Shown: one piece after another, positions 1 to 64,000 of the stretch | How positions within the stretch are numbered: the first letter of the stretch is position 1 | Layout: every line of letters begins with the position of its first letter | Source of the DNA: Pseudeuparius sepicola | Taxonomy: Eukaryota; Arthropoda; Insecta; Coleoptera; Anthribidae | DNA: 64,000 nt | Direction of reading: 5' to 3' | Assembly (NCBI GenBank): GCA_963920635.1 | Contig: OY987301.1 | Span: 42,693,820-42,757,819, forward strand | Notes under the pieces: generated by a model | Databases searched by the model: none | Told to the model about the DNA's origin: nothing | Seen by the model: the letters and a program-made list of their open reading frames with translations, nothing else | Program-made: the position numbers and the translations under genes

Positions 1-572
1 GTTCAATGACGTTCCGCGATTGGTCGGTAGACTATAAAATTTCACACGACTCGGCACCAGGGACGTACTTGATCGCAAAAGTGTAGTTATGCGGTATTAT
101 CTTGTTGTTTTCAGATATTTGCCACAAATAATTTTATCGATGTTTTGAACCATTTTAATGAAGCCAATAATTCTTTTCCGAAATATTTTGATATAAACAA
201 TTGTAAAACTAAAATTAAATACAGGTTCTGCCTCAGTGCGGCCCTGGCGAATATTTCAAGTCACGTGCTCTTGTTTACGCCAGGCGTAAGAGTTGCTCGA
301 TTTAAGTATGGGAAGCGTCCGAGCGGGATATCTAATAACAGGCATCCATCGGAATCGTCCTTCTTGCATCTGTGATATTCTTACATCATCCTGTTTGTGA
401 ACATTCGTCCACCATTGTGGTAATAGCAATAAGCGACCGCGGCAACAATCGGCTACCTATAATAGGAACTGAGAATATGCCACGTGTCCTTGCTGAAAAA
501 CATCGTTGATGGCCAACAGCACTGAGCAAAATGTAGATTCACAATATTGCTATCGACTTCTGCAAAAAATAC
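1..572. other. No recognisable gene
   Basis: Short open frames occur on both strands but none shows a domain, a codon pattern or a repeat that I recognise. I see no RNA gene or element end before the hAT target duplication. Confidence 0.5.
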
Positions 573-1063
573 CTTGAACGCAGGGCCGTGCATAGGGGGG
601 TGCGGTCGGTATAAATTACCGGGGCCCGTGCCCCGTAGGGGCCCGGCGCGTTGTTGGCAATGTCGGCGAGGCATTGACGGGGTTGTATGTAATAATATGT
701 AATATGTAACATGTAAAAAATACCTCTCGCGCTCTTTCCCAATGTCATTATTTCTCTCAGGATTTTTTTGCACTATTCCAGTGACAGTTGCACAAGGAAA
801 AAGGTCATTTAGTACCTTAGCTTGAATAAAAAAAATTCCTAGGTCTACTATGTACCCAGAACGGTTAACAAGTCTAGGAACTCTCGCATTAGAATATTCT
901 TTAGCTCGAAAAAGTAATTTTGACCAAATCATACACAACTTTGCCAATATGAAGGCTCCAAAGTCGACCTACTCTAAATCATAGCCGAACGAGTAACCTA
1001 ACCTATCTAAACACTGTCTTAATATGTAATGTAAATTTTGTGTTTGTGTTGCTTATACAACGC

Positions 1064-1088
1064 GTTTCGGCATGTTTGCCATCATCAG
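1064..1088 (-). ncRNA. Hammerhead-like core (probably degenerate)
   Basis: On the minus strand CTGATGA is followed by T, GGCA, a 4-base loop, TGCC and then GAAAC. This is the order of a hammerhead core: CUGANGA, stem II, GAAA. Stem II has four pairs plus one unpaired base. I could not fold a good stem I from the flanks (the first pair would be C against U), so catalysis is doubtful. It lies inside the hAT-like element, with no Penelope-like coding sequence nearby. Confidence 0.3.
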
Positions 1089-1754
1089 GTATATAAAAGT
1101 TGTAAATATATATAAATGTCATTTATTTTGTAGGGCGAGATTTATACAAAAAGTGACATTTAAAAACATATTTGTTTTCTAATATATCTCAAAATGATGT
1201 ACATCAATAAACAATTTAAAATTCTTTTTTTGAAAACACGATTATTTTTATATATGATAAAAGTTATTAAAAATATATCTGTGCATTGTGTTTTGTGTAG
1301 GTGGTAGTGAAGGAGTGACTCCTTCAACAAAAATTAATATATAACTTTTGGTCGAATCCCAGGATTATTTATTTACAAAACAAGAACGACCAGGAAAAAT
1401 TTTTCTTTTTTAATTAAAAAAAATATATATTATGTAATGTGAGTAGAACGTAAATATTTGAATGAGACCAAAGTTTATTTAATTAATTTTTATTTTTTTA
1501 TGTTTTTTATTTTGTTGAGAGGCAGAAAAATCTACATTTGTTATATCAAATTTAAAATGTAAGTTACTTTTTTATTTCTTAAGTCGTTATGTTTTGTGTT
1601 CCTTATATTTGCAATAGAGGATAAAGACTGTTTGGTTATTTATTTTGTAGGTATACGTAATAAAAGTTCATATTTCCATATGGTTCCTTTGTTTTTGTAA
1701 CACTTTTTGCTTGACGTATTTTTGAAAATGTCAACTTTGTATGTATACAATGTA

Positions 1755-2073
1755 CAGGGTGTCTAGATTTGGTTGTAAATGCGGGGTATCTCGGTTATTT
1801 TTAGAGATAGGGAGTTGCGGTTTTCGCGAACCGTTGCGACTTTTATGTGAAACGAAAGATACCGTAAACAGATTTTTCATAGCCACCTTCGTTGTTAAGA
1901 TACAGGGCGAAATTTAAAATTTGCGCTGTGTCTTATAGACATTTGCAGTTAGAATTCAGTGCCGCATTCAGTTTTTTACTAAAATTGATAGTGTTCGATA
2001 TATGGACCAAAGTTAGGTTTTTTAAATGGAAATGGAAAACCTAAGTTTGGTACAACCAAATCTGGACACCCTG
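1755..2073. mobile_element. TA-flanked miniature inverted-repeat element, 319 bp
   Basis: Its ends are inverted copies: cagggtgtctagatttggtt at 1755 and its near reverse complement up to 2073. TA lies immediately outside both (1753-1754 and 2074-2075), as expected for Tc1/mariner-type insertion. It has no coding capacity and is nested in the hAT-like element. Confidence 0.75.
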
Positions 2074-2215
2074 TACTTATTTGACACTATAAAAATGTTG
2101 AATCCTACATCGCTTTGTATGTAAAATAAATGTAATATGCACTTTGGCGGTAGAGGGGCCCGTCGAGATGGTAGTACCGGGGCCCATGCGAGCTCTGCAC
2201 GGCCCTGCTTGAACG

Positions 2216-5200
2216 TTAATTACCCAGTGCAACCTTGAATCAGCTATTACTCCCAAACTTTCTACCTTTCACACCAGAACAAGTTGTTTATTAAGCATGC
2301 GATATGTTCCTGTGTTTGAGTGTCCAATTTCTTCTTTTGTTATCACTTCGGATTTTGCGGAGTTGAACGAGAATCTTCTCACACCAACTCACTATTACCA
2401 AAGAAAATGGTAGTAGTACCATTTTCTTTGCTATTACCCAGGATCCCGGTGCACTAAGCCATATCAATAAGTAGCAGCACTAGTTGGCACACTTGCTAGC
2501 ACTAGTAGGCGCGTATGAGCAGTCCCATATTGGGACACGGGAATCTTCAGGATATGAAAAAATACTCACAGAGTTGTAATTGAGTTCAAAGTTTGCTTTT
2601 GGGGAAACTCCACAAATAGGCTATGAAAATAGATCTAAAACATACCAATGTACGCAGTCCTGGTCCTGGTTTAAGTACCTACATATACCGGAACGAAACG
2701 TTACCAGACACACAGAGAAGGAACGTAGCATGCATTGGAGCAAGATGTTATGCTCACGTTATACTCGTAGACACTGCTGTGACCCGATATTGCTATAATT
2801 ATATTTAATATTATACTTCCAGGCATCACTATTCAGTCAACTGGTCGTATTTGTTTCTCCATTAATTGTGGGCCCCCTTGCCTGTATTCTATTTTGTCGA
2901 TCTCAATTAGTTAACCCTTCCTATATCTAACATATACAGTGACCGGCAGAATGTACGCAAAAAATTGTTTTTTTTTTATTATATTTGGCAATCATCCGTA
3001 CGGTGCAAAGTCAACCAAATCAAAAAGATAGCCATGATTTGGGAAGCAACGAATGGAAGTCCAGGCAGGAGCCAACAGCACATTTGCAAATTCAGTCAGC
3101 ACATCCCCTGGATTTGGGGCTTGTACTAACGTCGCCACGGAGGCCGCTAAAACAACCTACGTGGAAATTTCCACAACCCTAGATATGACCAATTTGCATC
3201 GGAATCTGTCAACGTCGCAGTGAAGTACCTTCCCCCTACCCCCTACCCTCCGTATAAGCCCCGGTCGGCTAGGTGATACCGTGGTGCAAAAATCACATCT
3301 AATATTGATCGACACCTCGAAAATATCTACTCTTTCCATATAAATATAATGTATTCTGTCGAGGACCCATTTGAACCCACCATCTAATAACATTAGTATT
3401 TAGGATGCAGCCGTCTTCACCGCTAAGGTGGTGTGGCCGAATCTCGAACTCTATAGGGAATCTTCCGGCCGGTAAGTAAGATCGTAGGCATTGGGCCTGG
3501 ACAGCTTGCACGACGCGTATGCGTCGGCCAGTTAAGGATCGGCTGTCTTCACACCGGTGCTGCGTTTTACGCATGTCCTGAAACCAAAATAGGGCCCGAA
3601 AAACGTCATGCAGATATCGCGGTTTGCGAGGAGTAAAAAACTTAACGCGGCACGAGAGTAAAGTGTCCTTCTTTTGCATCGTAGAGAAAAATGGCATAAG
3701 AGAAAGTTGTTTGTATTGAAAAAGTATACATAAATACAAAATTATGGCCTTCCATTCATCGCGTTTTAACAATTATTCAACCTTTTCGTGCTAATTAAGG
3801 TCCTGGCGTCGATACTGACTGTGACTATTTAATTGGGAATATGAAAAAACCTTAAATTAAATCATTTTTAAGTGGTTTGTAAGCATTGTAAGCTACTTTG
3901 AATGTTTCAGCAAAAAGGAAAAACGTAAATTCACACACGGCGGTTTTCAATACGATTTTGACTATTTGATGTATTTGACTAAATACTTTGTACTTTTTAA
4001 TTTATATATAATTAAGCTCGTAATTAAGTATCGAAAATTAAACCTTTTTTCAACTCCCGACCGCTGGCCTATAGGATTTCGCGTCAAAATGTCCCGGCGT
4101 CCAAATGGCCTCGTGTCAAACTAATTGGCGTCAAACAGTCCGGCAAACGAGCTGCGTCAAAACTTCCTACACCGATCGCCTCCATCAATCTGAGCTGAGA
4201 TATATAGCGGTCGATCTGGCCGACACCTTTTTACCTGTCTGTCTACGAGCCGATTCGATTTTGGTATGTTCAACCTGGAACTACAATATATTAAAGACCC
4301 GAGCATGACGTCATATTTCATTGTTATTTGGGGACTGGCTTTATTACCATTACCTTTATATTATTTATTTATTATTTATATTACCTTTTTACGGTCCTAT
4401 GCGTAGACCATTATGTGAATAATTATAGAAGAATAAACACCATTTTGGAATTAAGGGGTGATCTGTTCAACCAGTTGAAGAAGCTAGAATTCTGGATATT
4501 ATATTTTGGAAGAGTATTTCGTAACCTATGCAAGAATGAAAATAGAAAATGTTGTTTATAGCCCCAAAGCGAACCAATATGGTCCACTCTATAAAAAGAA
4601 ACTGAAAAATGTGTTCTATACTTACACTATATACTTACACTACAACTAGTCATGGATTTAATTTCAAACCAAAAGGTACCAATAAAAATACTCTTGCTTG
4701 CCTTTTAGACTCGCTTTTCTTAATGAAATCTATAAATGTATGCCATGTAAGCTTGTCATGTTAAAGGAACATAACAAACAAGCATTTTATTTCATTGTTG
4801 ATGTTAAATTCGTTGTACCACTCATTAGCATGGTTTTATTTTATATAAAAAATTCTGCAACAATGGTATTTTTTACTTTAATCTACCCAGTCGGTTTTTT
4901 TTTCGTCGTGAGGTGCCAGTGGCGATCGCTTGAAACAGCGCTATGCACAGGTCTTTAATATAGTGTTGGTCCAGGTTCAACCAGAGCCACCAATATCGTC
5001 GTGACTCTGATTCGACCTGCAACCTGGAAGTCGACAGCAGCAGCACGACGACAGATCGACGCTGTCATCTGATACCTCATGCATGCAGCATGTATATACG
5101 AACGTGCATGACCTAGGCCCACGTGACACACAACACACGACGCCAGTGGATGGCCGGTTAATTCGATAATGATTCCCGCTTCGTGTAGTGTACTCTGTGG

Positions 5201-5231
5201 ATGGAAAACGGTCGAATATATGGAGATATTA
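2216..5231. other. About 3 kb without recognisable gene or element
   Basis: Open frames at 2580-2798, 3299-3772 (minus) and 4105-4308 have no motif I recognise and no clear start context. The sequence agtgttggtccagg at about 4968 recurs near 58,575, so part of the stretch is probably old repeat. I see no inverted ends or target duplications. Confidence 0.45.
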
Positions 5232-6915
5232 TATATGGGAGATGATATAGGGTGTATAAAGGAATAAATTGGCCCATTTAGCGACTCTTTGCAAATACGA
5301 TGCTAGGCGTCGCGACGCCAAGAAATATTTTTTCCCATCAACATACCACTTTTGTTAGATCATTCAAAAGCCCCAATTTTTCTCAATATTTTTTATTAGT
5401 GCCATTTTTCTTTATTCTCTTCCGTTAAAAAGTTATATATTCTTCAAAAACGCATTAAAATATTAATTTTTGTTATCGCAAAATGACGTAGCATTTTCAA
5501 TGATTTTATTTTTGGGGATATTCCTCCTACCCTTTATTTGTTTGAAAGATCTTCAATCCGCGTCTTTTTTTTTTCTTTCCGTTGTCAACATGCAAATCCA
5601 GGACTGGCGAAAATCGGACACCACACAGAAAGTTCTGTTCTACAGAGAGCCAGAATTTAGCAAAATAGAAATTTTAAAGGAATCTGGCGGGTCAAGAGTC
5701 AAGTCTGCCATGGGGGCCAAAATTTAGCAAAATAGAAATTTAAAAGGAATTTGGTGGGTCAAGAGTCAAGTATGCCAACAGTCAAAACAGTTGAATAGGC
5801 AACACGACCAGACAGGGTATTGGTATGCAAAGATCCAATAACAAATATACAACCTGTATTTTCTCTGTGCCAACTCAAGTGCTATTTTTTTAAACTTTAC
5901 CTATACCCATTGAGAGCGATAAAAATCGATTAGGTGTATCAAAATCGCTGCAGAAATTATAAACGAACTACGTCTAAAATTTACCGAAGCCTGACAATCA
6001 GTAAGTCATTGTGCCACAACAGAAACCCATAGAAAAATGTATAATTTTATTAGAGGATAGCTTGGTCGTGAAAAGTCCAATAATTTAAATCTTTTTTTAC
6101 TTGTTGGATGATACTTTGTAAAAAATTGATTATTTCCATTTTTAATACATTTCCAATAATTTATAATAATTCCAGCCAGGGTGCATTTGACCAGTATAAA
6201 TTTTTTAAAAATTCAACACTTTGAGGTGACACAGAGAAAAACAACCTTTATATTTGTTATTGGATCTTTGCACATCAATAGATACCTTGTATAGTCCTGT
6301 TGACCATTCAACTGTTTTGAGGTAATTCCATGGTATACTTGACTTTTGATTCGCCAGATGCCTTTAAAATCCATATTTTGCTAAATTTTGGTACTATGTA
6401 GAATAGAACTCCCTGTATACTTTTTGTTCTAATTTGGTATAATATGCTGGTTCTGTGGTGTCCTGATTAACACTGCTGTGTCAGATTTTCAACAAAAAAA
6501 AAACGCTAAACGCATTTAGTGAAAATTGAGGGTATAAAAAATTGTAGTCAGTTCTGGATTTGTATGTTGACAACGGTAAGACGGTCAAAAGACGCGGTTT
6601 GAAGATCTTTCAAACAAATAAAGGGCCGGGGAATATCCCCAAAAATAAAATCATTGAAAACGCTACGTCATTTGCGATAACAAAAATTAATATTTTAATG
6701 CGTTTTTGATGAATAACTTTTTAACGGAAGAGAATAAAGAAAAATGGCGTTAATGAAAAATGATCAGAAAAATTAGGGCTTTCGAACAGTGTAACAAAAG
6801 TGGTATGTTGGTGGGAAAAAATATTTCTTAGCGTCGCGACGCCTAGCATCGTATTTGCAAAGTCACTAAATGGGCCAATTTCTTCCTTTATACACCCTAT
6901 ATCATCTCCCATATA
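5232..6915. repeat. Large fold-back element with arms of about 380 bp
   Basis: The left arm starts with tatgggagatgatatagggt near 5232. It returns in reverse complement as far as 6915 and includes a shared GCGTCGCGACGCC-like segment. The inner part (about 5640-5880 against 6230-6420) is also inverted, so most of the element can fold on itself. The inner arm is related to repeats at 34.1-35.2 kb and 57.4-57.9 kb. Apparent open frames at 5470-5727 and 6721-6912 are the two arms read in opposite directions and are not genes. Confidence 0.7.
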
Positions 6916-7330
6916 CAGGGTGAGTTTTTTCGATGCCCACTATGAGGATCTCTGAAACTAACAGAGCTAGAACAAAGGTTAAATGGGGAAAGAATTGCAG
7001 TTTTGAATGCTCAATCTAATGCCCCTTTTGGATTTTTAAAAAAGTTCATGGTTCACTAGATATTTTGAAAAGAGTGATTTTTGCTATTTCATCAGATCTC
7101 TGTAGCTCCCTTATTTCTGATTATACAGAAAAACTATAGAGACAAAAATTGCAGATAATTTTGACCTTAATAAGATAATCTCTTCCAATTTTTATGTTGT
7201 TTGTGATTTTTGAGATAATACATAAACTTGTGTTTTTTTAAATGTAAATCATAGTTGGCTGTGGCCTTATCAAATCGGCCATATTTTGAGCTTTCCAAAG
7301 ATATAATACTCGGCATAGTTATTATAAATA

Positions 7331-7652
7331 AATTAAAAGTAAAAAAATATTTTTAAAAAAAGCTTTTATTTAAATGCGCTAAAAAGAATAAAATAATCTT
7401 TTCTTTTAAAACTTTTACTATCAACTTATAACGTCATTCCACAATTTATATGATATAAAAGCTTGTCGCGAGATTTAAGTAGTGGTATTTACTTAGTTTG
7501 AAAACTTAAATCTCGCGACAAGCTTTTATATCATATAAATTGTGGAATGACGTTATAAGTTGATAGTAAAAGTTTTAAAAGAAAAGATTATTTTATTCTT
7601 TTTAGCGCATTTAAATAAAAGCTTTTTTTAAAAATATTTTTTTACTTTTAAT
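7331..7652. repeat. Palindrome with two 149-bp arms and a 24-bp spacer
   Basis: Positions 7331-7479 and 7504-7652 are almost perfect reverse complements of one another. They share the segments aattaaaagtaaaaaaatat and gcttgtcgcgagatttaag. Such fidelity over 149 bp means a recent duplication or gene conversion between the arms. Confidence 0.85.
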
Positions 7653-7664
7653 TTATTTTGTAAT

Positions 7665-8085
7665 TTTTAGTTTGGCCAGGTGTCTGAGTCTATTCATCTC
7701 AGTTAACGCATCATTGTTGCAAGGTCGTTTGCCGGTTAGTTTAGAACAGTCTAGCTCTTCAATGAGGAGACCTTCTAATGACCATCTTGGGTGTTCCGCC
7801 ATGTTGGATTTAGAATGACGTCACACATATAATCATGCATTGTCATCCAAATTAAACGTGTGTACAAAATTTCAGCTCGATCGGTTGAAATTTAACTAGT
7901 CCGCCATCTTGAGTGTTCCGCCATGTTGGATTTAGAATGACGTCACACATATAATCATGCATTGTCATCCAAATTAAACGTGTGTACAAAGTTTCAGCTC
8001 GATCGGTTGAAGATATCTGCTTCAAAATTGAGTTGCAAGATTCCACCCGAACAAATTACATACATACATACATACATACATTGCA
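7665..8085 (+). mobile_element. Non-LTR/SINE-like 3' tail with tandem duplication and (ACAT)n
   Basis: The segment contains ttcagctcgatcggttgaa twice and ends in a run of about six tacatacata-type units at 8057-8080. Low-complexity tetranucleotide tails after a conserved 3' segment are typical of RTE-type non-LTR elements and their SINEs. No reverse transcriptase is present. The assignment rests on the tail alone and is tentative. Confidence 0.4.
7782..8025. repeat. 122-bp tandem duplication, two copies
   Basis: Copy 1 is 7782-7903 and copy 2 is 7904-8025. Both run from ccatcttg through tgttccgccatgttgg to the Gatcggttgaa motif, with only a few differences. Confidence 0.85.
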
Positions 8086-9189
8086 AGTTAAATAAAAGCT
8101 TTTAAAAATAAAAGAGCTATGGCTAATTTTCTTTTTTTTTTAATTTTCACATAGTCAGCCATGGAATATTTTCATAATTATACGTTCTATTTTATAATTG
8201 GACATATTTCAAACTTTCTAATATTTTGTTTTTAGCTGATAACAAAATGTAACAAAACAAAACAAAAATTAAAAAACTCAAATTCAAATTATTATTATTT
8301 TGAAAGGTCACCTTTTAAAATAAAAAAGGTGTTCAAATAATCCACCCTTATTATTTATGCGAATATTGCATCTTTTTAAAACTGATTTTGTCGCCTTTCT
8401 TAGAGAGCGCTTGTCAATACTGGCAATTGCTTCTAAAACAGCTGCTCTTAATTCAGCAATTGTCTCATACTTTATTTTGTACTGTTCCCCACAAAAAGAA
8501 ATCCAAAACAGACAAATCGGGGGATCGGGGCTGCCAGGAAATAGGTCTATTTCTCCCTATCCAACTATTTGGATAGAGCTGATCTAGGTAATTTCTTACG
8601 GGCAAATAATTATGTGGTGGAGCACCATCATGATAATTTTTGTTTTATTTTGTTACGTTTTGTTACCAGCTAAAAATAAAATATTTGAAAGTTTGAAGTA
8701 TGTCTTATTATAAAATATAACATAATTATGAAAATATTCCATGGCTGACTATGTGAAAATTTAAAAAAATCAGAAAATTAGTCATAGCTCTTTTATTTTT
8801 TATAATAACTATGCCGAGTGTTATATCTTTGGAAAGCTCAAACAATGGCCGATTTAATAAGGCAACAGCCAACTATGATTTACATTTAAAAAAACACAAG
8901 TTTATGTCATATCTCAAAAATCACAAATAACAAAAAAAAATGGATTAGATTATCCAATAGTCCAAAATTATCTACAATTTTTGTCTCCACAGTTTTTTTT
9001 GTATAATCAGAAATAACGGAGCTACAGAGATCTGATGAAATAGCAAAAAATCACTCTTTTCAAAATATCTAGTGAACCATGAACTTTTTTAAAAATCCAA
9101 AAGGGGCATTAGATTGAGCATTCAAAAGTGCAATTCTTCAACCGTTTTCCACCAACAGAGGCTGGGCGTCTAAAAATGATCACCCTGTA

Positions 9190-9728
9190 CAGTTGTTGCA
9201 TAATAAATGAACGGGCCGAAGAGGTTCTGTATTCGGTATGGTCAAAATTACGAAGGTCTACATACTCGCAATATTCATAAGTCAGTTATCCTGCCCATGA
9301 CTCACTCAAGAAATTCTGTTTTGTGTGTTTCTAATGGAAAATAGAATCACAAATCTACCATTTCCTAGTTCAAACAAACCTACAAAGAATAAACAGATGT
9401 AGGTAATGTTAATGTTGTTATTGCAACATTTTTATCGACTCAATGAAATTCATTTTCGACTGCCGAAGAATTTTTTTTAATGCGACCTGTCAACTACGGA
9501 TGTTTTGGGCAATTTCTTCAACCAAACGTGACTAACAGAAAATTGTGCTTATGACTTCCACTCTATGGATGTATTCCTAAAGAAATTACAGGATTCATAA
9601 GGATCTAAAAATACGAAGAAGCTTTTATTTCCAGGCTGCGAGTTAGTAAAAATATTAGTAATATAAAATTATAATCAATATTTAATAAGCTATGGCCCGG
9701 CTCTGCAGCTAGATAGACAAATGGCCGA
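9190..9728. other. No recognisable feature
   Basis: AT-rich sequence between two fold-back elements. I see no coding frame of note, no repeats shared with the rest of the window, and no structured RNA. Confidence 0.45.
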
Positions 9729-9730
9729 TA

Positions 9731-10718
9731 CGGGGTGGTCCAACATTTATGGATAAAACTTCAAGAAACTATAGAAAACGTCAAAATAAGTGGATCTTTT
9801 TCGTTTACGGTGCATCAAAATTCGATTTTTTTTTCAAGTTTTCTATAATTTCTAAGGAAGATAGTTGAAGCAAACGCATTTGGTACAGTTTAGACACGCA
9901 CTAAATACTATAAATTAAAAATAATTCTGACTGTTCCACCAGTGCCGGAGAGGTGGGGATCAACCATAATATTTTCTAATACAAAAATAATGGTTTTCCA
10001 CTGGAATACTACTCTTTTTTGGGCTTCACTTAATTTCCTAATCAATTCTGAGAAAAAACTTATCTAGACTTTTTTGTGCGTTTTAATTTTTTTTTTTAAT
10101 TTTTGTGGGTTTTAATTTTTTTAGCGGAAGGAAATCAAAGTAGGTCTAGGCTTTTGGAATTTTGCATAGCTGCTCATTTTTTAATTCTGAACAACTTTTC
10201 TTAATAACATTTAGCCGTAAAACTTACATAAAGGCCACTTTACTGGTGTGAAAAATTAGTTTTTTAATTCCAAAGACACATGATTTTCGAACCTAGAAAC
10301 TTTTTTTAGATTTTAGGACAAAATGTTACTAAGCAAAGTTGTTCAGAATTAAAAACTGAGTAGGCGTGCAAGATTTCAAAAGCCTAGACCTACTTTGATT
10401 TAGTGAAGGCAAAAAATACGGCGTACCATTTTTTTATTAAAAAATATAATGGTTGACCCCTCTCCGGCACTGGTGGAAGTAGACATTCCAATTTTTTTGA
10501 TTATAGCACTTAATATGTGTCTAAATTGTACCAAATATGTTTGCCTTAACTGTCTTCCTTTGGGAGAAACTAAAGAAAACTTGAAAAAAAATTGAACTTT
10601 GACGCTCTGTATAAAGAAAACCGTTAGGATTTTAATACATGTTTATATGAAAAAATCCACTTGTGTTGGCGTTTTCTGTAGATTCTTGAAGCCTATTCGT
10701 TAAAGTTGAACCACCCTG
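9731..10718. mobile_element. TA-flanked fold-back element, about 1 kb
   Basis: The left end cggggtggtccaacattt matches the reverse complement of the right end aaagttgaaccaccctg. TA is present outside at 9729-9730 and 10719-10720. Arms of about 300 bp share the segment around tccaccagtgccggagagg and its inverted copy near 10,460. There is no coding capacity. Confidence 0.7.
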
Positions 10719-11120
10719 TATAGGCGGATAGTCTCGTAATGTTGCAATTCGCTATACAAATTTTCCTTGAAAACGTAGCATGAAAGCGATGTGGAACCTC
10801 TTCACTGTCTAACTTCTAACTTGCAGAGCTAATGGATTTTCCCATACTGCTAGAAGCATAGGTAATTTGACAGTTTCAGTTATAAAAATTAAAACAGATT
10901 TCGTTCTCCAAAAACAATAGTTCATTCTCTGAGAAAGCGACTTTATATACAGTTTCATATTTTTCTTTTAATTCAACTTTAAATATAACTATGGAGTAGG
11001 TAGGTTGTGTGCGAGTTCTCTTCATGATAAATGATAACTATTGTTCAGTAACGAAAAATGATAATCAGTCACGAAATATAAGATGCAGAATGCAGCGATA
11101 ATAAAATATAACAAAAAAAA

Positions 11121-11191
11121 GTTGCGCTTTATGTGGGCTTGAACCAGCGACCTACGGTTTAGTAGTTGAATGCTTAAACATTGCGCCAAAC
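11121..11191 (-). other. tRNA-like (B-box) sequence in a repeat
   Basis: The minus strand reads TGGCGCAATG (A-box-like), then about 38 bases later GGTTCAAGCCC (B-box-like; consensus GGTTCGANTCC). It is preceded on the plus strand by gaatgcagcgataataaaa, which recurs at 41.1 kb beside another B-box-like sequence. I do not see a convincing acceptor stem, so this is better read as a tRNA-derived repeat head than a tRNA gene. Confidence 0.35.
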
Positions 11192-11194
11192 AGG

Positions 11195-11384
11195 TGTATT
11201 TTGTCTCCGGAAAGCGCATGGTGAGCCAAAAAATATCAGACGTGACAGCCGTGAGCAGTTTTTATTAATACGTCGGTCAACCCTAATAGCGTTGACTGAC
11301 GTATTAATAAAGACAAAGACTGCTCACGGCTGTCATGTTTGACAGTTCTCTGGCTCACCATGCGCTTCCCGGAGACAAAATACA
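11195..11384. repeat. Inverted-repeat element, about 190 bp
   Basis: tgtattttgtctccgg with agcgcatggtgagcca at the left returns inverted at the right, ending gacaaaataca. The centre is a second palindrome built on tattaatacgtcggtcaa. One arm also occurs at 16,953-16,992. Confidence 0.75.
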
Positions 11385-11505
11385 GTGCAAAATACATTGT
11401 TCACCATAGGCGCCATCTACTTTCCAGGACATGAAACTATAGCCGTGAGAAGTCTTATTAATACCTCGGTCAACGCTAATATAGTATAAAAAGAGTGATA
11501 GTCGA

Positions 11506-11550
11506 CCATATACAGAGCTGTTTCGGGATGGTAATCCCTCATCAGTATGG
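11506..11550 (-). ncRNA. Hammerhead ribozyme, type I (copy 1)
   Basis: Minus-strand reading: stem I CCATA, core CTGATGA, stem II GGGAT-TACC-ATCCC (five perfect pairs), core GAA, stem III ACAG-CT-CTGT, A as the residue at the cleavage site, and the stem I partner TATGG (five perfect pairs). All conserved core bases (CUGAUGA, GAAA, H before the cut) are present. The flanks add an outer stem I: GTGA and TCAC can pair beyond an internal loop. The very short stem III is what is known for hammerheads of Penelope-like elements and animal retrozymes. Cleavage is predicted after the A that complements position 11,511. Confidence 0.88.
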
Positions 11551-11811
11551 CTCACCCGACTAGCAAGTGGTGTAGACAAACGTGCCTAGACGATCGATTT
11601 ACTATATAAGGAATGAATCAATTACCGAAGCAATTAATTGATCATGGAGTATTATAATGATAGCACACTCGAAGGTGCGGGACAAAGCCACTGGTCTTGA
11701 TCGGCAAAGGCTCACGCCACAATTACCGAGACCCGCCATCTGCCGTCTCCACGGCGTCGGTTAACCAACCGAAAACATCGATAGATTAAAAAGAGTGATA
11801 ATCGACCATAT
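11511..11811 (-). mobile_element. Retrozyme-like unit delimited by two hammerhead ribozymes
   Basis: Two hammerheads on the same strand are spaced exactly 300 bp, cleavage site to cleavage site. About 28 bp beside each (aaaaagagtgata, then tcgaccatatacag) is also conserved, while the sequence between is unique and non-coding. A minus-strand transcript through both would cut itself into a linear RNA of about 300 nt with defined ends. Known animal retrozymes are non-coding, of a few hundred nucleotides, occur as tandem units with type I hammerheads, and are thought to be mobilised by Penelope-like elements. Only one full unit plus the second ribozyme is visible here. Confidence 0.6.
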
Positions 11812-11857
11812 ACAGTACTGTTTCGGGACGGTAATCCCTCATCAGTATGGGATTACC
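11797..11857 (-). ncRNA. Hammerhead ribozyme, type I (copy 2)
   Basis: It has the same organisation as copy 1: CCATA, CTGATGA, stem II GGGAT-TACC-GTCCC (four Watson-Crick pairs and one U-G), GAA, stem III ACAG-TA-CTGT, A, TATGG. Stem I extends outward beyond an internal loop (C opposite TCG) by six more pairs, GGTAAT with ATTATC. The changes relative to copy 1 keep pairing in stem II or fall in the stem III loop, which argues for retained structure. Confidence 0.88.
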
Positions 11858-12611
11858 AAATTATCTTAACGAAAACCTAAATTTATTTATTATTAGATTT
11901 GTCAACAGACCAAAATTTCATACGTGAAGGAGCCACAACTCCCTCATAAGGCATTTATGTTACTTACAATCCCTCAATGTCGCTAATTATGTACTAGTGC
12001 TAGCGGTACATCGACGATTCTTGCCACTTGGTAGGTACAGATGTTTGAGTTGTTCCTTAGACCCATTTGGTCGATTTGGCCCGAAGAACACTGGACATTT
12101 TGCGTGTGGCCATATTTTATAGAGAGGGGGGGTAATTTAATGTTAATATTTTTAAAAAATTAAAAATGGCTCAGAGAGGCGAGCTAAGTGTCGATTGCGC
12201 ATAATTTTGACTCTAGGAATCCAACAATCCAACCGTAGTCCCGGAAATGCGATCCGAGAACCGGAAATCTGAAATGTTTCCAACGCACGCAGGATCATGT
12301 GACATGTCGAGACTTATGTTTTTGAGGTCAGGGTCAGCGAGTTCATTTATGGCAACGAAAGTGACCTTCGGTCAGCGGAACTGGGCTCTAGGCACCGGAA
12401 GGGGGCTCGTGGCACGAAGCACCGGAAGAAGCTCCCATATGCTACACTTTCTGAAGGGGGAACCACAGTAACACACATCACACAGTGTCAAGAAGGATAA
12501 TCAATGCGACATGTTTCAAGTAAATTCAAGTAAGTAGTAGGTGTAATGTTCAATTTTTTTACGAAATAATCGCAAAACTCCTCTCGGGCAGCAGCGCAAG
12601 CTTGTCTGGTT
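11858..12611. other. No recognisable gene
   Basis: An open frame at 12,247-12,471 has no recognisable domain. No element ends or repeats were seen before the hAT target duplication at 12,612. Confidence 0.45.
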
Positions 12612-13264
12612 CAAATACCTCGGGTTACCTACTAGATGAAAAAACTTGTCTATCCAGGACAAGCCTTTGAGAAAATCCGGACAAAATCCGGACGTCACAA
12701 TTGTCTTTATATTTTTTGAGTTTTTAAAAAACTACTAATTTTTTTATTTTTTTTATTTTTTATTATTTTTTAATTTTTTTTTTGTCAAAGTAACAATTTT
12801 CCCATTATCTATTTATTGAGTGATGCTGGTTACCATTTCCTTTTTACCAATAAAACAAGGCCCAAGGGCAAAACAATTTATTCACAAAAACTTACAAAGT
12901 AAAACAAGTTACAATGCACGCACACTTTACAGGTACTTTTCGCTGCTTTGTATTTTATTTAAAAAAGTTAAATTTTCTGGCAATAGCACAAAATCGTAAA
13001 ATCGTCATTTCTTTCTTTGGTCCACTGGGCAGCAAAGCAATGAGTAAAAATATTCTCTCCACATTGGCATTGTGAGATGGGATTTCAAAAAGAAATTCGG
13101 CTCCTTTTAGTAACTGTGAAAAAGTTTAATAATTATTGTTGTTTATAACCACGCGTACTTTAAAATCCAGACGTTTTGTAAAATCCGCCCGGACTCACTC
13201 GGACGTAGTAAAAACCCGAACATGTCCGGATTAATCCGGATGTCTGGTAACCCTACAAATACCT
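12612..13264. mobile_element. Non-autonomous hAT-like element, 635 bp
   Basis: The body is 12,621-13,255, with ends cgggttacc and ggtaaccct. The direct repeat caaatacct flanks it on both sides (12,612-12,620 and 13,256-13,264), an 8-bp hAT-type duplication plus one matching base. Inner subterminal repeats of tccggacaaaatccgg type occur on both sides. No coding capacity. Confidence 0.7.
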
Positions 13265-13743
13265 CCTTGGTGAGAAAATCCAAATTGAAATAAATATATA
13301 GTCTTCATCAAGCTCTTCTGGGAACTAGGACATTCGGGTCTCAAAAAATTATGCCAATGTTATGGTTTGCACTTTTTCCACATTGTAGTCAAAAAATTCG
13401 AAATCGATTGGCTAAAATGCCAAATTTATTTTCAACTACTCTTCTAGCCCGAATCTGTAGTTAAAGATGCTTTGTGTTTTGGTAATATTTCGAAATGGAT
13501 ATGGTTCTAAAATATGTTCTGATAGGAGAAATGCAGCTCAAAAATATTTTGTTATTTATTCTCTTGTGTTGGTATTTGCTAGAATCTGACTTAACGTGAC
13601 AAAAAAGTTCATCTATTTCTTCATCAGTGTAAAATAGAACTTGTCGTGAATTAATTCATGAATATATTTATAAACTTATTCACGAATTAATTCATGAAGA
13701 AATTGTCGCTGTAAAACAGGCTTAATATTCCGAAATGAGCCTC
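13265..13743. other. No recognisable gene
   Basis: AT-rich sequence. A local inverted repeat around ttcatgaattaattcacg near 13,640-13,700 is the only structure I notice. Confidence 0.4.
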
Positions 13744-13745
13744 TA

Positions 13746-14528
13746 CAGTATGTTTCACTTTTACGTATAAACTGTATTTTTGTAAGGTCTACAGGGTATT
13801 AATGGTATTATAGTTTTAAAAAATATGTGAACTTTATTGCATATTGACCAAACTAGTTGAGATATTTTGGTAAGTTATATTTGCTACACGTTATATGAGC
13901 AATCAGTGGCGGAGAAGTGGATAATTGATTAAAAAATTAATCACCTCGTATAGTAATAAAATGTGTTGAAATTTGTAGGTAGATTTTAATTGTAAACAAA
14001 AATGTCCTCTTGAATTTTTTATTTGTGTCATGTCTTCATGGTTTTTGTATTATTTCAGGGCATTTCTCAAAAATTAACTAAATATTTTCCCTATAAATGT
14101 TTAGATCCTCTGTCTTCAAAAGTATAGCCTTAAATAGGTAAGTTTATTGAAAAAGGCAGATTTATTTAAAGTAGGAAACATATTTTTCCTACTTCGTGTC
14201 TTACCTACTTTTGGAGTCAAGTTTTTAGTTAATTCTTCAGAAATACCCACACTCTGATATACAAAGTAATTCATGTTTTTTTTCTAACAACAATAATTGT
14301 ACTAATTACCCACTTCTCTGCCACTAGTTGTTCAAGGTGTTTGATATTGACAGGTTTTTATGCTCACCCATGCTGTTATCACGTGTGCCAAATATGACTT
14401 AAATATCTCAACTAGTTTGGTAAATATTCAATAAAGTCCTCATTTTAACTTTTTTGTAAGGCTTTAAAGTTTATACGAGAAAGTCCGGTTTGTTGCGGTT
14501 TGGTCTCATAAAAGTTAACCACACCCTG
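13746..14528. mobile_element. Probable TA-flanked fold-back element
   Basis: The right end is cacaccctg followed by TA. The left end near 13,746 is more diverged. The clear inverted core is gaccaaactagttgagatat (about 13,846) against its reverse complement near 14,405. An inner pair is cagtggcggagaagtgg against ccacttctctgccactag. No coding frame is present. Confidence 0.5.
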
Positions 14529-14622
14529 TATAATTATTAGTAAGACTTGCAGATATCCTATATGTTTATTTCTTAGTATTAGTAATAACTTATTTGTGAA
14601 TACCTACATAATTTAAACAAGC

Positions 14623-15632
14623 ACAGAAGGCAGTGGCGCAACTAGACACCTACTTTTCGGGGGGCTCAAGTCCTAACATGATAAAGTTGATTTGAGCATA
14701 AAACCAATTTTTAAGAAACATACCAAGGCCATAAAAATTGTCACATAAACTCGAGTATAGTAGGTCCAATCCCGGTTCATTCGCCAAAAATTAAAAAAAA
14801 TAGTAGGTCTAAATAAGAATAATTCCATTTAATAATCAGATGACCGAATACCGAACCGACCGAGACATAAATATAAAAATCGATATATAATTCGATTAAT
14901 ATCTCGAATTATTATTTCGATTATGAAATACTCAATGTTACTAATATCTCGATTATGAAAATATCCCGATTATTCCCATCAATAACTGCTACCTATCGAT
15001 ACAGTGCCTCTATACCAACAGTGTGGCCATGAGCGCGATTTGGACAAAACATGGCGGATAGATTTCATGGCGGGAGATTTGAATGTGACAGTATAATGAC
15101 CAGGGCGTTTTGACCGCGTCAGACGCGACAATGTAAATGGCCATAATTTTGACTTTGGACAAAACATGGCTCAACCAATAGATGATGTCCACACTGTTAG
15201 TATAGAGGCACTGTACTCTCGATAGCGGTCGCGGTTGGGAACGAGTTGAACGATCGCTGTCAAGCCGTTTTTATTTGTTCATTAATTTTCAACTCGCTCA
15301 GCTTAGTTCGCTACTGCTACCTAGCACAAATAAAAAGCGATCCGAAAAATGGCGTCCGCTAAATGCGACTTCACAGAGCAGCCACAGTTCCTATCTAGTG
15401 AAAGAGTGAGGTCAATTTTCAAAGATCTTGGACATATATTATTTATCTAATCCTAAATTTATTATTTGAGTGCACTGGCTGGAGGATGATTATTATTATT
15501 AAACGTGAAATGTCAGCGCACCGCGCACCCTAAAAATTTTCTGACTTTGGCAGTTACACTGGGGGGGCTAATTTCGAGATTGGGGGGGCTAAGCTCCCCC
15601 TAGCCCCCCCTAGTTGCGCCACTGACAGAAGG
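14623..15632. mobile_element. Non-autonomous hAT-like element, 994 bp, with 8-bp duplication
   Basis: The body is 14,631-15,624, starting cagtggcgcaactag and ending with its exact inverse ctagttgcgccactg. The 8-bp target duplication acagaagg is perfect at 14,623-14,630 and 15,625-15,632. G-rich/C-rich subterminal stretches (gggggg near 14,660; ccccccc near 15,605) are present. No transposase is encoded. Confidence 0.88.
15002..15213. mobile_element. Nested TA-flanked miniature element, 212 bp
   Basis: Ends cagtgcctctatac and its inverse gtatagaggcactg lie immediately inside TA at 15,000-15,001 and 15,214-15,215. The inverted arms continue through caacagtgtgg. It is inserted in the 994-bp hAT-like element, so it is younger than that insertion. 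Confidence 0.8.
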
Positions 15633-16952
15633 GGTTACGAAAATTCGTAACACAATAATTGGAATCACTCCATTTGCATGCCAATAACCTGTGTGAATCT
15701 GATATCTGGGGGACAAAACATTAGAAAGTCATTTCCCTGGTTTAATTGTACGGAGAAGAGCTCTCCCGCATTTCAATTCGATATAAAGAGTTTTGAATTA
15801 AATTAATTTACAATGATGTGGATGTCGCGGTTCAATAGTTCGTCATGTTTCACATCCTGGGATGTTCTGACCGCTAAATCATAGGCGCAACTACAATACA
15901 AACATGCGTGTGATATAAATACCAAGTATGGTGCGTCCCGGAGTTCCAGTACAAAGAAAGGAGCCAATCCATTTTGGTGTAAGGGGAGTGGTCAAGTAGT
16001 TGCTGCGGCAACTAGGATATCTATTTCGCTGGTGGGGGGGGGCATGATGAGATGCCCTATCTCTCTTCTTCTAACGAGACGTATTACCCAGGTGGGATCA
16101 AGGCCAAATGATGAGATGCCCTATCTCTCTTCTTCTAACGAGACGTATTACCCAGGTGGGATCAAGGCCAAATGGTCCCATGTCCTCACCAGTTTATGGC
16201 TTCCATTATTCCGATTATTATCTATAAGGGAAAGTTCTCTTCCAATTTCACTTAATGATAGATTATTGCTTCTCTCTAAAGGCAAGTATAAACTAGTCCT
16301 GGTGGAGGTAGCGAACCGTTTTGAGCAGGGTTTTCGTGACTCTAGGTTATTCATTTTCTTATCGATAAGCTTCTGCTGATTAGTAAAGTGAACGTAGCTG
16401 AAGCGCCAGCGGTGGAGGCGGTTGTGGAAGGGTAGTGTGGAACTTGCAGAAAAATTATCGACGTTAGATAGTGTTAAAAAATAGTCAGCTGCGTAGAGGG
16501 GGATTGCAAGCCATCTGGTCGTGCGAACTTGCAAAAAAAAACGAATAAATCCAAACAAAGCACGTAACGTATCCATTTTCAAGGATGCTAAATAAGATTT
16601 AGGTACATGATCGTAGTATAGGCTCTGTTTATGAAACTTGTGGGTTATGAATTATGAAATGAAATGCTCCCATAAGCACTTACCCACCTCTCATCATAAC
16701 CGAAAAAGAATCACTGGAATATCTCAAACGCAACATATTTACGAGGGTGTGATGGAATGCACTGTATGTACTAAAAGGACACTTTAAAACCAATGAATAA
16801 AACTGCGATAATTTTACTGCTTATCCCGCAGCCCTAATAAATTACAAAAGGCAAATTGTTTTGTTTCATGATTTTAAAAAAATTGTTATTGTTGGCACAT
16901 TTTTTAAGGTTTCCAGTTTTTTGCATGATGGTCAACAATATATTTTGCATTG
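15633..16952. other. No recognisable gene apart from a tandem duplication
   Basis: Overlapping open frames at 16,032-16,379 (+) and 16,148-16,582 (-) are driven partly by the 64-bp duplication and show no known domain. No intron-exon pattern or element end was identified. Confidence 0.4.
16046..16173. repeat. 64-bp tandem duplication, two copies
   Basis: Copies 16,046-16,109 and 16,110-16,173 are nearly identical, each starting gatgagatgccctatctctc and ending ggccaaat. Confidence 0.85.
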
Positions 16953-16992
16953 TATTTTGTCTCCGGGAAGCGCATGGTGAGCCAGAGAACTG
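16953..16992. repeat. Solo arm of the 11.2-kb inverted-repeat family
   Basis: tgtattttgtctccgg followed by gaagcgcatggtgagcca matches the arm of the element at 11,195-11,384. It lies directly against the truncated 5' end of the errantivirus-like relic, so it may mark an old insertion or deletion junction. Confidence 0.6.
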
Positions 16993-16999
16993 TCAAACA

Positions 17000-17735
17000 T
17001 GTCAACAGTCAACGCTAAATGACAAAACTGTTAGTGACAAATATCCCCTTCCAAACATAACGAACATATTAGACAGGCTAGGACGTGCAAATTAGGTACT
17101 TTACAACACTCGATTTGGCCTCCGGTTATCATCATAAATTGAAGTTGACGAAAATGATGTATCCAAAATTGCATTTTCTACTGATTCTGGACATTATCAA
17201 TTCCTACCAATGCCTTTCGGTCTTAAAAATGCATCAAGTACATTTCAGAGATTAACAGATAATATTTTACGTGGTTTAACAAACGAAATTTGTCTCATAT
17301 ATTTAGATGATATAATAGTTTTCAGTACATCTCTCATCTCTCCAATAACATATAATTAATCTCAAAAAAGTTTTCGCAGACTACGTGACGCGAATTTTAA
17401 AGTACAACCTGATAAATGCGACCTTTTACAAAAAACTGTTGCTTACCTTGGACACATTATTACATCAGAAGGAGTCAAACCCAATCCCGAAAAAATTTCC
17501 TGTATTCAAAAATTCCTAATTCCTAAAACCCAAAAAGAAATAAAGTCATTTCTTGGATTACTTGGATATTACCGCCGCTTTATTAAAGATTTTGCAAAAA
17601 TTACTAAGCCTTTAACTCTCTGCTTAAAGAAAAACGCTCAAGTTACTCACAATCAAAAATTCATAGAAGCTTTCAACACATGTAAGAAAATTTTGTGTAA
17701 TGATCCGATATTACAGTACATATCCCGACTTTTCC
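17000..17735 (+). pseudogene. Ty3/gypsy (errantivirus-like) reverse transcriptase fragment
   Basis: The three frames together show an RT palm of the gypsy/17.6 type: KYPLPNI at about 17,035, [17 protein letters not shown] at 17,205-17,260, the catalytic IYLDD at about 17,300, then FLGLLGYYRRFIKDF near 17,550. The frame shifts at least three times and a stop interrupts the first part, so it is not translatable. The end of the palm and the start of RNase H are cut off, and an env segment follows almost at once. RNase H and integrase are missing, which indicates a large internal deletion. Confidence 0.8.
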
Positions 17736-17754
17736 AAAAAATTCTACTGATGCT

Positions 17755-18650
17755 TTGACAAGGCGAAATCTTGTGGATATTTTGAACGAACTTTCTAATC
17801 AATATAAAAAACAAGAAATTTTTAATATAAAATTAGAATCTTGGTATTCAGTAATTAAAACTAATTGCCATTTTTCAAAAAATATTATAATATTTGCCAT
17901 GGAATTTCCTATAATACATCCTAGTACCTTTGAATATTTTCATTTATTTCCAATCCCTACGGATAAAAACCTAATTATTGTATCCCCAAAACCTTACCTA
18001 GAAGAAAAGGCTCATCAATACATGGAAGAACCATGCCCGCAACTTGATGAAATATACGTCTGCAATCTAGAAAATATTCAAGAAAATAATGACTGCATAA
18101 CCACCTTAATCAATGCAACCAAGTCCCGATCGTACCACCAAAATTTATCATCAATAAAATCAATAATAAATATTTTATAATAATCAGCGAAGAAGAAATT
18201 CAAGCCACTTCTATGTGTCGAGAAAAGAAGTTTCATACCCTCCAAGGCAACAACTTTCTTCAAATACCCTACAACTGTACATTTCAATACAAATCTTACG
18301 AAATTGGTAACAAAGAAACAAAAACTATTGGAAACCCTTTATTAATACCAAAAATTCAAAATCCATCAATAATCCAGATTGAAACAAGAAGAACCCCCCT
18401 GAAAATTGAAAATGTAAACCTTCAAGATATTCACTAATTGGAAAAACAAATTCAGGAACCCGATCAGCATAGTCGACATCGATACTTCAACTCCGATTGA
18501 TTGGATATTATGGATCACCGTAGGAAGCATCGTCATCATCCTGATCACTTATACTATTTGGAAGATGAAAAACAAATTCAAAATTGTGAAAAGGGAAGAG
18601 AAGACAACGTCGCCTTCCATCCTGTTTACTCCGGAAGTCTTCACTTAAGG
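17755..18650 (+). pseudogene. Errantivirus-like envelope (baculovirus F-type) C-terminal remnant
   Basis: An open frame of 141 residues at 17,755-18,180 has the look of insect errantivirus Env ectodomains: motifs FHLFPIP and PKPYL, and later a conserved Cys-Pro pair. A second frame (18,213-18,437) continues the ectodomain. A third (about 18,490-18,580) carries a hydrophobic segment of about 20 residues followed by a lysine-rich tail, as expected for the membrane anchor and cytoplasmic end. The N-terminal surface part and the cleavage/fusion region are absent, and at least two frame breaks occur. It is a dead copy. In intact errantiviruses this protein mediates membrane fusion. Confidence 0.6.
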
Positions 18651-18657
18651 CGGGAGG

Positions 18658-18891
18658 AGTTATGTTCTAGAAATTGCTACCTCATCATAGAAATTACACC
18701 GTAGAAACTACAAGTTCAGCACAGCCTAGATGGACTCTCGACAACCTTGAAATCTTGCGAATTCGGCTTTACTTAAATTATATAAACTATCGCGCTCCAC
18801 AATTTTCGACTTTTGACTTTTAGACTCTGTACTAGTTGCCAATAAAGAACTTTGCATTTTTTTAAAAGATCTTGTTCCGATCCCGTAAGTT
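18658..18891 (+). repeat. Probable 3' LTR of the errantivirus-like relic
   Basis: A purine-rich tract, aaggcgggagg, precedes agttatgttc. AGTT-type ends are known for errantivirus LTRs, which do not start with TG. Inside are tatataaac (TATA-like) at about 18,779 and aataaag (polyadenylation signal) at 18,841. The 3' boundary is approximate and no matching 5' LTR is in the window. Confidence 0.5.
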
Positions 18892-20799
18892 AAGTAGGTT
18901 ATTCCGTAAATATAAGTATCTCAAAGCATATATACCACATACAAGTCTATCAACAAATATTTATTATGCATTACAAAACAGGAAAGACTGAATTTAACAA
19001 ATGTCAATGTAAACAAATTACCTCGTCTTCTTCCCCCCGACCAGCTAATGTAAAAGCAAAACAAAACAGTGTTATTTGTATTTGTATGTGAGTCATCTTT
19101 TCCTATATATCGTTGGCCCAGATACACCTTTTGTTTTTATTTAGGATTGGATGCTCTATATAAAAATGCTATTTGCTTTTATTTTAATCAGAGCTGTCCG
19201 GTGGTAATATTTGAGCCACTGCATAAGGCCCATTTTTTAAAGTTTATTTCAAAAAAATATGCTATAGGAGCGCCCAATTTGATAGTACGCCTAGAGGAAA
19301 GTCGCCTGATATGGGGTACTTTTTTAACGGTAAGAAACCAACTATTTTTCAAAATAATAGACTTTATTTTTTTTTAGAAATATATTGTTTTTCTATCCGT
19401 TATGAGATTGAAATTAACAAGCCCGTTTTAATTTTTTTGTTATTTCAAACATTCTATTTTTGTAAAATACCCCACATTAAGTAACCATAACACCAAATGT
19501 GGGGTATTACTGTATCTGAATACGGGATACACCAAATTTAAAACAGTGTAGATATTTAATTTAAAAACCTGTAAAGATAATCTACCCGCAAGAGAAACCA
19601 AAAAATTGACTATTTCCTCAGAGACGGTTGAATTTAGAAACTTGAATTTTGGGGTGGGTGTGGGTTCATTACCTACCAGCAAGGTGGAAGGCACTTTAAA
19701 GTACAATAATTACTGTTTGCATCTTATGCATCATATAAGGGTAGAAACCTGCAACCGGTTCCTCTTTTTTATGGATTTTTTTTATATAAGTATATAAAAA
19801 TTCTTGATATTTTCTCATTAACTTTGGAGATGATGGGGAATAAAATAATATTCCTTTTTTGTTCCGTATTTTAACAACAGTATTGTTGTCACTCTCGAAT
19901 ACATAAAAACCACAGATTAATCTGTCTTAATCTGTGTAAAAACACAGTAGACGAGTGTCATGTTTGTCACTTTCTTATTTTTCCTGCTCCCTCCTTCGTA
20001 ACTACACGTTACATACTGTTACGTTAAAAATGCAGTCTTATTCAAAAATCTAAGTTTCTTTCAAAAATTTTGTTCTTATTAAAAATTTGGTGGTAGATCT
20101 GGGATTACTGCAATTGGAAATAAAAATGGTGTAAAAATCGATGTCCTTTGTATACGAGTTGAAGTAAATTAAAGGGTATGAACTTTAGATTAGTCTATTT
20201 ACAATAACATTTCATTGTTAGTCTCACTTCTTTGAAAAGATTTTGTTCCATCGTCTAATTGATCCTCGTAACTTTCGGAAATTTCTGTGTTGATTTTTAT
20301 TGGCTTTGTAGTAGCGGTGGGTTTACTCCCGGGATTTTTAAAAACTCCCATTCCTACCAGCCTGAAACCTCCCATCCGCCATTTTATTTAGCTGTTAATA
20401 CTCCCGGAGCTTTGTAAAAACTGCTGGGATTTTTCGAAAAACCCGGGAGTTTTCAGAATAATGATTCATCATCATTCTAACTGTATTCCTTACATGTTTC
20501 CCTTTAAATCGATATATGAGAAGTATAGTACTTCTACTGAAATGTGCAGATAAAAAAAAATTGCATAAATTAAATAGAGAATAGAATATTAAAGGTTAGG
20601 TTTCAGCATTAAGGATATTATAGGTATATCAATGTATATAATTTTAATTAAATAAACAAAACAAAAACAACTCCAACTGAAAACTTATCTAGTACCAGCA
20701 AAGTCTAGAGAGTCTAGACTTTGGTACCAGTATTGAATAAAACTCAAGCACTATACGCAAGCAGAGAGCAACCTCAGGGGCCCCAGTTCTTCGTTTAAA
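18892..20799. other. About 1.9 kb without recognisable gene
   Basis: Small hairpins occur (around the ataccccacatt pair at 19,470-19,510, and ccacagattaatctg near 19,912), as does an inverted region built on tcccgggattttt near 20,330-20,450. No coding frame with a known domain. Confidence 0.4.
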
Positions 20800-20986
20800 A
20801 TTATCGGATTAAACGAACTTACCTAAGTGAAGTCGATCATAATTGTATGACCGCCTCTTCCGAATAGATCACTATGTAGTTCACTCTTCCGCCGATAGGT
20901 AGAGCCACGCATTTCAAAGCTAAACAAAGACAACAGTCGAACCAGTCGCCCTCTCGTACTACGCCGCGCGCCAAGGTCACCTCATT
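20800..20986. repeat. DIRS left (3') inverted terminal repeat
   Basis: From 20,841 (aattgtatgaccgcctcttc) to 20,986 (ggtcacctcatt) it is an inverted copy of the right repeat. It extends outward for about 41 more bases (attatcggattaaacgaac onward) that the right repeat lacks. Unequal outer ends of this kind are characteristic of DIRS-1-type elements. Confidence 0.85.
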
Positions 20987-21041
20987 ACTTCAAAGCAGTA
21001 ACTGTTGCGGTAAAATAGGTCAAGGGTTCTGGGATGGAGGG

Positions 21042-21058
21042 AGTGATCTATTCGGAAG
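21042..21058. repeat. First fragment of the DIRS internal complementary region
   Basis: gtgatctattcggaag is the complement of the left terminal repeat around 20,858-20,875. The rest of this region lies beyond the nested gypsy element, starting at 26,462. Confidence 0.75.
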
Positions 21059-21475
21059 TGTAACAGAAAAACGTGAGGGGTGTGTTCTGTGGCAAATAAA
21101 AATATCCCAGATGGTCGTCGAGGGTCTACTTTTATTTTGTAGAAAAAAATACGCCCTACAGTGCTGTAGAAAAAAGAAACATAATTAGTTAAATGTTAAA
21201 CGCTTCAAAAAGTTACATGTTCATTACCTGGTACTAAGCCCGCGGTGATTCAAATTTTATATAATGTTGAATATTAGCGTTTCACTATAAAGACACCAGC
21301 ACAAAGGCTCGACGACCAATAACTTGAAACGACCGAAAAAAGCAGCCGCATGGACTTTTTATTTAGAGTGCGTAAAAAGTAAAATTCGCCCGAAAATGAA
21401 CAAGTGGAGCCATCTATGGAGCCAACACAACAAATTCAATAACACAACATGACCCAAATGCAGGACTCCGCTACA
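21059..21475 (-). repeat. 3' LTR of the nested Ty3/gypsy element
   Basis: 417 bp, tgtaacag..ctccgctaca on the plus strand, so TG..CA in the element's own sense. It differs from its partner at about two sites (for example tacgccc against tatgccc). Confidence 0.93.
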
Positions 21476-21495
21476 TCAGCCTCCCCAAGCCCTTT
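21476..21495 (-). other. Polypurine tract of the nested Ty3/gypsy element
   Basis: Read on the minus strand, the bases just before the 3' LTR are purine-rich (AAGGGCTTGGGGAGGC). This is the usual primer position for plus-strand DNA synthesis. Confidence 0.6.
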
Positions 21496-21552
21496 GATCA
21501 CTGATATACAGAGTACAAAGGGATTAAGAACCTGCACCTTAATCAAAACAGC

Positions 21553-24500
21553 TTATTTATGAACAGGCTTTAAATGGCTCGCATGGAAAGAGCCCCTTTC
21601 TTTTTTAGTCTGGGGGTCCTCCAATACGTAAGTTGCGAAACTGATAAGTTTTTTTATGCGAAAAGGGCCCGAAAAAAGCAACATCATTTTCTTTGTTTCT
21701 GCGGTAAGTGCGGAAGACACGGGATTCATGCGCAGCAACACCAAATCTCCGGGTTCGAAATTACGGTAGGGCCTACTGGGAAAATTGACAGCTCGGCGCG
21801 CGGCCCTGCCTTCAAGGGTCTCCCGGGCTAGCACCAACTTCTCTCCGTGGGACATCGCGTTGGTCCGGCTCTCCGAATCGCGTAGTGGAGGGGGCAACAC
21901 ATAGTTGGTCTCATTGAAATGCAATTCACTGGGGGTGAAGCCAGTCGACTCGTGGACGACATTGTTTAAAAAAAACTCGAAATTACTGACTTCAAACGCC
22001 CATCGGGTATTTTTGTCGTGACAATATGCTCGACACAGCCTTCCTAACTCCCTCATAACGCGCTCGGAAACATTAGATTGAGGGTGACGTATAGAACTAA
22101 AAATCAAATTTATACCCAACGAAGTTAGAGTTGTTTTCCAGGACTTGCTCGTAAATTGTGTGCCATGATCTGATAGTATACTTTCGGGCCGCCCAACCTG
22201 GGGAAAATACTTTAAAACCAACCGGTTGAGGCAAGCACGGGTAGTCGCCTTCCTGAGGGGGTACAGAGCGACGAACTTGGAAAAAACGTCTAGGACCACA
22301 AGTAAGAAAGTAGCGCCTCCCCTGCTGGCAGGCAAAGGCCCGTATAAATCTAACGCGACGAGCTCGCCCTTCGAGTGAGGCACTATCGGATTGATAGGAG
22401 GCTTAGGTAAAACCGCATGCTTAGTTTTTTGACAAATGGCGCATACCCGAACTACCCTCTTTATATCCTTTTGCATATTTGGCCACCAGACTTCTCGCCT
22501 CAGCGCGCACCAGGTCTTGAACACCCCGAAATGTCCGATCCCTTCGTGGAAATATTTACAAAACATCGAGGTCAAGGATTGGGGAACGCAGAGCAAGCAT
22601 GGCTCGTCCATAGCCTGCCGGTAATACAGCAAATCATTCTTCAACACGAAACGCGACCGCAACTCATTGTCCGCGACCCAGGTTTCTATAATATGACTGA
22701 GTTTCGGATCCTCTCGCTGCAAGGACTTAAGGTTTTTCAGCATTCGCTCGAAATCCGGGGGCATTTTAAAATTGGATAATATCTTGAAACATTTATCCGA
22801 AGGTGAGGCATCGAGCGCGCCGGAAAAACGGGACAGAGCATCGGACACGAAGTTCTCTCTGCCCGAGATATATTTAATATCGAAATCAAACTCCTGGAGA
22901 GTAAGCGCCCAACGCGTAATCCGCGGTGACAGCAATCTACACGTATTCAAGTACGTAAGCGCCCTATTATCGGTGAAAAGTGTAAATTTTTCCCCCAACA
23001 GATAAGTGCGGTAACGCTGAATGGCCCACACGGCGGCCAATATTTCTTTCTCGCTCCCGCTGTAGCGCACCTCGCGCGGAAGCAACGTACGACTCGCCCA
23101 AGCGGCAACCTTTTTTTCTCCATCGACTATCTGGAACAAATGCGCTCCGAGCGCGACATCACTTGCGTCCACACACAGATTCCACGATAAGTCCGGTCGG
23201 GGGTGGTATAACATCGTCGCCGATTTCAGTAACGACTTAATCTCGTCAAAAGCGCATTGCTCGGTTTTTCCCCATCGCCATGACTCCTTTTTACGTAATA
23301 ATTTGGTTAGCGGTTCGCAAACGGCCGAAAAGTGAGGACAGAAATGCCTATCGAAATTGCACAACCCTATAAATTTTTGCAGCTCCTTTACATTTCTCGG
23401 AACGCGGTAATCGGATACTGCTTGTACGCGGTCCTCCGATGGGTGAACTCCGTCGGGAGTTATCACGTATCCCACAAACTTAATTTCTGTTTTAAAAAAA
23501 CAACATTTTTTTAAATTTAATTTTAGTCCGCATTCCACCACGCGTTTAAATATTTTCTCTAAGTGTACGAGGTGCTCTTCAAAAGTGTTCGAAAGCACTA
23601 GGACATCGTCTACATAACATAGCAAAAAACCCTTAAACTCTGCACCGAAAACTTTATCTATGCATCTAACAAATGACGACACCGCCGTCGACAACCCAAA
23701 AGGCAACACGCGGAATTGGTAGGTTTTTTGGCCCACCATAAATCCTGTATATTTTTTAGAGTTATCTGACAGGGGTATTTGATAATAACCCATGGTGAAG
23801 TCTAACGTTGACATGAACTTACACCCGCTGATACGCATCAAGATTTCCTCTATCGGGGGTATTCCTTTTGCATAATTTTATTTAGGTACCGGGCATCTAG
23901 GCAAACTCTGACCGTGTTATCTTTTTTCAACGTAGTCATAATAGGGGACACGTACGGCGTAGCGGCCCTTTCGATTATTCCCCAAGTCTCCATGACCCTA
24001 ATAGCCCTATCCACCGCCTCCCTATGCGCTAGCGGCAATGGGTATGGTTTAATAAAAAACTCTTTATCTACCGATAGCTTTATTTCATGGCAATAGTTCT
24101 TTACCAACCCCGGTATGTCGGAGAAAGCCGCGCTATGCACCAGCAAAAACTCGCCGAATTTGCATTTTTGTTGTTCGTTCAGGAAAAAACATTCCGCGAC
24201 AATAGAATGAAATAATTGAGGAGCAGAATTTTCTTTTAAGATATGATTGGTGAGATATAGTTTATCGCATGCCGCTAAGCGTAACTTTAAACTCTCGGGG
24301 AGATCAAATTCGCGAGGAAAATGTTGTTCGGGGATTTCTATTTCTTGATTATCGATCTTACATACTATTCGATGTTTATCTAAATCAATCACGGCGCGAC
24401 AATGCCGCAAAAAGTCTATACCTATGATTACCAGAACAGTCAACCCCGGAATTAATAGAAATTCGTGTTCGAATAAGTAACCTCCCGCTTTGAAGTTTAA

Positions 24501-24830
24501 CAAACATTGTTTTTGCACCTTTCGTTGCCCTGATTTAAAAGCGCCGGATATTTTAACACCCGTACATGCGAGATTTGGAATGTCGTCGTGAAAATCGCTT
24601 AGTTGGGCCCACACTTCCTCGGAAAAACCCGAAACCTGCGATCCGCTGTCAATCAAAGCGGGGAAATAGTGACCGTAAAAATATACTTCAATTTGCGGAC
24701 ATCGCGAAAGTTCCCCCATATGTTTGAAGTCGCAAAAATTTTGTGGTTCCTCCGAGGGAGTTTTTATTATTATTTTAGCCCGTTTATTTTCAGTATCCCC
24801 TACCTCCGGGCTTATTGGAGGGTACTGATT
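21553..24830 (-). CDS. Ty3/gypsy Pol polyprotein (frameshifted)
   Basis: Domains in order: protease with active-site ALIDSGSQ at about 24,650; an RT palm interrupted at about 23,845; catalytic YVDD at about 23,615; RNase H around LCVDASDVALGAH; an H2C2 zinc finger (H-H-C-C, about 22,420-22,540); and an integrase core with D (LDLYGPL), D (LSDHGTQF) and E (SERVMREL). It ends with a GPF-type C-terminal module (GPFRIKK). The part after the break is 762 residues and complete to the stop. The break is a missing base in a run of C, just before an ATG that makes the downstream frame look like a separate gene. Upstream, the frame stays open into the end of gag in the -1 frame, so -1 frameshifting is the probable expression mode. 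The gene makes the enzymes for reverse transcription and integration. Confidence 0.92.
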
Positions 24831-26008
24831 TCGTTTCCCGACTCGTTTTCTTCTGTCTCTACTTCTAAGAACGATATGTTTTTATTATTTCCGAAGTTAG
24901 TGGGAGCATTTGGGTTATTAAATGGCCTCATTTTTTGAACATTTTCGCCATAAATTTGTCTATTTTGGTTCTGTTTGTACGTACTATTGCTATTAGAAAG
25001 ACCCTGACTTGACTTAGGTGATCGGCTAAAATAATATTCGGCTTGTCGCAATTTTTCAAGCGCCTCCCCAAAATTGTTAGAACCAATTAAAACAGCAGAA
25101 ATGTTGGGGGGGTAATGCCTCGAAATTATTTGGATTAACAATTCTGGTTCATATGGGGGTTGAAGATGTTTAGCCAATGACACGTAATAGTTAAAGTGAT
25201 CTACGAACGAACCACTGCTTTGCGAAAAATAAGCAGATTCCAATTTTAATTTTATTTGAAGTTGTTTTGTCGGACTCCAGAAATGCTCTAAGAAGGCTTG
25301 ACGAAATTGTGAATAATTTTGAAAAGTGCTAATGTACGCATCAGCCCATAGTCTGTTTTTTTCGGCAAATAATGGGTTAACAATATAAACAAACTTCCTA
25401 TATGATACATTTTGAACATCAATAAACTCTTCTACCATATTTAAAAAATCCACCGGGTGTACACTCTTATCATCAAATTTCGGAATTTTTTTTAGAACGT
25501 CTTCGTCGAAAACCCTTTCAGGGGGATTTCCACGATTTTGATTTGAATAATTCGCGTTATTTACGCCTAAATTTACTCCTTGCATTTGATGTACCACCTG
25601 AGCAACCAAACGAGTGATGCCTTCGGGAGTAAACAGTGGGATGAGTGGTTCAGTGATGCTTCTGAACGCAGGGAGCCCCTCGGCAGCAACCCCCTGGGGG
25701 GCGCGCGGTGGCTGCTGCGCGAACCGCGGTGGCGGTGCCGAGAACGAAGATGGTACTGGCCTACCTTGTTCGCTCCGTTCGCTGGGTGTTGAGGGTGGTG
25801 GTGGTACCTCGGGGATTAAATTGATTGGAGGGCGCCCGTCGGGGTGTCCTTGGTACTCTCGGACATGTTGAATCCGTTCTCCCAAATGATTGAACATCGT
25901 TGCACGCCTCCGTAAACTATATTCGTGGTTTAATAGTGGCCTTGGAGTATTTTCTCTTGAATTCATTTTTTTTTTGCCACTCGCAAACGTGTGTATACGG
26001 CACACCAA
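24812..26008 (-). CDS. Ty3/gypsy Gag (398 aa)
   Basis: An intact frame begins 37 bp downstream of the 5' LTR. The N-terminal third is rich in proline and low-complexity (many P, Q and A). A helical capsid-like region follows at about residues 170-330, with motifs such as IPKFDDKS, DFLNMVEEF and RQAFLEHFWSP that are typical of insect gypsy capsids. The C-terminus is rich in N and Q and has no CCHC zinc knuckle, which many insect gypsy Gags also lack. It forms the virus-like particle in which reverse transcription occurs. It overlaps the open pol frame at its 3' end. Confidence 0.88.
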   Translation of the reverse strand: MVCRIHTFASGKKKMNSRENTPRPLLNHEYSLRRRATMFNHLGERIQHVREYQGHPDGRPPINLIPEVPPPPSTPSERSEQGRPVPSSFSAPPPRFAQQPPRAPQGVAAEGLPAFRSITEPLIPLFTPEGITRLVAQVVHQMQGVNLGVNNANYSNQNRGNPPERVFDEDVLKKIPKFDDKSVHPVDFLNMVEEFIDVQNVSYRKFVYIVNPLFAEKNRLWADAYISTFQNYSQFRQAFLEHFWSPTKQLQIKLKLESAYFSQSSGSFVDHFNYYVSLAKHLQPPYEPELLIQIISRHYPPNISAVLIGSNNFGEALEKLRQAEYYFSRSPKSSQGLSNSNSTYKQNQNRQIYGENVQKMRPFNNPNAPTNFGNNKNISFLEVETEENESGNEISTLQ

Positions 26009-26032
26009 CGTATACCTCGCTGCGGCCTTGCT

Positions 26033-26042
26033 GTGGGCGCCA
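26033..26042 (-). other. Primer binding site of the nested Ty3/gypsy element
   Basis: Two bases inside the 5' LTR the element sense reads TGGCGCCCAC, with the TGG expected to pair with a tRNA CCA end. I cannot assign the tRNA species securely. Confidence 0.55.
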
Positions 26043-26044
26043 AA

Positions 26045-26461
26045 TGTAACAGAAAAACGTGAGGGGTGTGTTCTGTGGCAAATAAAAATATCCCAGATGG
26101 TCGTCGAGGGTCTACTTTTATTTTGTAGAAAAAAATATGCCCTACAGTGCTGTAGAAAAAAGAAACATAATTAGTTAAATGTTAAACGCTTCAAAAAGTT
26201 ACATGTTCATTACCTGGTACTAAGCCCGCGGTGATTCAAATTTTATATAATGTTGAATATTAGCGTTTCACTATAAAGACACCAGCACAAAGGCTCGACG
26301 ACCAATAACTTGAAACGACCGAAAAAAGCAGCCGCATGGACTTTTTATTTAGAGTGCGTAAAAAGTAAAATTCGCCCGAAAATGAACAAGTGGAGCCATC
26401 TATGGAGCCAACACAACAAATTCAATAACACAACATGACCAAAATGCAGGACTCCGCTACA
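26045..26461 (-). repeat. 5' LTR of the nested Ty3/gypsy element
   Basis: 417 bp, almost identical to 21,059-21,475, with the target duplication gaag just outside at 26,462. Confidence 0.93.
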
Positions 26462-26560
26462 GAAGAGGCGGTCATACAATTATGATCGAACTTCACTTAG
26501 GTAAGTTCGTTTAATCCGATAATTGTATTACCCGCCTCTTCCTTCTAGATCACTATGTAG
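26462..26560. repeat. DIRS internal complementary region (main part)
   Basis: The first half (to about 26,520) is the reverse complement of the left outer end of the element. The second half (aattgtattacccgcctctt, 26,521-26,560) is the reverse complement of the right outer end. The two halves meet at ccgataattgta, so the segment is a complement of the two ends joined together. In DIRS-1 such a region is thought to template the junction of the circular DNA. Only one small indel separates it from the left end copy. Confidence 0.88.
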
Positions 26561-26682
26561 ATGTTCAAAGTTGGTAGCGCAACAGTTACAGAAAAAATAA
26601 ATAAAACATAAAAGAAGATATTTTTATTAACTTATTTCCTTTTCCTTTTAGAACAAATCCAAAACATCCAAATCTACAACAA

Positions 26683-27548
26683 TATATACTACTGTATGAA
26701 AATTGCATTCGCAAAACTATCAGCCTTCATTAGAGGCCTCCTATAAAATTTTGCGAACACATCAGATGCGCTGTAAAAATTGATGTGTCTATTCCACTTT
26801 TGTCTAGGACCACCCGGATCCAGCGACTAATAGATTGGGCCGTTGCCTCTCTGTAAGGTTTCTTGTAAGTCAGAAAAAGTTTGGAAAATTTGCCTGCCTG
26901 TCTAATAGCAGCGGTTCGGTTCAAGTAACAATTAAGCGCACTGGCTGCACATAGTTTGGGTTTATCATGAAAAAAAGGTAATGATAATAAAGGTTGGTAT
27001 CTATTTGGAGCTGAAGTCTTGATCCTGGCCGGAACTTTTATTTCTATTTTCTCCCTCGAGATTTCAATATTTTGAACCTCTATTAATGATAATGTTTGCA
27101 CCCTATGTGCTGTTATCAGGGCCATTAACATCGATACTTTCTGAGTCAGTATTTCTAAACTAATAATATCGTTAGGATAACAAGTGTCTAAGTAATTTAA
27201 AACTATAGTCGGGTCCCATGTTACATCGTATTTAGGCAAAGGTGGTCGCAGCTTAGAAATGCCTCTAAAAAATCTTTTGATTTGATGGTCATCGCCAACT
27301 CGTGGCGAAATAAGCATTGCCAGAGCTGACCGTATATTATTCAAGGAGCTATATGACATGCCAAAATTGAACAAGGAAGTTAAGAAGTATAATATGGTAT
27401 GGATATTTAGTTCAAAACAGTTCAATTTCCGTTGGACGCAAAACTCCCACCATAATTTAAACCCGTTTCCATACTGCTTTATTGAGGACTCTGTTAAAGA
27501 CGAGATTAGAATCTCAATCGCCTCTTCAGGAACCCCTTTGATTATCAT
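26683..27548 (-). pseudogene. DIRS tyrosine recombinase (inactivated)
   Basis: The 272-residue frame starts with ATG overlapping the end of the RT gene by 4 bp. It has a SAM-like N-terminal domain and the first catalytic arginine in TAHRVQTLSL (Arg at about residue 149). The expected HxxR box is missing: after FTAH the sequence jumps straight to the region before the catalytic tyrosine, and in a shifted frame. The KFYRRP segment with the presumptive nucleophile tyrosine is still readable in the +1 frame at about 26,735-26,745. I infer a deletion of some 25-35 codons plus a frame change. In DIRS elements this enzyme replaces an integrase. Confidence 0.82.
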
Positions 27549-29395
27549 CGCTTCCCTGATAAGAGCCCTGCTTCCAGGGAAAGTTTCCGGTGCAGAGCAT
27601 GGGGCGTCCTGTCAATGGACAACAATAGGTCGATATTAGGAGAGAATATTATTGACTGTTTAACCAGCAAAACCTTAAATAGAGGGTACCATGGTTGACT
27701 TGGCCAACAAGGAACCACCACGATACCTTCGGCATTATCCGTAATTATTTTTTGTAGAACTTTAGCAACAAGGGAAAAAGGTGGGAAAGCATAGAAGTTA
27801 TAATTAGCCCAAGATATTGTAAATGCATCAACAATTTCGGATTCGGGGTCTCTAAACCAAGAAGCGAATCTTCTGCATTTGGAATTAATTCTGGATGCAA
27901 ATAAATCTATCTCAGGTGTTCGCAATACGCAAATTTCTTTGAACGCGTAATTAGAAATTGTATACTCCGTTTCAGTATCTAGGCAACGGGATTCTTGATC
28001 GGCGACAGTGTTTTCATCTGATTTTATGTAGGAAGCAAATATAAATAAATTACGTTGTTCGCACCACTGCCACATTTCCCTTGCAAGATTGTTAAGATGA
28101 GGGAACTGAATGCCTCCCATCCTATTCACATATGAAATGGCAGTAGTGTTGTCTATCCGTAACAAAATCTCACAGTTTACAAGATCCTTGACAAAACATT
28201 TAAGTCCAAAAAACGCAGCTAAGAGTTCTAAGTAATTTATATGGTTATTCCTATCTTTTCTCGACCAGAAACCTCGGGTCCTACAACCGTTGCAGTATAC
28301 GCCCCAACCCGACCGGGAACTGTCACTGAATATTTCTAGTTTAAAAGTAAAACTATGGAACGTATTTTTGCTAGACAGGTGAGTCTTCCACCAGGCAAGG
28401 TCTATTAAAACTTCACTAGAAATAGTCATATCGTGATTATAAGGCCCTCTCGATCTTCTTAGAGCTAAAAACTTTGCTCTCTCACAGTTTTTGGTATAAA
28501 GCCAACCATATTTAATAGCTGGACATGCAGCGATCAATTTACCTATCAAACTTGCAAACTCTTGAATAGTAAACCTACTACCACTCATAATTTTGAAAAT
28601 ATGTCTTAAAATGCTCTCTTGTTTATCAAAAGGTAAACTCACAGACATATCAACAGTGTTATATAAAAAACCCAGATACTTTATATTTGTGCATGGAGTA
28701 AGTATGCTCTTCTCTGAATTAATTATAAAACCCAATCCTAACAAAAATTTTTTAGTTGCGTTGACGTTCGATAAACACTCCACATAAGAACGACCTAACA
28801 ACAAAAAATCATCAATATACAATACGGATAAGAAACCCCGTTGCCGCAAATAATGTAATACGGGCTTCAGCAGTTTGGTAAACATATAAGGGGCCGTGTT
28901 CAAGCCAAAAGGTAAACAAGTGTATTCATAAATTTGTCCGGCAAACACAAACCTCAGATATTTTTGGTGTTGTTTATGTATTGGGACCAAATAATACGCG
29001 TCTTTGAGATCTAATGATGCAAGGAACATATTTTTTGTCAAAAGCTTGGTGACCATCTTGTGGTCTTCCATTTTAAAATGTTCTGTCTTAACAAACCTGT
29101 TTAGTTCCTTCAGATTTAGAATTAACCTAAATGATCCACCATGTTTGGGTGTTAAAAAAATATTTGAAATAAATTGATCTTATCGATAAGAACATCTCCT
29201 TATGGCCACCAATAAAAGAAGCCTTTTGATTTCGGCATATAAAAAATTTTCTTCCGTTAAGGACCATGATTTACGTTCATTGGGGACATGATTCTGGAAA
29301 GGTTTTTGAGAAAAAGGAATCTTATAACCTTGAATCCATGATAATAAACGTTTATCTGAGGTTAGTGATTCCCAGGAGCGTAAAAAATATCTCAA
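27545..29395 (-). pseudogene. DIRS reverse transcriptase / RNase H / methyltransferase-like protein
   Basis: The main frame (27,545-29,071) holds the RT palm with LYIDDFLLLG at about 28,810, RNase H (SDSSRSGWGVY, ELLAAFFGLK, DNTTAISYVN), and a C-terminal block. In that block DLFASR and DAFTISW are followed by YAFPPF and VVPCWPSQPW. This block corresponds to the DAM-like methyltransferase module of DIRS elements, with FPPF where an active enzyme would have an NPPY/DPPW motif. Upstream, residues for the RT fingers continue to about 29,170. The linker before them (29,180-29,395, starting RYFLRSWESL) is in another frame, so one frameshift and a stop separate them near 29,180. Confidence 0.85.
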
Positions 29396-29418
29396 TCTGC
29401 CACACTTGTAAGGTACCT

Positions 29419-30270
29419 CTAATGTGTCTGAGTTCGATCGTCCTTGGTTTGGTTGCGCCGATAAAATGTTGGATTCTCCTTCGTTGCACGAGCAAACTTC
29501 CGAGTTCTCTTGGCGTCGGGAGTCTGCATTCTGGGAGGGTATTTCAGTCTGCCGCGATAACCCCCGAAACTCCCTCGCGGCAGACTCCCCAAGTTTAAAG
29601 GCTTAGTGCTAGTGGTAGGTTTGGTAACAACTGTCTTGAGCTTGAGATCTGACGATAATTTTTCCAAATCACGTGCTGCTTTCACCCGTTCGCCTAAATT
29701 TTTCCCAAATAACAAACCATCCACTGAAACGTTGGTGAGCGTCGCTCTAAGTTGCTTGTCAACACCCACTGAGACTAGAGTCCTTCTACAAGAAGACTGT
29801 TCGTGATGAACGTCTGAGAGTAAACGCCCAGCATCGCTGAGCCACTCTATAAGCACTCTTCTGTTCGCCCCCCCCCCTCTTCTTTCAACAATACTGTGAT
29901 TGCTTTGCCAATTGCAACCAAAGCAGCTCCCATTTGATTTTGCTGCTTAGATAACCTTTGATCTCGTTGTTTGTGTTGTTCTGTGAGTACAGAGAACACT
30001 TCCAAATTGAGTTTGGGAGCACCGGCGAAAACCAGGTTATTGGGCGGGGAGTATTTTTTCGACATGGTAGCTTGTACCTCGGGATCGAGTCCTTCTTGTA
30101 ATATTTTGGACCAAATCTGAGCAAGCTCGTTGTTCAGATCCTCTGTGTTTGTCTGATCTGTAACACTATTCTTCCCTAGAAGCGCCAGAAAGTCCTCTGG
30201 AATTGCACCATTAGGTCCCGCACCACTGTCCTCCCCTATAACAGAAGGGCGACAAATAACTAAAAATTTC
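29419..30270 (-). pseudogene. DIRS gag-like ORF1
   Basis: Two frames join across a run of about ten C (29,869-29,878, minus-strand G). The first part, to about 30,265, has a coiled-coil-like stretch rich in Q (LTEQHKQRDQRLSKQQNQ). The second (29,419-29,856) begins at WLSDAGRLLSDVHH, the most conserved block of DIRS ORF1 proteins, and continues with a basic, G/R-rich tail. No clear initiator ATG was found, and a stop at about 30,270 limits the frame upstream. The homopolymer break may be a real mutation or a sequencing error. Confidence 0.65.
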
Positions 30271-30567
30271 TAGTGAGTGAGTGATCAGATCCATTATACT
30301 AGTACTAGACATAGGTCCCTGAAATTTGCCAAACTCGTTAGCAAGTAACAGGAAGCCATTCAAAAATACCCGTAAAATTGCCAAACTCGTTAGCAACAGG
30401 TAACAAAGGGTGCGTGCTGGTGTGTGGATTGTTCATGTCAAAACTCGTTGACATTAGAATAAAAAATCTCTTCCGAGATTACACGTTTACGCGGATTTCG
30501 CGCGCGTTTACTCATATTGCGAAAAACGACAGCGCGGCGACGTGACTCCACGTACACGCAAAAGAAC

Positions 30568-30715
30568 AATGAGGTGACCTTGGCGCGCGGCGTAGTACGA
30601 GAGGGCGACTGGTTCGACTGTTGTCTTTGTTTAGCTTTGAAATGCGTGGCTCCACCTATCGGCGGAAGAGTGAACTACATAGTGATCTAGAAGGAAGAGG
30701 CGGGTAATACAATTA
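30568..30715. repeat. DIRS right (5') inverted terminal repeat
   Basis: An inverted copy of 20,841-20,986 with few differences, ending gggtaatacaatta at the element boundary. The internal complementary region contains the complement of this end. Confidence 0.85.
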
Positions 30716-33700
30716 GATATTGAAACTCAATAAGTGACTTTTTTGAAGCTTAAAACGTTTGCTTTTTGATGGCATAAGTCATTTTAATGTATTTATCTTT
30801 TTTCTTGTTTATTTTTGCAGTAAACCGCGTTATAATTAATGTCCCAAAACGCAGAACTCAATTTTTCTCTTTTTTAAATCCAAGAATCAAGCTGAAGGAG
30901 GTTTCTTACTGGGATGAGACCAATCCCAAGTGAAAGTACACGTTTTAAACTTCCGATTTCCTAGTCAAAAGATTTTTTCTACATAATTTCCGCTCGTGAT
31001 TATCAGCTTTTGGAAAAAAACTCTCTTCATGTGTTCTCAGCCTTCATACAATAATACGAATTCAATAATAAATATAATAATTTCCACTTTCTTTCTCGTA
31101 AATACTTCATACATGTTTGTATACTACTATAGTCCCCATTTTCGATCCACTGAGAGCATGCGTTTGTATGTGTGTATGTATGTGCGTGTGTTTGTGAGGC
31201 GTGTTAGTCGGTAGATGTCATTCTGTTCCCTTGGAGCACAGCTTGTATTGACGTGGGAACGAATGGCACAGCTTAAATATATATATCCCCCCCGAAAATC
31301 CAAGCTATATACAGGGTGTTTTATTAAGGGTGAAGAGGTACCATATCTCAGGAATTAATAGTCCTGGAGCTTTGGGGAAAAATCTTCTTAAGTAATATGG
31401 TCACGAAAAATCGCTGGAAATTATATTTAAGTTTGTAGGTCGGCCGCTAGGGGGCGTATTCGCAATAAATATCAAAAATAATTTTATTGCACTCTTCAGC
31501 AAATACTGAACAATTTTCGTTAAGGATTTTTTGCTCTTGCTCTTCAAATAGAGGTGAGACGGGCGGATAAACATTGCCTTGAAAAAATGCTGCTAACTCC
31601 GGTTTGGTTTAACCGAATTGGTTGAATTTGGGCTTGTTGAAGAGAGATTTTCTTCTTCTATCAAATGATTGTCCAGTAAGATCATTTCGAATTTCGTGGT
31701 CACCGCTAGAGGGCGCAATTCGAAAAATTTCCCTTTTATTACAGTTTTCTCCGAAATTTTAAATTCAATGACATTTATTCTGTTATAATCGAAAAGTAGA
31801 TTACATTTACAACAAAAAAATACTTTGGTATTGTGATATCTTCATTAGTTTCGGAGTTATCGCCAAAAGAATAAATATTAACATGTTATTTGAAAGAAGA
31901 AGGTAGGTATTTGTTTTCAAAGATTTTCGTGGTCAAGCATGCCATGAAATACATACATAAAAATCTGCTTGAGCTTTTCGTAAATAGCTATATTTTCACT
32001 TTTTATTCCCTTAAACGTATTTCTAATTTACTTACCTTACCTGTCGTATTGATATGAAATTATCACGGAAAAAAAAATAAAAATTTAAAATTTGATTATT
32101 CTTGCATTCAACTTCATTTTTACTAGGCGTCATTTTATTTTTCATTATTTTTTACTTCATATTCATAATCAGCATCTCAAAAAACATAAAAATATACATT
32201 TTCATTGAAAAATAATGATTCTACAATTAATTGTAGACGATTTTTGAGAAATTTCGGTGAAAGATCGATTTTTTTATTTTTTTATTTTTAAAATAAAAAG
32301 CGCACTTTTTCAACCTGCGAACTTTTAAATTAAAGTATGTTTGAAGGTGTTTCAAAAGGTTTTATTCAAATCCATGACTACCCTAATTAATTCCTAATTA
32401 ACACCATTTTTCGTCTACGTTGACTCCACTAGCAGGGGAATTCTTCGTTTGTTTGCATAAGGCAGAATGTAAATGTCCTTTGCGCATCGAATTCGAGGGA
32501 TATTTTTTGTTTGTCTCCACCAGCCTTTTAATTGAATTCGAGTTCTGGTATTCCGTTAAATAGCACGGCAAAATTTCGGGAAGTTTTCCCGACGCCAATG
32601 TAGTTGTTTTCAAGTGTAGTTTGGCTCGTCGTGTGTAATTCAAGGAATAGTTCGACTGCTGTTGCTGTACGTGGATTTGGAGACCAAAACCTAGTGTTCA
32701 TTAAGTTTGGTCAATGGTAACGGTTCCGTAGCCACTAGCCACTTTTGCGGGATTAAGATACTAAAAAAAACTCTCTTTCCATCAGGGGAGTTGTAATATC
32801 GCTGAACAATTGTTCGGAAAGTTCCAACGTTAGTTCAAGGTTATTTTGAAGGAACCAGAAAAAACCTCTTTTCGAGAGTTTTAGATATTGGAAGTTTTCT
32901 TGTTTTTGGATTTATTTTTGGCTGGAACCTGCAACTTGTTCTTAAGTTGACCACTTGGTCGCTCTATGGGTGTTTAGGATGACCATTACCTGAGGCTACG
33001 CAGAGATTTGTAGACTCACCAACAGCTAAGTGTTGCATAACTATTATTTACATTTTGTCAAGCCGTAATTATAACTATATAGATGGCTTTACGAGTATAA
33101 TTTGAAAATTTATGCGGGTGCTATTTATTTTGGCGTAGGTATGTTGTGACTATTTTTGCGTACCTATCTTAGATTTGTTGCGGAAGTTGTGATCTTTTTG
33201 GGTTCGTTGTGACTATAGCGGTCGTTGTGTGAACTGCGCGTGTGTACGCCCGGGAATATAAACCAACTTTTAGGATTTGATACACTTATTATTTTTATTT
33301 TATTACTAGATGCACTCATTCTCAGAAGTAGCAGAGAAGTAAAAATAAATTGTTAATGAATCTAGAAAGACCTAGTCATTCTTGTTTTTTTATTTAACTT
33401 TGCTTATTTTACTAACAACAAATATTTAGCGCTTGTCTATACAAATTGAATTAAATTTAGTAAATATTTAGAAATTTTATTATTTTTTTTATTAATTAAA
33501 ACGTAGAGTTTGGAAAGTACCTACTGAGGACTTTCTTAGCTTGATTTGATCCTCACTTGCATAGAAGTGAGGGGTGGTCACAAACCTCCGATGATCGGAG
33601 TCACAAACCAACTAGCGCCTTCTCCTGTCATTTTAGTATCCATGTCTGTCTCCATTGTCACTGTCCGCTGGTAGCTATTGGCTATCAGACCTTCACCAAC

Positions 33701-34084
33701 ATAGCCCCCCCGGAAAATGTTTCAAATTTCAAATAATAATCGGTAATTAACAAAATTAATAAGCAAAGGATATCTTTACAGATATATAAAATATACCTAA
33801 TATTATCAAATTATATACATCACATATACAATTAGGTACATATTTTACATATTTATTTTAAGCAGGAAAGTAGGTATAAATAAACTACCTTTTATATAGC
33901 TATGGAATTTTAAACTTCTTGTAAGCCACAAACCACAGATGTACGCAGAATGGATTCTTAACTTCGTGTGCATATGTACATGTCTTATTTCCACTCCGTA
34001 CAAACTTTAATTTTCTTATTTTGTAAAACTGGTATGCGCAAACAGGCTGTGACCCATTTGAAATGGAAGCACCCCCGTAAGTTT
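30716..34084. other. About 3.4 kb without recognisable gene
   Basis: At 31,312 cagggtgttttattaagggt, preceded by TA, looks like one end of a TA-flanked miniature element, but I found no partner end. Several frames (for example 32,398-32,643 minus) lack known domains. The stretch is AT-rich with long T/A runs. Confidence 0.4.
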
Positions 34085-35215
34085 TTTTATTTTTCATCCG
34101 ATTTTAGCTGTTTTTTTTTTCTGAAGATAAGTCGCAAAAAACCCTTTTTTTACTTTGGTGCAAAACTTCAGGTCTTAATCTCAATTTTCAAGCTTTTGCA
34201 GTAAAAAATGACGAAAAGCGTTTAGCGATTTTTTATTTAAAATCTGACACCACAGCGCAATCAGGACACCCCGTATACCAAATTTGAACAAAAAATATAC
34301 AGGCAGTTCCATTCTGCAAAGTGTCAAAGTTGAGCAAAATGGGAATTTTAGAGTCAAGTGTGCCATGGAATCCCGTCAAAACAGATGAATGATCACGGAC
34401 TATTCAAAGTGTTGGCGTGCAAAGATTCAATACAAAAATGTACAGGGTCTTTTTCTCTGGGCCATCTCAAAATGCTGAATTTTTATTAAACTTTATACTG
34501 GTTAGGAGTGCTCTCTCTCTGAAATCTTTGAAAAAATATTAATAAAAGCAAAAGTAATTTATTTCCTTACAAAATGCCAACCTACAAATAAAAACAATTT
34601 AAATTTTTGGACCGTTATCAATAAAGTCATCGTCTAAGATGATACATTTTATGTGAGTTTCCTGTTGTGGCACACCAGCCACCTTAACTCTATGGACTTA
34701 CTGACTCTCAGGGTTCTGTATTTTATAGTGTCTGGGGCGGTTTTGATATACTCGATTTTGGACCCCAATAACATTACTTTGAGATGGCACAGAGAAAGAC
34801 ACCTTTTATATTTCCATGGCCTCCTACGATTTACGGCTCTCTTCAGGCCATGATATTTTCTATTGGATCTTTACACACCAACACTTTGAGTGCTCCTGTT
34901 GACCATTCAACTGTTTTAAGGGGATTCCATGGCACACTTGACTTGCCAGATGCCTTCAAAATTCCTGTTTTGCTCAATTTTGTCTCCCTGCAGACTGTAT
35001 GTGTTTTGTTCAAATTTGGCATGTGGGGGTTTTAGGGTGTCCTGATTAACACTGAGGTGTCAGTCAGATTTTAAATAAAAAAATCGCTAAATGGTTTTCG
35101 TCGTCTTTTATTTCAAAAAAATTCGTAGTATAAGGCTTGAAAATTGAGATTAAGACCTGAAATTTTGCGCTAAAATAATACTTTTTTGTGGCCTATCGTT
35201 AAAAAAAAAACGGCT
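34085..35215. repeat. Fold-back repeat, related to 5.6-6.5 kb
   Basis: Left arm 34,085-34,500 and right arm about 34,690-35,215 are inverted copies. They share caaatttgaaca, tccatggcacacttgac-type and gattttaaataaaaaaatcg-type segments. The inner arm also matches the inner arm of the 5.2-6.9 kb element and the partial copy at 57.4 kb. Open frames here are arm sequence. Confidence 0.65.
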
Positions 35216-35880
35216 AAAATTGGCCGCGGTAAGTCTATGGCGTCAAATAAGATAGCATTGATTGAGGAAGGGGAAGATATCCTTCCTTAGGGTGGCATGC
35301 GAATATGGCCCTTATGGCCTGTCTGTCACATTCCCACTTGTTACTAAATGTTTCTGTCTCGTTCTCTTACATTTCACCGTCGATGGAGGATTGGAGGAAG
35401 GACAGTCAACGATTTCACCGAGACGCGTCCGTACGGTGGCGCCAAATTCGGAACCATTGTTCGGGCAATGCGTCCATGGAAGAAGGTTAAATTTTACAGG
35501 GCAGGAAACTGTATGTACGCACGCGGTTAGCGCACTGCCACCTATAGACAAAGTCATGCACCTACTGGCGTATCGACCCAGCGCTTAGTTATCACGCATC
35601 GTCCCGTCCGCGTCCGTGGTCCTGCTGTTTTTGCTTTTTGCTGCCGGGTCTTCCGGTGCCATTCGCCATTCGGTAACATATAAAATACAAATATATAAGG
35701 GAAAGTTAAATGGACGACCTTGAACGATGTTATATTTCACACAACAACCACTTGTGGCGCTGTAGCTAGTTTATATTTGACAGTTGGCTAGGAAGTTAGG
35801 TAATATTTGGCGGCAGAAAAACAAAAGGAAAATTAAGTTTTAAGTTTTTATTAAATGATTATCTGGAGATAAGGCTGGCC
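35216..35880. other. No recognisable gene
   Basis: Overlapping frames at 35,262-35,588 on both strands show no domain. The higher GC here produces long frames on both strands, which argues against coding meaning. Confidence 0.4.
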
Positions 35881-35902
35881 CGCTGGCCCGTGGTAATCTA
35901 AA

Positions 35903-36607
35903 TGCAGAGTCGTCATGAAGTGTTATTTTTGATGCGAAAAACTTGTGAAAATTTCCAAGAAGATATGGGAATTATTACTGATACTGATGCTGAGAATTTC
36001 AAGTTGGGGTTAGTAGTACTATTTTTTTTTTGTGAAATATTAAATATTTTGCTTACTTTCTTTCAGCTATGAACGATCGTTTAAGACTGGATGTAGAGGC
36101 TGCACAGACTGCACAGTTGATTTTGTTTTTCGACAAATTGTTTGATAGCCTAAATGCCAATTCTAAAAATGACCCAATTTGAGGTGTTTTTTAACGAGGG
36201 AAGAGGTTGCTGGTGCAGCTCCATTAGAAGAGCGCAATAGTGACATTGAGATTCCGGGATTTGTTAACATTTTAAAAAGAACTATAATTTGTTAATGTTC
36301 GTCAGTACGAGAATTGCAATTTGGTGAAAGCTGGAGGGTTTCTTCACTTTGCCGTTAGACAAAGCATATCTCACTTGTTTTATTTACTTCCAAGGTTGTG
36401 TTACAAAAATAATATTTCAAAATTGCTAAGTGTGCTACTTTCCGCCAATATAAATTTTTCTGTTTTAAATTGTAAGACCCATAATAATTTAGGCACGAAT
36501 GTTAAAAATCTGATTATTCGATGTATTATTATATATAATTCGCCCGGGATAGATCCAATAAAGGTACTAGCCTATAAGAAGTATATTTCCCGACAAAAAA
36601 AATGTAA
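35903..36607 (+). pseudogene. Possible THAP/P-element-like transposase remnant
   Basis: A short frame starting at 35,903 (MQSRHEVLFLMRKT) is followed, after an intron-like gap ending tttctttcag, by a frame from 36,067 containing AAQTAQLILFFDKLFDSLNA. That block resembles the part of THAP9/P-element-like transposases that reads roughly TA..F...D.LFD.LN. A later frame (36,321-36,611) has NCKTHNNLGTN and a hydrophobic stretch, again vaguely like the C-termini of that family. Several stops intervene. The call rests on pattern memory only and is weak. Confidence 0.35.
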
Positions 36608-36816
36608 GTAACTTAACTCATACCCACAGATTACAGGACAGATGCGAAAGCAAGCGGCCGCCCCAATTTAAAGCGCCTTATACTGATTAGGAGCCCACTC
36701 CTACAGCCCGGTGCCTCTTTGGTATAACGCGGCTTTCTTAGTCTGGTGCATGCTGGGTATAAAGCGGAGAGCGGAGCGGTACCTAGAATAGGTAACGTGT
36801 ATCGTACGGGTATTAG

Positions 36817-37930
36817 GCCAGTACAATTACGAAATTTTCTATGGTGAATAGGGAACAAAGCTGCGACCAGGCACAATCGATAGCTTTTGGCAAGCTGATT
36901 AACATACAAAAAATCCCCAACCCTCCCTTTAGGGGAACACTCCGAAAATCGCGACGCCATCTTGAATTTCGGTCTTTTGCAGACTTTTCTCGGATTTCTC
37001 ACGAAACCCGCAAGAAAAATAGAAAATGTGAAGAGAATATTTGTAACTCGTTGTTTTGTATCCATTTTTGAATATTGAACTTAAAAGTAAAGTTGTAGTT
37101 ACTATCTCAGTGTCCGCATCTCTTTTGGATTGCTTAACTCGGATGCCATTAGCTTCTAGTTTAAACATCAGAAGTTTAATGAACGTCATTTTATTCTCTG
37201 TGTTGCTGAAAAACTTTTCTTGACTAATCGTTGTCAAACTAGAATCTGAAATTGCTTTATCTGCACTGTTGGATTTCGCACATCGTCTTTGCTGTTCTTG
37301 TGTTTTTGTTGTGGACCTTGAGTCATAACCATCAAATAACATAGAACATGTTAACCCATAATGAAACTTAACATATTTGATGTATTGTTGAAAAACATCG
37401 GAATATGTAGATGGATGTTGCCAAGTTACTTTCTGAATAATTAAATACCCTCCATCGATTACAAAAACTGAATCCTCAACTGGATTGCTTGATGGTGGAG
37501 ACTTCTTATCGAAATAAGGAGCAAGTTCGTGCTTAAAACACGACTTATGAAACTATGTCTGGTAAAGTCAATTTAGCACCCTAAAATTTAATTGTTGCCA
37601 CATGTTCACTAAGTCTTCAATATTCAAAAATGGATACGAGACAACGAGTTACAAATATTCAAAATAGATATGATCTATCTTGTAGAACTTTTTATTCTAA
37701 ACAAAAAATGTCTCTTCACATTTTCTATTTTTCTTGCGAGTTTCGTGAGAAATACAAGAAAAGTCTGCAAAAGACCGAAATTCAAGATGGCGTCGCGATT
37801 TTCGGAGTGTTCCCCTAAAGGGAGGGTTCGGGACTTTTCGTATGTTAATCAGCTTGTCAAAAGCTATCGATTGTGCCTGGTCACAGCATTAAGCTAATTT
37901 GTTCCCAATACAAACTTAACTGTACTGGAC
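36817..37930. mobile_element. DNA element with inverted repeats of about 260 bp
   Basis: The left arm (36,817-37,078, starting ggccagtac) returns inverted at 37,618-37,930 (ending gtactggac). The arms share cattttctatttttcttgcg and atggcgtcgcgattttcgga segments. The right arm has an extra insert of about 45 bp near 37,660. Target duplications were not resolved. The open frames in the arms are not genes. Confidence 0.7.
37080..37342 (-). pseudogene. Fragment of a multi-copy insect hypothetical protein
   Basis: The minus frame begins MLFDGYDSRSTTKTQEQQRR and later has FFSNTENKMTFIKLL and KRDADTEIV. This pattern (FDGY, then NK..FI..L, then DAD..IV) is one I associate with a PIN-nuclease-like hypothetical protein found in many copies in insect genomes. 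I cannot name its function securely. It lies inside the inverted-repeat element, so it may be cargo or the remains of that element's own gene. Confidence 0.3.
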
Positions 37931-38107
37931 TATATATAATAAACTCAATCTAACATGATACAATAAAAATATGTATCATGTCAATCCAAGTAATAGCGGC
38001 AGCGCGTATAAGGGACTCAATAGCGCCCTTGTAATTACCAATTATGCCAAAGAAAAATTAAGAATAAGGATATTATATTTTTCAGTGTCAAAGAATGTGG
38101 CTAATAG

Positions 38108-38147
38108 CACAGACCTATATAGCTTCGCTTCGCTATATAGGTCTGTG
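38108..38147. repeat. 40-bp hairpin (cacagacctatatag family)
   Basis: cacagacctatatagc and its inverse are separated by a few bases (ttcgctt). A second member is at 40,438-40,474, also with a ttcg-type loop. Confidence 0.8.
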
Positions 38148-38149
38148 AT

Positions 38150-38224
38150 TGCACGATGCGTTGCGTCGGTCCTCAAACAACCTCCTCGGCCAAAAAAGTG
38201 GACTTCGTAGCTTGCAATGTAAAT
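38150..38224. repeat. Half copy of the ggccaaaaaag inverted repeat
   Basis: gcacgatgcg..cggtcctcaaacaacc..tcggccaaaaaagtgg..gcaatgta matches one arm of the hairpin at 40,833-40,971 and the sequence at 55,992-56,075. Confidence 0.65.
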
Positions 38225-38732
38225 AACTATTTTTTGACAATTTGACATTTAAATAATACTTTTTGGTATTGATACTAGGTCCAGAAGAGAAACTAGTATC
38301 ATCATATTCTGCCTGTGGAAGTTTCCAATCAAGATTACTTTTTTGGTGTTTAAATGCTCGGTATTTAAATACTTACAGAAAATTAATATTTGTATTTGGA
38401 ATTACAAATACGGACAAAAAGTATTTGCTATTTAAATACTGGATATGAAATATTTAAACAGGTACTTTTTTCAAACAAATACTAGATTTTTTCTGTTAAA
38501 ACTTGTTTTTATTTCGTCAAAAATACATAAGTTTTAAAAGTAATTTAAAATTTTAAAAAACCTAGGTAGGTAACCTAAATAATGATATGTATTGACGTGA
38601 GGACTTACATTTATGGCGATTGTAATTTGCCTGCACTTTTTCACTGAGTGCACTTTTGTCACTGTCATGTCATATTAGTGCAAAAGTGCAGTCAAATTGA
38701 AATCGCCCTAGGATTTTAGTGTCTTTGTCCGT

Positions 38733-38762
38733 TCCTAACCTAACAACCTAACCTAACCTACT
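38733..38762. repeat. Short interstitial CCTAA-type run
   Basis: About six units of cctaa, one interrupted (ctaacaacctaacctaacct). TTAGG is the canonical insect telomere unit, but short CCTAA runs are also common in insect intergenic DNA. Confidence 0.6.
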
Positions 38763-40437
38763 CGCGTCTAATATATGACATATTTTATTTCGTTGAATTA
38801 TTATTCTGATAGCTGTTATTTATTGTAGTGCCCTGAAGATGACGAAATAATAATTATGAAAACGTCGGCAATTGAGAATGATACATATAGATAACAGAGA
38901 GAGACCAGATTTTTGTTTTGCACCTTTCAAGAGTTTTAAGTACCTAGGTAAAAAGTTGAGAAAATATTATAGGTAGTTAGGTGTAGTATTATTATATTAT
39001 TATGATATAAGTCGGTATTTAAATACTCGAAAAGTATTATATTATTATATTTTTGTCGTTTTTTTTATGTTTTGGGTAGCGAAGGAATTTTGATTTTTTT
39101 TAACGAAATGAGCAAAATCTTTTCATTCATACATGTGCACACTTTCCTAAAGTACGATATATTATGTAATTAATTTATTTGTTAGTTAAACTTATACCTT
39201 AAAAATGCAAATCGCAATCTAAAGAGTTCAACAAAAACTGAAAAAACTAATCGAAAAATAAATATATTAAGGCACTTGTAAGATCACCTGATACCTATAA
39301 CTTTTCTTGAATACTTCGTTTTCGTTTTGAATTCAGTGAAAAAGTGTGTAGTTTATTAGCAATAATTGTTTAGCCAATATTCTCTTTTGTTGTTGTAAAC
39401 CACTTAAAAAATACTACTAATATATTGACTGTTTTGTATTAATCAATAATTAAACCATATAAATTTTTAAAATCTATTGGTGCGCCCAATCTTTTTCATA
39501 AAATGGCCCGAATTTATAAATGCATTGGTGCGGGCGACCCACGTCTGCTAAATCAACCTTGAATTGCTGTTTGCCGCTTACTTTCGCATCTGGCTGGTTA
39601 ATCTGTGTCATACCTATCATTCTTGTTTGTTTTATATTTAATTTGTATACCTAGCACTTTTTTGTTTTATGCTTTCTATTTTGGATGCTTTTATAGTTTT
39701 GTTTTTATAGTAATAATGCATAATAATATTATTACAACATTGTCAATGTCATGTGCTTTTTTGTACTTTTATAAATATGAATGTAATAAATGTGTAAATA
39801 AAGACAGTCGCTTCTTTGATTTCTTTACACAGCAATAAGAAACAGTGCAAATCCCACCACTGTACGAGTATAATAAAACTGTTTATTAAAATGTCGAAGT
39901 GGTATGACGGCATGACAGGACAGAATTGTTCGCTTCCAATTTTTCACCGGTAAAATGTGGTCAAAAATAAAGACAAATTATTTTATAATATCTATAATAT
40001 AAAAATGTATGTTATGTTCCAAAATTTTGCATATATATTGCATAAAATTGTGAAATGCATGTGAAATTTAAATGAATGATCATGATGCCCATTTGCGACA
40101 TTTTGTTAAATCAGGATTAGTTGTAATCCAGGAATATTATTTTTGTAGAAATTATTGTTAGGACAATGATTTCTATAAAAATCCTGGATTACAGATAATT
40201 CTGGTTTAACAAAATAAAGCAAAAGGGCAGTCTGATCATTAATAATTTAAATTTCGCGCTAAAGATAATACGCTGGCGACACCTAGTGCCCAATAAAAAA
40301 AGTACATTAATTTCCACAACACCAGTTGGAGGGCGCTACAAAAGTTCTCAGACGATAACATTGACGTTTCCCTTTATTTTGTATTTTATATGATTCAGTA
40401 ATATAGCGTTAGCGGCAGCGGCACAGATGATCACAAT

Positions 40438-40474
40438 CACAGATCTATATAGCTTCGAGCTATATAGGTCTGTG
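40438..40474. repeat. 37-bp hairpin, second member of the family at 38,108
   Basis: cacagatctatatagc, then ttcga, then gctatataggtctgtg. The arms differ by one base (a C-T change). Confidence 0.8.
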
Positions 40475-40832
40475 ATAATCGTTGAGAACAGAGGTGTTTC
40501 TTGTGTTTATGTGCTACATTTTGCTGTAGAAAATGTCTAGAATAGTTATTTTCCTGCTCCCTCCCCCGTAAGTTCACTTTACATACTCGCCAACAGGCCC
40601 GAAAGGGAAATCAAATGTTCGAGGTGCCCTGTTGCTAGCTGCGAAAGTGGTTGCTAGCTACAAAAAGTATTGCTTAGCAACCCTTACGCAGCAAGGACCT
40701 TAAAACCATTAATAAAATATAAGTATGTAGCAACGCGAATCTTGCGTCAATTTTAATAGGTTTCGCAACAATCGTTTTACAAATTGGTTTTATCCTTGTC
40801 TATCCATTTTTAGTTTTAGACAAGGGTTTTAT

Positions 40833-40971
40833 ATTACATTGCAAGATGCGTAAGTCCACTTTTTTGGCCGAGGAGGTCGTTTAAGGACCGAGGCAACGCC
40901 CAACGCCCGCGTTTCCTCGGTCCTTATAAACCTCCGAGGCCAAAAAGGAGCTTACGCATCGTGCAATGTAT
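40833..40971. repeat. Hairpin with arms of about 60 bp (ggccaaaaaag family)
   Basis: cattgcaagatgcgtaag, then cactttttggccgagg and ggaccgagg, are mirrored by the inverse ending gcatcgtgcaatgta. Single arms of the same repeat lie at 38,150 and 55,992. Confidence 0.75.
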
Positions 40972-41144
40972 TATGTTTTTCCTGCTTCCTACAAGTTCCT
41001 ATTATAAAAAGGTATAGGTAATTTTAATTAAACGGTATGTTTTTTGATTGCGAGTAATGATATTCAAAATAACCATTTCTCAATTACTAAAAATTAAAAT
41101 CAGTAATAAATATAACAAGTAGAATGCAGGGATAATAAAAAAAA

Positions 41145-41235
41145 ATAAAAAAAACTTGAGTTTTGTGTGGGACCCGAACCCGTGATATACAGATTACCGA
41201 GCAGATTACTATCATGCATGATGCTTTTAGCCCAG
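41145..41235 (-). other. tRNA-like (B-box) sequence in a repeat
   Basis: The minus strand has GGTTCGGGTCCCACACAAAAC, with a B-box-like GGTTCGGGTCC. The plus-strand context gaatgcagggataataaaa is shared with the similar site at 11.1 kb. No complete cloverleaf was found. Confidence 0.35.
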
Positions 41236-42366
41236 CGCTGCTACTTTATTTGACACTGAAAAATATATCCATATTCTTAATTTTTCTTTGGCATATTCAT
41301 TCGTACTCTTTTTGATCAAAAGCAGTATACCTATGAAACAATCGATGTGATACATATTAATTTTGATGCCAGTTTCAAGTTGCTACATATTATATTTTTT
41401 TACTACTAACCTGAGAAATCACCATTATTTACCTCATTCCTCTAATGAGAAGTAATATATTTCTCTACCTAGGTAAATAATGATAATAAAAAAATACCTA
41501 GGTAAATAATGAAAAATTTTCTGTGACATTTAAAAATTAGTGTCATTTTATCAGCTTGACAACTGAATTCTCAGGCTACTTGATATTTTGAAGTATTTGA
41601 AAAAAGCGGAAAATGACTAAAATATAGCAATATTTCAATGTTAGTACTAAAAAAAAATCTATATACACTTCGGTTGAGAAGGCCATTATTTACCTCGCAT
41701 ATTATATCCTTCGGCGCTACGCGCCTCAGGATATAAAAATGCTCGGTACATAATGGCTCACTTCTCAACCTAGGTGTATAATATACTATTATTAATGGTT
41801 TATAGGTCATCGCTGCATAATCGTTGCTAGGCAATACTTTTTGTACCTAGCGACCACTTTTTGTACCTAGCAGCAGGGCAACTCGAACATTTCACTTTCG
41901 CTTTCGGACCTGTTGGCGAACATGTAAAGTGAATTTACGGGGGAGGGAGCAGGAAAAATATTTGACAGATGAGGAGTTGGAAATAGCCTTATAGAGCGAT
42001 GACCAAGATGAGTTATAAGAAGTTACATAGATGCGGACTTGGAAAGTTTTGATGAAGAAAGTTCGGGTTAAGATGGCTTGGCTCAGAGCAATATTCATGC
42101 AGCAGAAAATGATGAAGGTAAATGTAGGCGAAAAGTCGAGGGGTAGTGAGTATACACATATTACCGCAACACAAAATAAGGAATGTTAGCTATGTTAGCC
42201 GAACAAACCCGAACCAGTTCCGACCTAGTAACTGTCAATTTCAATTGGTGAGTTTGACTTTTAGAACTACTTTGAATCAATCATATTCAGAGTTATTAGT
42301 TCGGAACTGGTTCGGCATTGTTCCGCGAACGCAGCTATTAAGGCCTATTCATTTAATTTATACCTC

Positions 42367-42368
<2 letters not shown>

Positions 42369-42402
<34 letters not shown>
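42369..42402. repeat. (AT)n microsatellite inside a small insertion
   Basis: About 16 AT units. The insertion runs from cagatat to tctgag between two copies of atttatacct, compared with the uninterrupted right end of the outer element. Confidence 0.9.
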
Positions 42403-42404
<2 letters not shown>

Positions 42405-43534
42405 ACCTTGGTTATTTCTCTGAGATTTATACCTTGACGTCATCGATACCAGCATAACAGCGTTGCCAAACTTTATGACAAATTGCAAATACGAAGACTT
42501 CAGCTGCCACAATATTTGACTTTTAAACCATTTATAGGTTAGTTAATGTACAGTATTTTCTTATTCTGAATCCTTAATAGACCATGTGAATAAAAATAAG
42601 GAAAAGCTTAAAAATAAAAAAAAAAAATGAAAAATTCACAATTTCCAAATACTTAATTAATTTAAAAAAATTTTGGACCATCTGATACGCCTTTATGTAA
42701 AAAGAAAGCAGTGGAAATTTACAAAGAAAATATTTCCCTTAATTCAAAATCTTTTATATCTTCTTTTAAAATTTTAAATAAAAGCATTTTCTTAAGTTTT
42801 ATTTACACTACCCAATGATTTTTGTGCTGTAAATCATTATGTTTTATTAAAATATAGATCTCAAACAATTTTGAATTAAATTTTATTAAGTATACTTAAT
42901 AACTACCGTAAAAGTGCCTAATTTCGGACGATATATGGGTAAACCCTGAAATATTTTTCTTTGTATAAGTGGCAAAAATTTTCTAATATAAGGGTAAGTG
43001 ACGGCATGCAACAGTAGTCCATATTTTATTGTGTAGTAGTCAGTATTACCCCATATAATTGAAAATATATATATATAAGGTGGGTGTCCGAAATTAGGAC
43101 ACGAGTGCCTTAATTTCGGACACGACTGTTTCTTATGAGAAATCAATGTACTTTCATATTTTCGGACAATTAGGTCACGCGGCCTTAATTTCGGGCAGGT
43201 AGAATATTACAAAAATCAGTGTGCGAAATTAGAGACCCTTGAAATAAAACTTCTGTATGAGAATTGAACAAAATCTTTTATTTTTTTATAAAATTTAGCA
43301 AAATATGCTCTCTATACAAAACACACACTTATATAATAATTTTATTTATATATATTTTCTTCGCAAAACTTGTACAGCCCACGTTTTTCTTGGGGGTTAT
43401 CTAAAATTTTGCAAATATCGGTCATTTCTATAAAATTTATATCTGCCACGTTTGGAAAAATGAAGGCATTTTTCGATTTTTGTCTTGGATTGATTGAATT
43501 TGAAAGCCACATTTATCAACAGTCAAAATTTTTG

Positions 43535-45270
43535 CTACAAATTTTTTTCCACTTCGTGCTTTGTATCTTTGTTGTATAAAAATTTGCAAACTACAAATGT
43601 TCCTTCTTTATAGTTTTCTACATCTGCAGGCAGCGATTCTGTTTCCTCGCAATATTCAACCGCTGAAGGCAACGATTTTGTTTCTTCATAATTTTCTTTA
43701 TTACCTCTTTGATCTTCCACTGTTTCTTGGTTCCTAACAGTGGATTCATCTTCTTGAACTAATGTTTTTGTTCCTTGATTACTTTCCTTTTGACTTTCTT
43801 CATCTTTATTTTTATAAAAAATATCTGTTTTCAATATTGACAGAGGAATATTGTCATCAATATCATCATCTGACTCTGGAAAATGTTCTGTTTCATTAAT
43901 ATCTGGACTCTGCTCTCTTACAATCTCGTTTTGATTGTATCTAGGAGATAAATCGTCACCAGTTACAGCTTTACCGGGTTCTATATTAATTTTTCTCCTC
44001 GTTTGCCGTTTTGGAGCCGTATCGGCCATTCGTGAACTTTTAAGGTGTTCTTCAAATGTTTCACACCATTGGGGGCCACTAGTTTCTGCAGTCTGATGAG
44101 CAGTTGGTAACCTCTTCAACACTTGGTCTTTATCCGAAGGGGCTATCCCACAAGCTTTGAACCCAGATTTTATATTTTGCTCTTCTGTTGCACTTTGAGA
44201 AATTAGGGCTTTATTTAAAAGCATTGGGAAATACTCCTTAGGAATATTTCCACGGTGGCGTTTCTTCCATTCACGTAGTTTCCCTCCAAGCACACTTTAA
44301 TGGACGAAAATAAACGACATCTAAGGGCTGACACAGGTGTGTTGAATTTGCTGGGAGAAATATAAATTTAATATCATGTTCCTCGCATTTGGTCACTACA
44401 TTCAATGATAGATGAGAGGCCAGATTGTCACCAATCAATACTTTTTGCCTTGTTTTTTCTTTAAAAAAGACAGTGCCACTTTACAAACCAATCTTCGAAC
44501 ACAAACGAGTCTAACCAGCCACTGGCGGTTCTATTGTAATAGGCCCCTTTCGGTCCATGCCTTGTCCAAATGTCATGAAGATTCCTAGATTTATATACGA
44601 TGTATATAGGTAGGCGTTCTCTGGAAGCAGAAACTGCAAACATGACTGAAGTACTTGCTTTAGAACTATCCATGATTCTTTCGGCATGTTTTGAGCCTCG
44701 CCTCACTATAACTTTTTGTTGACCGGGATCGTCACTCATATTGGTCTCATCGTAATTTACGATGTTTTCACAAGGTATGCCTTGTAAACTTTGTTCTAGG
44801 TTCTGAAAGTAGCCTTCTATGATTTCCCTTGATATCGCAGCTCTCTGTCGTTTGATATTCTGGCTAAGACGAGCTGACAAAATATTTTTGTTGCGTTTCA
44901 TAAAAGATCTAAACCATTTTGCTCCTGGTCTATTATTTTTAAACCTTTTTTCAACTATGCCTCTTTTGTCCAGATAGCCCATCACTACATCTTTAATGTC
45001 AGTGCTCGTCATCGGATAACCCCAGTTTGATGCAGTTAGTATGCCGTGAATCAAATTGTTTTCGTCTAATTAACTCAAAACAGTTGGCCTACCACTTTTA
45101 GATGAATGCCTTCCCCGGTACTTATCACACAAAGTTGATTTTGGCACTCCATATTTTTCTGATGCCAGCCTCAGTGACAGCTTTCCATTGGCAACATCAA
45201 GGAGGGCCTTTTCCAAGCAATTTTCATCATAGCTAATATATTTTCTACGTTTGTTCTTTATAGGAGCCAT
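43535..45270 (-). pseudogene. pogo/Tigger-like transposase
   Basis: The N-terminal Pipsqueak-type helix-turn-helix (LASEKYGVPKSTLCDKYRG) is at 45,110-45,200. A CENP-B-like DNA-binding region (GAKWFRSFMKRNK) follows. The catalytic core has first Asp in NYDETNMSDDPG, second in IGDNLASH and third in QPLDV, with 35 residues between the last two (DD35D). The C-terminal tail is long and rich in E and K. Lesions: an in-frame TAA at about 45,069 after GRPTVLS, a frameshift near 44,465, and another near 44,290. In an intact copy this enzyme binds the inverted ends and moves the element by cut and paste into TA. Confidence 0.88.
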
Positions 45271-45672
45271 TCTTTACCTGAAAATAAAAATATGTCTTTT
45301 GAAATTAACCATATCAATTACTACTTCCTAATTTCGGACGGGTGTCTATATTTTCTTGAAATATTTTTAAAACAAATATGACAACTGATTCAAAATATCT
45401 GACAATAGCCAGATAGTCGCAACTTAAGGTTGCTGATTGTTATGGCAAAAAGTCAATAAAAATGTGTTTACACTGTACTTACCGGAAAAGTTTATGCAGG
45501 TATAAAACACTCTGTTTCTCAAACAATGTTTCATAGCGCACTATGCGGAGAATTATCACAACTACACTGACATTTGAGTTAGGGTAGATTCCAACTACAT
45601 TTCAGCGTGCCAAATTCCCAAGAGTTGCAAATTAGGTCATCCACTACTAGATGGCGCTCGACATTTAAATAA

Positions 45673-45872
45673 TGTGGAGGTCGGATCTAGTCAGCATGCT
45701 AAATTGTAAATTGTAGTCCAACAGGTCTTGCCATTGTTAATTATATAATTTGTCATATTAATTATTTGTCAAAAATAAAAAATAAAACTTAATATTATTT
45801 TAAAGTGTTTAACGGCCTAAATAGCAGGCACATAACTAATTTAATAATTTGTGGGAAGTCACAAAACCCACA
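45673..45872 (+). repeat. 5' LTR of the CsRn1-type Ty3/gypsy element
   Basis: 200 bp, tgtggaggtcgg..aaacccaca, with aataaaactt as a possible polyadenylation signal. The 4-bp target duplication ataa lies at 45,669-45,672 and 51,099-51,102. It differs from the 3' LTR at about seven sites. Confidence 0.92.
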
Positions 45873-45874
45873 AC

Positions 45875-45892
45875 TGGTGACCCCGACGTGAT
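45875..45892 (+). other. Primer binding site, tRNA-Trp type
   Basis: TGGTGACCCCGACGTGAT starts two bases after the LTR. This is the primer sequence known for the CsRn1 clade, complementary to the 3' end of tRNA-Trp. Confidence 0.75.
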
Positions 45893-45952
45893 CTGCTCGG
45901 GTCGGGTGAGAGTTGAAGCACCGAACGACCAGATCGCTGTAACAAAAAATAG

Positions 45953-46900
45953 ATGGTGAACCCAAATGAAAATACCCATGCTGGCGCCAGGAATAATCAT
46001 GACCAACCTGATGCGGAGGTAGGTGATGCAGCGCATCCCTCAACGGGGCTACAGCATCCAGTATCCCATGCACAAGACTTCCATGTAGACCGTCTCGACA
46101 GACCTGATTTACCTCCTTTTTGGAACAAGAAGGTGCAGCTGTGGTTCACGGCTATAGAGGCACAGTTTCACAGCAAACGAATAACATCTGACTTCGCCAA
46201 ATATACAGCCGTTATCAGTCGATTGGACCAAGACACACTTTCAGTCATCGAACATATAATAGCAAACCCTCCGGCTACCGACAAGTATGGGTGCATCAAA
46301 GAAGCCCTATTGAATCATTTTTCCGAGACTCAAGAGCGCCGATTCAAGACACTGGTCTCAGGCCTCGAACTGGGTGACCGAAGACCCTCGGAACTCCTTG
46401 CAGAGATGCACCGACTGGGTGGAAATCGATTAGATGCAGCTTTCACTAAGACTTTGTGGCTCGACCGCTTACCAGAGAATGTCCAGGTGGCCCTAGCTGC
46501 TGCAGATGGTTTAAGCAACGATGCCTTGGCGCAGTTGGCTGACAAAATAGTAAATATACAATGCCATACTACAGGTGGACGCCTTATGCCAATTTCGAAG
46601 ACAGTACCACTCAACGTGCCCAAACCAGACCTCGAAACCCAAGTTGATGGCCTGACCAAACGTGTCGACGACCTTTCCTTCAAAATTGACCAACTTTTTC
46701 GTCATACTCGCAGTCGTTCCAGTAGCAGGTACAACCGTCACCGTAGTCAGACACCACAGCCAGCACAAACAAACCAGGGAAATGGTAATGAAAACACTGG
46801 AATTTGCTATTATCACCGAAGATTTGCAGGTAACGCTGCTAAGTGTACGAAACCTTGCTCGTGGCAAACCGAGCAGGAAAACTCCAATCCCCGTCAGTAA
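45953..46900 (+). CDS. CsRn1-type Gag (315 aa)
   Basis: An intact frame from ATG about 80 bp after the 5' LTR. The capsid-like region runs from about residue 50 (LPPFWNKKVQLWFTAIEAQF) to about 200. The C-terminus has CYYHRRFAGNAAKCTKPCSW, the unusual C-H-C-C finger that marks CsRn1/Kabuki-type Gags in place of a CCHC knuckle. Between them is a stretch rich in S, R and Q. Its product would package the element RNA. Pol follows in another frame, beginning just past the finger. Confidence 0.9.
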   Translation: MVNPNENTHAGARNNHDQPDAEVGDAAHPSTGLQHPVSHAQDFHVDRLDRPDLPPFWNKKVQLWFTAIEAQFHSKRITSDFAKYTAVISRLDQDTLSVIEHIIANPPATDKYGCIKEALLNHFSETQERRFKTLVSGLELGDRRPSELLAEMHRLGGNRLDAAFTKTLWLDRLPENVQVALAAADGLSNDALAQLADKIVNIQCHTTGGRLMPISKTVPLNVPKPDLETQVDGLTKRVDDLSFKIDQLFRHTRSRSSSRYNRHRSQTPQPAQTNQGNGNENTGICYYHRRFAGNAAKCTKPCSWQTEQENSNPRQ

Positions 46901-46959
46901 ATTCGATGGTTGCTGGCGGCGGCGACACATTCCGTCGACCGAGTCGCCGACTTTTTGTT

Positions 46960-48832
46960 CAAGACTGAGCAACAGGTGTCAGATTCCTTGTTGATAATGG
47001 CGCAGATATCTCAGTCACTCCAGCCACCCGCCAAGACAAGGTGAGACCAGCTCCTCTCTTTCTGTATGCCGCCAATGGTTCCAAAATCCAAACTTATGGT
47101 GAACGAGCTTTGACACTTAACTTAGGCCTCCGCCGACCAATACGATGGGTATTCTGCATTGCCAACGTACCATATCCTATATTAGGCGCAGACTTAATAT
47201 TTTCTCATGGATTACTGGTTGACCTCAAGCACAAACGCATCATAGACCTTAATACAGGATGCGACGCCACAGGAATACTTGCTCCGGCACCAATCACTTC
47301 AGTTACAACGATCAACAACAGTTTCAGATACTCAGAAATTTTGAGGAACTTTCCTGAAGTCCTTGGAAACCCATTCGATTACTCAGCTCCCAAGCATTCT
47401 ATCAAACATCATATCACTACAACAGGACCCCCTTGTTCTGAGCGTGTTAGACCTTTACGACCAGAACGCTTGAAAATAGCTAAAGTCTCATGGTTGAATT
47501 GGGCCACGTTAGACCCTCGAAGAGTCCCTGGGCCAGTCCACTTCATTTGGCATAGAAGAAAAATGGGGATTGGCGTCCTTGCGGCGACTATCGGAAACTA
47601 AACGCTCAAACAGTGCCTGACCGATATCCAATTGCATTGCTTCAAGACTACTCCTCAATTCTACCTGGTAAAACAATCTTTTCCACACTAGACCTTCGAC
47701 GTGCATTTCATCATATTCCAGTTGCCGAAGAAGATATCCCCAAAACGGCAGTGATCACTCCTTTTGGATTATTTGAATTTGTGAATATGCCCTTCGGCTT
47801 ACGCAATGCGGCACAGTCATTTCAGAGATTCATAAATGAACTTTTGAATGGCCTTGATTTTATTTATGCTTACATTGATGACCTCTTAATTGCCTCAAGC
47901 TCGCCAGAAGAACATGAGAAGCACCTTAGCACAGTGCTTGAACGTCTGAAACAATATGGACTCAGTCTCAATGCAAACAAATGCATACTTGGAGCAGAGA
48001 GCGTAGATTTCCTGGGTTATCGCATTTCCGCTCAAGGTTCATCACCCTTACCAGATCGTATCAAAGCCCTACTCGATTTCCCGAAACCTCAAACTATAAT
48101 CGAGCTCAGACGATTCCTTGGTGCTGTGAATTTTTACAGACGCCACATTAAAAATGCGGCGTCAGCTCAAGCACCTTTAAATGAACTACTCAAGGATTCC
48201 AGGAAAAATGACAAACGCCCGGTTCAATGGACACCTGATACAGAAGCAGCATTCGGCTGGGTTAAAAACCAGGTAGCCAATGCCACTCTACTCGCTCATC
48301 CAATCATGTCAGCAGAACTTCGCCTCACCACGGATGCATCAGATACTGCGATGGGAGCAGTACTTGAACAGAAAAGCAACACAGACATTTGGGAACCACT
48401 GGGATTCTTTTCATCGAAGCTTTCACCTGCACAACGAAATTATAGCACGTATGACCGAGAACTCACTGCTGTCTACGAAGCTGTGAAGTTCTTCAGGCCT
48501 TGGTTAGAAGCTAGAGAATTTCACATTAGGACTGATCACAAACCCCTCATCTTTGCATTTCAGCAACGTGCAGATAAAGCATCTCCTAGACAAGTTAGAC
48601 AACTCGGTTACATCAGCCAGTTTACTACAACTTTGAAGTACCTGGCTGGTTCCGAAAATGACGTAGCTGATGCCTTGTCTCGGGTGGACGCTCTGAGACT
48701 ACCAACCGTCATTAACTTCGATGAACTTGCTCGTATCCAGGCAACAGACGAAGAACTTAAGAACTATTTGCAAGCCAACGACACTTCACTGAAGCTTCAC
48801 AAACTGACTTACGGACCAAACCACCATAGACT
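46960..48832 (+). pseudogene. CsRn1-type Pol, protease to RNase H
   Basis: The protease active site reads FLVDNGADISV at about 46,980-47,020, with Asn where retropepsins have Thr or Ser (DTG/DSG). A linker in the frame 47,041-47,601 follows. The RT starts in a new frame at 47,613: [29 protein letters not shown], then the catalytic AYIDDLLI at about 47,870. RNase H has [13 protein letters not shown] and [12 protein letters not shown]. The stretch joining linker and RT is frameshifted and lacks part of the RT fingers. The frame is then cut by the fold-back element at 48,833. Confidence 0.88.
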
Positions 48833-49685
48833 GGGAGATAGTGACAGATTTTTGGACGTGATTTTACTCAGTATGCCTTGCAAACGGCATTATGTGGCAC
48901 ATATTCTCACAATAATAAGGTATGAATCAGAGAGTCATCCTGGGTTCTTCATGTGAAAAACTGAGTTTTCAATTATTCGAAAAATATGCGTTTTGATATG
49001 ATTTTATACAGTCTGCCATGTGTTTTATAATGAACTTCAAAATAAAAAATTCCTCGGAAAAAAATAGGCATACCGTTAGGGTGGGTCCAAAGGGCTATTA
49101 TTGCCACGTGATCTTGTATTTTAATAATTAATTTTTCCACGTTTCTGTACAGGCTGCCAATGAGAAGTATGCAAGTTCTTATTATGAAAATGCTGAAAAA
49201 AAGATGGCATACCTTTCGCGCATGTCCAAGTACTGTTTAAATTGAATGTTATTTAATCATTTAAACGAGTTATTCAATGTAAAGTGTACTTGGACATGCG
49301 CAAACGGTATGCCATCTTTTCTTCAGCAGTTTCATAACAAGAACTTGCATACTTCTCATTGGCAGCCTGTTCAGAAACGTGGAAAAATTAATTATTAAAA
49401 TACAATATCACGTGGCAATAATAGCCCTTTGGACCCACCCTAACGGTATCCCTATGGTTTTCCGAGGAATTTTCAATTAGAATTTCATTATAAAACACAT
49501 GGCAGCCTGTATAAAATCATATCAAAACGCATATTTTTCGAATAATTGAAAACTCAGTTTTTCACATGAAGAACCCAGGATGACTCTCTGATTCATACCT
49601 TATTATTGTGAGAATATGTGCCACATAATGCCCTTTGAAAGGCATACTGAGTAAAATCACGTCCAAAAATCTGTCACTATCTCCC
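48833..49685. mobile_element. Fold-back element, 853 bp, almost entirely palindromic
   Basis: The ends are gggagatagtgacagatttt and its inverse. The two arms are inverted copies to within about 30 bp of the centre near 49,255, so each is about 400 bp. It interrupts pol between RNase H and the integrase zinc finger. I could not identify a target duplication. Frames that cross the junctions (the end of the RT frame; the start of the frame at 49,635) are artefacts of this insertion. Confidence 0.85.
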
Positions 49686-49689
49686 GGTC

Positions 49690-50936
49690 CACCAGGGAAT
49701 CTATTCGATATCAGACCTTTTGTTCCGCAACCATTGTGTCGCCAGGTCTTTGATGCCTTTCACAATTTGGCACATCCTAGTGGGCGAGTTACTAACAAAA
49801 TCATCTCTCAACGCTATGTCTGGCCATCAATGAACAAAGACATAGCTCAATTTTCCAAGAACTGTCTACCTTGTCAATGATCTAAGGTAGGCCGGCATGA
49901 CCACGTTCAACCAGCTTCATTCCTACATCCCGAACAGAGATTCGATCACATACATATAGATTTGATCGGACCACTGCCTGAATCTGAAGGATATAGATAC
50001 TGCCTAACAATAATTGATCGCTTTTCAAGATGGCCAGAAGCAGTACCCATCAAAGATATTACTGCAGAAACAGTTGCCAATGCATTCTTCACGCACTGGA
50101 TAGCTCGGTTTGGTAGCCCCAAGACTCTCACTACAGACCAGGGATCCCAATTCGAGAGCGCCCTTTTCACAGCCCTTTCTCAACTGGTCGGTGGTAAGCG
50201 CATCCGTACAACCGCCTACCATCCGCAGGCCAATGGCTTAGTCGAAAGATGGCACCGCACCTTAAAGGCAGCTATAATGTGTCATCAAACCAACAAGTGG
50301 ACCCAAGTTTTGCCTACAGTATTGCTGGGACTAAGGACCTGCTACAAAGAAGACCTTAAGGCCTCTCCAGCCGAATATCTCTTTGGAAAAACTCTTAGGA
50401 TACCTGGTGAATTTTTCACGCATGAAGACCCACCTGAAGATCCTCACTTCTTCTTGAACCCCTTTCGTCAACATATGCGAAGCATCAAGCCTTTTCCTGC
50501 ATCACATCACTGCAAACAAAAGACATTTTGCTATAAGGACTTATACACGTGCACTCATGTTTTCGTAAGACAGGATGCCGTAAAACGACCGCTAGATCAA
50601 CCATATTCTGGACCCCACGAGGTACTCGAAAGAATCAATGACCGAGTGTTTACCATTAAGATCGACGGCCGTGAAGTCAACGTGAGTATCGAACGACTCA
50701 AACCAGCCCATCTTGCCACTTCCGACGTTTTCGAGAACAATAATCAAGATTCCTCATCCCCATGCACATCGAGGCCACCTCTAACAGGATCGCAACAGCT
50801 TGAAACCTCGACAACACCTCAAGTTCCTGTAAATATCAAGACTTATCCTGGGAAGAAAGTCAGATTTGCCATGGTACCACTTCGTTTAGGGGGGGATGAT
50901 GTGGAGGTCGGATCTAGTCATAATGCTAAATTGTAA
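49690..50936 (+). pseudogene. CsRn1-type integrase
   Basis: The H2C2 finger (HNLAHPSG .. CLPCQ) ends in a TGA stop at 49,878. After it the frame continues in phase through the core: HIDLIGPL, TTDQGSQFES and NGLVERWHR supply the D, D and E residues with the usual spacing. ASPAEYLFGKTLRIPGEF and a GPHEVLERI module follow. The protein frame ends within a few bases of the polypurine tract before the 3' LTR. With the stop and the upstream insertion it cannot be expressed as part of Pol. Confidence 0.88.
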
Positions 50937-51098
50937 ATTGTAGTCCAACAGGTCCTGCCATTGTTAATTATATAATTTGTCATATTAATTATTTGTCAAA
51001 ATAAAAAATAAAACTTAATACTATTTTAAAGTGTTTAACGGCCTAAATAACAGGCACAGAACTAATTTAATAATTTGTGGGAAGTCAGAAAACCCACA
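50887..51098 (+). repeat. Polypurine tract and 3' LTR of the CsRn1-type element
   Basis: taggggggggatga-type purines precede the LTR start at 50,900. The LTR is 199 bp, with one A fewer in an A run than the 5' copy and about seven substitutions. Confidence 0.9.
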
Positions 51099-51211
51099 AT
51101 AACCCTACATCTACCGTCCGAAATTAGGGCACTGTCCGAAATTAGGCACTTTTACGGTAAATATGAACATTGAAATAATAATAATAATAAATAAAAAACT
51201 ATTCTGGGCCA

Positions 51212-51637
51212 TTAACTCCACATGCAAAGAGAGAAAGCAAAAAACCTGTAGTCAATATTGATGATTTTGAACAGACAGCAATCCGAAATGTGATATATGA
51301 AATGTATAGGGACAGTATGTTAAAGAATTTCGCCAATTTACTTCGATATGCGTCTAATTTTATAATTCTTTTAGAAAAGCTCGTTACAGTGAACACCCTT
51401 TAAAGGCGATATTGGAAGAAAGAGATATTTTTCATGGTACCGTAAAGATGATCCTTGACGTGTACTTTATGGACGTGCCTAATATTGCTCTAAAACATAT
51501 TAAAGTTTTAAGAAATTATATGCAAGAAAAAATGGAAGGAACACGACAGTTTCTTTACCTGGACGAAACATAGATTTTCCAAGATGGGACTATCAGCAAG
51601 TCTTGGCAAGATGATAGCGTTAAATCCATTAAGAAAA
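51212..51637 (+). pseudogene. Inverted partial copy of the outer element's transposase
   Basis: This stretch repeats, in opposite orientation, the N-terminal half of the transposase at about 52,810-53,290 (from gagagaaagc-type sequence through the LYLDET region). It has lost about 45 bp after ATATTTTTCATGG and carries other indels. It ends at actaaagtt, exactly where the full gene reaches its second intron. It therefore either copied a spliced form or broke at that place. Confidence 0.75.
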
Positions 51638-52467
51638 CTAAAGTTCTTTTAAAAAGAAAATTTGGTTGATTCAAAAATTGCACTCCTCTTTCCGAGTCAC
51701 TAGCAAGATTAATGATCATGGGGTGTATGTCTTCCCGATCAAAAGCCACCTTCCTTTCCCACCAATGACTGATTTCTTCTTCAGTGTGACGAACAGTTTT
51801 TGCCCAAACTTCTGGAGTAGCCTGTGCTTGCCTCCATACCAATAACGATTTCTCCACCGATCGTCCATCTTCACCAACATGGTAGTTGTAATATATTTTT
51901 TGGCAATACCCCATATATTTTCTATTGGATTGAAGATGCAGTGGTATGGTGGTAACCTTAACACAGTATGTCCCTTTTCTTCGGCCATTTTGTCCGCCAC
52001 ATATTCTGTTGGTGGTTTGTGCCTGTAATAAATGAAAAATAGTACTTCAAAGGTTGCAAAGTCAATTTTCAATTCAAAAAATGTTTAACTCTTGTAATTA
52101 GCAATACCATTCTAATAATATAAGATTAAGTACCTTCTAACTAAATCAGTCAGTTGAGTCTTGAACATAGACTTTTCAAGTGGAATGTGATTTTCCTCCA
52201 GCCATGATTGAATTTCAATTTTTCGATAATTTGCTGTTGGTGCTTTGTTAACTATTTTACTATGATAGGATGCATTATCCATGACGATGATGGAAGGTGA
52301 CTTCAAGTTTTTTAGTAGTTGGTGTTCAAACCACTTCAAAAACTTTTCATGGTTCATTTCACCATGATAATCAGCTTGTTTAGTTTTTGAGCAAAAAAAC
52401 AGCTCTGCACCATCAACAAAACCATGTGTCGTTCCAGCATGCACCACAATATATCTTAAAAAAAATA

Positions 52468-52713
52468 CTTAGTAGATAAAATAACGAGTTTTGCAGCCAG
52501 AAAGGTATATATTAACTTCTTTTTATAATACCAAGCTTTCGGTCTACTTCGTGACCTTCATCAGGGAATTATGTTGAAATTTTACCAATATTAAAACCAG
52601 ATGGATTTTAGGTTTAAAAGGGCCAGAAAAAGGTTTTTACATAATTTCGTGTGAAAATTTATACCGTCAATTTTGCCTTTCTGGCTGCAAAACTCGTTAT
52701 TTTATCTACTAAG
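52468..52713. mobile_element. TA-flanked miniature element within the transposase intron, 246 bp
   Basis: Inverted ends of about 35 bp, cttagtagataaaataacga and its inverse, with TA outside at 52,466-52,467 and 52,714-52,715. It lies wholly in intron 2 of the outer transposase, and both splice sites remain intact. Confidence 0.82.
52537..52564 (-). ncRNA. Hammerhead-like core in the intronic miniature element
   Basis: Minus strand: CTGATGA, A, GGTC, an 8-base loop, GACC, GAAA. The same layout (one unpaired base, a 4-bp stem II, then GAAA) is seen at 1.06 kb. Flanking bases do not form a clear stem I or III, so it is likely a decayed copy. Confidence 0.35.
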
Positions 52714-53845
52714 TAAAACTACACAGCCATAAACTAGCTATTTATTAAAAAATACTTTGGATATTAATTTGTTTTTATGTATATTACTAGTTACCTTTTG
52801 CCCCCAACTTTAGTTGTCTTAACGGATTTAACGCTATCATCTTGCCAAGACTTGCTGATAGTCCCATCTTGGAAAATCCATGTTTCGTCCAGGTAAAGAA
52901 ACTGTCGTGTTCCTTCCATTTTTGCTTGCATATAATTTCTCAAAAATTTAATACGTTTTATAGGGCAATAATAGGCACCTCCATAAGTCCACGTTGAGGA
53001 TCATCTTTATGGTACTTAAATCCAATGTTCCTCAATATTTTCCATAAAGATGTTCTACCACCATGAAAAATATCTCTTTCTTCTAATTTCGCTTTTAGGG
53101 TGTTCAGTGTAAAGTGCTTTTCTAAAAGAATAATTATAAAATTAGACGCATATTCGGACAAATTGGTAAAATTCTTTAACATACTGTCCCTATACATTTC
53201 ATATATCACATTTCGGATTGCTGTCTGTTCGAAATCATCAATGTTGACTACAGGTTTTTTCTTTCTCTCCTTGCAGGTCGAGTAGCTGGTCCTTTTGAAA
53301 TAATGATTTTGACCGTGTCAAAACTAATTCCTAGAGCTGCTGCAACCCTCTTAAAGAGAAACAAAAATATATTTTTTTGGAAAATATCGAAATTTATATC
53401 AGTGAAATAAAATAAAAAGTACTTACATCTTTTACCGCATAAAGTGGAAGCAGCGGACCCACGTTTTCCCTTTCCCTCTCAAAATATTCGCTCAAAGCAC
53501 ACACCATACCCTGTGCGCGTTTATCAAGATTTTGAGAACCTATCTTGCACGGCATTTTTAAAATTAAGTGACAGACTGTGTCAAAATTTTAACGAAAAAT
53601 TTGAATATTATCATTGCAACCCAGCCCTATTATGCCAACATGACAGATGAAAATTTAACTATTATTTGTGTGGCATTTTTGTAGTGTCACTAGAATTTAT
53701 ATTGGCAGCAAAAAACACCAAACGATGACGTCAGGGTATAAATTAAATGAATAGGCTTTAGCTCTAATAAACATTTTGTGCAAGTTTACTGAACTAAATT
53801 TGTAGAGTCTAATCTAATCTAATGCAATATAGTATAATCTAATTT

Positions 53846-55552
53846 ATGCTAATTTCTAAGTATTGTTTGGGTTACATTAAAGAAATGGCACAAGAAGAAT
53901 CAGATGTTGAATTACAGTCGAACCCGGATGAAGAAGACAGCATTCGCTCAGTGAAGATGAAGAAGATAGTAAATTATGATTATAGTATATGTAGAGGTCA
54001 GGTTTTTATAAACTTTTTTTTAGTAAACACCAACACAAGACGTCGACCAAGACCTAAAGGTGCTCTGGATCAAGCAAGTTTTGAAATGGTTGCTCCATCA
54101 GGTTTAATTTGGAAACCCAAACCTCCAGCTCAAAAACGACAAGCAACCAAGGCGAATATTATGAAAGAGGCTCCTGGTCTAAGACAAGGTGTAAACCCCA
54201 GCTCTCCAATCGAAGCTTTTCAATTATTTTTCGACGACGAAGTTGTTCTTCATTCAAAATTACACTAATCAAAAACTTTTTCAACTAAAAGACACACTGC
54301 CAAATAATTCTTTTATCAAAAAATCACAATTTTTTCAGAAAGAAGAGATTTTTGGACTTATTTTTGATAACATGTGGTGCATACAGGCAAAATAGGGATC
54401 CACTAACAGAACTATTTAGTTATGACAACTTGCCAATATATAAAGCCACGTTTTCATGTTCTCGTTTCAATTTATTACTAAGATGTACCCGGTTTGATGA
54501 TCTAAATACCCGTGAAGCTCGAAAGAAAGAAGACAACTTTACAGCAGCTCGAGAGCTCTGTTATACCTTCTAAATCACTGGTGATTGATGAGGAACTAAT
54601 AACTTTTCACGGAAGATGCAAGTTTCGTATATTCATACCAACAAAACCTGGAAAATATGGCCTAGAGGCAAACGTTTTATGTGATTCAGAAAGTTGCTAC
54701 TGTTTTGCTGTCGAACCATATGTAGGAAAAACACCAAATCAAAATAAAGATTTCAACAGTGGTCCAGAAGTTGTGAAACGACACTTGTTACATTAGCAAA
54801 ACTGGAAAATAGCGGAAGAAATATTACAATGGATAGAAAACTCTTGGAGAAAAATCTTACTGTAGTTGATGTTCCGTTTGAGCTGAGACCACCAGCTCTA
54901 AAAAAGCCTTTGCAGGGTATGGTGCAGTTTGCTTTTAGAGAAAGACAGACTCTTGTTAGATGTTCCCAAAAAGAATAACACACGACAAACCCGAAATTAT
55001 ACTTTATTATAACTCTACAAAAGCTGGAGCAGATACCTTAGACAAATGCGTTAGAGCATACAGTTGTCGACGTGGAACCAGAAGATGGCCCGTGGCAATT
55101 TTTTTTAACTTGATAGACATCGCAGCCTATAATTCATTCATACATAATTTTTCTAAAAGCAAACAAAGATTGGGAATGAGAACATCCCAAAAAAATCAGG
55201 AAGAAAATATTTTCTGAAAAAGTTAGGTACGCTGTTGTGTAAACTGAATATGGCCAACCGCGAACAAAAAACTGGACTCCAAAAAAATTATGTCAATAGC
55301 TTCAAAGTTTTTGGTTTTGAATGTGCACAAGAGGCTTCAACATCAAGGGGGGTAGTTCGCAAAGAACCAGCTGGAATTGCAACTCGATTAGTTTCCAAAA
55401 CACTACCCAAAAAAGGCAGATGTGCAATTTGTCCTAGATCTGCTGATAGAAAATATATGAAAGCATGCACTAAATGTGACAAATATGTGTGTCCAAGGCA
55501 CACTGCTACTGAAAAACACGAAGTAATTAGAACGTGCACGCAGTGTATCTAG
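53846..55552 (+). pseudogene. piggyBac-like transposase remnant
   Basis: An acidic N-terminus (53,890-53,960) is followed by LITCGAYRQNRDPLTELFS and RCTRFDDLNTRE at 54,360-54,530, then VIDEELITFHGR (first catalytic Asp region) and VEPYVGKTP at 54,580-54,740. KAGADTLDKCVRAYSCRRGT at 55,020-55,080 carries the late conserved Asp, and a Cys-rich C-terminal domain (CAICPRSADRK, CTKCDKYVCPRH, CTQC) ends at 55,552. The segment with the second catalytic Asp, expected around 54,800-54,950, is missing or unreadable, and at least four frame changes occur. Neither TTAA-flanked inverted end was identified. Confidence 0.85.
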
Positions 55553-55799
55553 TTTTGTAGTTTTTTTGTTAACAAGTGTACCTATTATTATAGTTTTATT
55601 TTTTCGGTCTTCAAAATAAAAAAATAAACAAAATATTTCATGTTTTAATTAGTCTGTATTTCTAAAAACACGAAAATCCTTTTCATTGTTACCTAAAACC
55701 AGGGGGTCAGGCGCTAACCCTCCCGTTCTACATTTTCAATACCTTGGGGTAAGCAGGTGACCCTCCCATTCTCCGTTAATCGGGTACACGCTAGTATTC

Positions 55800-55885
55800 T
55801 CCATGCGACTGTTTACCGCAGGAGGAGAGTACCTGATTAGTAATTCGTAGGTCCTGGGTTCGAATCCCACACAAAGCCCAACTTA
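55800..55885 (+). other. tRNA-like sequence with consensus B box
   Basis: GGTTCGAATCC (a perfect B-box consensus) followed by CACACAAAGC, preceded by attcgtaggtcct. The downstream CACACAAA is shared with the sites at 11.1 and 41.2 kb. A plausible A box at the right distance is not obvious and the acceptor stem does not close, so I do not call a functional tRNA. Confidence 0.4.
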
Positions 55886-55991
55886 TAGTTATTATGAATA
55901 TTATTACTCACAATCTACTCCACAGTGTATTTAAAGTTTAATTCAAAGTACTCATAATATGAAATTGTCGGTAGCAGGAAAAATGTAATTC

Positions 55992-56075
55992 GATGCGTAA
56001 GCTCTTTTTTGACCGCGGAGGTCCTTAAACAACCTCCTCAGCGAAAAAAGTGCACTTAAACGTCTTGCAAATACT
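55992..56075. repeat. Half copy of the ggccaaaaaag inverted repeat
   Basis: gatgcgtaagctcttttttg, then ggtccttaaacaacctcctc and gtcttgcaa, match the arms of the hairpin at 40,833-40,971. Confidence 0.65.
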
Positions 56076-57419
56076 TTTTTCTACATTCAGAGGTATTTAA
56101 ATAAAAAGAAATTGCACCACTACCTTTTTCATTTTTTAAATTTGCCTGAAACATGTTTTTACTTAAATGGCTCTGAATGCAGGAAATAATATCATTGACT
56201 ACCAACTTGTAAACAGTGACAAAAATGACACTTATTTTAATTCGGAACAACTTCCAGACAAACTATTAAGTTCTTGAAGAAATATCAAGATTAAAAAAGA
56301 AGCTGAATGTTAAAAATAACATTGTAATGAGTTCGATGTAGCCCATTATGAGGTACCTAAAATTACAGGAGGGTTCGTTCAGCAACAAAAACTAAAATTC
56401 CATTTTTCATTTGAAATATTAAACAATATGTAAGGACTATAGCTATTACACTGGATGTTTAAGGGGCTGAGGCACAGTTTCTGAGAAATAGATCACCTTA
56501 GGTTTGGGGAAATTTAGACACCCCCATATTAGCAACTCTCCTCATATTAGGCGACTTTCCTTTATATAATTTATTTACGATTACCTATTTTGAATACCGG
56601 GCCAATCGATTTATTTCTGGTCGATAAATTAGGCAGTTTCTTGTCCAAGACCACCAAAGACAATGTGTCCAACTTTTAATTTTTTTTTTTGCGTTTTCGC
56701 CGTCAAAATTGCGTCTATTTGGCGAAGGTATATTGTGAAATTCTAGATTTATTTAACGGTGGTCTGACTGGCAAAAACGCCTTCATTTTTTTTAGTTGCT
56801 GATTGCTGAAAGATGAGAAAACAACCAACCGCCAGAAGCAGATTCTCATCGTCTTCAGCAGTTTGCTGAAAAGTCACATGATTTACTATACCGATATCCA
56901 TCGTATATTCATAAGTAAGACAAGGACGGGAGTTGTGACGTAGGTACATGAACATTCGTTAAACAGATAGTATTTTGGTTAGAGAAGGTAAGAGAAACAA
57001 TCCAGTTGGAGCTGGGCACAGTTTTTGTCTTGGCCACAGGAAATAATTACTAACTTTCTTGGCGAATTCACCAAAAAGGCAATTTCTAGATAAAGCCTTG
57101 GAGAAAGTACATCAGGAACATGTGCAGTTTCATGTTGACAATCCAAAAACAAAACCCTGGGGGCAGCCCACTGACAGCTTCAAACTGATTTCAAACGGTT
57201 TAAAGTTCTGCCTAAACACCTAAGTAAACATACTTACGATTATTGGGCCGAGAGTTAGCCCATCTGGTAAACAATAGCCACAATGCTGCCATCACCAGTC
57301 GCACATCCAGGTTTTGTTTGAAAGGCCTTCAAAAACCGCTTCTTTTGACCTACCTACTATTGTTAATATACAAATCCAGGTCCGGCTACTATTTGTTCAC
57401 CCACGATTTTCACGTAAAC

Positions 57420-57850
57420 CACTTATCGATTTTTTTATTTAAAATCTGAGGCCAAAACCCCCATATACCAAATTTGAACAATAAATATACAGGGTGTTCC
57501 ATTCTGCAGGGTGTCAAAGTTGGCATCTGGCGAATCAAGTGTGCTATGACACCCCTTGAAAACATTTGAATGGTCAACAGGACCACTAAAATTATTTGGT
57601 ATGCAAAGATTTAATACAAAAATATACAGGGTATTTTTCTCTGGGCCATGCTCTGAAATCATAGAAAAAATATTAATAAACACAAAAGTAATTTAGTTAT
57701 GTACAAACTGCCAACCAACAAATAAACACAATTTAAATTATTGGACCTTCAACAACGTCATACTGTCTAATAAGATGGTATGTACATTTTCTGGGCGTTT
57801 CCTGTTGTGTCACACCAGCTACTTTAACTGATAAAGACTTACTGATTGGC
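57420..57850. repeat. Partial copy of the fold-back family at 5.6 and 34 kb
   Basis: Sequence from atcgattttttatttaaaat-type through accaaatttgaaca and ggtatgcaaagattt to ctgggcca matches the left arm of the 34-kb element. Only one arm and part of the loop are present. Confidence 0.65.
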
Positions 57851-59354
57851 AGGCTTCTAATATTTAAAAGTAAAAAAAAGTTTAGACAATTCTCTTCAAA
57901 AATGAAGATTTTTATGGATTTGTACAGTTTTAAAGTTGAACACCCTGTTTAATCGAATATAAGCATATAAAATTTAGTGAGTAAATAACTAATTACAACA
58001 TTAATTGGATTAATTGCGTCATTTTTACAATACAAAATATTAATATTAACTAATTTTTAAAACTCAACCATTTCCAGAAAAGCATTCTGACATGGTCAAA
58101 AAATGTAGAAATATGATGATTAAATCCCTTATAAAAATGTTGCTCGTTAATATATATTTTTGTTATAAATAATACGTTAGGTTCTTATTCTCAATATTTT
58201 TTTGTCAGTAACTATTTTTAAAGAGCAATTAAGGTATATTATTAATAACAGTTAAGAATATTGATGTTAGACAAGAATACATTTTACTAAAAGGATGCTC
58301 TTTCACGTTTTTTATTCAATTTTGCTCCATGTGTACAGGTACAAAAATATGGCCGGATTTACCAAAGTGATAGGGTTAGCATCCTCTAGGAACTACATAA
58401 AAAATAACCAAAAATTATTATTTACCGTCCCAAAACCAAGCATACCTACCAATAATTTTTTCTTATTTTATGAAAATTTTGAAAGCTATTGGGAAATAAA
58501 AAAAAACAAATTCAATATTAAGTGCCCTGTAGGTATCTCCCATTTGTATTAGCTGGACCGACACTAGATTAATATAGTGTTGGTCCAGGTATTAGGCAGA
58601 TTGGGATTAATCGTCATATTTTGATCCCTCCTATCTCCGGTTTCGCGATTTCCTATTCCCCATCAACCTCCCTGTATATTTTTCGATACTTTGAGAGTCT
58701 AAATTCCTGGTTCAAACTTCTTAAATTCATATTGTGGATAAAATTGGTGTTACTACTTATGCCTTTATATTTGGAAAAATAACGACGCACATCACGACTA
58801 CGAGCGTTGTATCATAATTGTCAGTGGAAATGAAGGGAGTATTTCATTCTTGAGGTGGAGCATAGAAAGATGTGACTTACATTTTCGACTCCATACAAAT
58901 TGAGTGGGTACACAGAGTCCAACAATAAACGCGCAAAATCAAAGGTCTAGCAAATCCTACAGTGAAATAATTTTTGGTTGTTCCATTTTTTTCTTAGGAA
59001 ATCGACTCCAAAATTTTTATTTTTAATAGGTATATAAACGACATTGGCATATCTTATCTATACTTATTTCGAGATATCGACAAAAGATAATATTTTTTTG
59101 GTATTCATTGCAGTAAATCCACCAAATCCTAAATCCTAAACAACCAGGAAATAATTAATAATTCCATCCTAGGATTCGGTTGACATATTATGATTTTGCT
59201 CCTTTTTCACTTTCATATGTTTATTCTCGGAATAAGCTTTGCTGATTATATTAGTAACTATTATCAAAATGCTGACTTACAGTTTCGACTCCACAGAAAT
59301 TGAGTAGGTATACTGTGTAACTGGTTCTTCATGATAACACCCCTGAAAATCTAA
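57851..59354. other. About 1.5 kb without recognisable gene
   Basis: It contains a small dyad, ggaccgacactag with ctagtgttggtcc-like inverse, at about 58,556-58,590. The same end motif is found near 4,968. The frame at 58,295-58,552 has no recognised domain. Confidence 0.4.
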
Positions 59355-60125
59355 GTAGGCTGGGGGGATTAAATGGGGCAATTCGTTCCCTGCACGAAAA
59401 TATTAAGTTTACCATAAAGGTGGAAAAGGGCGGTTTTCTTCCTTTCCTGGATGTGTTGGTCTCACGGAGCATGGATGGTTCTCTAGGACACTCGGTCTAC
59501 TCGGAAACCAACGCATACAGAATAGGTACCTTAATAGTTTATCCCATCACCACCCATTCCAAAAACAATCCATTATTAATTCTTTAGTTTATCGAGCAAT
59601 ATCCCTATCCGATCCTGATAAAGAACTGGATCATTTTACTAATGTTCTACTTGCCAACACTTATTCTTATCATAGTATCCAGTGCTCTATTAAGAAATTT
59701 ACTAACCACATAACAGACGCGTAAATAACCTGGCACCACTATGGTTTTCCTTCCTTATATCCATAACATAACCGATCGCATCTTTAAAATTCTAAATCGA
59801 CATAACATACTAAAAATATTTTCCACACTCCTTAAGTTATCCCAATATTACCAACGGATTAAGGATATTATACCATTGAGTACTATTGCTCATACCATTG
59901 AGTACCATGCTCATGTGGGCAAGTGTATATTGGAGAAACGGGATGTACATACGTGTTAAAGGACATGAACGTTGTATACGGTTGCGTCAACCGGGCCATT
60001 CTGTACTTGCTGAACATTATCTGGCCATGGGGTACCAAAGTCAATTTTCCCGCGTTTTCGCCTGTTCCCTCCATTTTCATGTTCCTATAAAGACCATCAC
60101 CAGTAATAGAACAATCGGTCTCAGT
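59355..60125 (+). pseudogene. Penelope-like element: RT C-terminus and GIY-YIG endonuclease
   Basis: The first block reads LPFLDVLVSRS, then GHSVYSETNA. After a frameshift comes LNSLSHHHPFQKQSIINSL and YRAISLSD: the conserved C-terminal part of Penelope RTs, including the HHHP stretch. A linker (YIHNITDRIFKILNRHNI, then KDIIPLST) leads to CSCGQVYIGETG, the GIY-YIG nuclease signature at about 59,910-59,945. After another frame change comes ERCIRLRQPGHSVLAEHYL. The 5' part of the RT, with the catalytic aspartates, is missing. Penelope elements use a telomerase-related RT and nick the target with this nuclease. Confidence 0.85.
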
Positions 60126-60139
60126 GTGATCATCGCGCC

Positions 60140-60171
60140 CTGAGGATGTCCCGTGCAATCGAGGACGAAAG
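60140..60171 (+). ncRNA. Hammerhead-like core downstream of the Penelope-like relic
   Basis: CTGAGGA, T, GTCC, an 11-base loop, GGAC, GAAAG. The layout (CUGANGA, one free base, a 4-bp stem II, GAAA) fits Penelope hammerheads, which are known from the untranslated ends of these elements. It is on the same strand, about 20-50 bp after the coding relic. With the short stem III I can draw, the residue at the cut would be G, which is not tolerated, so this copy is probably inactive. Confidence 0.5.
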
Positions 60172-60850
60172 TTTCGCTGACGCAGGATCCATCCGGAAGA
60201 AACTCAGATTCGTCACATTCTGCCTGTGGAAGTTTCCACTTTCTGCTGGTAAGTGTATGAAAGGTATCCAAATTTTGCGGCTTTTTAATTGTCCCTGTTA
60301 GCTAAAGCCCAATTTTAATTTATCAAGAATCGCAATAATAAAAGAGTAAATTTTTCGAAAACTGTAAAATAAAAGTTTTTCCTCTTTGTAACCTCATCAG
60401 CTGAGTTGAGTATAAAATAACTTGCTTCTTTTGTTCTTCCGGATACATCAAATAACTTGTTTATAGCAATACTTTTTACGTTTCGTTACTATTCCTCATG
60501 CTTACTGAGAATTTTCGGATAATCCAGCAACTTTCTTGGGGCAAACCTCCTAATGCCGCCACTAACCAACGAGTGCACTAACTCAATACGCTCGTTCTTG
60601 GTCGCCAACCACTGTGCTCTCTGTTCTGTAGTTCTTGTGCCAAATGTCAGACGACAACACCTACCTTCAACAACAAAAGCTGTGGAAATTTTTATAGTTA
60701 GCGATTGATTCTGTTACCTTATTAAAATATATTCTTTTGCTCAATGGCCCAGAGCAAAAAATGTTGCAAATTCCAAGCTTAACAACGTAACTTGCCACAA
60801 AAAGAAATCATGTCCGAATGAGAAATTAGTGTTTTTTGAGCAAGATATGA
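60172..60850. other. No recognisable gene
   Basis: The segment attctgcctgtggaagtttc at about 60,221 also occurs at 38,308, so this is probably repeat-derived. No known domain. Confidence 0.4.
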
Positions 60851-61265
60851 ATGAAAAAAAGTGTTGATTTTCGTCAGGTGAATAAGGTCACTCAACGTGA
60901 TGCTTATCTTTGCCTTGTGCCAGCAGTATTCTTGGTCATCTTTGTAATGCCAAATGTATTTCTTCTATGTATATGGAATCTGGAAAGTACTGGATTCTAT
61001 AAATTTTACATGATAGTCAAAATCAACACTAATAACAATAATATTGTCTATAATAGGTACACGAAAACTGAACCCTCCAAAATCACCTAGAATGTTGTCA
61101 ACAAATTCTTGCCAGTTTTCTGGGGCATTATGAAGTCCAAAAGGCATGTGGCACGCCCAGGAACCGTGAAAGCAGTTTTGGATTTACTTTCAGAAAATCT
61201 ACACACAATCTGTGTTCACCCCTTTTTAACTACGACTACTGGGGAACTCCATGGCGAGTTGGATC
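60851..61265 (-). pseudogene. Ty3/gypsy reverse transcriptase scraps on both strands
   Basis: On the minus strand SPWSSPVVVVKKG (61,215-61,255) and MPFGLHNAPENWQEFVDNIL (61,090-61,147) are clear RT palm motifs, followed by a weak IIDNIIVIS at the YxDD position. On the plus strand 60,860-60,920 reads VDFRQVNKVTQRDAY, which belongs between those two motifs in an intact RT. The fragment has therefore been deleted and partly inverted. Confidence 0.7.
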
Positions 61266-61449
61266 AAGTCAGAAAATGAATTAAATGAAACACGGTAGTA
61301 AGTTTCGTTATCTATCTCATTTTGTCGCCAGAAATCCCAATAAATTGCGTATAGAATTCGATGTCACTAGTAGCTCACATGGAGTTTGTTTAAATGATTT
61401 TTAACAACAATTTTACCAAATTTTCGAATTAAAAATACGCTTTTACTTT

Positions 61450-62115
61450 TACATAAAAGAAATGTTTTTGCAAGTTACAGTCCAGAGGGAAGATTGTAAG
61501 GTACAACGTTTTCTATGGAGAAGACTAGAGAGAAACAAACCTTCAGACGTCTATGAAATCAACGTCGTATTCTTTGGATCGAAGAGTGGACCCTGTTTAG
61601 CACAAGAGGCGAAAAACAGGAATGCTAGAGAATTTGAAAAAGAATATCCTGAAGCAGTAGATGCCATTATCAATGATCATTATATGGATGACTAGGTGCC
61701 TGGGTAACTCAGACTCCATAGAAGAAGGTAACATTTTAATAAACAATATTATTTCTGTACACTCTAAAGCTGGTTTTAATATATGAAATTCGATATCTAA
61801 TTGTCCAGATATTTTAAATGAAATTGATCCGGAACTTAGAGCACAACAAACGAAAAATATTAAAGATTATGAAAATCCTATAGAAAGAGTTTTAGGTATA
61901 TTTTGGGATTCTACCAGAGATAATTTCATTTTTGAAACTACATTTCAGAAAATTAGTAAGGATATTTTTTAAAATATTAGACAACCAACAAAAAATTATG
62001 CCAATTCTTGATCCCACTGGCTTTTTAACAATTTTTATCATTCTGGGTAAAGTGATTTTACAAGATGTTTGGAGGTGTCAACTAGGTTGGGACGATGAAA
62101 TTTGGGCTGAGACTC
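61450..62115 (+). pseudogene. BEL/Pao reverse transcriptase remnant
   Basis: MFLQVTVQREDCKVQRFLWR and VVFFGSKSGPCLAQEAKNRN are typical of BEL/Pao RT palms (MFHQ and FG..SSP positions). HYMDD at about 61,678 is the catalytic YxDD, followed directly by a stop. Later frames show GIFWDST-like and ILDPTGFLTIF segments, the latter being the BEL/Pao block after the palm. Several frameshifts separate the pieces. No BEL protease, integrase or LTR was found here. Confidence 0.8.
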
Positions 62116-62156
62116 GGGGGTTGGGCTTCAGACAGGAGGGAAAAAACGTGGACGGA

Positions 62157-62558
62157 TGTCAAATTAGTAACGGTTTTTATTTTCTATTTTCGTTTACAGC
62201 CTTGCTCACCAGCTCTGAAGTAAGACATACCGATTGCAGGAATTACTTCGATTTTAACTAGTTCTAACTCACCTGATACCAGGCACAGCGATCGTACTTT
62301 TAAGAAAAATCTGTCCCTTGACACCCTGAAGGTTATCAGAGCGTGGGTTGCTCGGCCGCCGCAAAACGTCGAATACCTGAACCGCGAAAGGCGAAACCAA
62401 AAAATGTAGTTCACGGCAAAAAATATATTCGACGCCAATCCGACGGTCAAGTGGTACCGCTAGCGCCATCAGGCGGCGAATCACCCAACTTAGACACACA
62501 GAGGCCATTCTAAAAACCAAAACTATGTTCTGGTACATCTTGCACCCCTAATCCAACA
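62157..62558 (-). repeat. Candidate 3' LTR of the gypsy element at 62.6 kb
   Basis: The segment begins tgtcaaattag and ends atccaaca, giving TG..CA on either strand. It lies where the 3' LTR should be, just past the end of the integrase frame. The expected purine tract beside it is not convincing and no partner is in the window, so the boundaries are guesses. Confidence 0.3.
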
Positions 62559-62589
62559 GGCTCAAGGAACAATCCTGTGGACTATTGGA

Positions 62590-64000
62590 TTAATCGGAGG
62601 GTAGTAGTTCTTGAGATGGCAAGCGTGAAAGGAACCGCGCTCTTGTTTGGAAGTGGGATCTTCCAGAATATATGTGGCAAAACTGATAGGTTTTTTTTAT
62701 TCGAAATGGTCCCTCGAATAGAAGGAGAAACTTTTTAGTCTCTGACCTCAATGCTGACGAGACCGGATTGGCCTTTAACAAAACTAAATCGCCTGGTTGA
62801 AATTTGGCAAAGGGCCTACCAGGATGTCGAAGCCGTCGACGCTCCGCACTAGACTGTAGGGTTTCCTGAGCCAGAATCAGTTTACTTGGACTAGAAAGCG
62901 GCATCTCTCCGGTAGGAGGTCCTCTAAGCCTTGGAGGCATAAGTCCAGACTTATCTTTCCCCAGTTGCAATTCAGAGGGAGAAAAGCCTGTGGACTCGTG
63001 AACTAAAGAGTTTATAAAATTAGCAAAGGTAGCTAATTCGTAGGCCCACCATTTGTGTTGGTCGTGACAGTATGTCCTACATAATCGCCCAATTTCCCGC
63101 ATAACTCGCTCGCATGGGTTAGCCTGAGGCCTTCTTACTGATGAAAACGAAACCTTAATCCCCAATCCTTCGAGCGTTTGTCGCCAGAGTTTCGCGGTAA
63201 ATTGTGTCCCATGGTCGGACAAAACTCTCTTTACTTGACCCATTTTTGGCAAATAATCTCTGACTATCCTATTAAGTATAGCTTTCGTAGTAGCCCGCTT
63301 CAATGGATAGAAAGTGACATATTTTGAAAACACGTCTACCAATACCAAAATACATGTAACACCCCCGCGACTCGTGGGTAAGGGTCCAAAAATATCGAGC
63401 GCGACAATTTCATTCTTAGCGGTTGGAATGATTGAGGCTAATTCGAGATTTGGCAGGGGCGATATCTTTGTTTTTTGACAGATCTGACAGCTACGAATAA
63501 CGCGCTTGATGTCCCTATACATATTGGTCCACCATAATTCTGCTTTCAAAGCACACCAAATCTTATAACTGCCAAAATGACCATATGTTTCGTGATATGA
63601 CTTAATTATGGACTCAACGAGAGTTTTCGGTAAACAGAGCAAATAGAACGAGTGCTGACTTTGGCGAATATACAAAATTCCATTTTTTAACACGAATCTT
63701 ACTTTTAGTTTATTATCGCAGTCTAGTTTTTCAATAATCTCCCGTAGTTTCGGATCTGCGCGTTGATGGTCAAAAATATCTTTAAGTAGACTCTGGGTTT
63801 CTTGAGGCAGCTTAAAAGTGGCTAAAATTTTGAAATATTTATCACTAGGTGACGGCGGCCTTAGAGCAGAATGTCTACTTAATGCATCAGCGATGACATT
63901 TTTAGAACCGGGAATATGTTGTATCTCAAAATCGTACTCTTGAATGGCTAATGCATATCGAGAAATTCGCGCGGATAACAATCTACAGGTTTTTAAGTAT
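62590..64000 (-). CDS. Ty3/gypsy Pol, RNase H end to integrase (partial, runs off window)
   Basis: The frame is open from the window edge to 62,590. It contains the end of RNase H (LSARISRYALAIQEYDFEI, IPGSKNVIADALSRH) and an H2C2 finger (HETYGHFGSYKIW .. CQICQKTK). The integrase core has LDIFGPL, LSDHGTQF and NPCERVMREIGRL, with the catalytic D, D and E, followed by a GPFRIKK module. It is clearly related to the element at 21-26 kb, since the finger and core blocks match closely, but it is a different family member. The C-terminal 20 residues diverge in a way that suggests a late frameshift. Protease, RT and gag would lie beyond the window. Confidence 0.88.
   Translation of the reverse strand, partial: YLKTCRLLSARISRYALAIQEYDFEIQHIPGSKNVIADALSRHSALRPPSPSDKYFKILATFKLPQETQSLLKDIFDHQRADPKLREIIEKLDCDNKLKVRFVLKNGILYIRQSQHSFYLLCLPKTLVESIIKSYHETYGHFGSYKIWCALKAELWWTNMYRDIKRVIRSCQICQKTKISPLPNLELASIIPTAKNEIVALDIFGPLPTSRGGVTCILVLVDVFSKYVTFYPLKRATTKAILNRIVRDYLPKMGQVKRVLSDHGTQFTAKLWRQTLEGLGIKVSFSSVRRPQANPCERVMREIGRLCRTYCHDQHKWWAYELATFANFINSLVHESTGFSPSELQLGKDKSGLMPPRLRGPPTGEMPLSSPSKLILAQETLQSSAERRRLRHPGRPFAKFQPGDLVLLKANPVSSALRSETKKFLLLFEGPFRIKKTYQFCHIYSGRSHFQTRARFLSRLPSQELLPSD

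What the first reader, a model, noticed from the sequence alone, without database searches (positions are those of the whole stretch)
11501..11857. Two complete type I hammerhead ribozymes exactly 300 bp apart on one strand
Seen directly: both copies have every conserved core base, perfect or wobble-compatible stems I and II, a short stem III and an allowed A at the cut site. Copy 2 also gains a six-pair outer stem I. The two sites differ in ways that keep pairing. Established: Penelope-like elements and retrozymes carry type I hammerheads with short stem III, and retrozyme transcripts are cut into units of a few hundred nucleotides that circularise. Inference: this is a retrozyme or related circular-RNA repeat with a 300-nt monomer, and the intervening sequence is non-coding. 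I know of no annotation that would capture it.
Basis: partly seen in the sequence, partly recalled or inferred. Interest (0 to 1): 0.9.

Follow-up and report, generated by a model that had tools for sequence, protein, structure and literature searches.

The report
Self-cutting RNA element, inserted head-to-head
The two self-cutting RNA motifs belong to a small mobile repeat of a probably animal genome; many of its copies sit as two mirror-image rows, which suggests that a circular RNA was copied into DNA from both sides of a chromosome break at once.

Summary
Two complete type I hammerheads lie exactly 300 bp apart, both on the minus strand (cuts 11511|11510 and 11811|11810); the same descriptor gives 0 hits in 100 simulated windows. 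Rfam misses them at its own thresholds.

The retrozyme reading is supported: the host genome (769 Mb) holds 467 exact ribozyme cores, reversed control 0, in tandem units of 298-302 bp.

New is the insertion structure. Of 38 loci from a best-match list, 24 are two arrays in opposite orientation, ribozyme 5' sides inward in 24 of 24; in 20 of the 24 one arm ends at unit position ~270, the other at ~86. With four more loci, 24 of 24 such insertions have 10-14 bp target-site duplications (22 perfect; perfect matches of 10+ in mismatched flanks 2 of 552). Sibling arms share their variant (0 of 20000 permutations, 12 loci).

This points to one circular RNA reverse-transcribed from both target strands at two fixed internal sites, as Penelope-like enzymes do. 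Circle and enzyme are inferred; the search for the enzyme did not complete. The window copy is diverged and one-armed.

The parts
11505..11551 (-). Hammerhead copy 1 (3' one in RNA sense); cut between 11511 and 11510
11806..11850 (-). Hammerhead copy 2 (5' one in RNA sense); cut between 11811 and 11810
   Evidence: sub-threshold RAGATH-1 hammerhead match
11511..11810 (-). The 300-nt unit between the two cuts (unit coordinates 1-300 run with the plus strand); non-coding
   Evidence: matched by genomic units
11482..11850 (-). The insertion as far as unit sequence goes: outer end a at 11482 (unit coordinate 272), inner end at about 11850; a single arm
   Evidence: ends aligned with genomic copies; no other arm found; no abutting duplication of 5 bp or more
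11598..11611 (-). Place in the unit that corresponds to end b of the genomic copies (not an end here)
   Evidence: by eye
11851..11866 (-). Flank that can pair as outer stem I of copy 2 but is not unit sequence
   Evidence: against the unit
11455..11481 (+). Host side of end a: a piece like the arm of the neighbouring foldback repeat (11195-11384)
   Evidence: families D3 and I5

Best explanation
The window holds a diverged single-armed copy of a metazoan-type non-LTR retrozyme. Proposed cycle: (1) transcripts of tandem units cut themselves at each hammerhead into 298-302-nt pieces (inferred from intact ribozymes). (2) The pieces are ligated into circles (inferred; shown by others for other species). 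(3) A reverse transcriptase with an endonuclease, most likely from a Penelope-like element, cuts both strands of an AT-rich target about 12 bp apart and uses both target 3' ends as primers on a circular unit RNA, one at RNA position ~29 (end a), the other at ~213 (end b). (4) Each cDNA runs round the circle a variable number of times; the two tandem arrays, in opposite orientation, are joined where synthesis stopped, and repair leaves 10-14 bp duplications. The DNA outcome of steps 3-4 is seen; the circle, the two-primer event and the enzyme are inferred.
For: Order of arms the same in 24 of 24 double-armed loci. One end a and one end b in 20 of 24, never two of a kind in these 24 (L022 set by eye, L044 at 278). 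TSD of 10-14 bp in 24 of 24 a/b insertions, 22 perfect, against 2 of 552 perfect matches of 10+ in mismatched flanks. Sibling arms share the variant: summed difference 19 against a null mean of 71.5, 0 of 20000 permutations, 12 loci. Within-locus substitutions: 36 of 45 are private singletons and none is shared between loci in several units; e.g. 17 full units of L025 differ at 3 sites only. Ribozymes kept: 155 of 169 genomic cores pass the descriptor. Both start sites unpaired in the predicted minimum-energy circle. A purified Penelope-like protein extends both target strands and starts at two internal RNA sites (PMC11167929, parts 1-2 of 4).
Against: The 39 fetched clusters come from a best-match list, so young copies are over-represented. 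Four of 24 double-armed loci (L021, L023, L026, L043) have an atypical second end and no TSD. 14 of 38 loci are single-armed, 4 of 14 with a TSD of 8+. L023 arms differ at 15 sites, and L046 mixes subfamily markers between units. 24 of 54 variable indel columns within loci are shared with other loci. Four further loci (L061-L064) are a different, palindromic class with end a on both sides. The predicted circle is not unusually stable (z -0.7, window unit). No RNA data; the GIY-YIG search did not complete.
Confidence: 0.7

Rival explanations
1. Twin priming, or Penelope-type self-priming, on a linear multimeric transcript (sense or antisense) instead of a circle; otherwise the same insertion route.
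For: Self-priming on an antisense template is proposed for rotifer Penelopes with head-to-head repeats (PMC3846280, passages). Source arrays are themselves homogeneous, and a linear multimer would also give tandem arms. L023 and L046 show mixed units.
Against: No within-locus substitution is shared between loci in several units (0 of 45), although arrays such as L021 carry several mixed sites. Self-priming does not by itself give two fixed outer ends and a TSD on the whole structure.
Confidence: 0.18
2. A foldback-type DNA transposon whose long inverted repeats contain the hammerhead units, moved by a transposase.
For: Mirror-image structure and TSDs; L061-L064 are such palindromic elements carrying a piece of the unit in both arms, copies 99% alike.
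Against: In the main class the two outer ends differ (a and b) and the flanks are unique to each locus; TSD length varies from 10 to 14; arm lengths vary from a part of a unit to 14 full units.
Confidence: 0.05
3. LINE-type twin priming in trans rather than a Penelope-like enzyme.
For: Twin priming gives inverted 5' parts with TSDs (PMC2837659, abstract start in listing); LINEs are named as possible drivers (PMC7229834).
Against: The second start is at a fixed internal site in 20 of 24 double-armed loci, where I recall LINE twin priming to be variable; two internal start sites are reported for a Penelope-like enzyme.
Confidence: 0.15
4. Chance motif or degenerate satellite without ribozyme function.
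For: Rfam thresholds not reached; folding z only -1.5.
Against: 0 hits in 100 simulated windows; 143 of 169 genomic cores identical; dispersed insertions with TSDs.
Confidence: 0.03

Closest known systems
Metazoan non-LTR retrozymes (Cervera and de la Pena 2020, PMC7229834; parts 1-4 of 6 and passages read)
   Different: The text I read speaks of tandem repeats and does not mention inverted or head-to-head arrays (term search); here full insertions are mirror-image arrays with two fixed ends
Penelope-like elements (PMC11167929 parts 1-2 of 4; PMC3846280 passages)
   Same: Head-to-head copies, partial tandems, TSDs of 8-10 bp, an extra 'tail' on one of the inverted ends, two internal RT start sites, AT-rich targets, type I hammerhead
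   Different: No coding capacity here; unit 298-302 bp; the two start sites lie 114 (or 184) nt apart instead of the 30-40 bp tail
RAGATH-1 hammerhead (Rfam RF03152)
   Same: Core and stems in the same register at copy 2
   Different: 14.5 bits against a gathering score of 56.3; no match listed at copy 1
L1 twin-priming insertions (PMC2837659, start of abstract in listing only)
   Same: Two target strands prime, 5' parts meet, TSD on the whole
   Different: Here a tandem, probably circular, template and a fixed second start

Membership tests
Type I hammerhead ribozyme | Conserved core and three stems with open stem I | tested here: met
   155 of 169 genomic cores
Type I hammerhead ribozyme | Rfam gathering score | tested here: not met
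Type I hammerhead ribozyme | Self-cleavage | not testable with these tools
Metazoan non-LTR retrozyme | Tandem units of about 170-400 bp with one hammerhead each, many copies | tested here: met
Metazoan non-LTR retrozyme | Low GC and no coding capacity | tested here: met
   45.7% (below 50%, but above the <45% of the paper's figure legend); 4-8 stops per circular frame
Metazoan non-LTR retrozyme | TSDs longer than 4 bp | tested here: met
   24 of 24 a/b insertions; not at the window copy
Metazoan non-LTR retrozyme | No LTR, primer binding site or polypurine tract | not tested
   no dedicated search
Metazoan non-LTR retrozyme | Circular RNA in tissue | not testable with these tools
   indirect only: one template per locus
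Penelope-like insertion route | Head-to-head structure with TSD and two alternative 3' ends | tested here: met
Penelope-like insertion route | A Penelope-like RT with GIY-YIG endonuclease in the same genome | tested here: inconclusive
   PF01541 search did not complete (last try); L054-L058 around a minimal hammerhead show no long ORF in the script listing
Foldback DNA transposon | Identical inverted ends | tested here: not met
   ends a and b differ in 20 of 24 double-armed loci; met by the separate class L061-L064

The most novel reading that the evidence does not exclude
Retrozyme circles are reverse-transcribed by two enzyme molecules at once, each primed by one strand of the same cut target and each starting at its own fixed loop of a circle, so that a full insertion is a mirror-image pair of rolling-circle arrays. 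This would be a genomic fingerprint of bidirectional target-primed rolling-circle reverse transcription and would tie retrozymes to Penelope-like enzymes.
Probability: 0.55. Interest if true: 0.85.

Novelty: new variant of a known kind. Interest (0 to 1): 0.72.

Why it matters
Which enzyme mobilises animal retrozymes, and how a circular RNA gets back into DNA, is open: the papers I read name Penelope-like elements only as likely candidates (PMC7229834; PMC7761336, passages). Head-to-head arrays with two fixed ends and 10-14 bp duplications give a precise, countable prediction that can be checked in any retrozyme-bearing genome and rebuilt in vitro. They also bear on how Penelope-like elements themselves insert, since their head-to-head copies have been explained by self-priming (PMC3846280, passages).

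Tried and rejected
Chance or inert satellite: rejected. Foldback DNA element for the main class: rejected, though L061-L064 are one. Compensatory change between the outer stems of copies 1 and 2: believed at first, dropped because 11851-11866 is not unit sequence. Endless open frame in a 300-nt circle: no, 4-8 stops per frame. Pol III boxes in the unit: no B box; one A-box-like match on the plus strand. Unusually stable circle: no (z -0.7 minus, -1.2 plus). Exact core in viral and prokaryote contig collections: 0. Host clue from a protein search: nothing. Other copies in the window: none. A CM built from the two copies finds only those two, which it must by construction. The statement that the double-array pattern was not found in print rests on the searches and on the papers named; supplementary files could not be read, and most papers in listings were not opened.

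Full report
WHAT WAS CLAIMED AND WHAT IS THERE. The window (33-43% GC in 4-kb steps) carries two type I hammerhead motifs on the minus strand at 11505-11551 and 11806-11850. The core letters are all present. Inner stem I is CCAUA/UAUGG, stem II five pairs (the fifth U-A or U-G), stem III ACAG/CUGU with a two-letter loop or three pairs with a four-letter loop. The cuts are 11511|11510 and 11811|11810, so the unit is exactly 300 nt. The motifs lie in a 70-bp direct repeat, 91% identical. The descriptor finds only these two in 64 kb and none in 100 Markov-simulated windows. Rfam does not report them at gathering; the only hammerhead match in lax searches is RAGATH-1 at copy 2, below threshold but in register (none).

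THE GENOME. The genome search was unreachable for many calls. When it answered it placed the window in a genome of 769 Mb in 16 contigs and found 192 matches to 11501-11857, only 40 of 691 candidates being scored. The exact ribozyme core occurs 467 times (229 forward, 238 reverse; reversed control 0 and 0). I fetched the 39 clusters that I could make out in the printed part's list (L009-L047); this is a best-match sample, so young copies are over-represented. L036 is a duplicate of L021 and was dropped, leaving 38.

ANATOMY OF AN INSERTION. Units of 298, 300 or 302 bp stand head to tail. In 24 of 38 loci there are two arrays in opposite orientation: left array with the ribozyme on the minus strand, right array on the plus strand, in 24 of 24. 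In RNA sense the 5' sides meet in the middle and both outer ends are 3' sides. In the places listed (contig 1 and one place of contig 2) I count 14 clusters with both strands within 1.5 kb, and 14 of 14 have this order; four of them belong to the palindromic class below (L061-L064), and four were not looked at. Arms hold from a part of a unit to 14 full units (L025: 14 and 3).

TWO FIXED OUTER ENDS. By script, an end at unit coordinate 268-274 (end a, TAGAACAAAAAGAG) is seen in 30 of 38 loci and an end at 81-92 (end b, TTTACTATATAAGG) in 24 of 38. Of the 24 double-armed loci 20 have one of each (L022's end a placed by eye, L044's at 278), none has two of one kind, and four (L021, L023, L026, L043) have end a and an atypical other end. 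In the RNA of the commonest unit the ends lie at ...GUUCUA|UCGAUG (position 29) and ...AGUAAA|UCUAUCG (position 213), both unpaired in the minimum-energy circle. UCUAUCG is one of four 7-mers that occur twice in the unit, and it touches both sites. The inner junction varies, with short overlaps or fillers of up to 24 bases (BLAST ends).

TARGET-SITE DUPLICATIONS. With exact matching, 19 of 24 double-armed loci have a TSD of 8 bp or more, against 13 of 552 mismatched flank pairs; single-armed loci 4 of 14 against 4 of 182. In the 20 a/b loci, 20 of 20 have 11-14 bp (18 perfect, 2 with one mismatch), 81% AT. With four further a/b loci (L065-L068) it is 24 of 24 with 10-14 bp, 22 perfect; by the same rule mismatched pairs reach 10 or more in 16 of 552, perfect in 2 of 552. 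Loci were chosen by their ends, not by the TSD. The duplication overlaps the element by 0-4 letters at end a and 0-8 at end b (8 was the limit searched), as short primer pairing would give. So the whole mirror-image structure is one insertion.

ONE TEMPLATE PER INSERTION. For 12 loci with full units in both arms, arm consensus sequences of one locus differ by 19 in sum against a null mean of 71.5, 0 of 20000 permutations; without L023 4 against 53.7, again 0 of 20000; 9 of 12 pairs are identical. L023 is the exception with 15 differences and has a second fragment beside it. In the 14 loci with at least three full units, substitutions that vary within a locus are 36 private singletons, 2 private in two units, 7 singletons shared with other loci, 0 shared in several units; variable indel columns are 30 private and 24 shared singletons, counted column by column, many from single deletions. 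L046 mixes subfamily markers between its units. A circle explains this best; a perfectly homogeneous linear multimer or later homogenisation is not excluded.

MECHANISM. Metazoan retrozymes are published as type I hammerhead repeats expressed as circles of about 170-400 nt, with Penelope-like elements as likely drivers (PMC7229834, parts 1-4 of 6; PMC7761336, passages). A purified Penelope-like protein cuts and extends both strands of a target, prefers AT-rich DNA, and starts reverse transcription at two sites inside the RNA, which matches the optional tail of its genomic copies (PMC11167929, parts 1-2 of 4). Rotifer Penelope copies have inverted, mostly head-to-head repeats, 8-10 bp TSDs in the cases quoted, and a tail on one of the inverted ends (PMC3846280, passages). 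The insertions here show the same signature on a ribozyme unit. My reading: both target 3' ends prime on a circular RNA, one at a and one at b; each cDNA rolls round; the free ends are joined. Shown: the DNA structure. Inferred: cleavage, circle, simultaneous priming, enzyme. The GIY-YIG search of this genome did not complete (last try).

THE WINDOW COPY. Its left boundary, 11482, is an end a. Unit letters stop at about 11850, no second arm follows, and no duplication of 5 bp or more abuts it. Its identity to the copies listed is mostly 95-97%, while many other copies are identical to each other. It is therefore a diverged, single-armed copy, and copy 2's outer stem I is not original. The canonical outer stem is GAUAGUCG/CGACUAUC, with a possible five-pair contact between GGUGA in the stem I bulge and UUACC in loop II (by eye); about 40% of hammerheads are predicted to use such a pseudoknot (PMC3088659, passages). 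The stem III letters ACAGUACUGU of the common unit are a perfect palindrome, so two RNAs could also pair there.

NOVELTY. The element is a new member of a known kind, the metazoan retrozyme. The two-ended, mirror-image, probably rolling-circle insertion pattern I did not find described for retrozymes in the searches and papers named, so I rate it a new variant.

Noticed in passing
window 1054-1093 (-): A third, minimal hammerhead of the kind known from Penelope-like elements (5-pair stem I, one bulged base before stem II, stem III ACGCGU); Rfam Hammerhead_1 at 11.7 bits, below its gathering score of 34; same class of hit 3 times in 200 simulated windows. Its surroundings (960-1200) are a repeat with 40 matches, 40 of 157 candidates scored.
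   Followed up: partly
L054:4139-4840: The minimal-hammerhead repeat occurs here as an inverted pair inside a 702-bp palindrome, again head-to-head; no long RT-like ORF was seen in the script listing.
   Followed up: partly
L061-L064 (contig 1): A second vehicle: four copies, 99% alike, of a palindromic element of at least 850 bp that carries the hammerhead piece of the unit in both arms, with the same flanking sequence on both sides; probably a foldback-type element that took up a retrozyme piece.
   Followed up: partly
window 11195-11384, 11455-11481, 16928-17004: A foldback repeat with inverted arms and related pieces; the hammerhead insertion abuts one such piece. Rfam shows weak plant-miRNA-precursor matches on its hairpin, far below threshold.
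   Followed up: no
window 27548-29179 (-) and 26733-27611 (-): Reverse transcriptase and RNase H-like ORF (RVT_1, RVT_3) next to a recombinase-like ORF (my reading of the translation, no family match), as in DIRS-like elements.
   Followed up: no
window 21553-26170 (-) and 45953-50936 (+): Long ORFs that read like Ty3-type gag-pol (from the translations; not scanned against families).
   Followed up: no
window 44464-45069 (-): DDE_1 transposase fragment (PF03184), pogo-like by recall.
   Followed up: no
window 7782-8011: A 122-bp unit in about two tandem copies, 98% alike.
   Followed up: no
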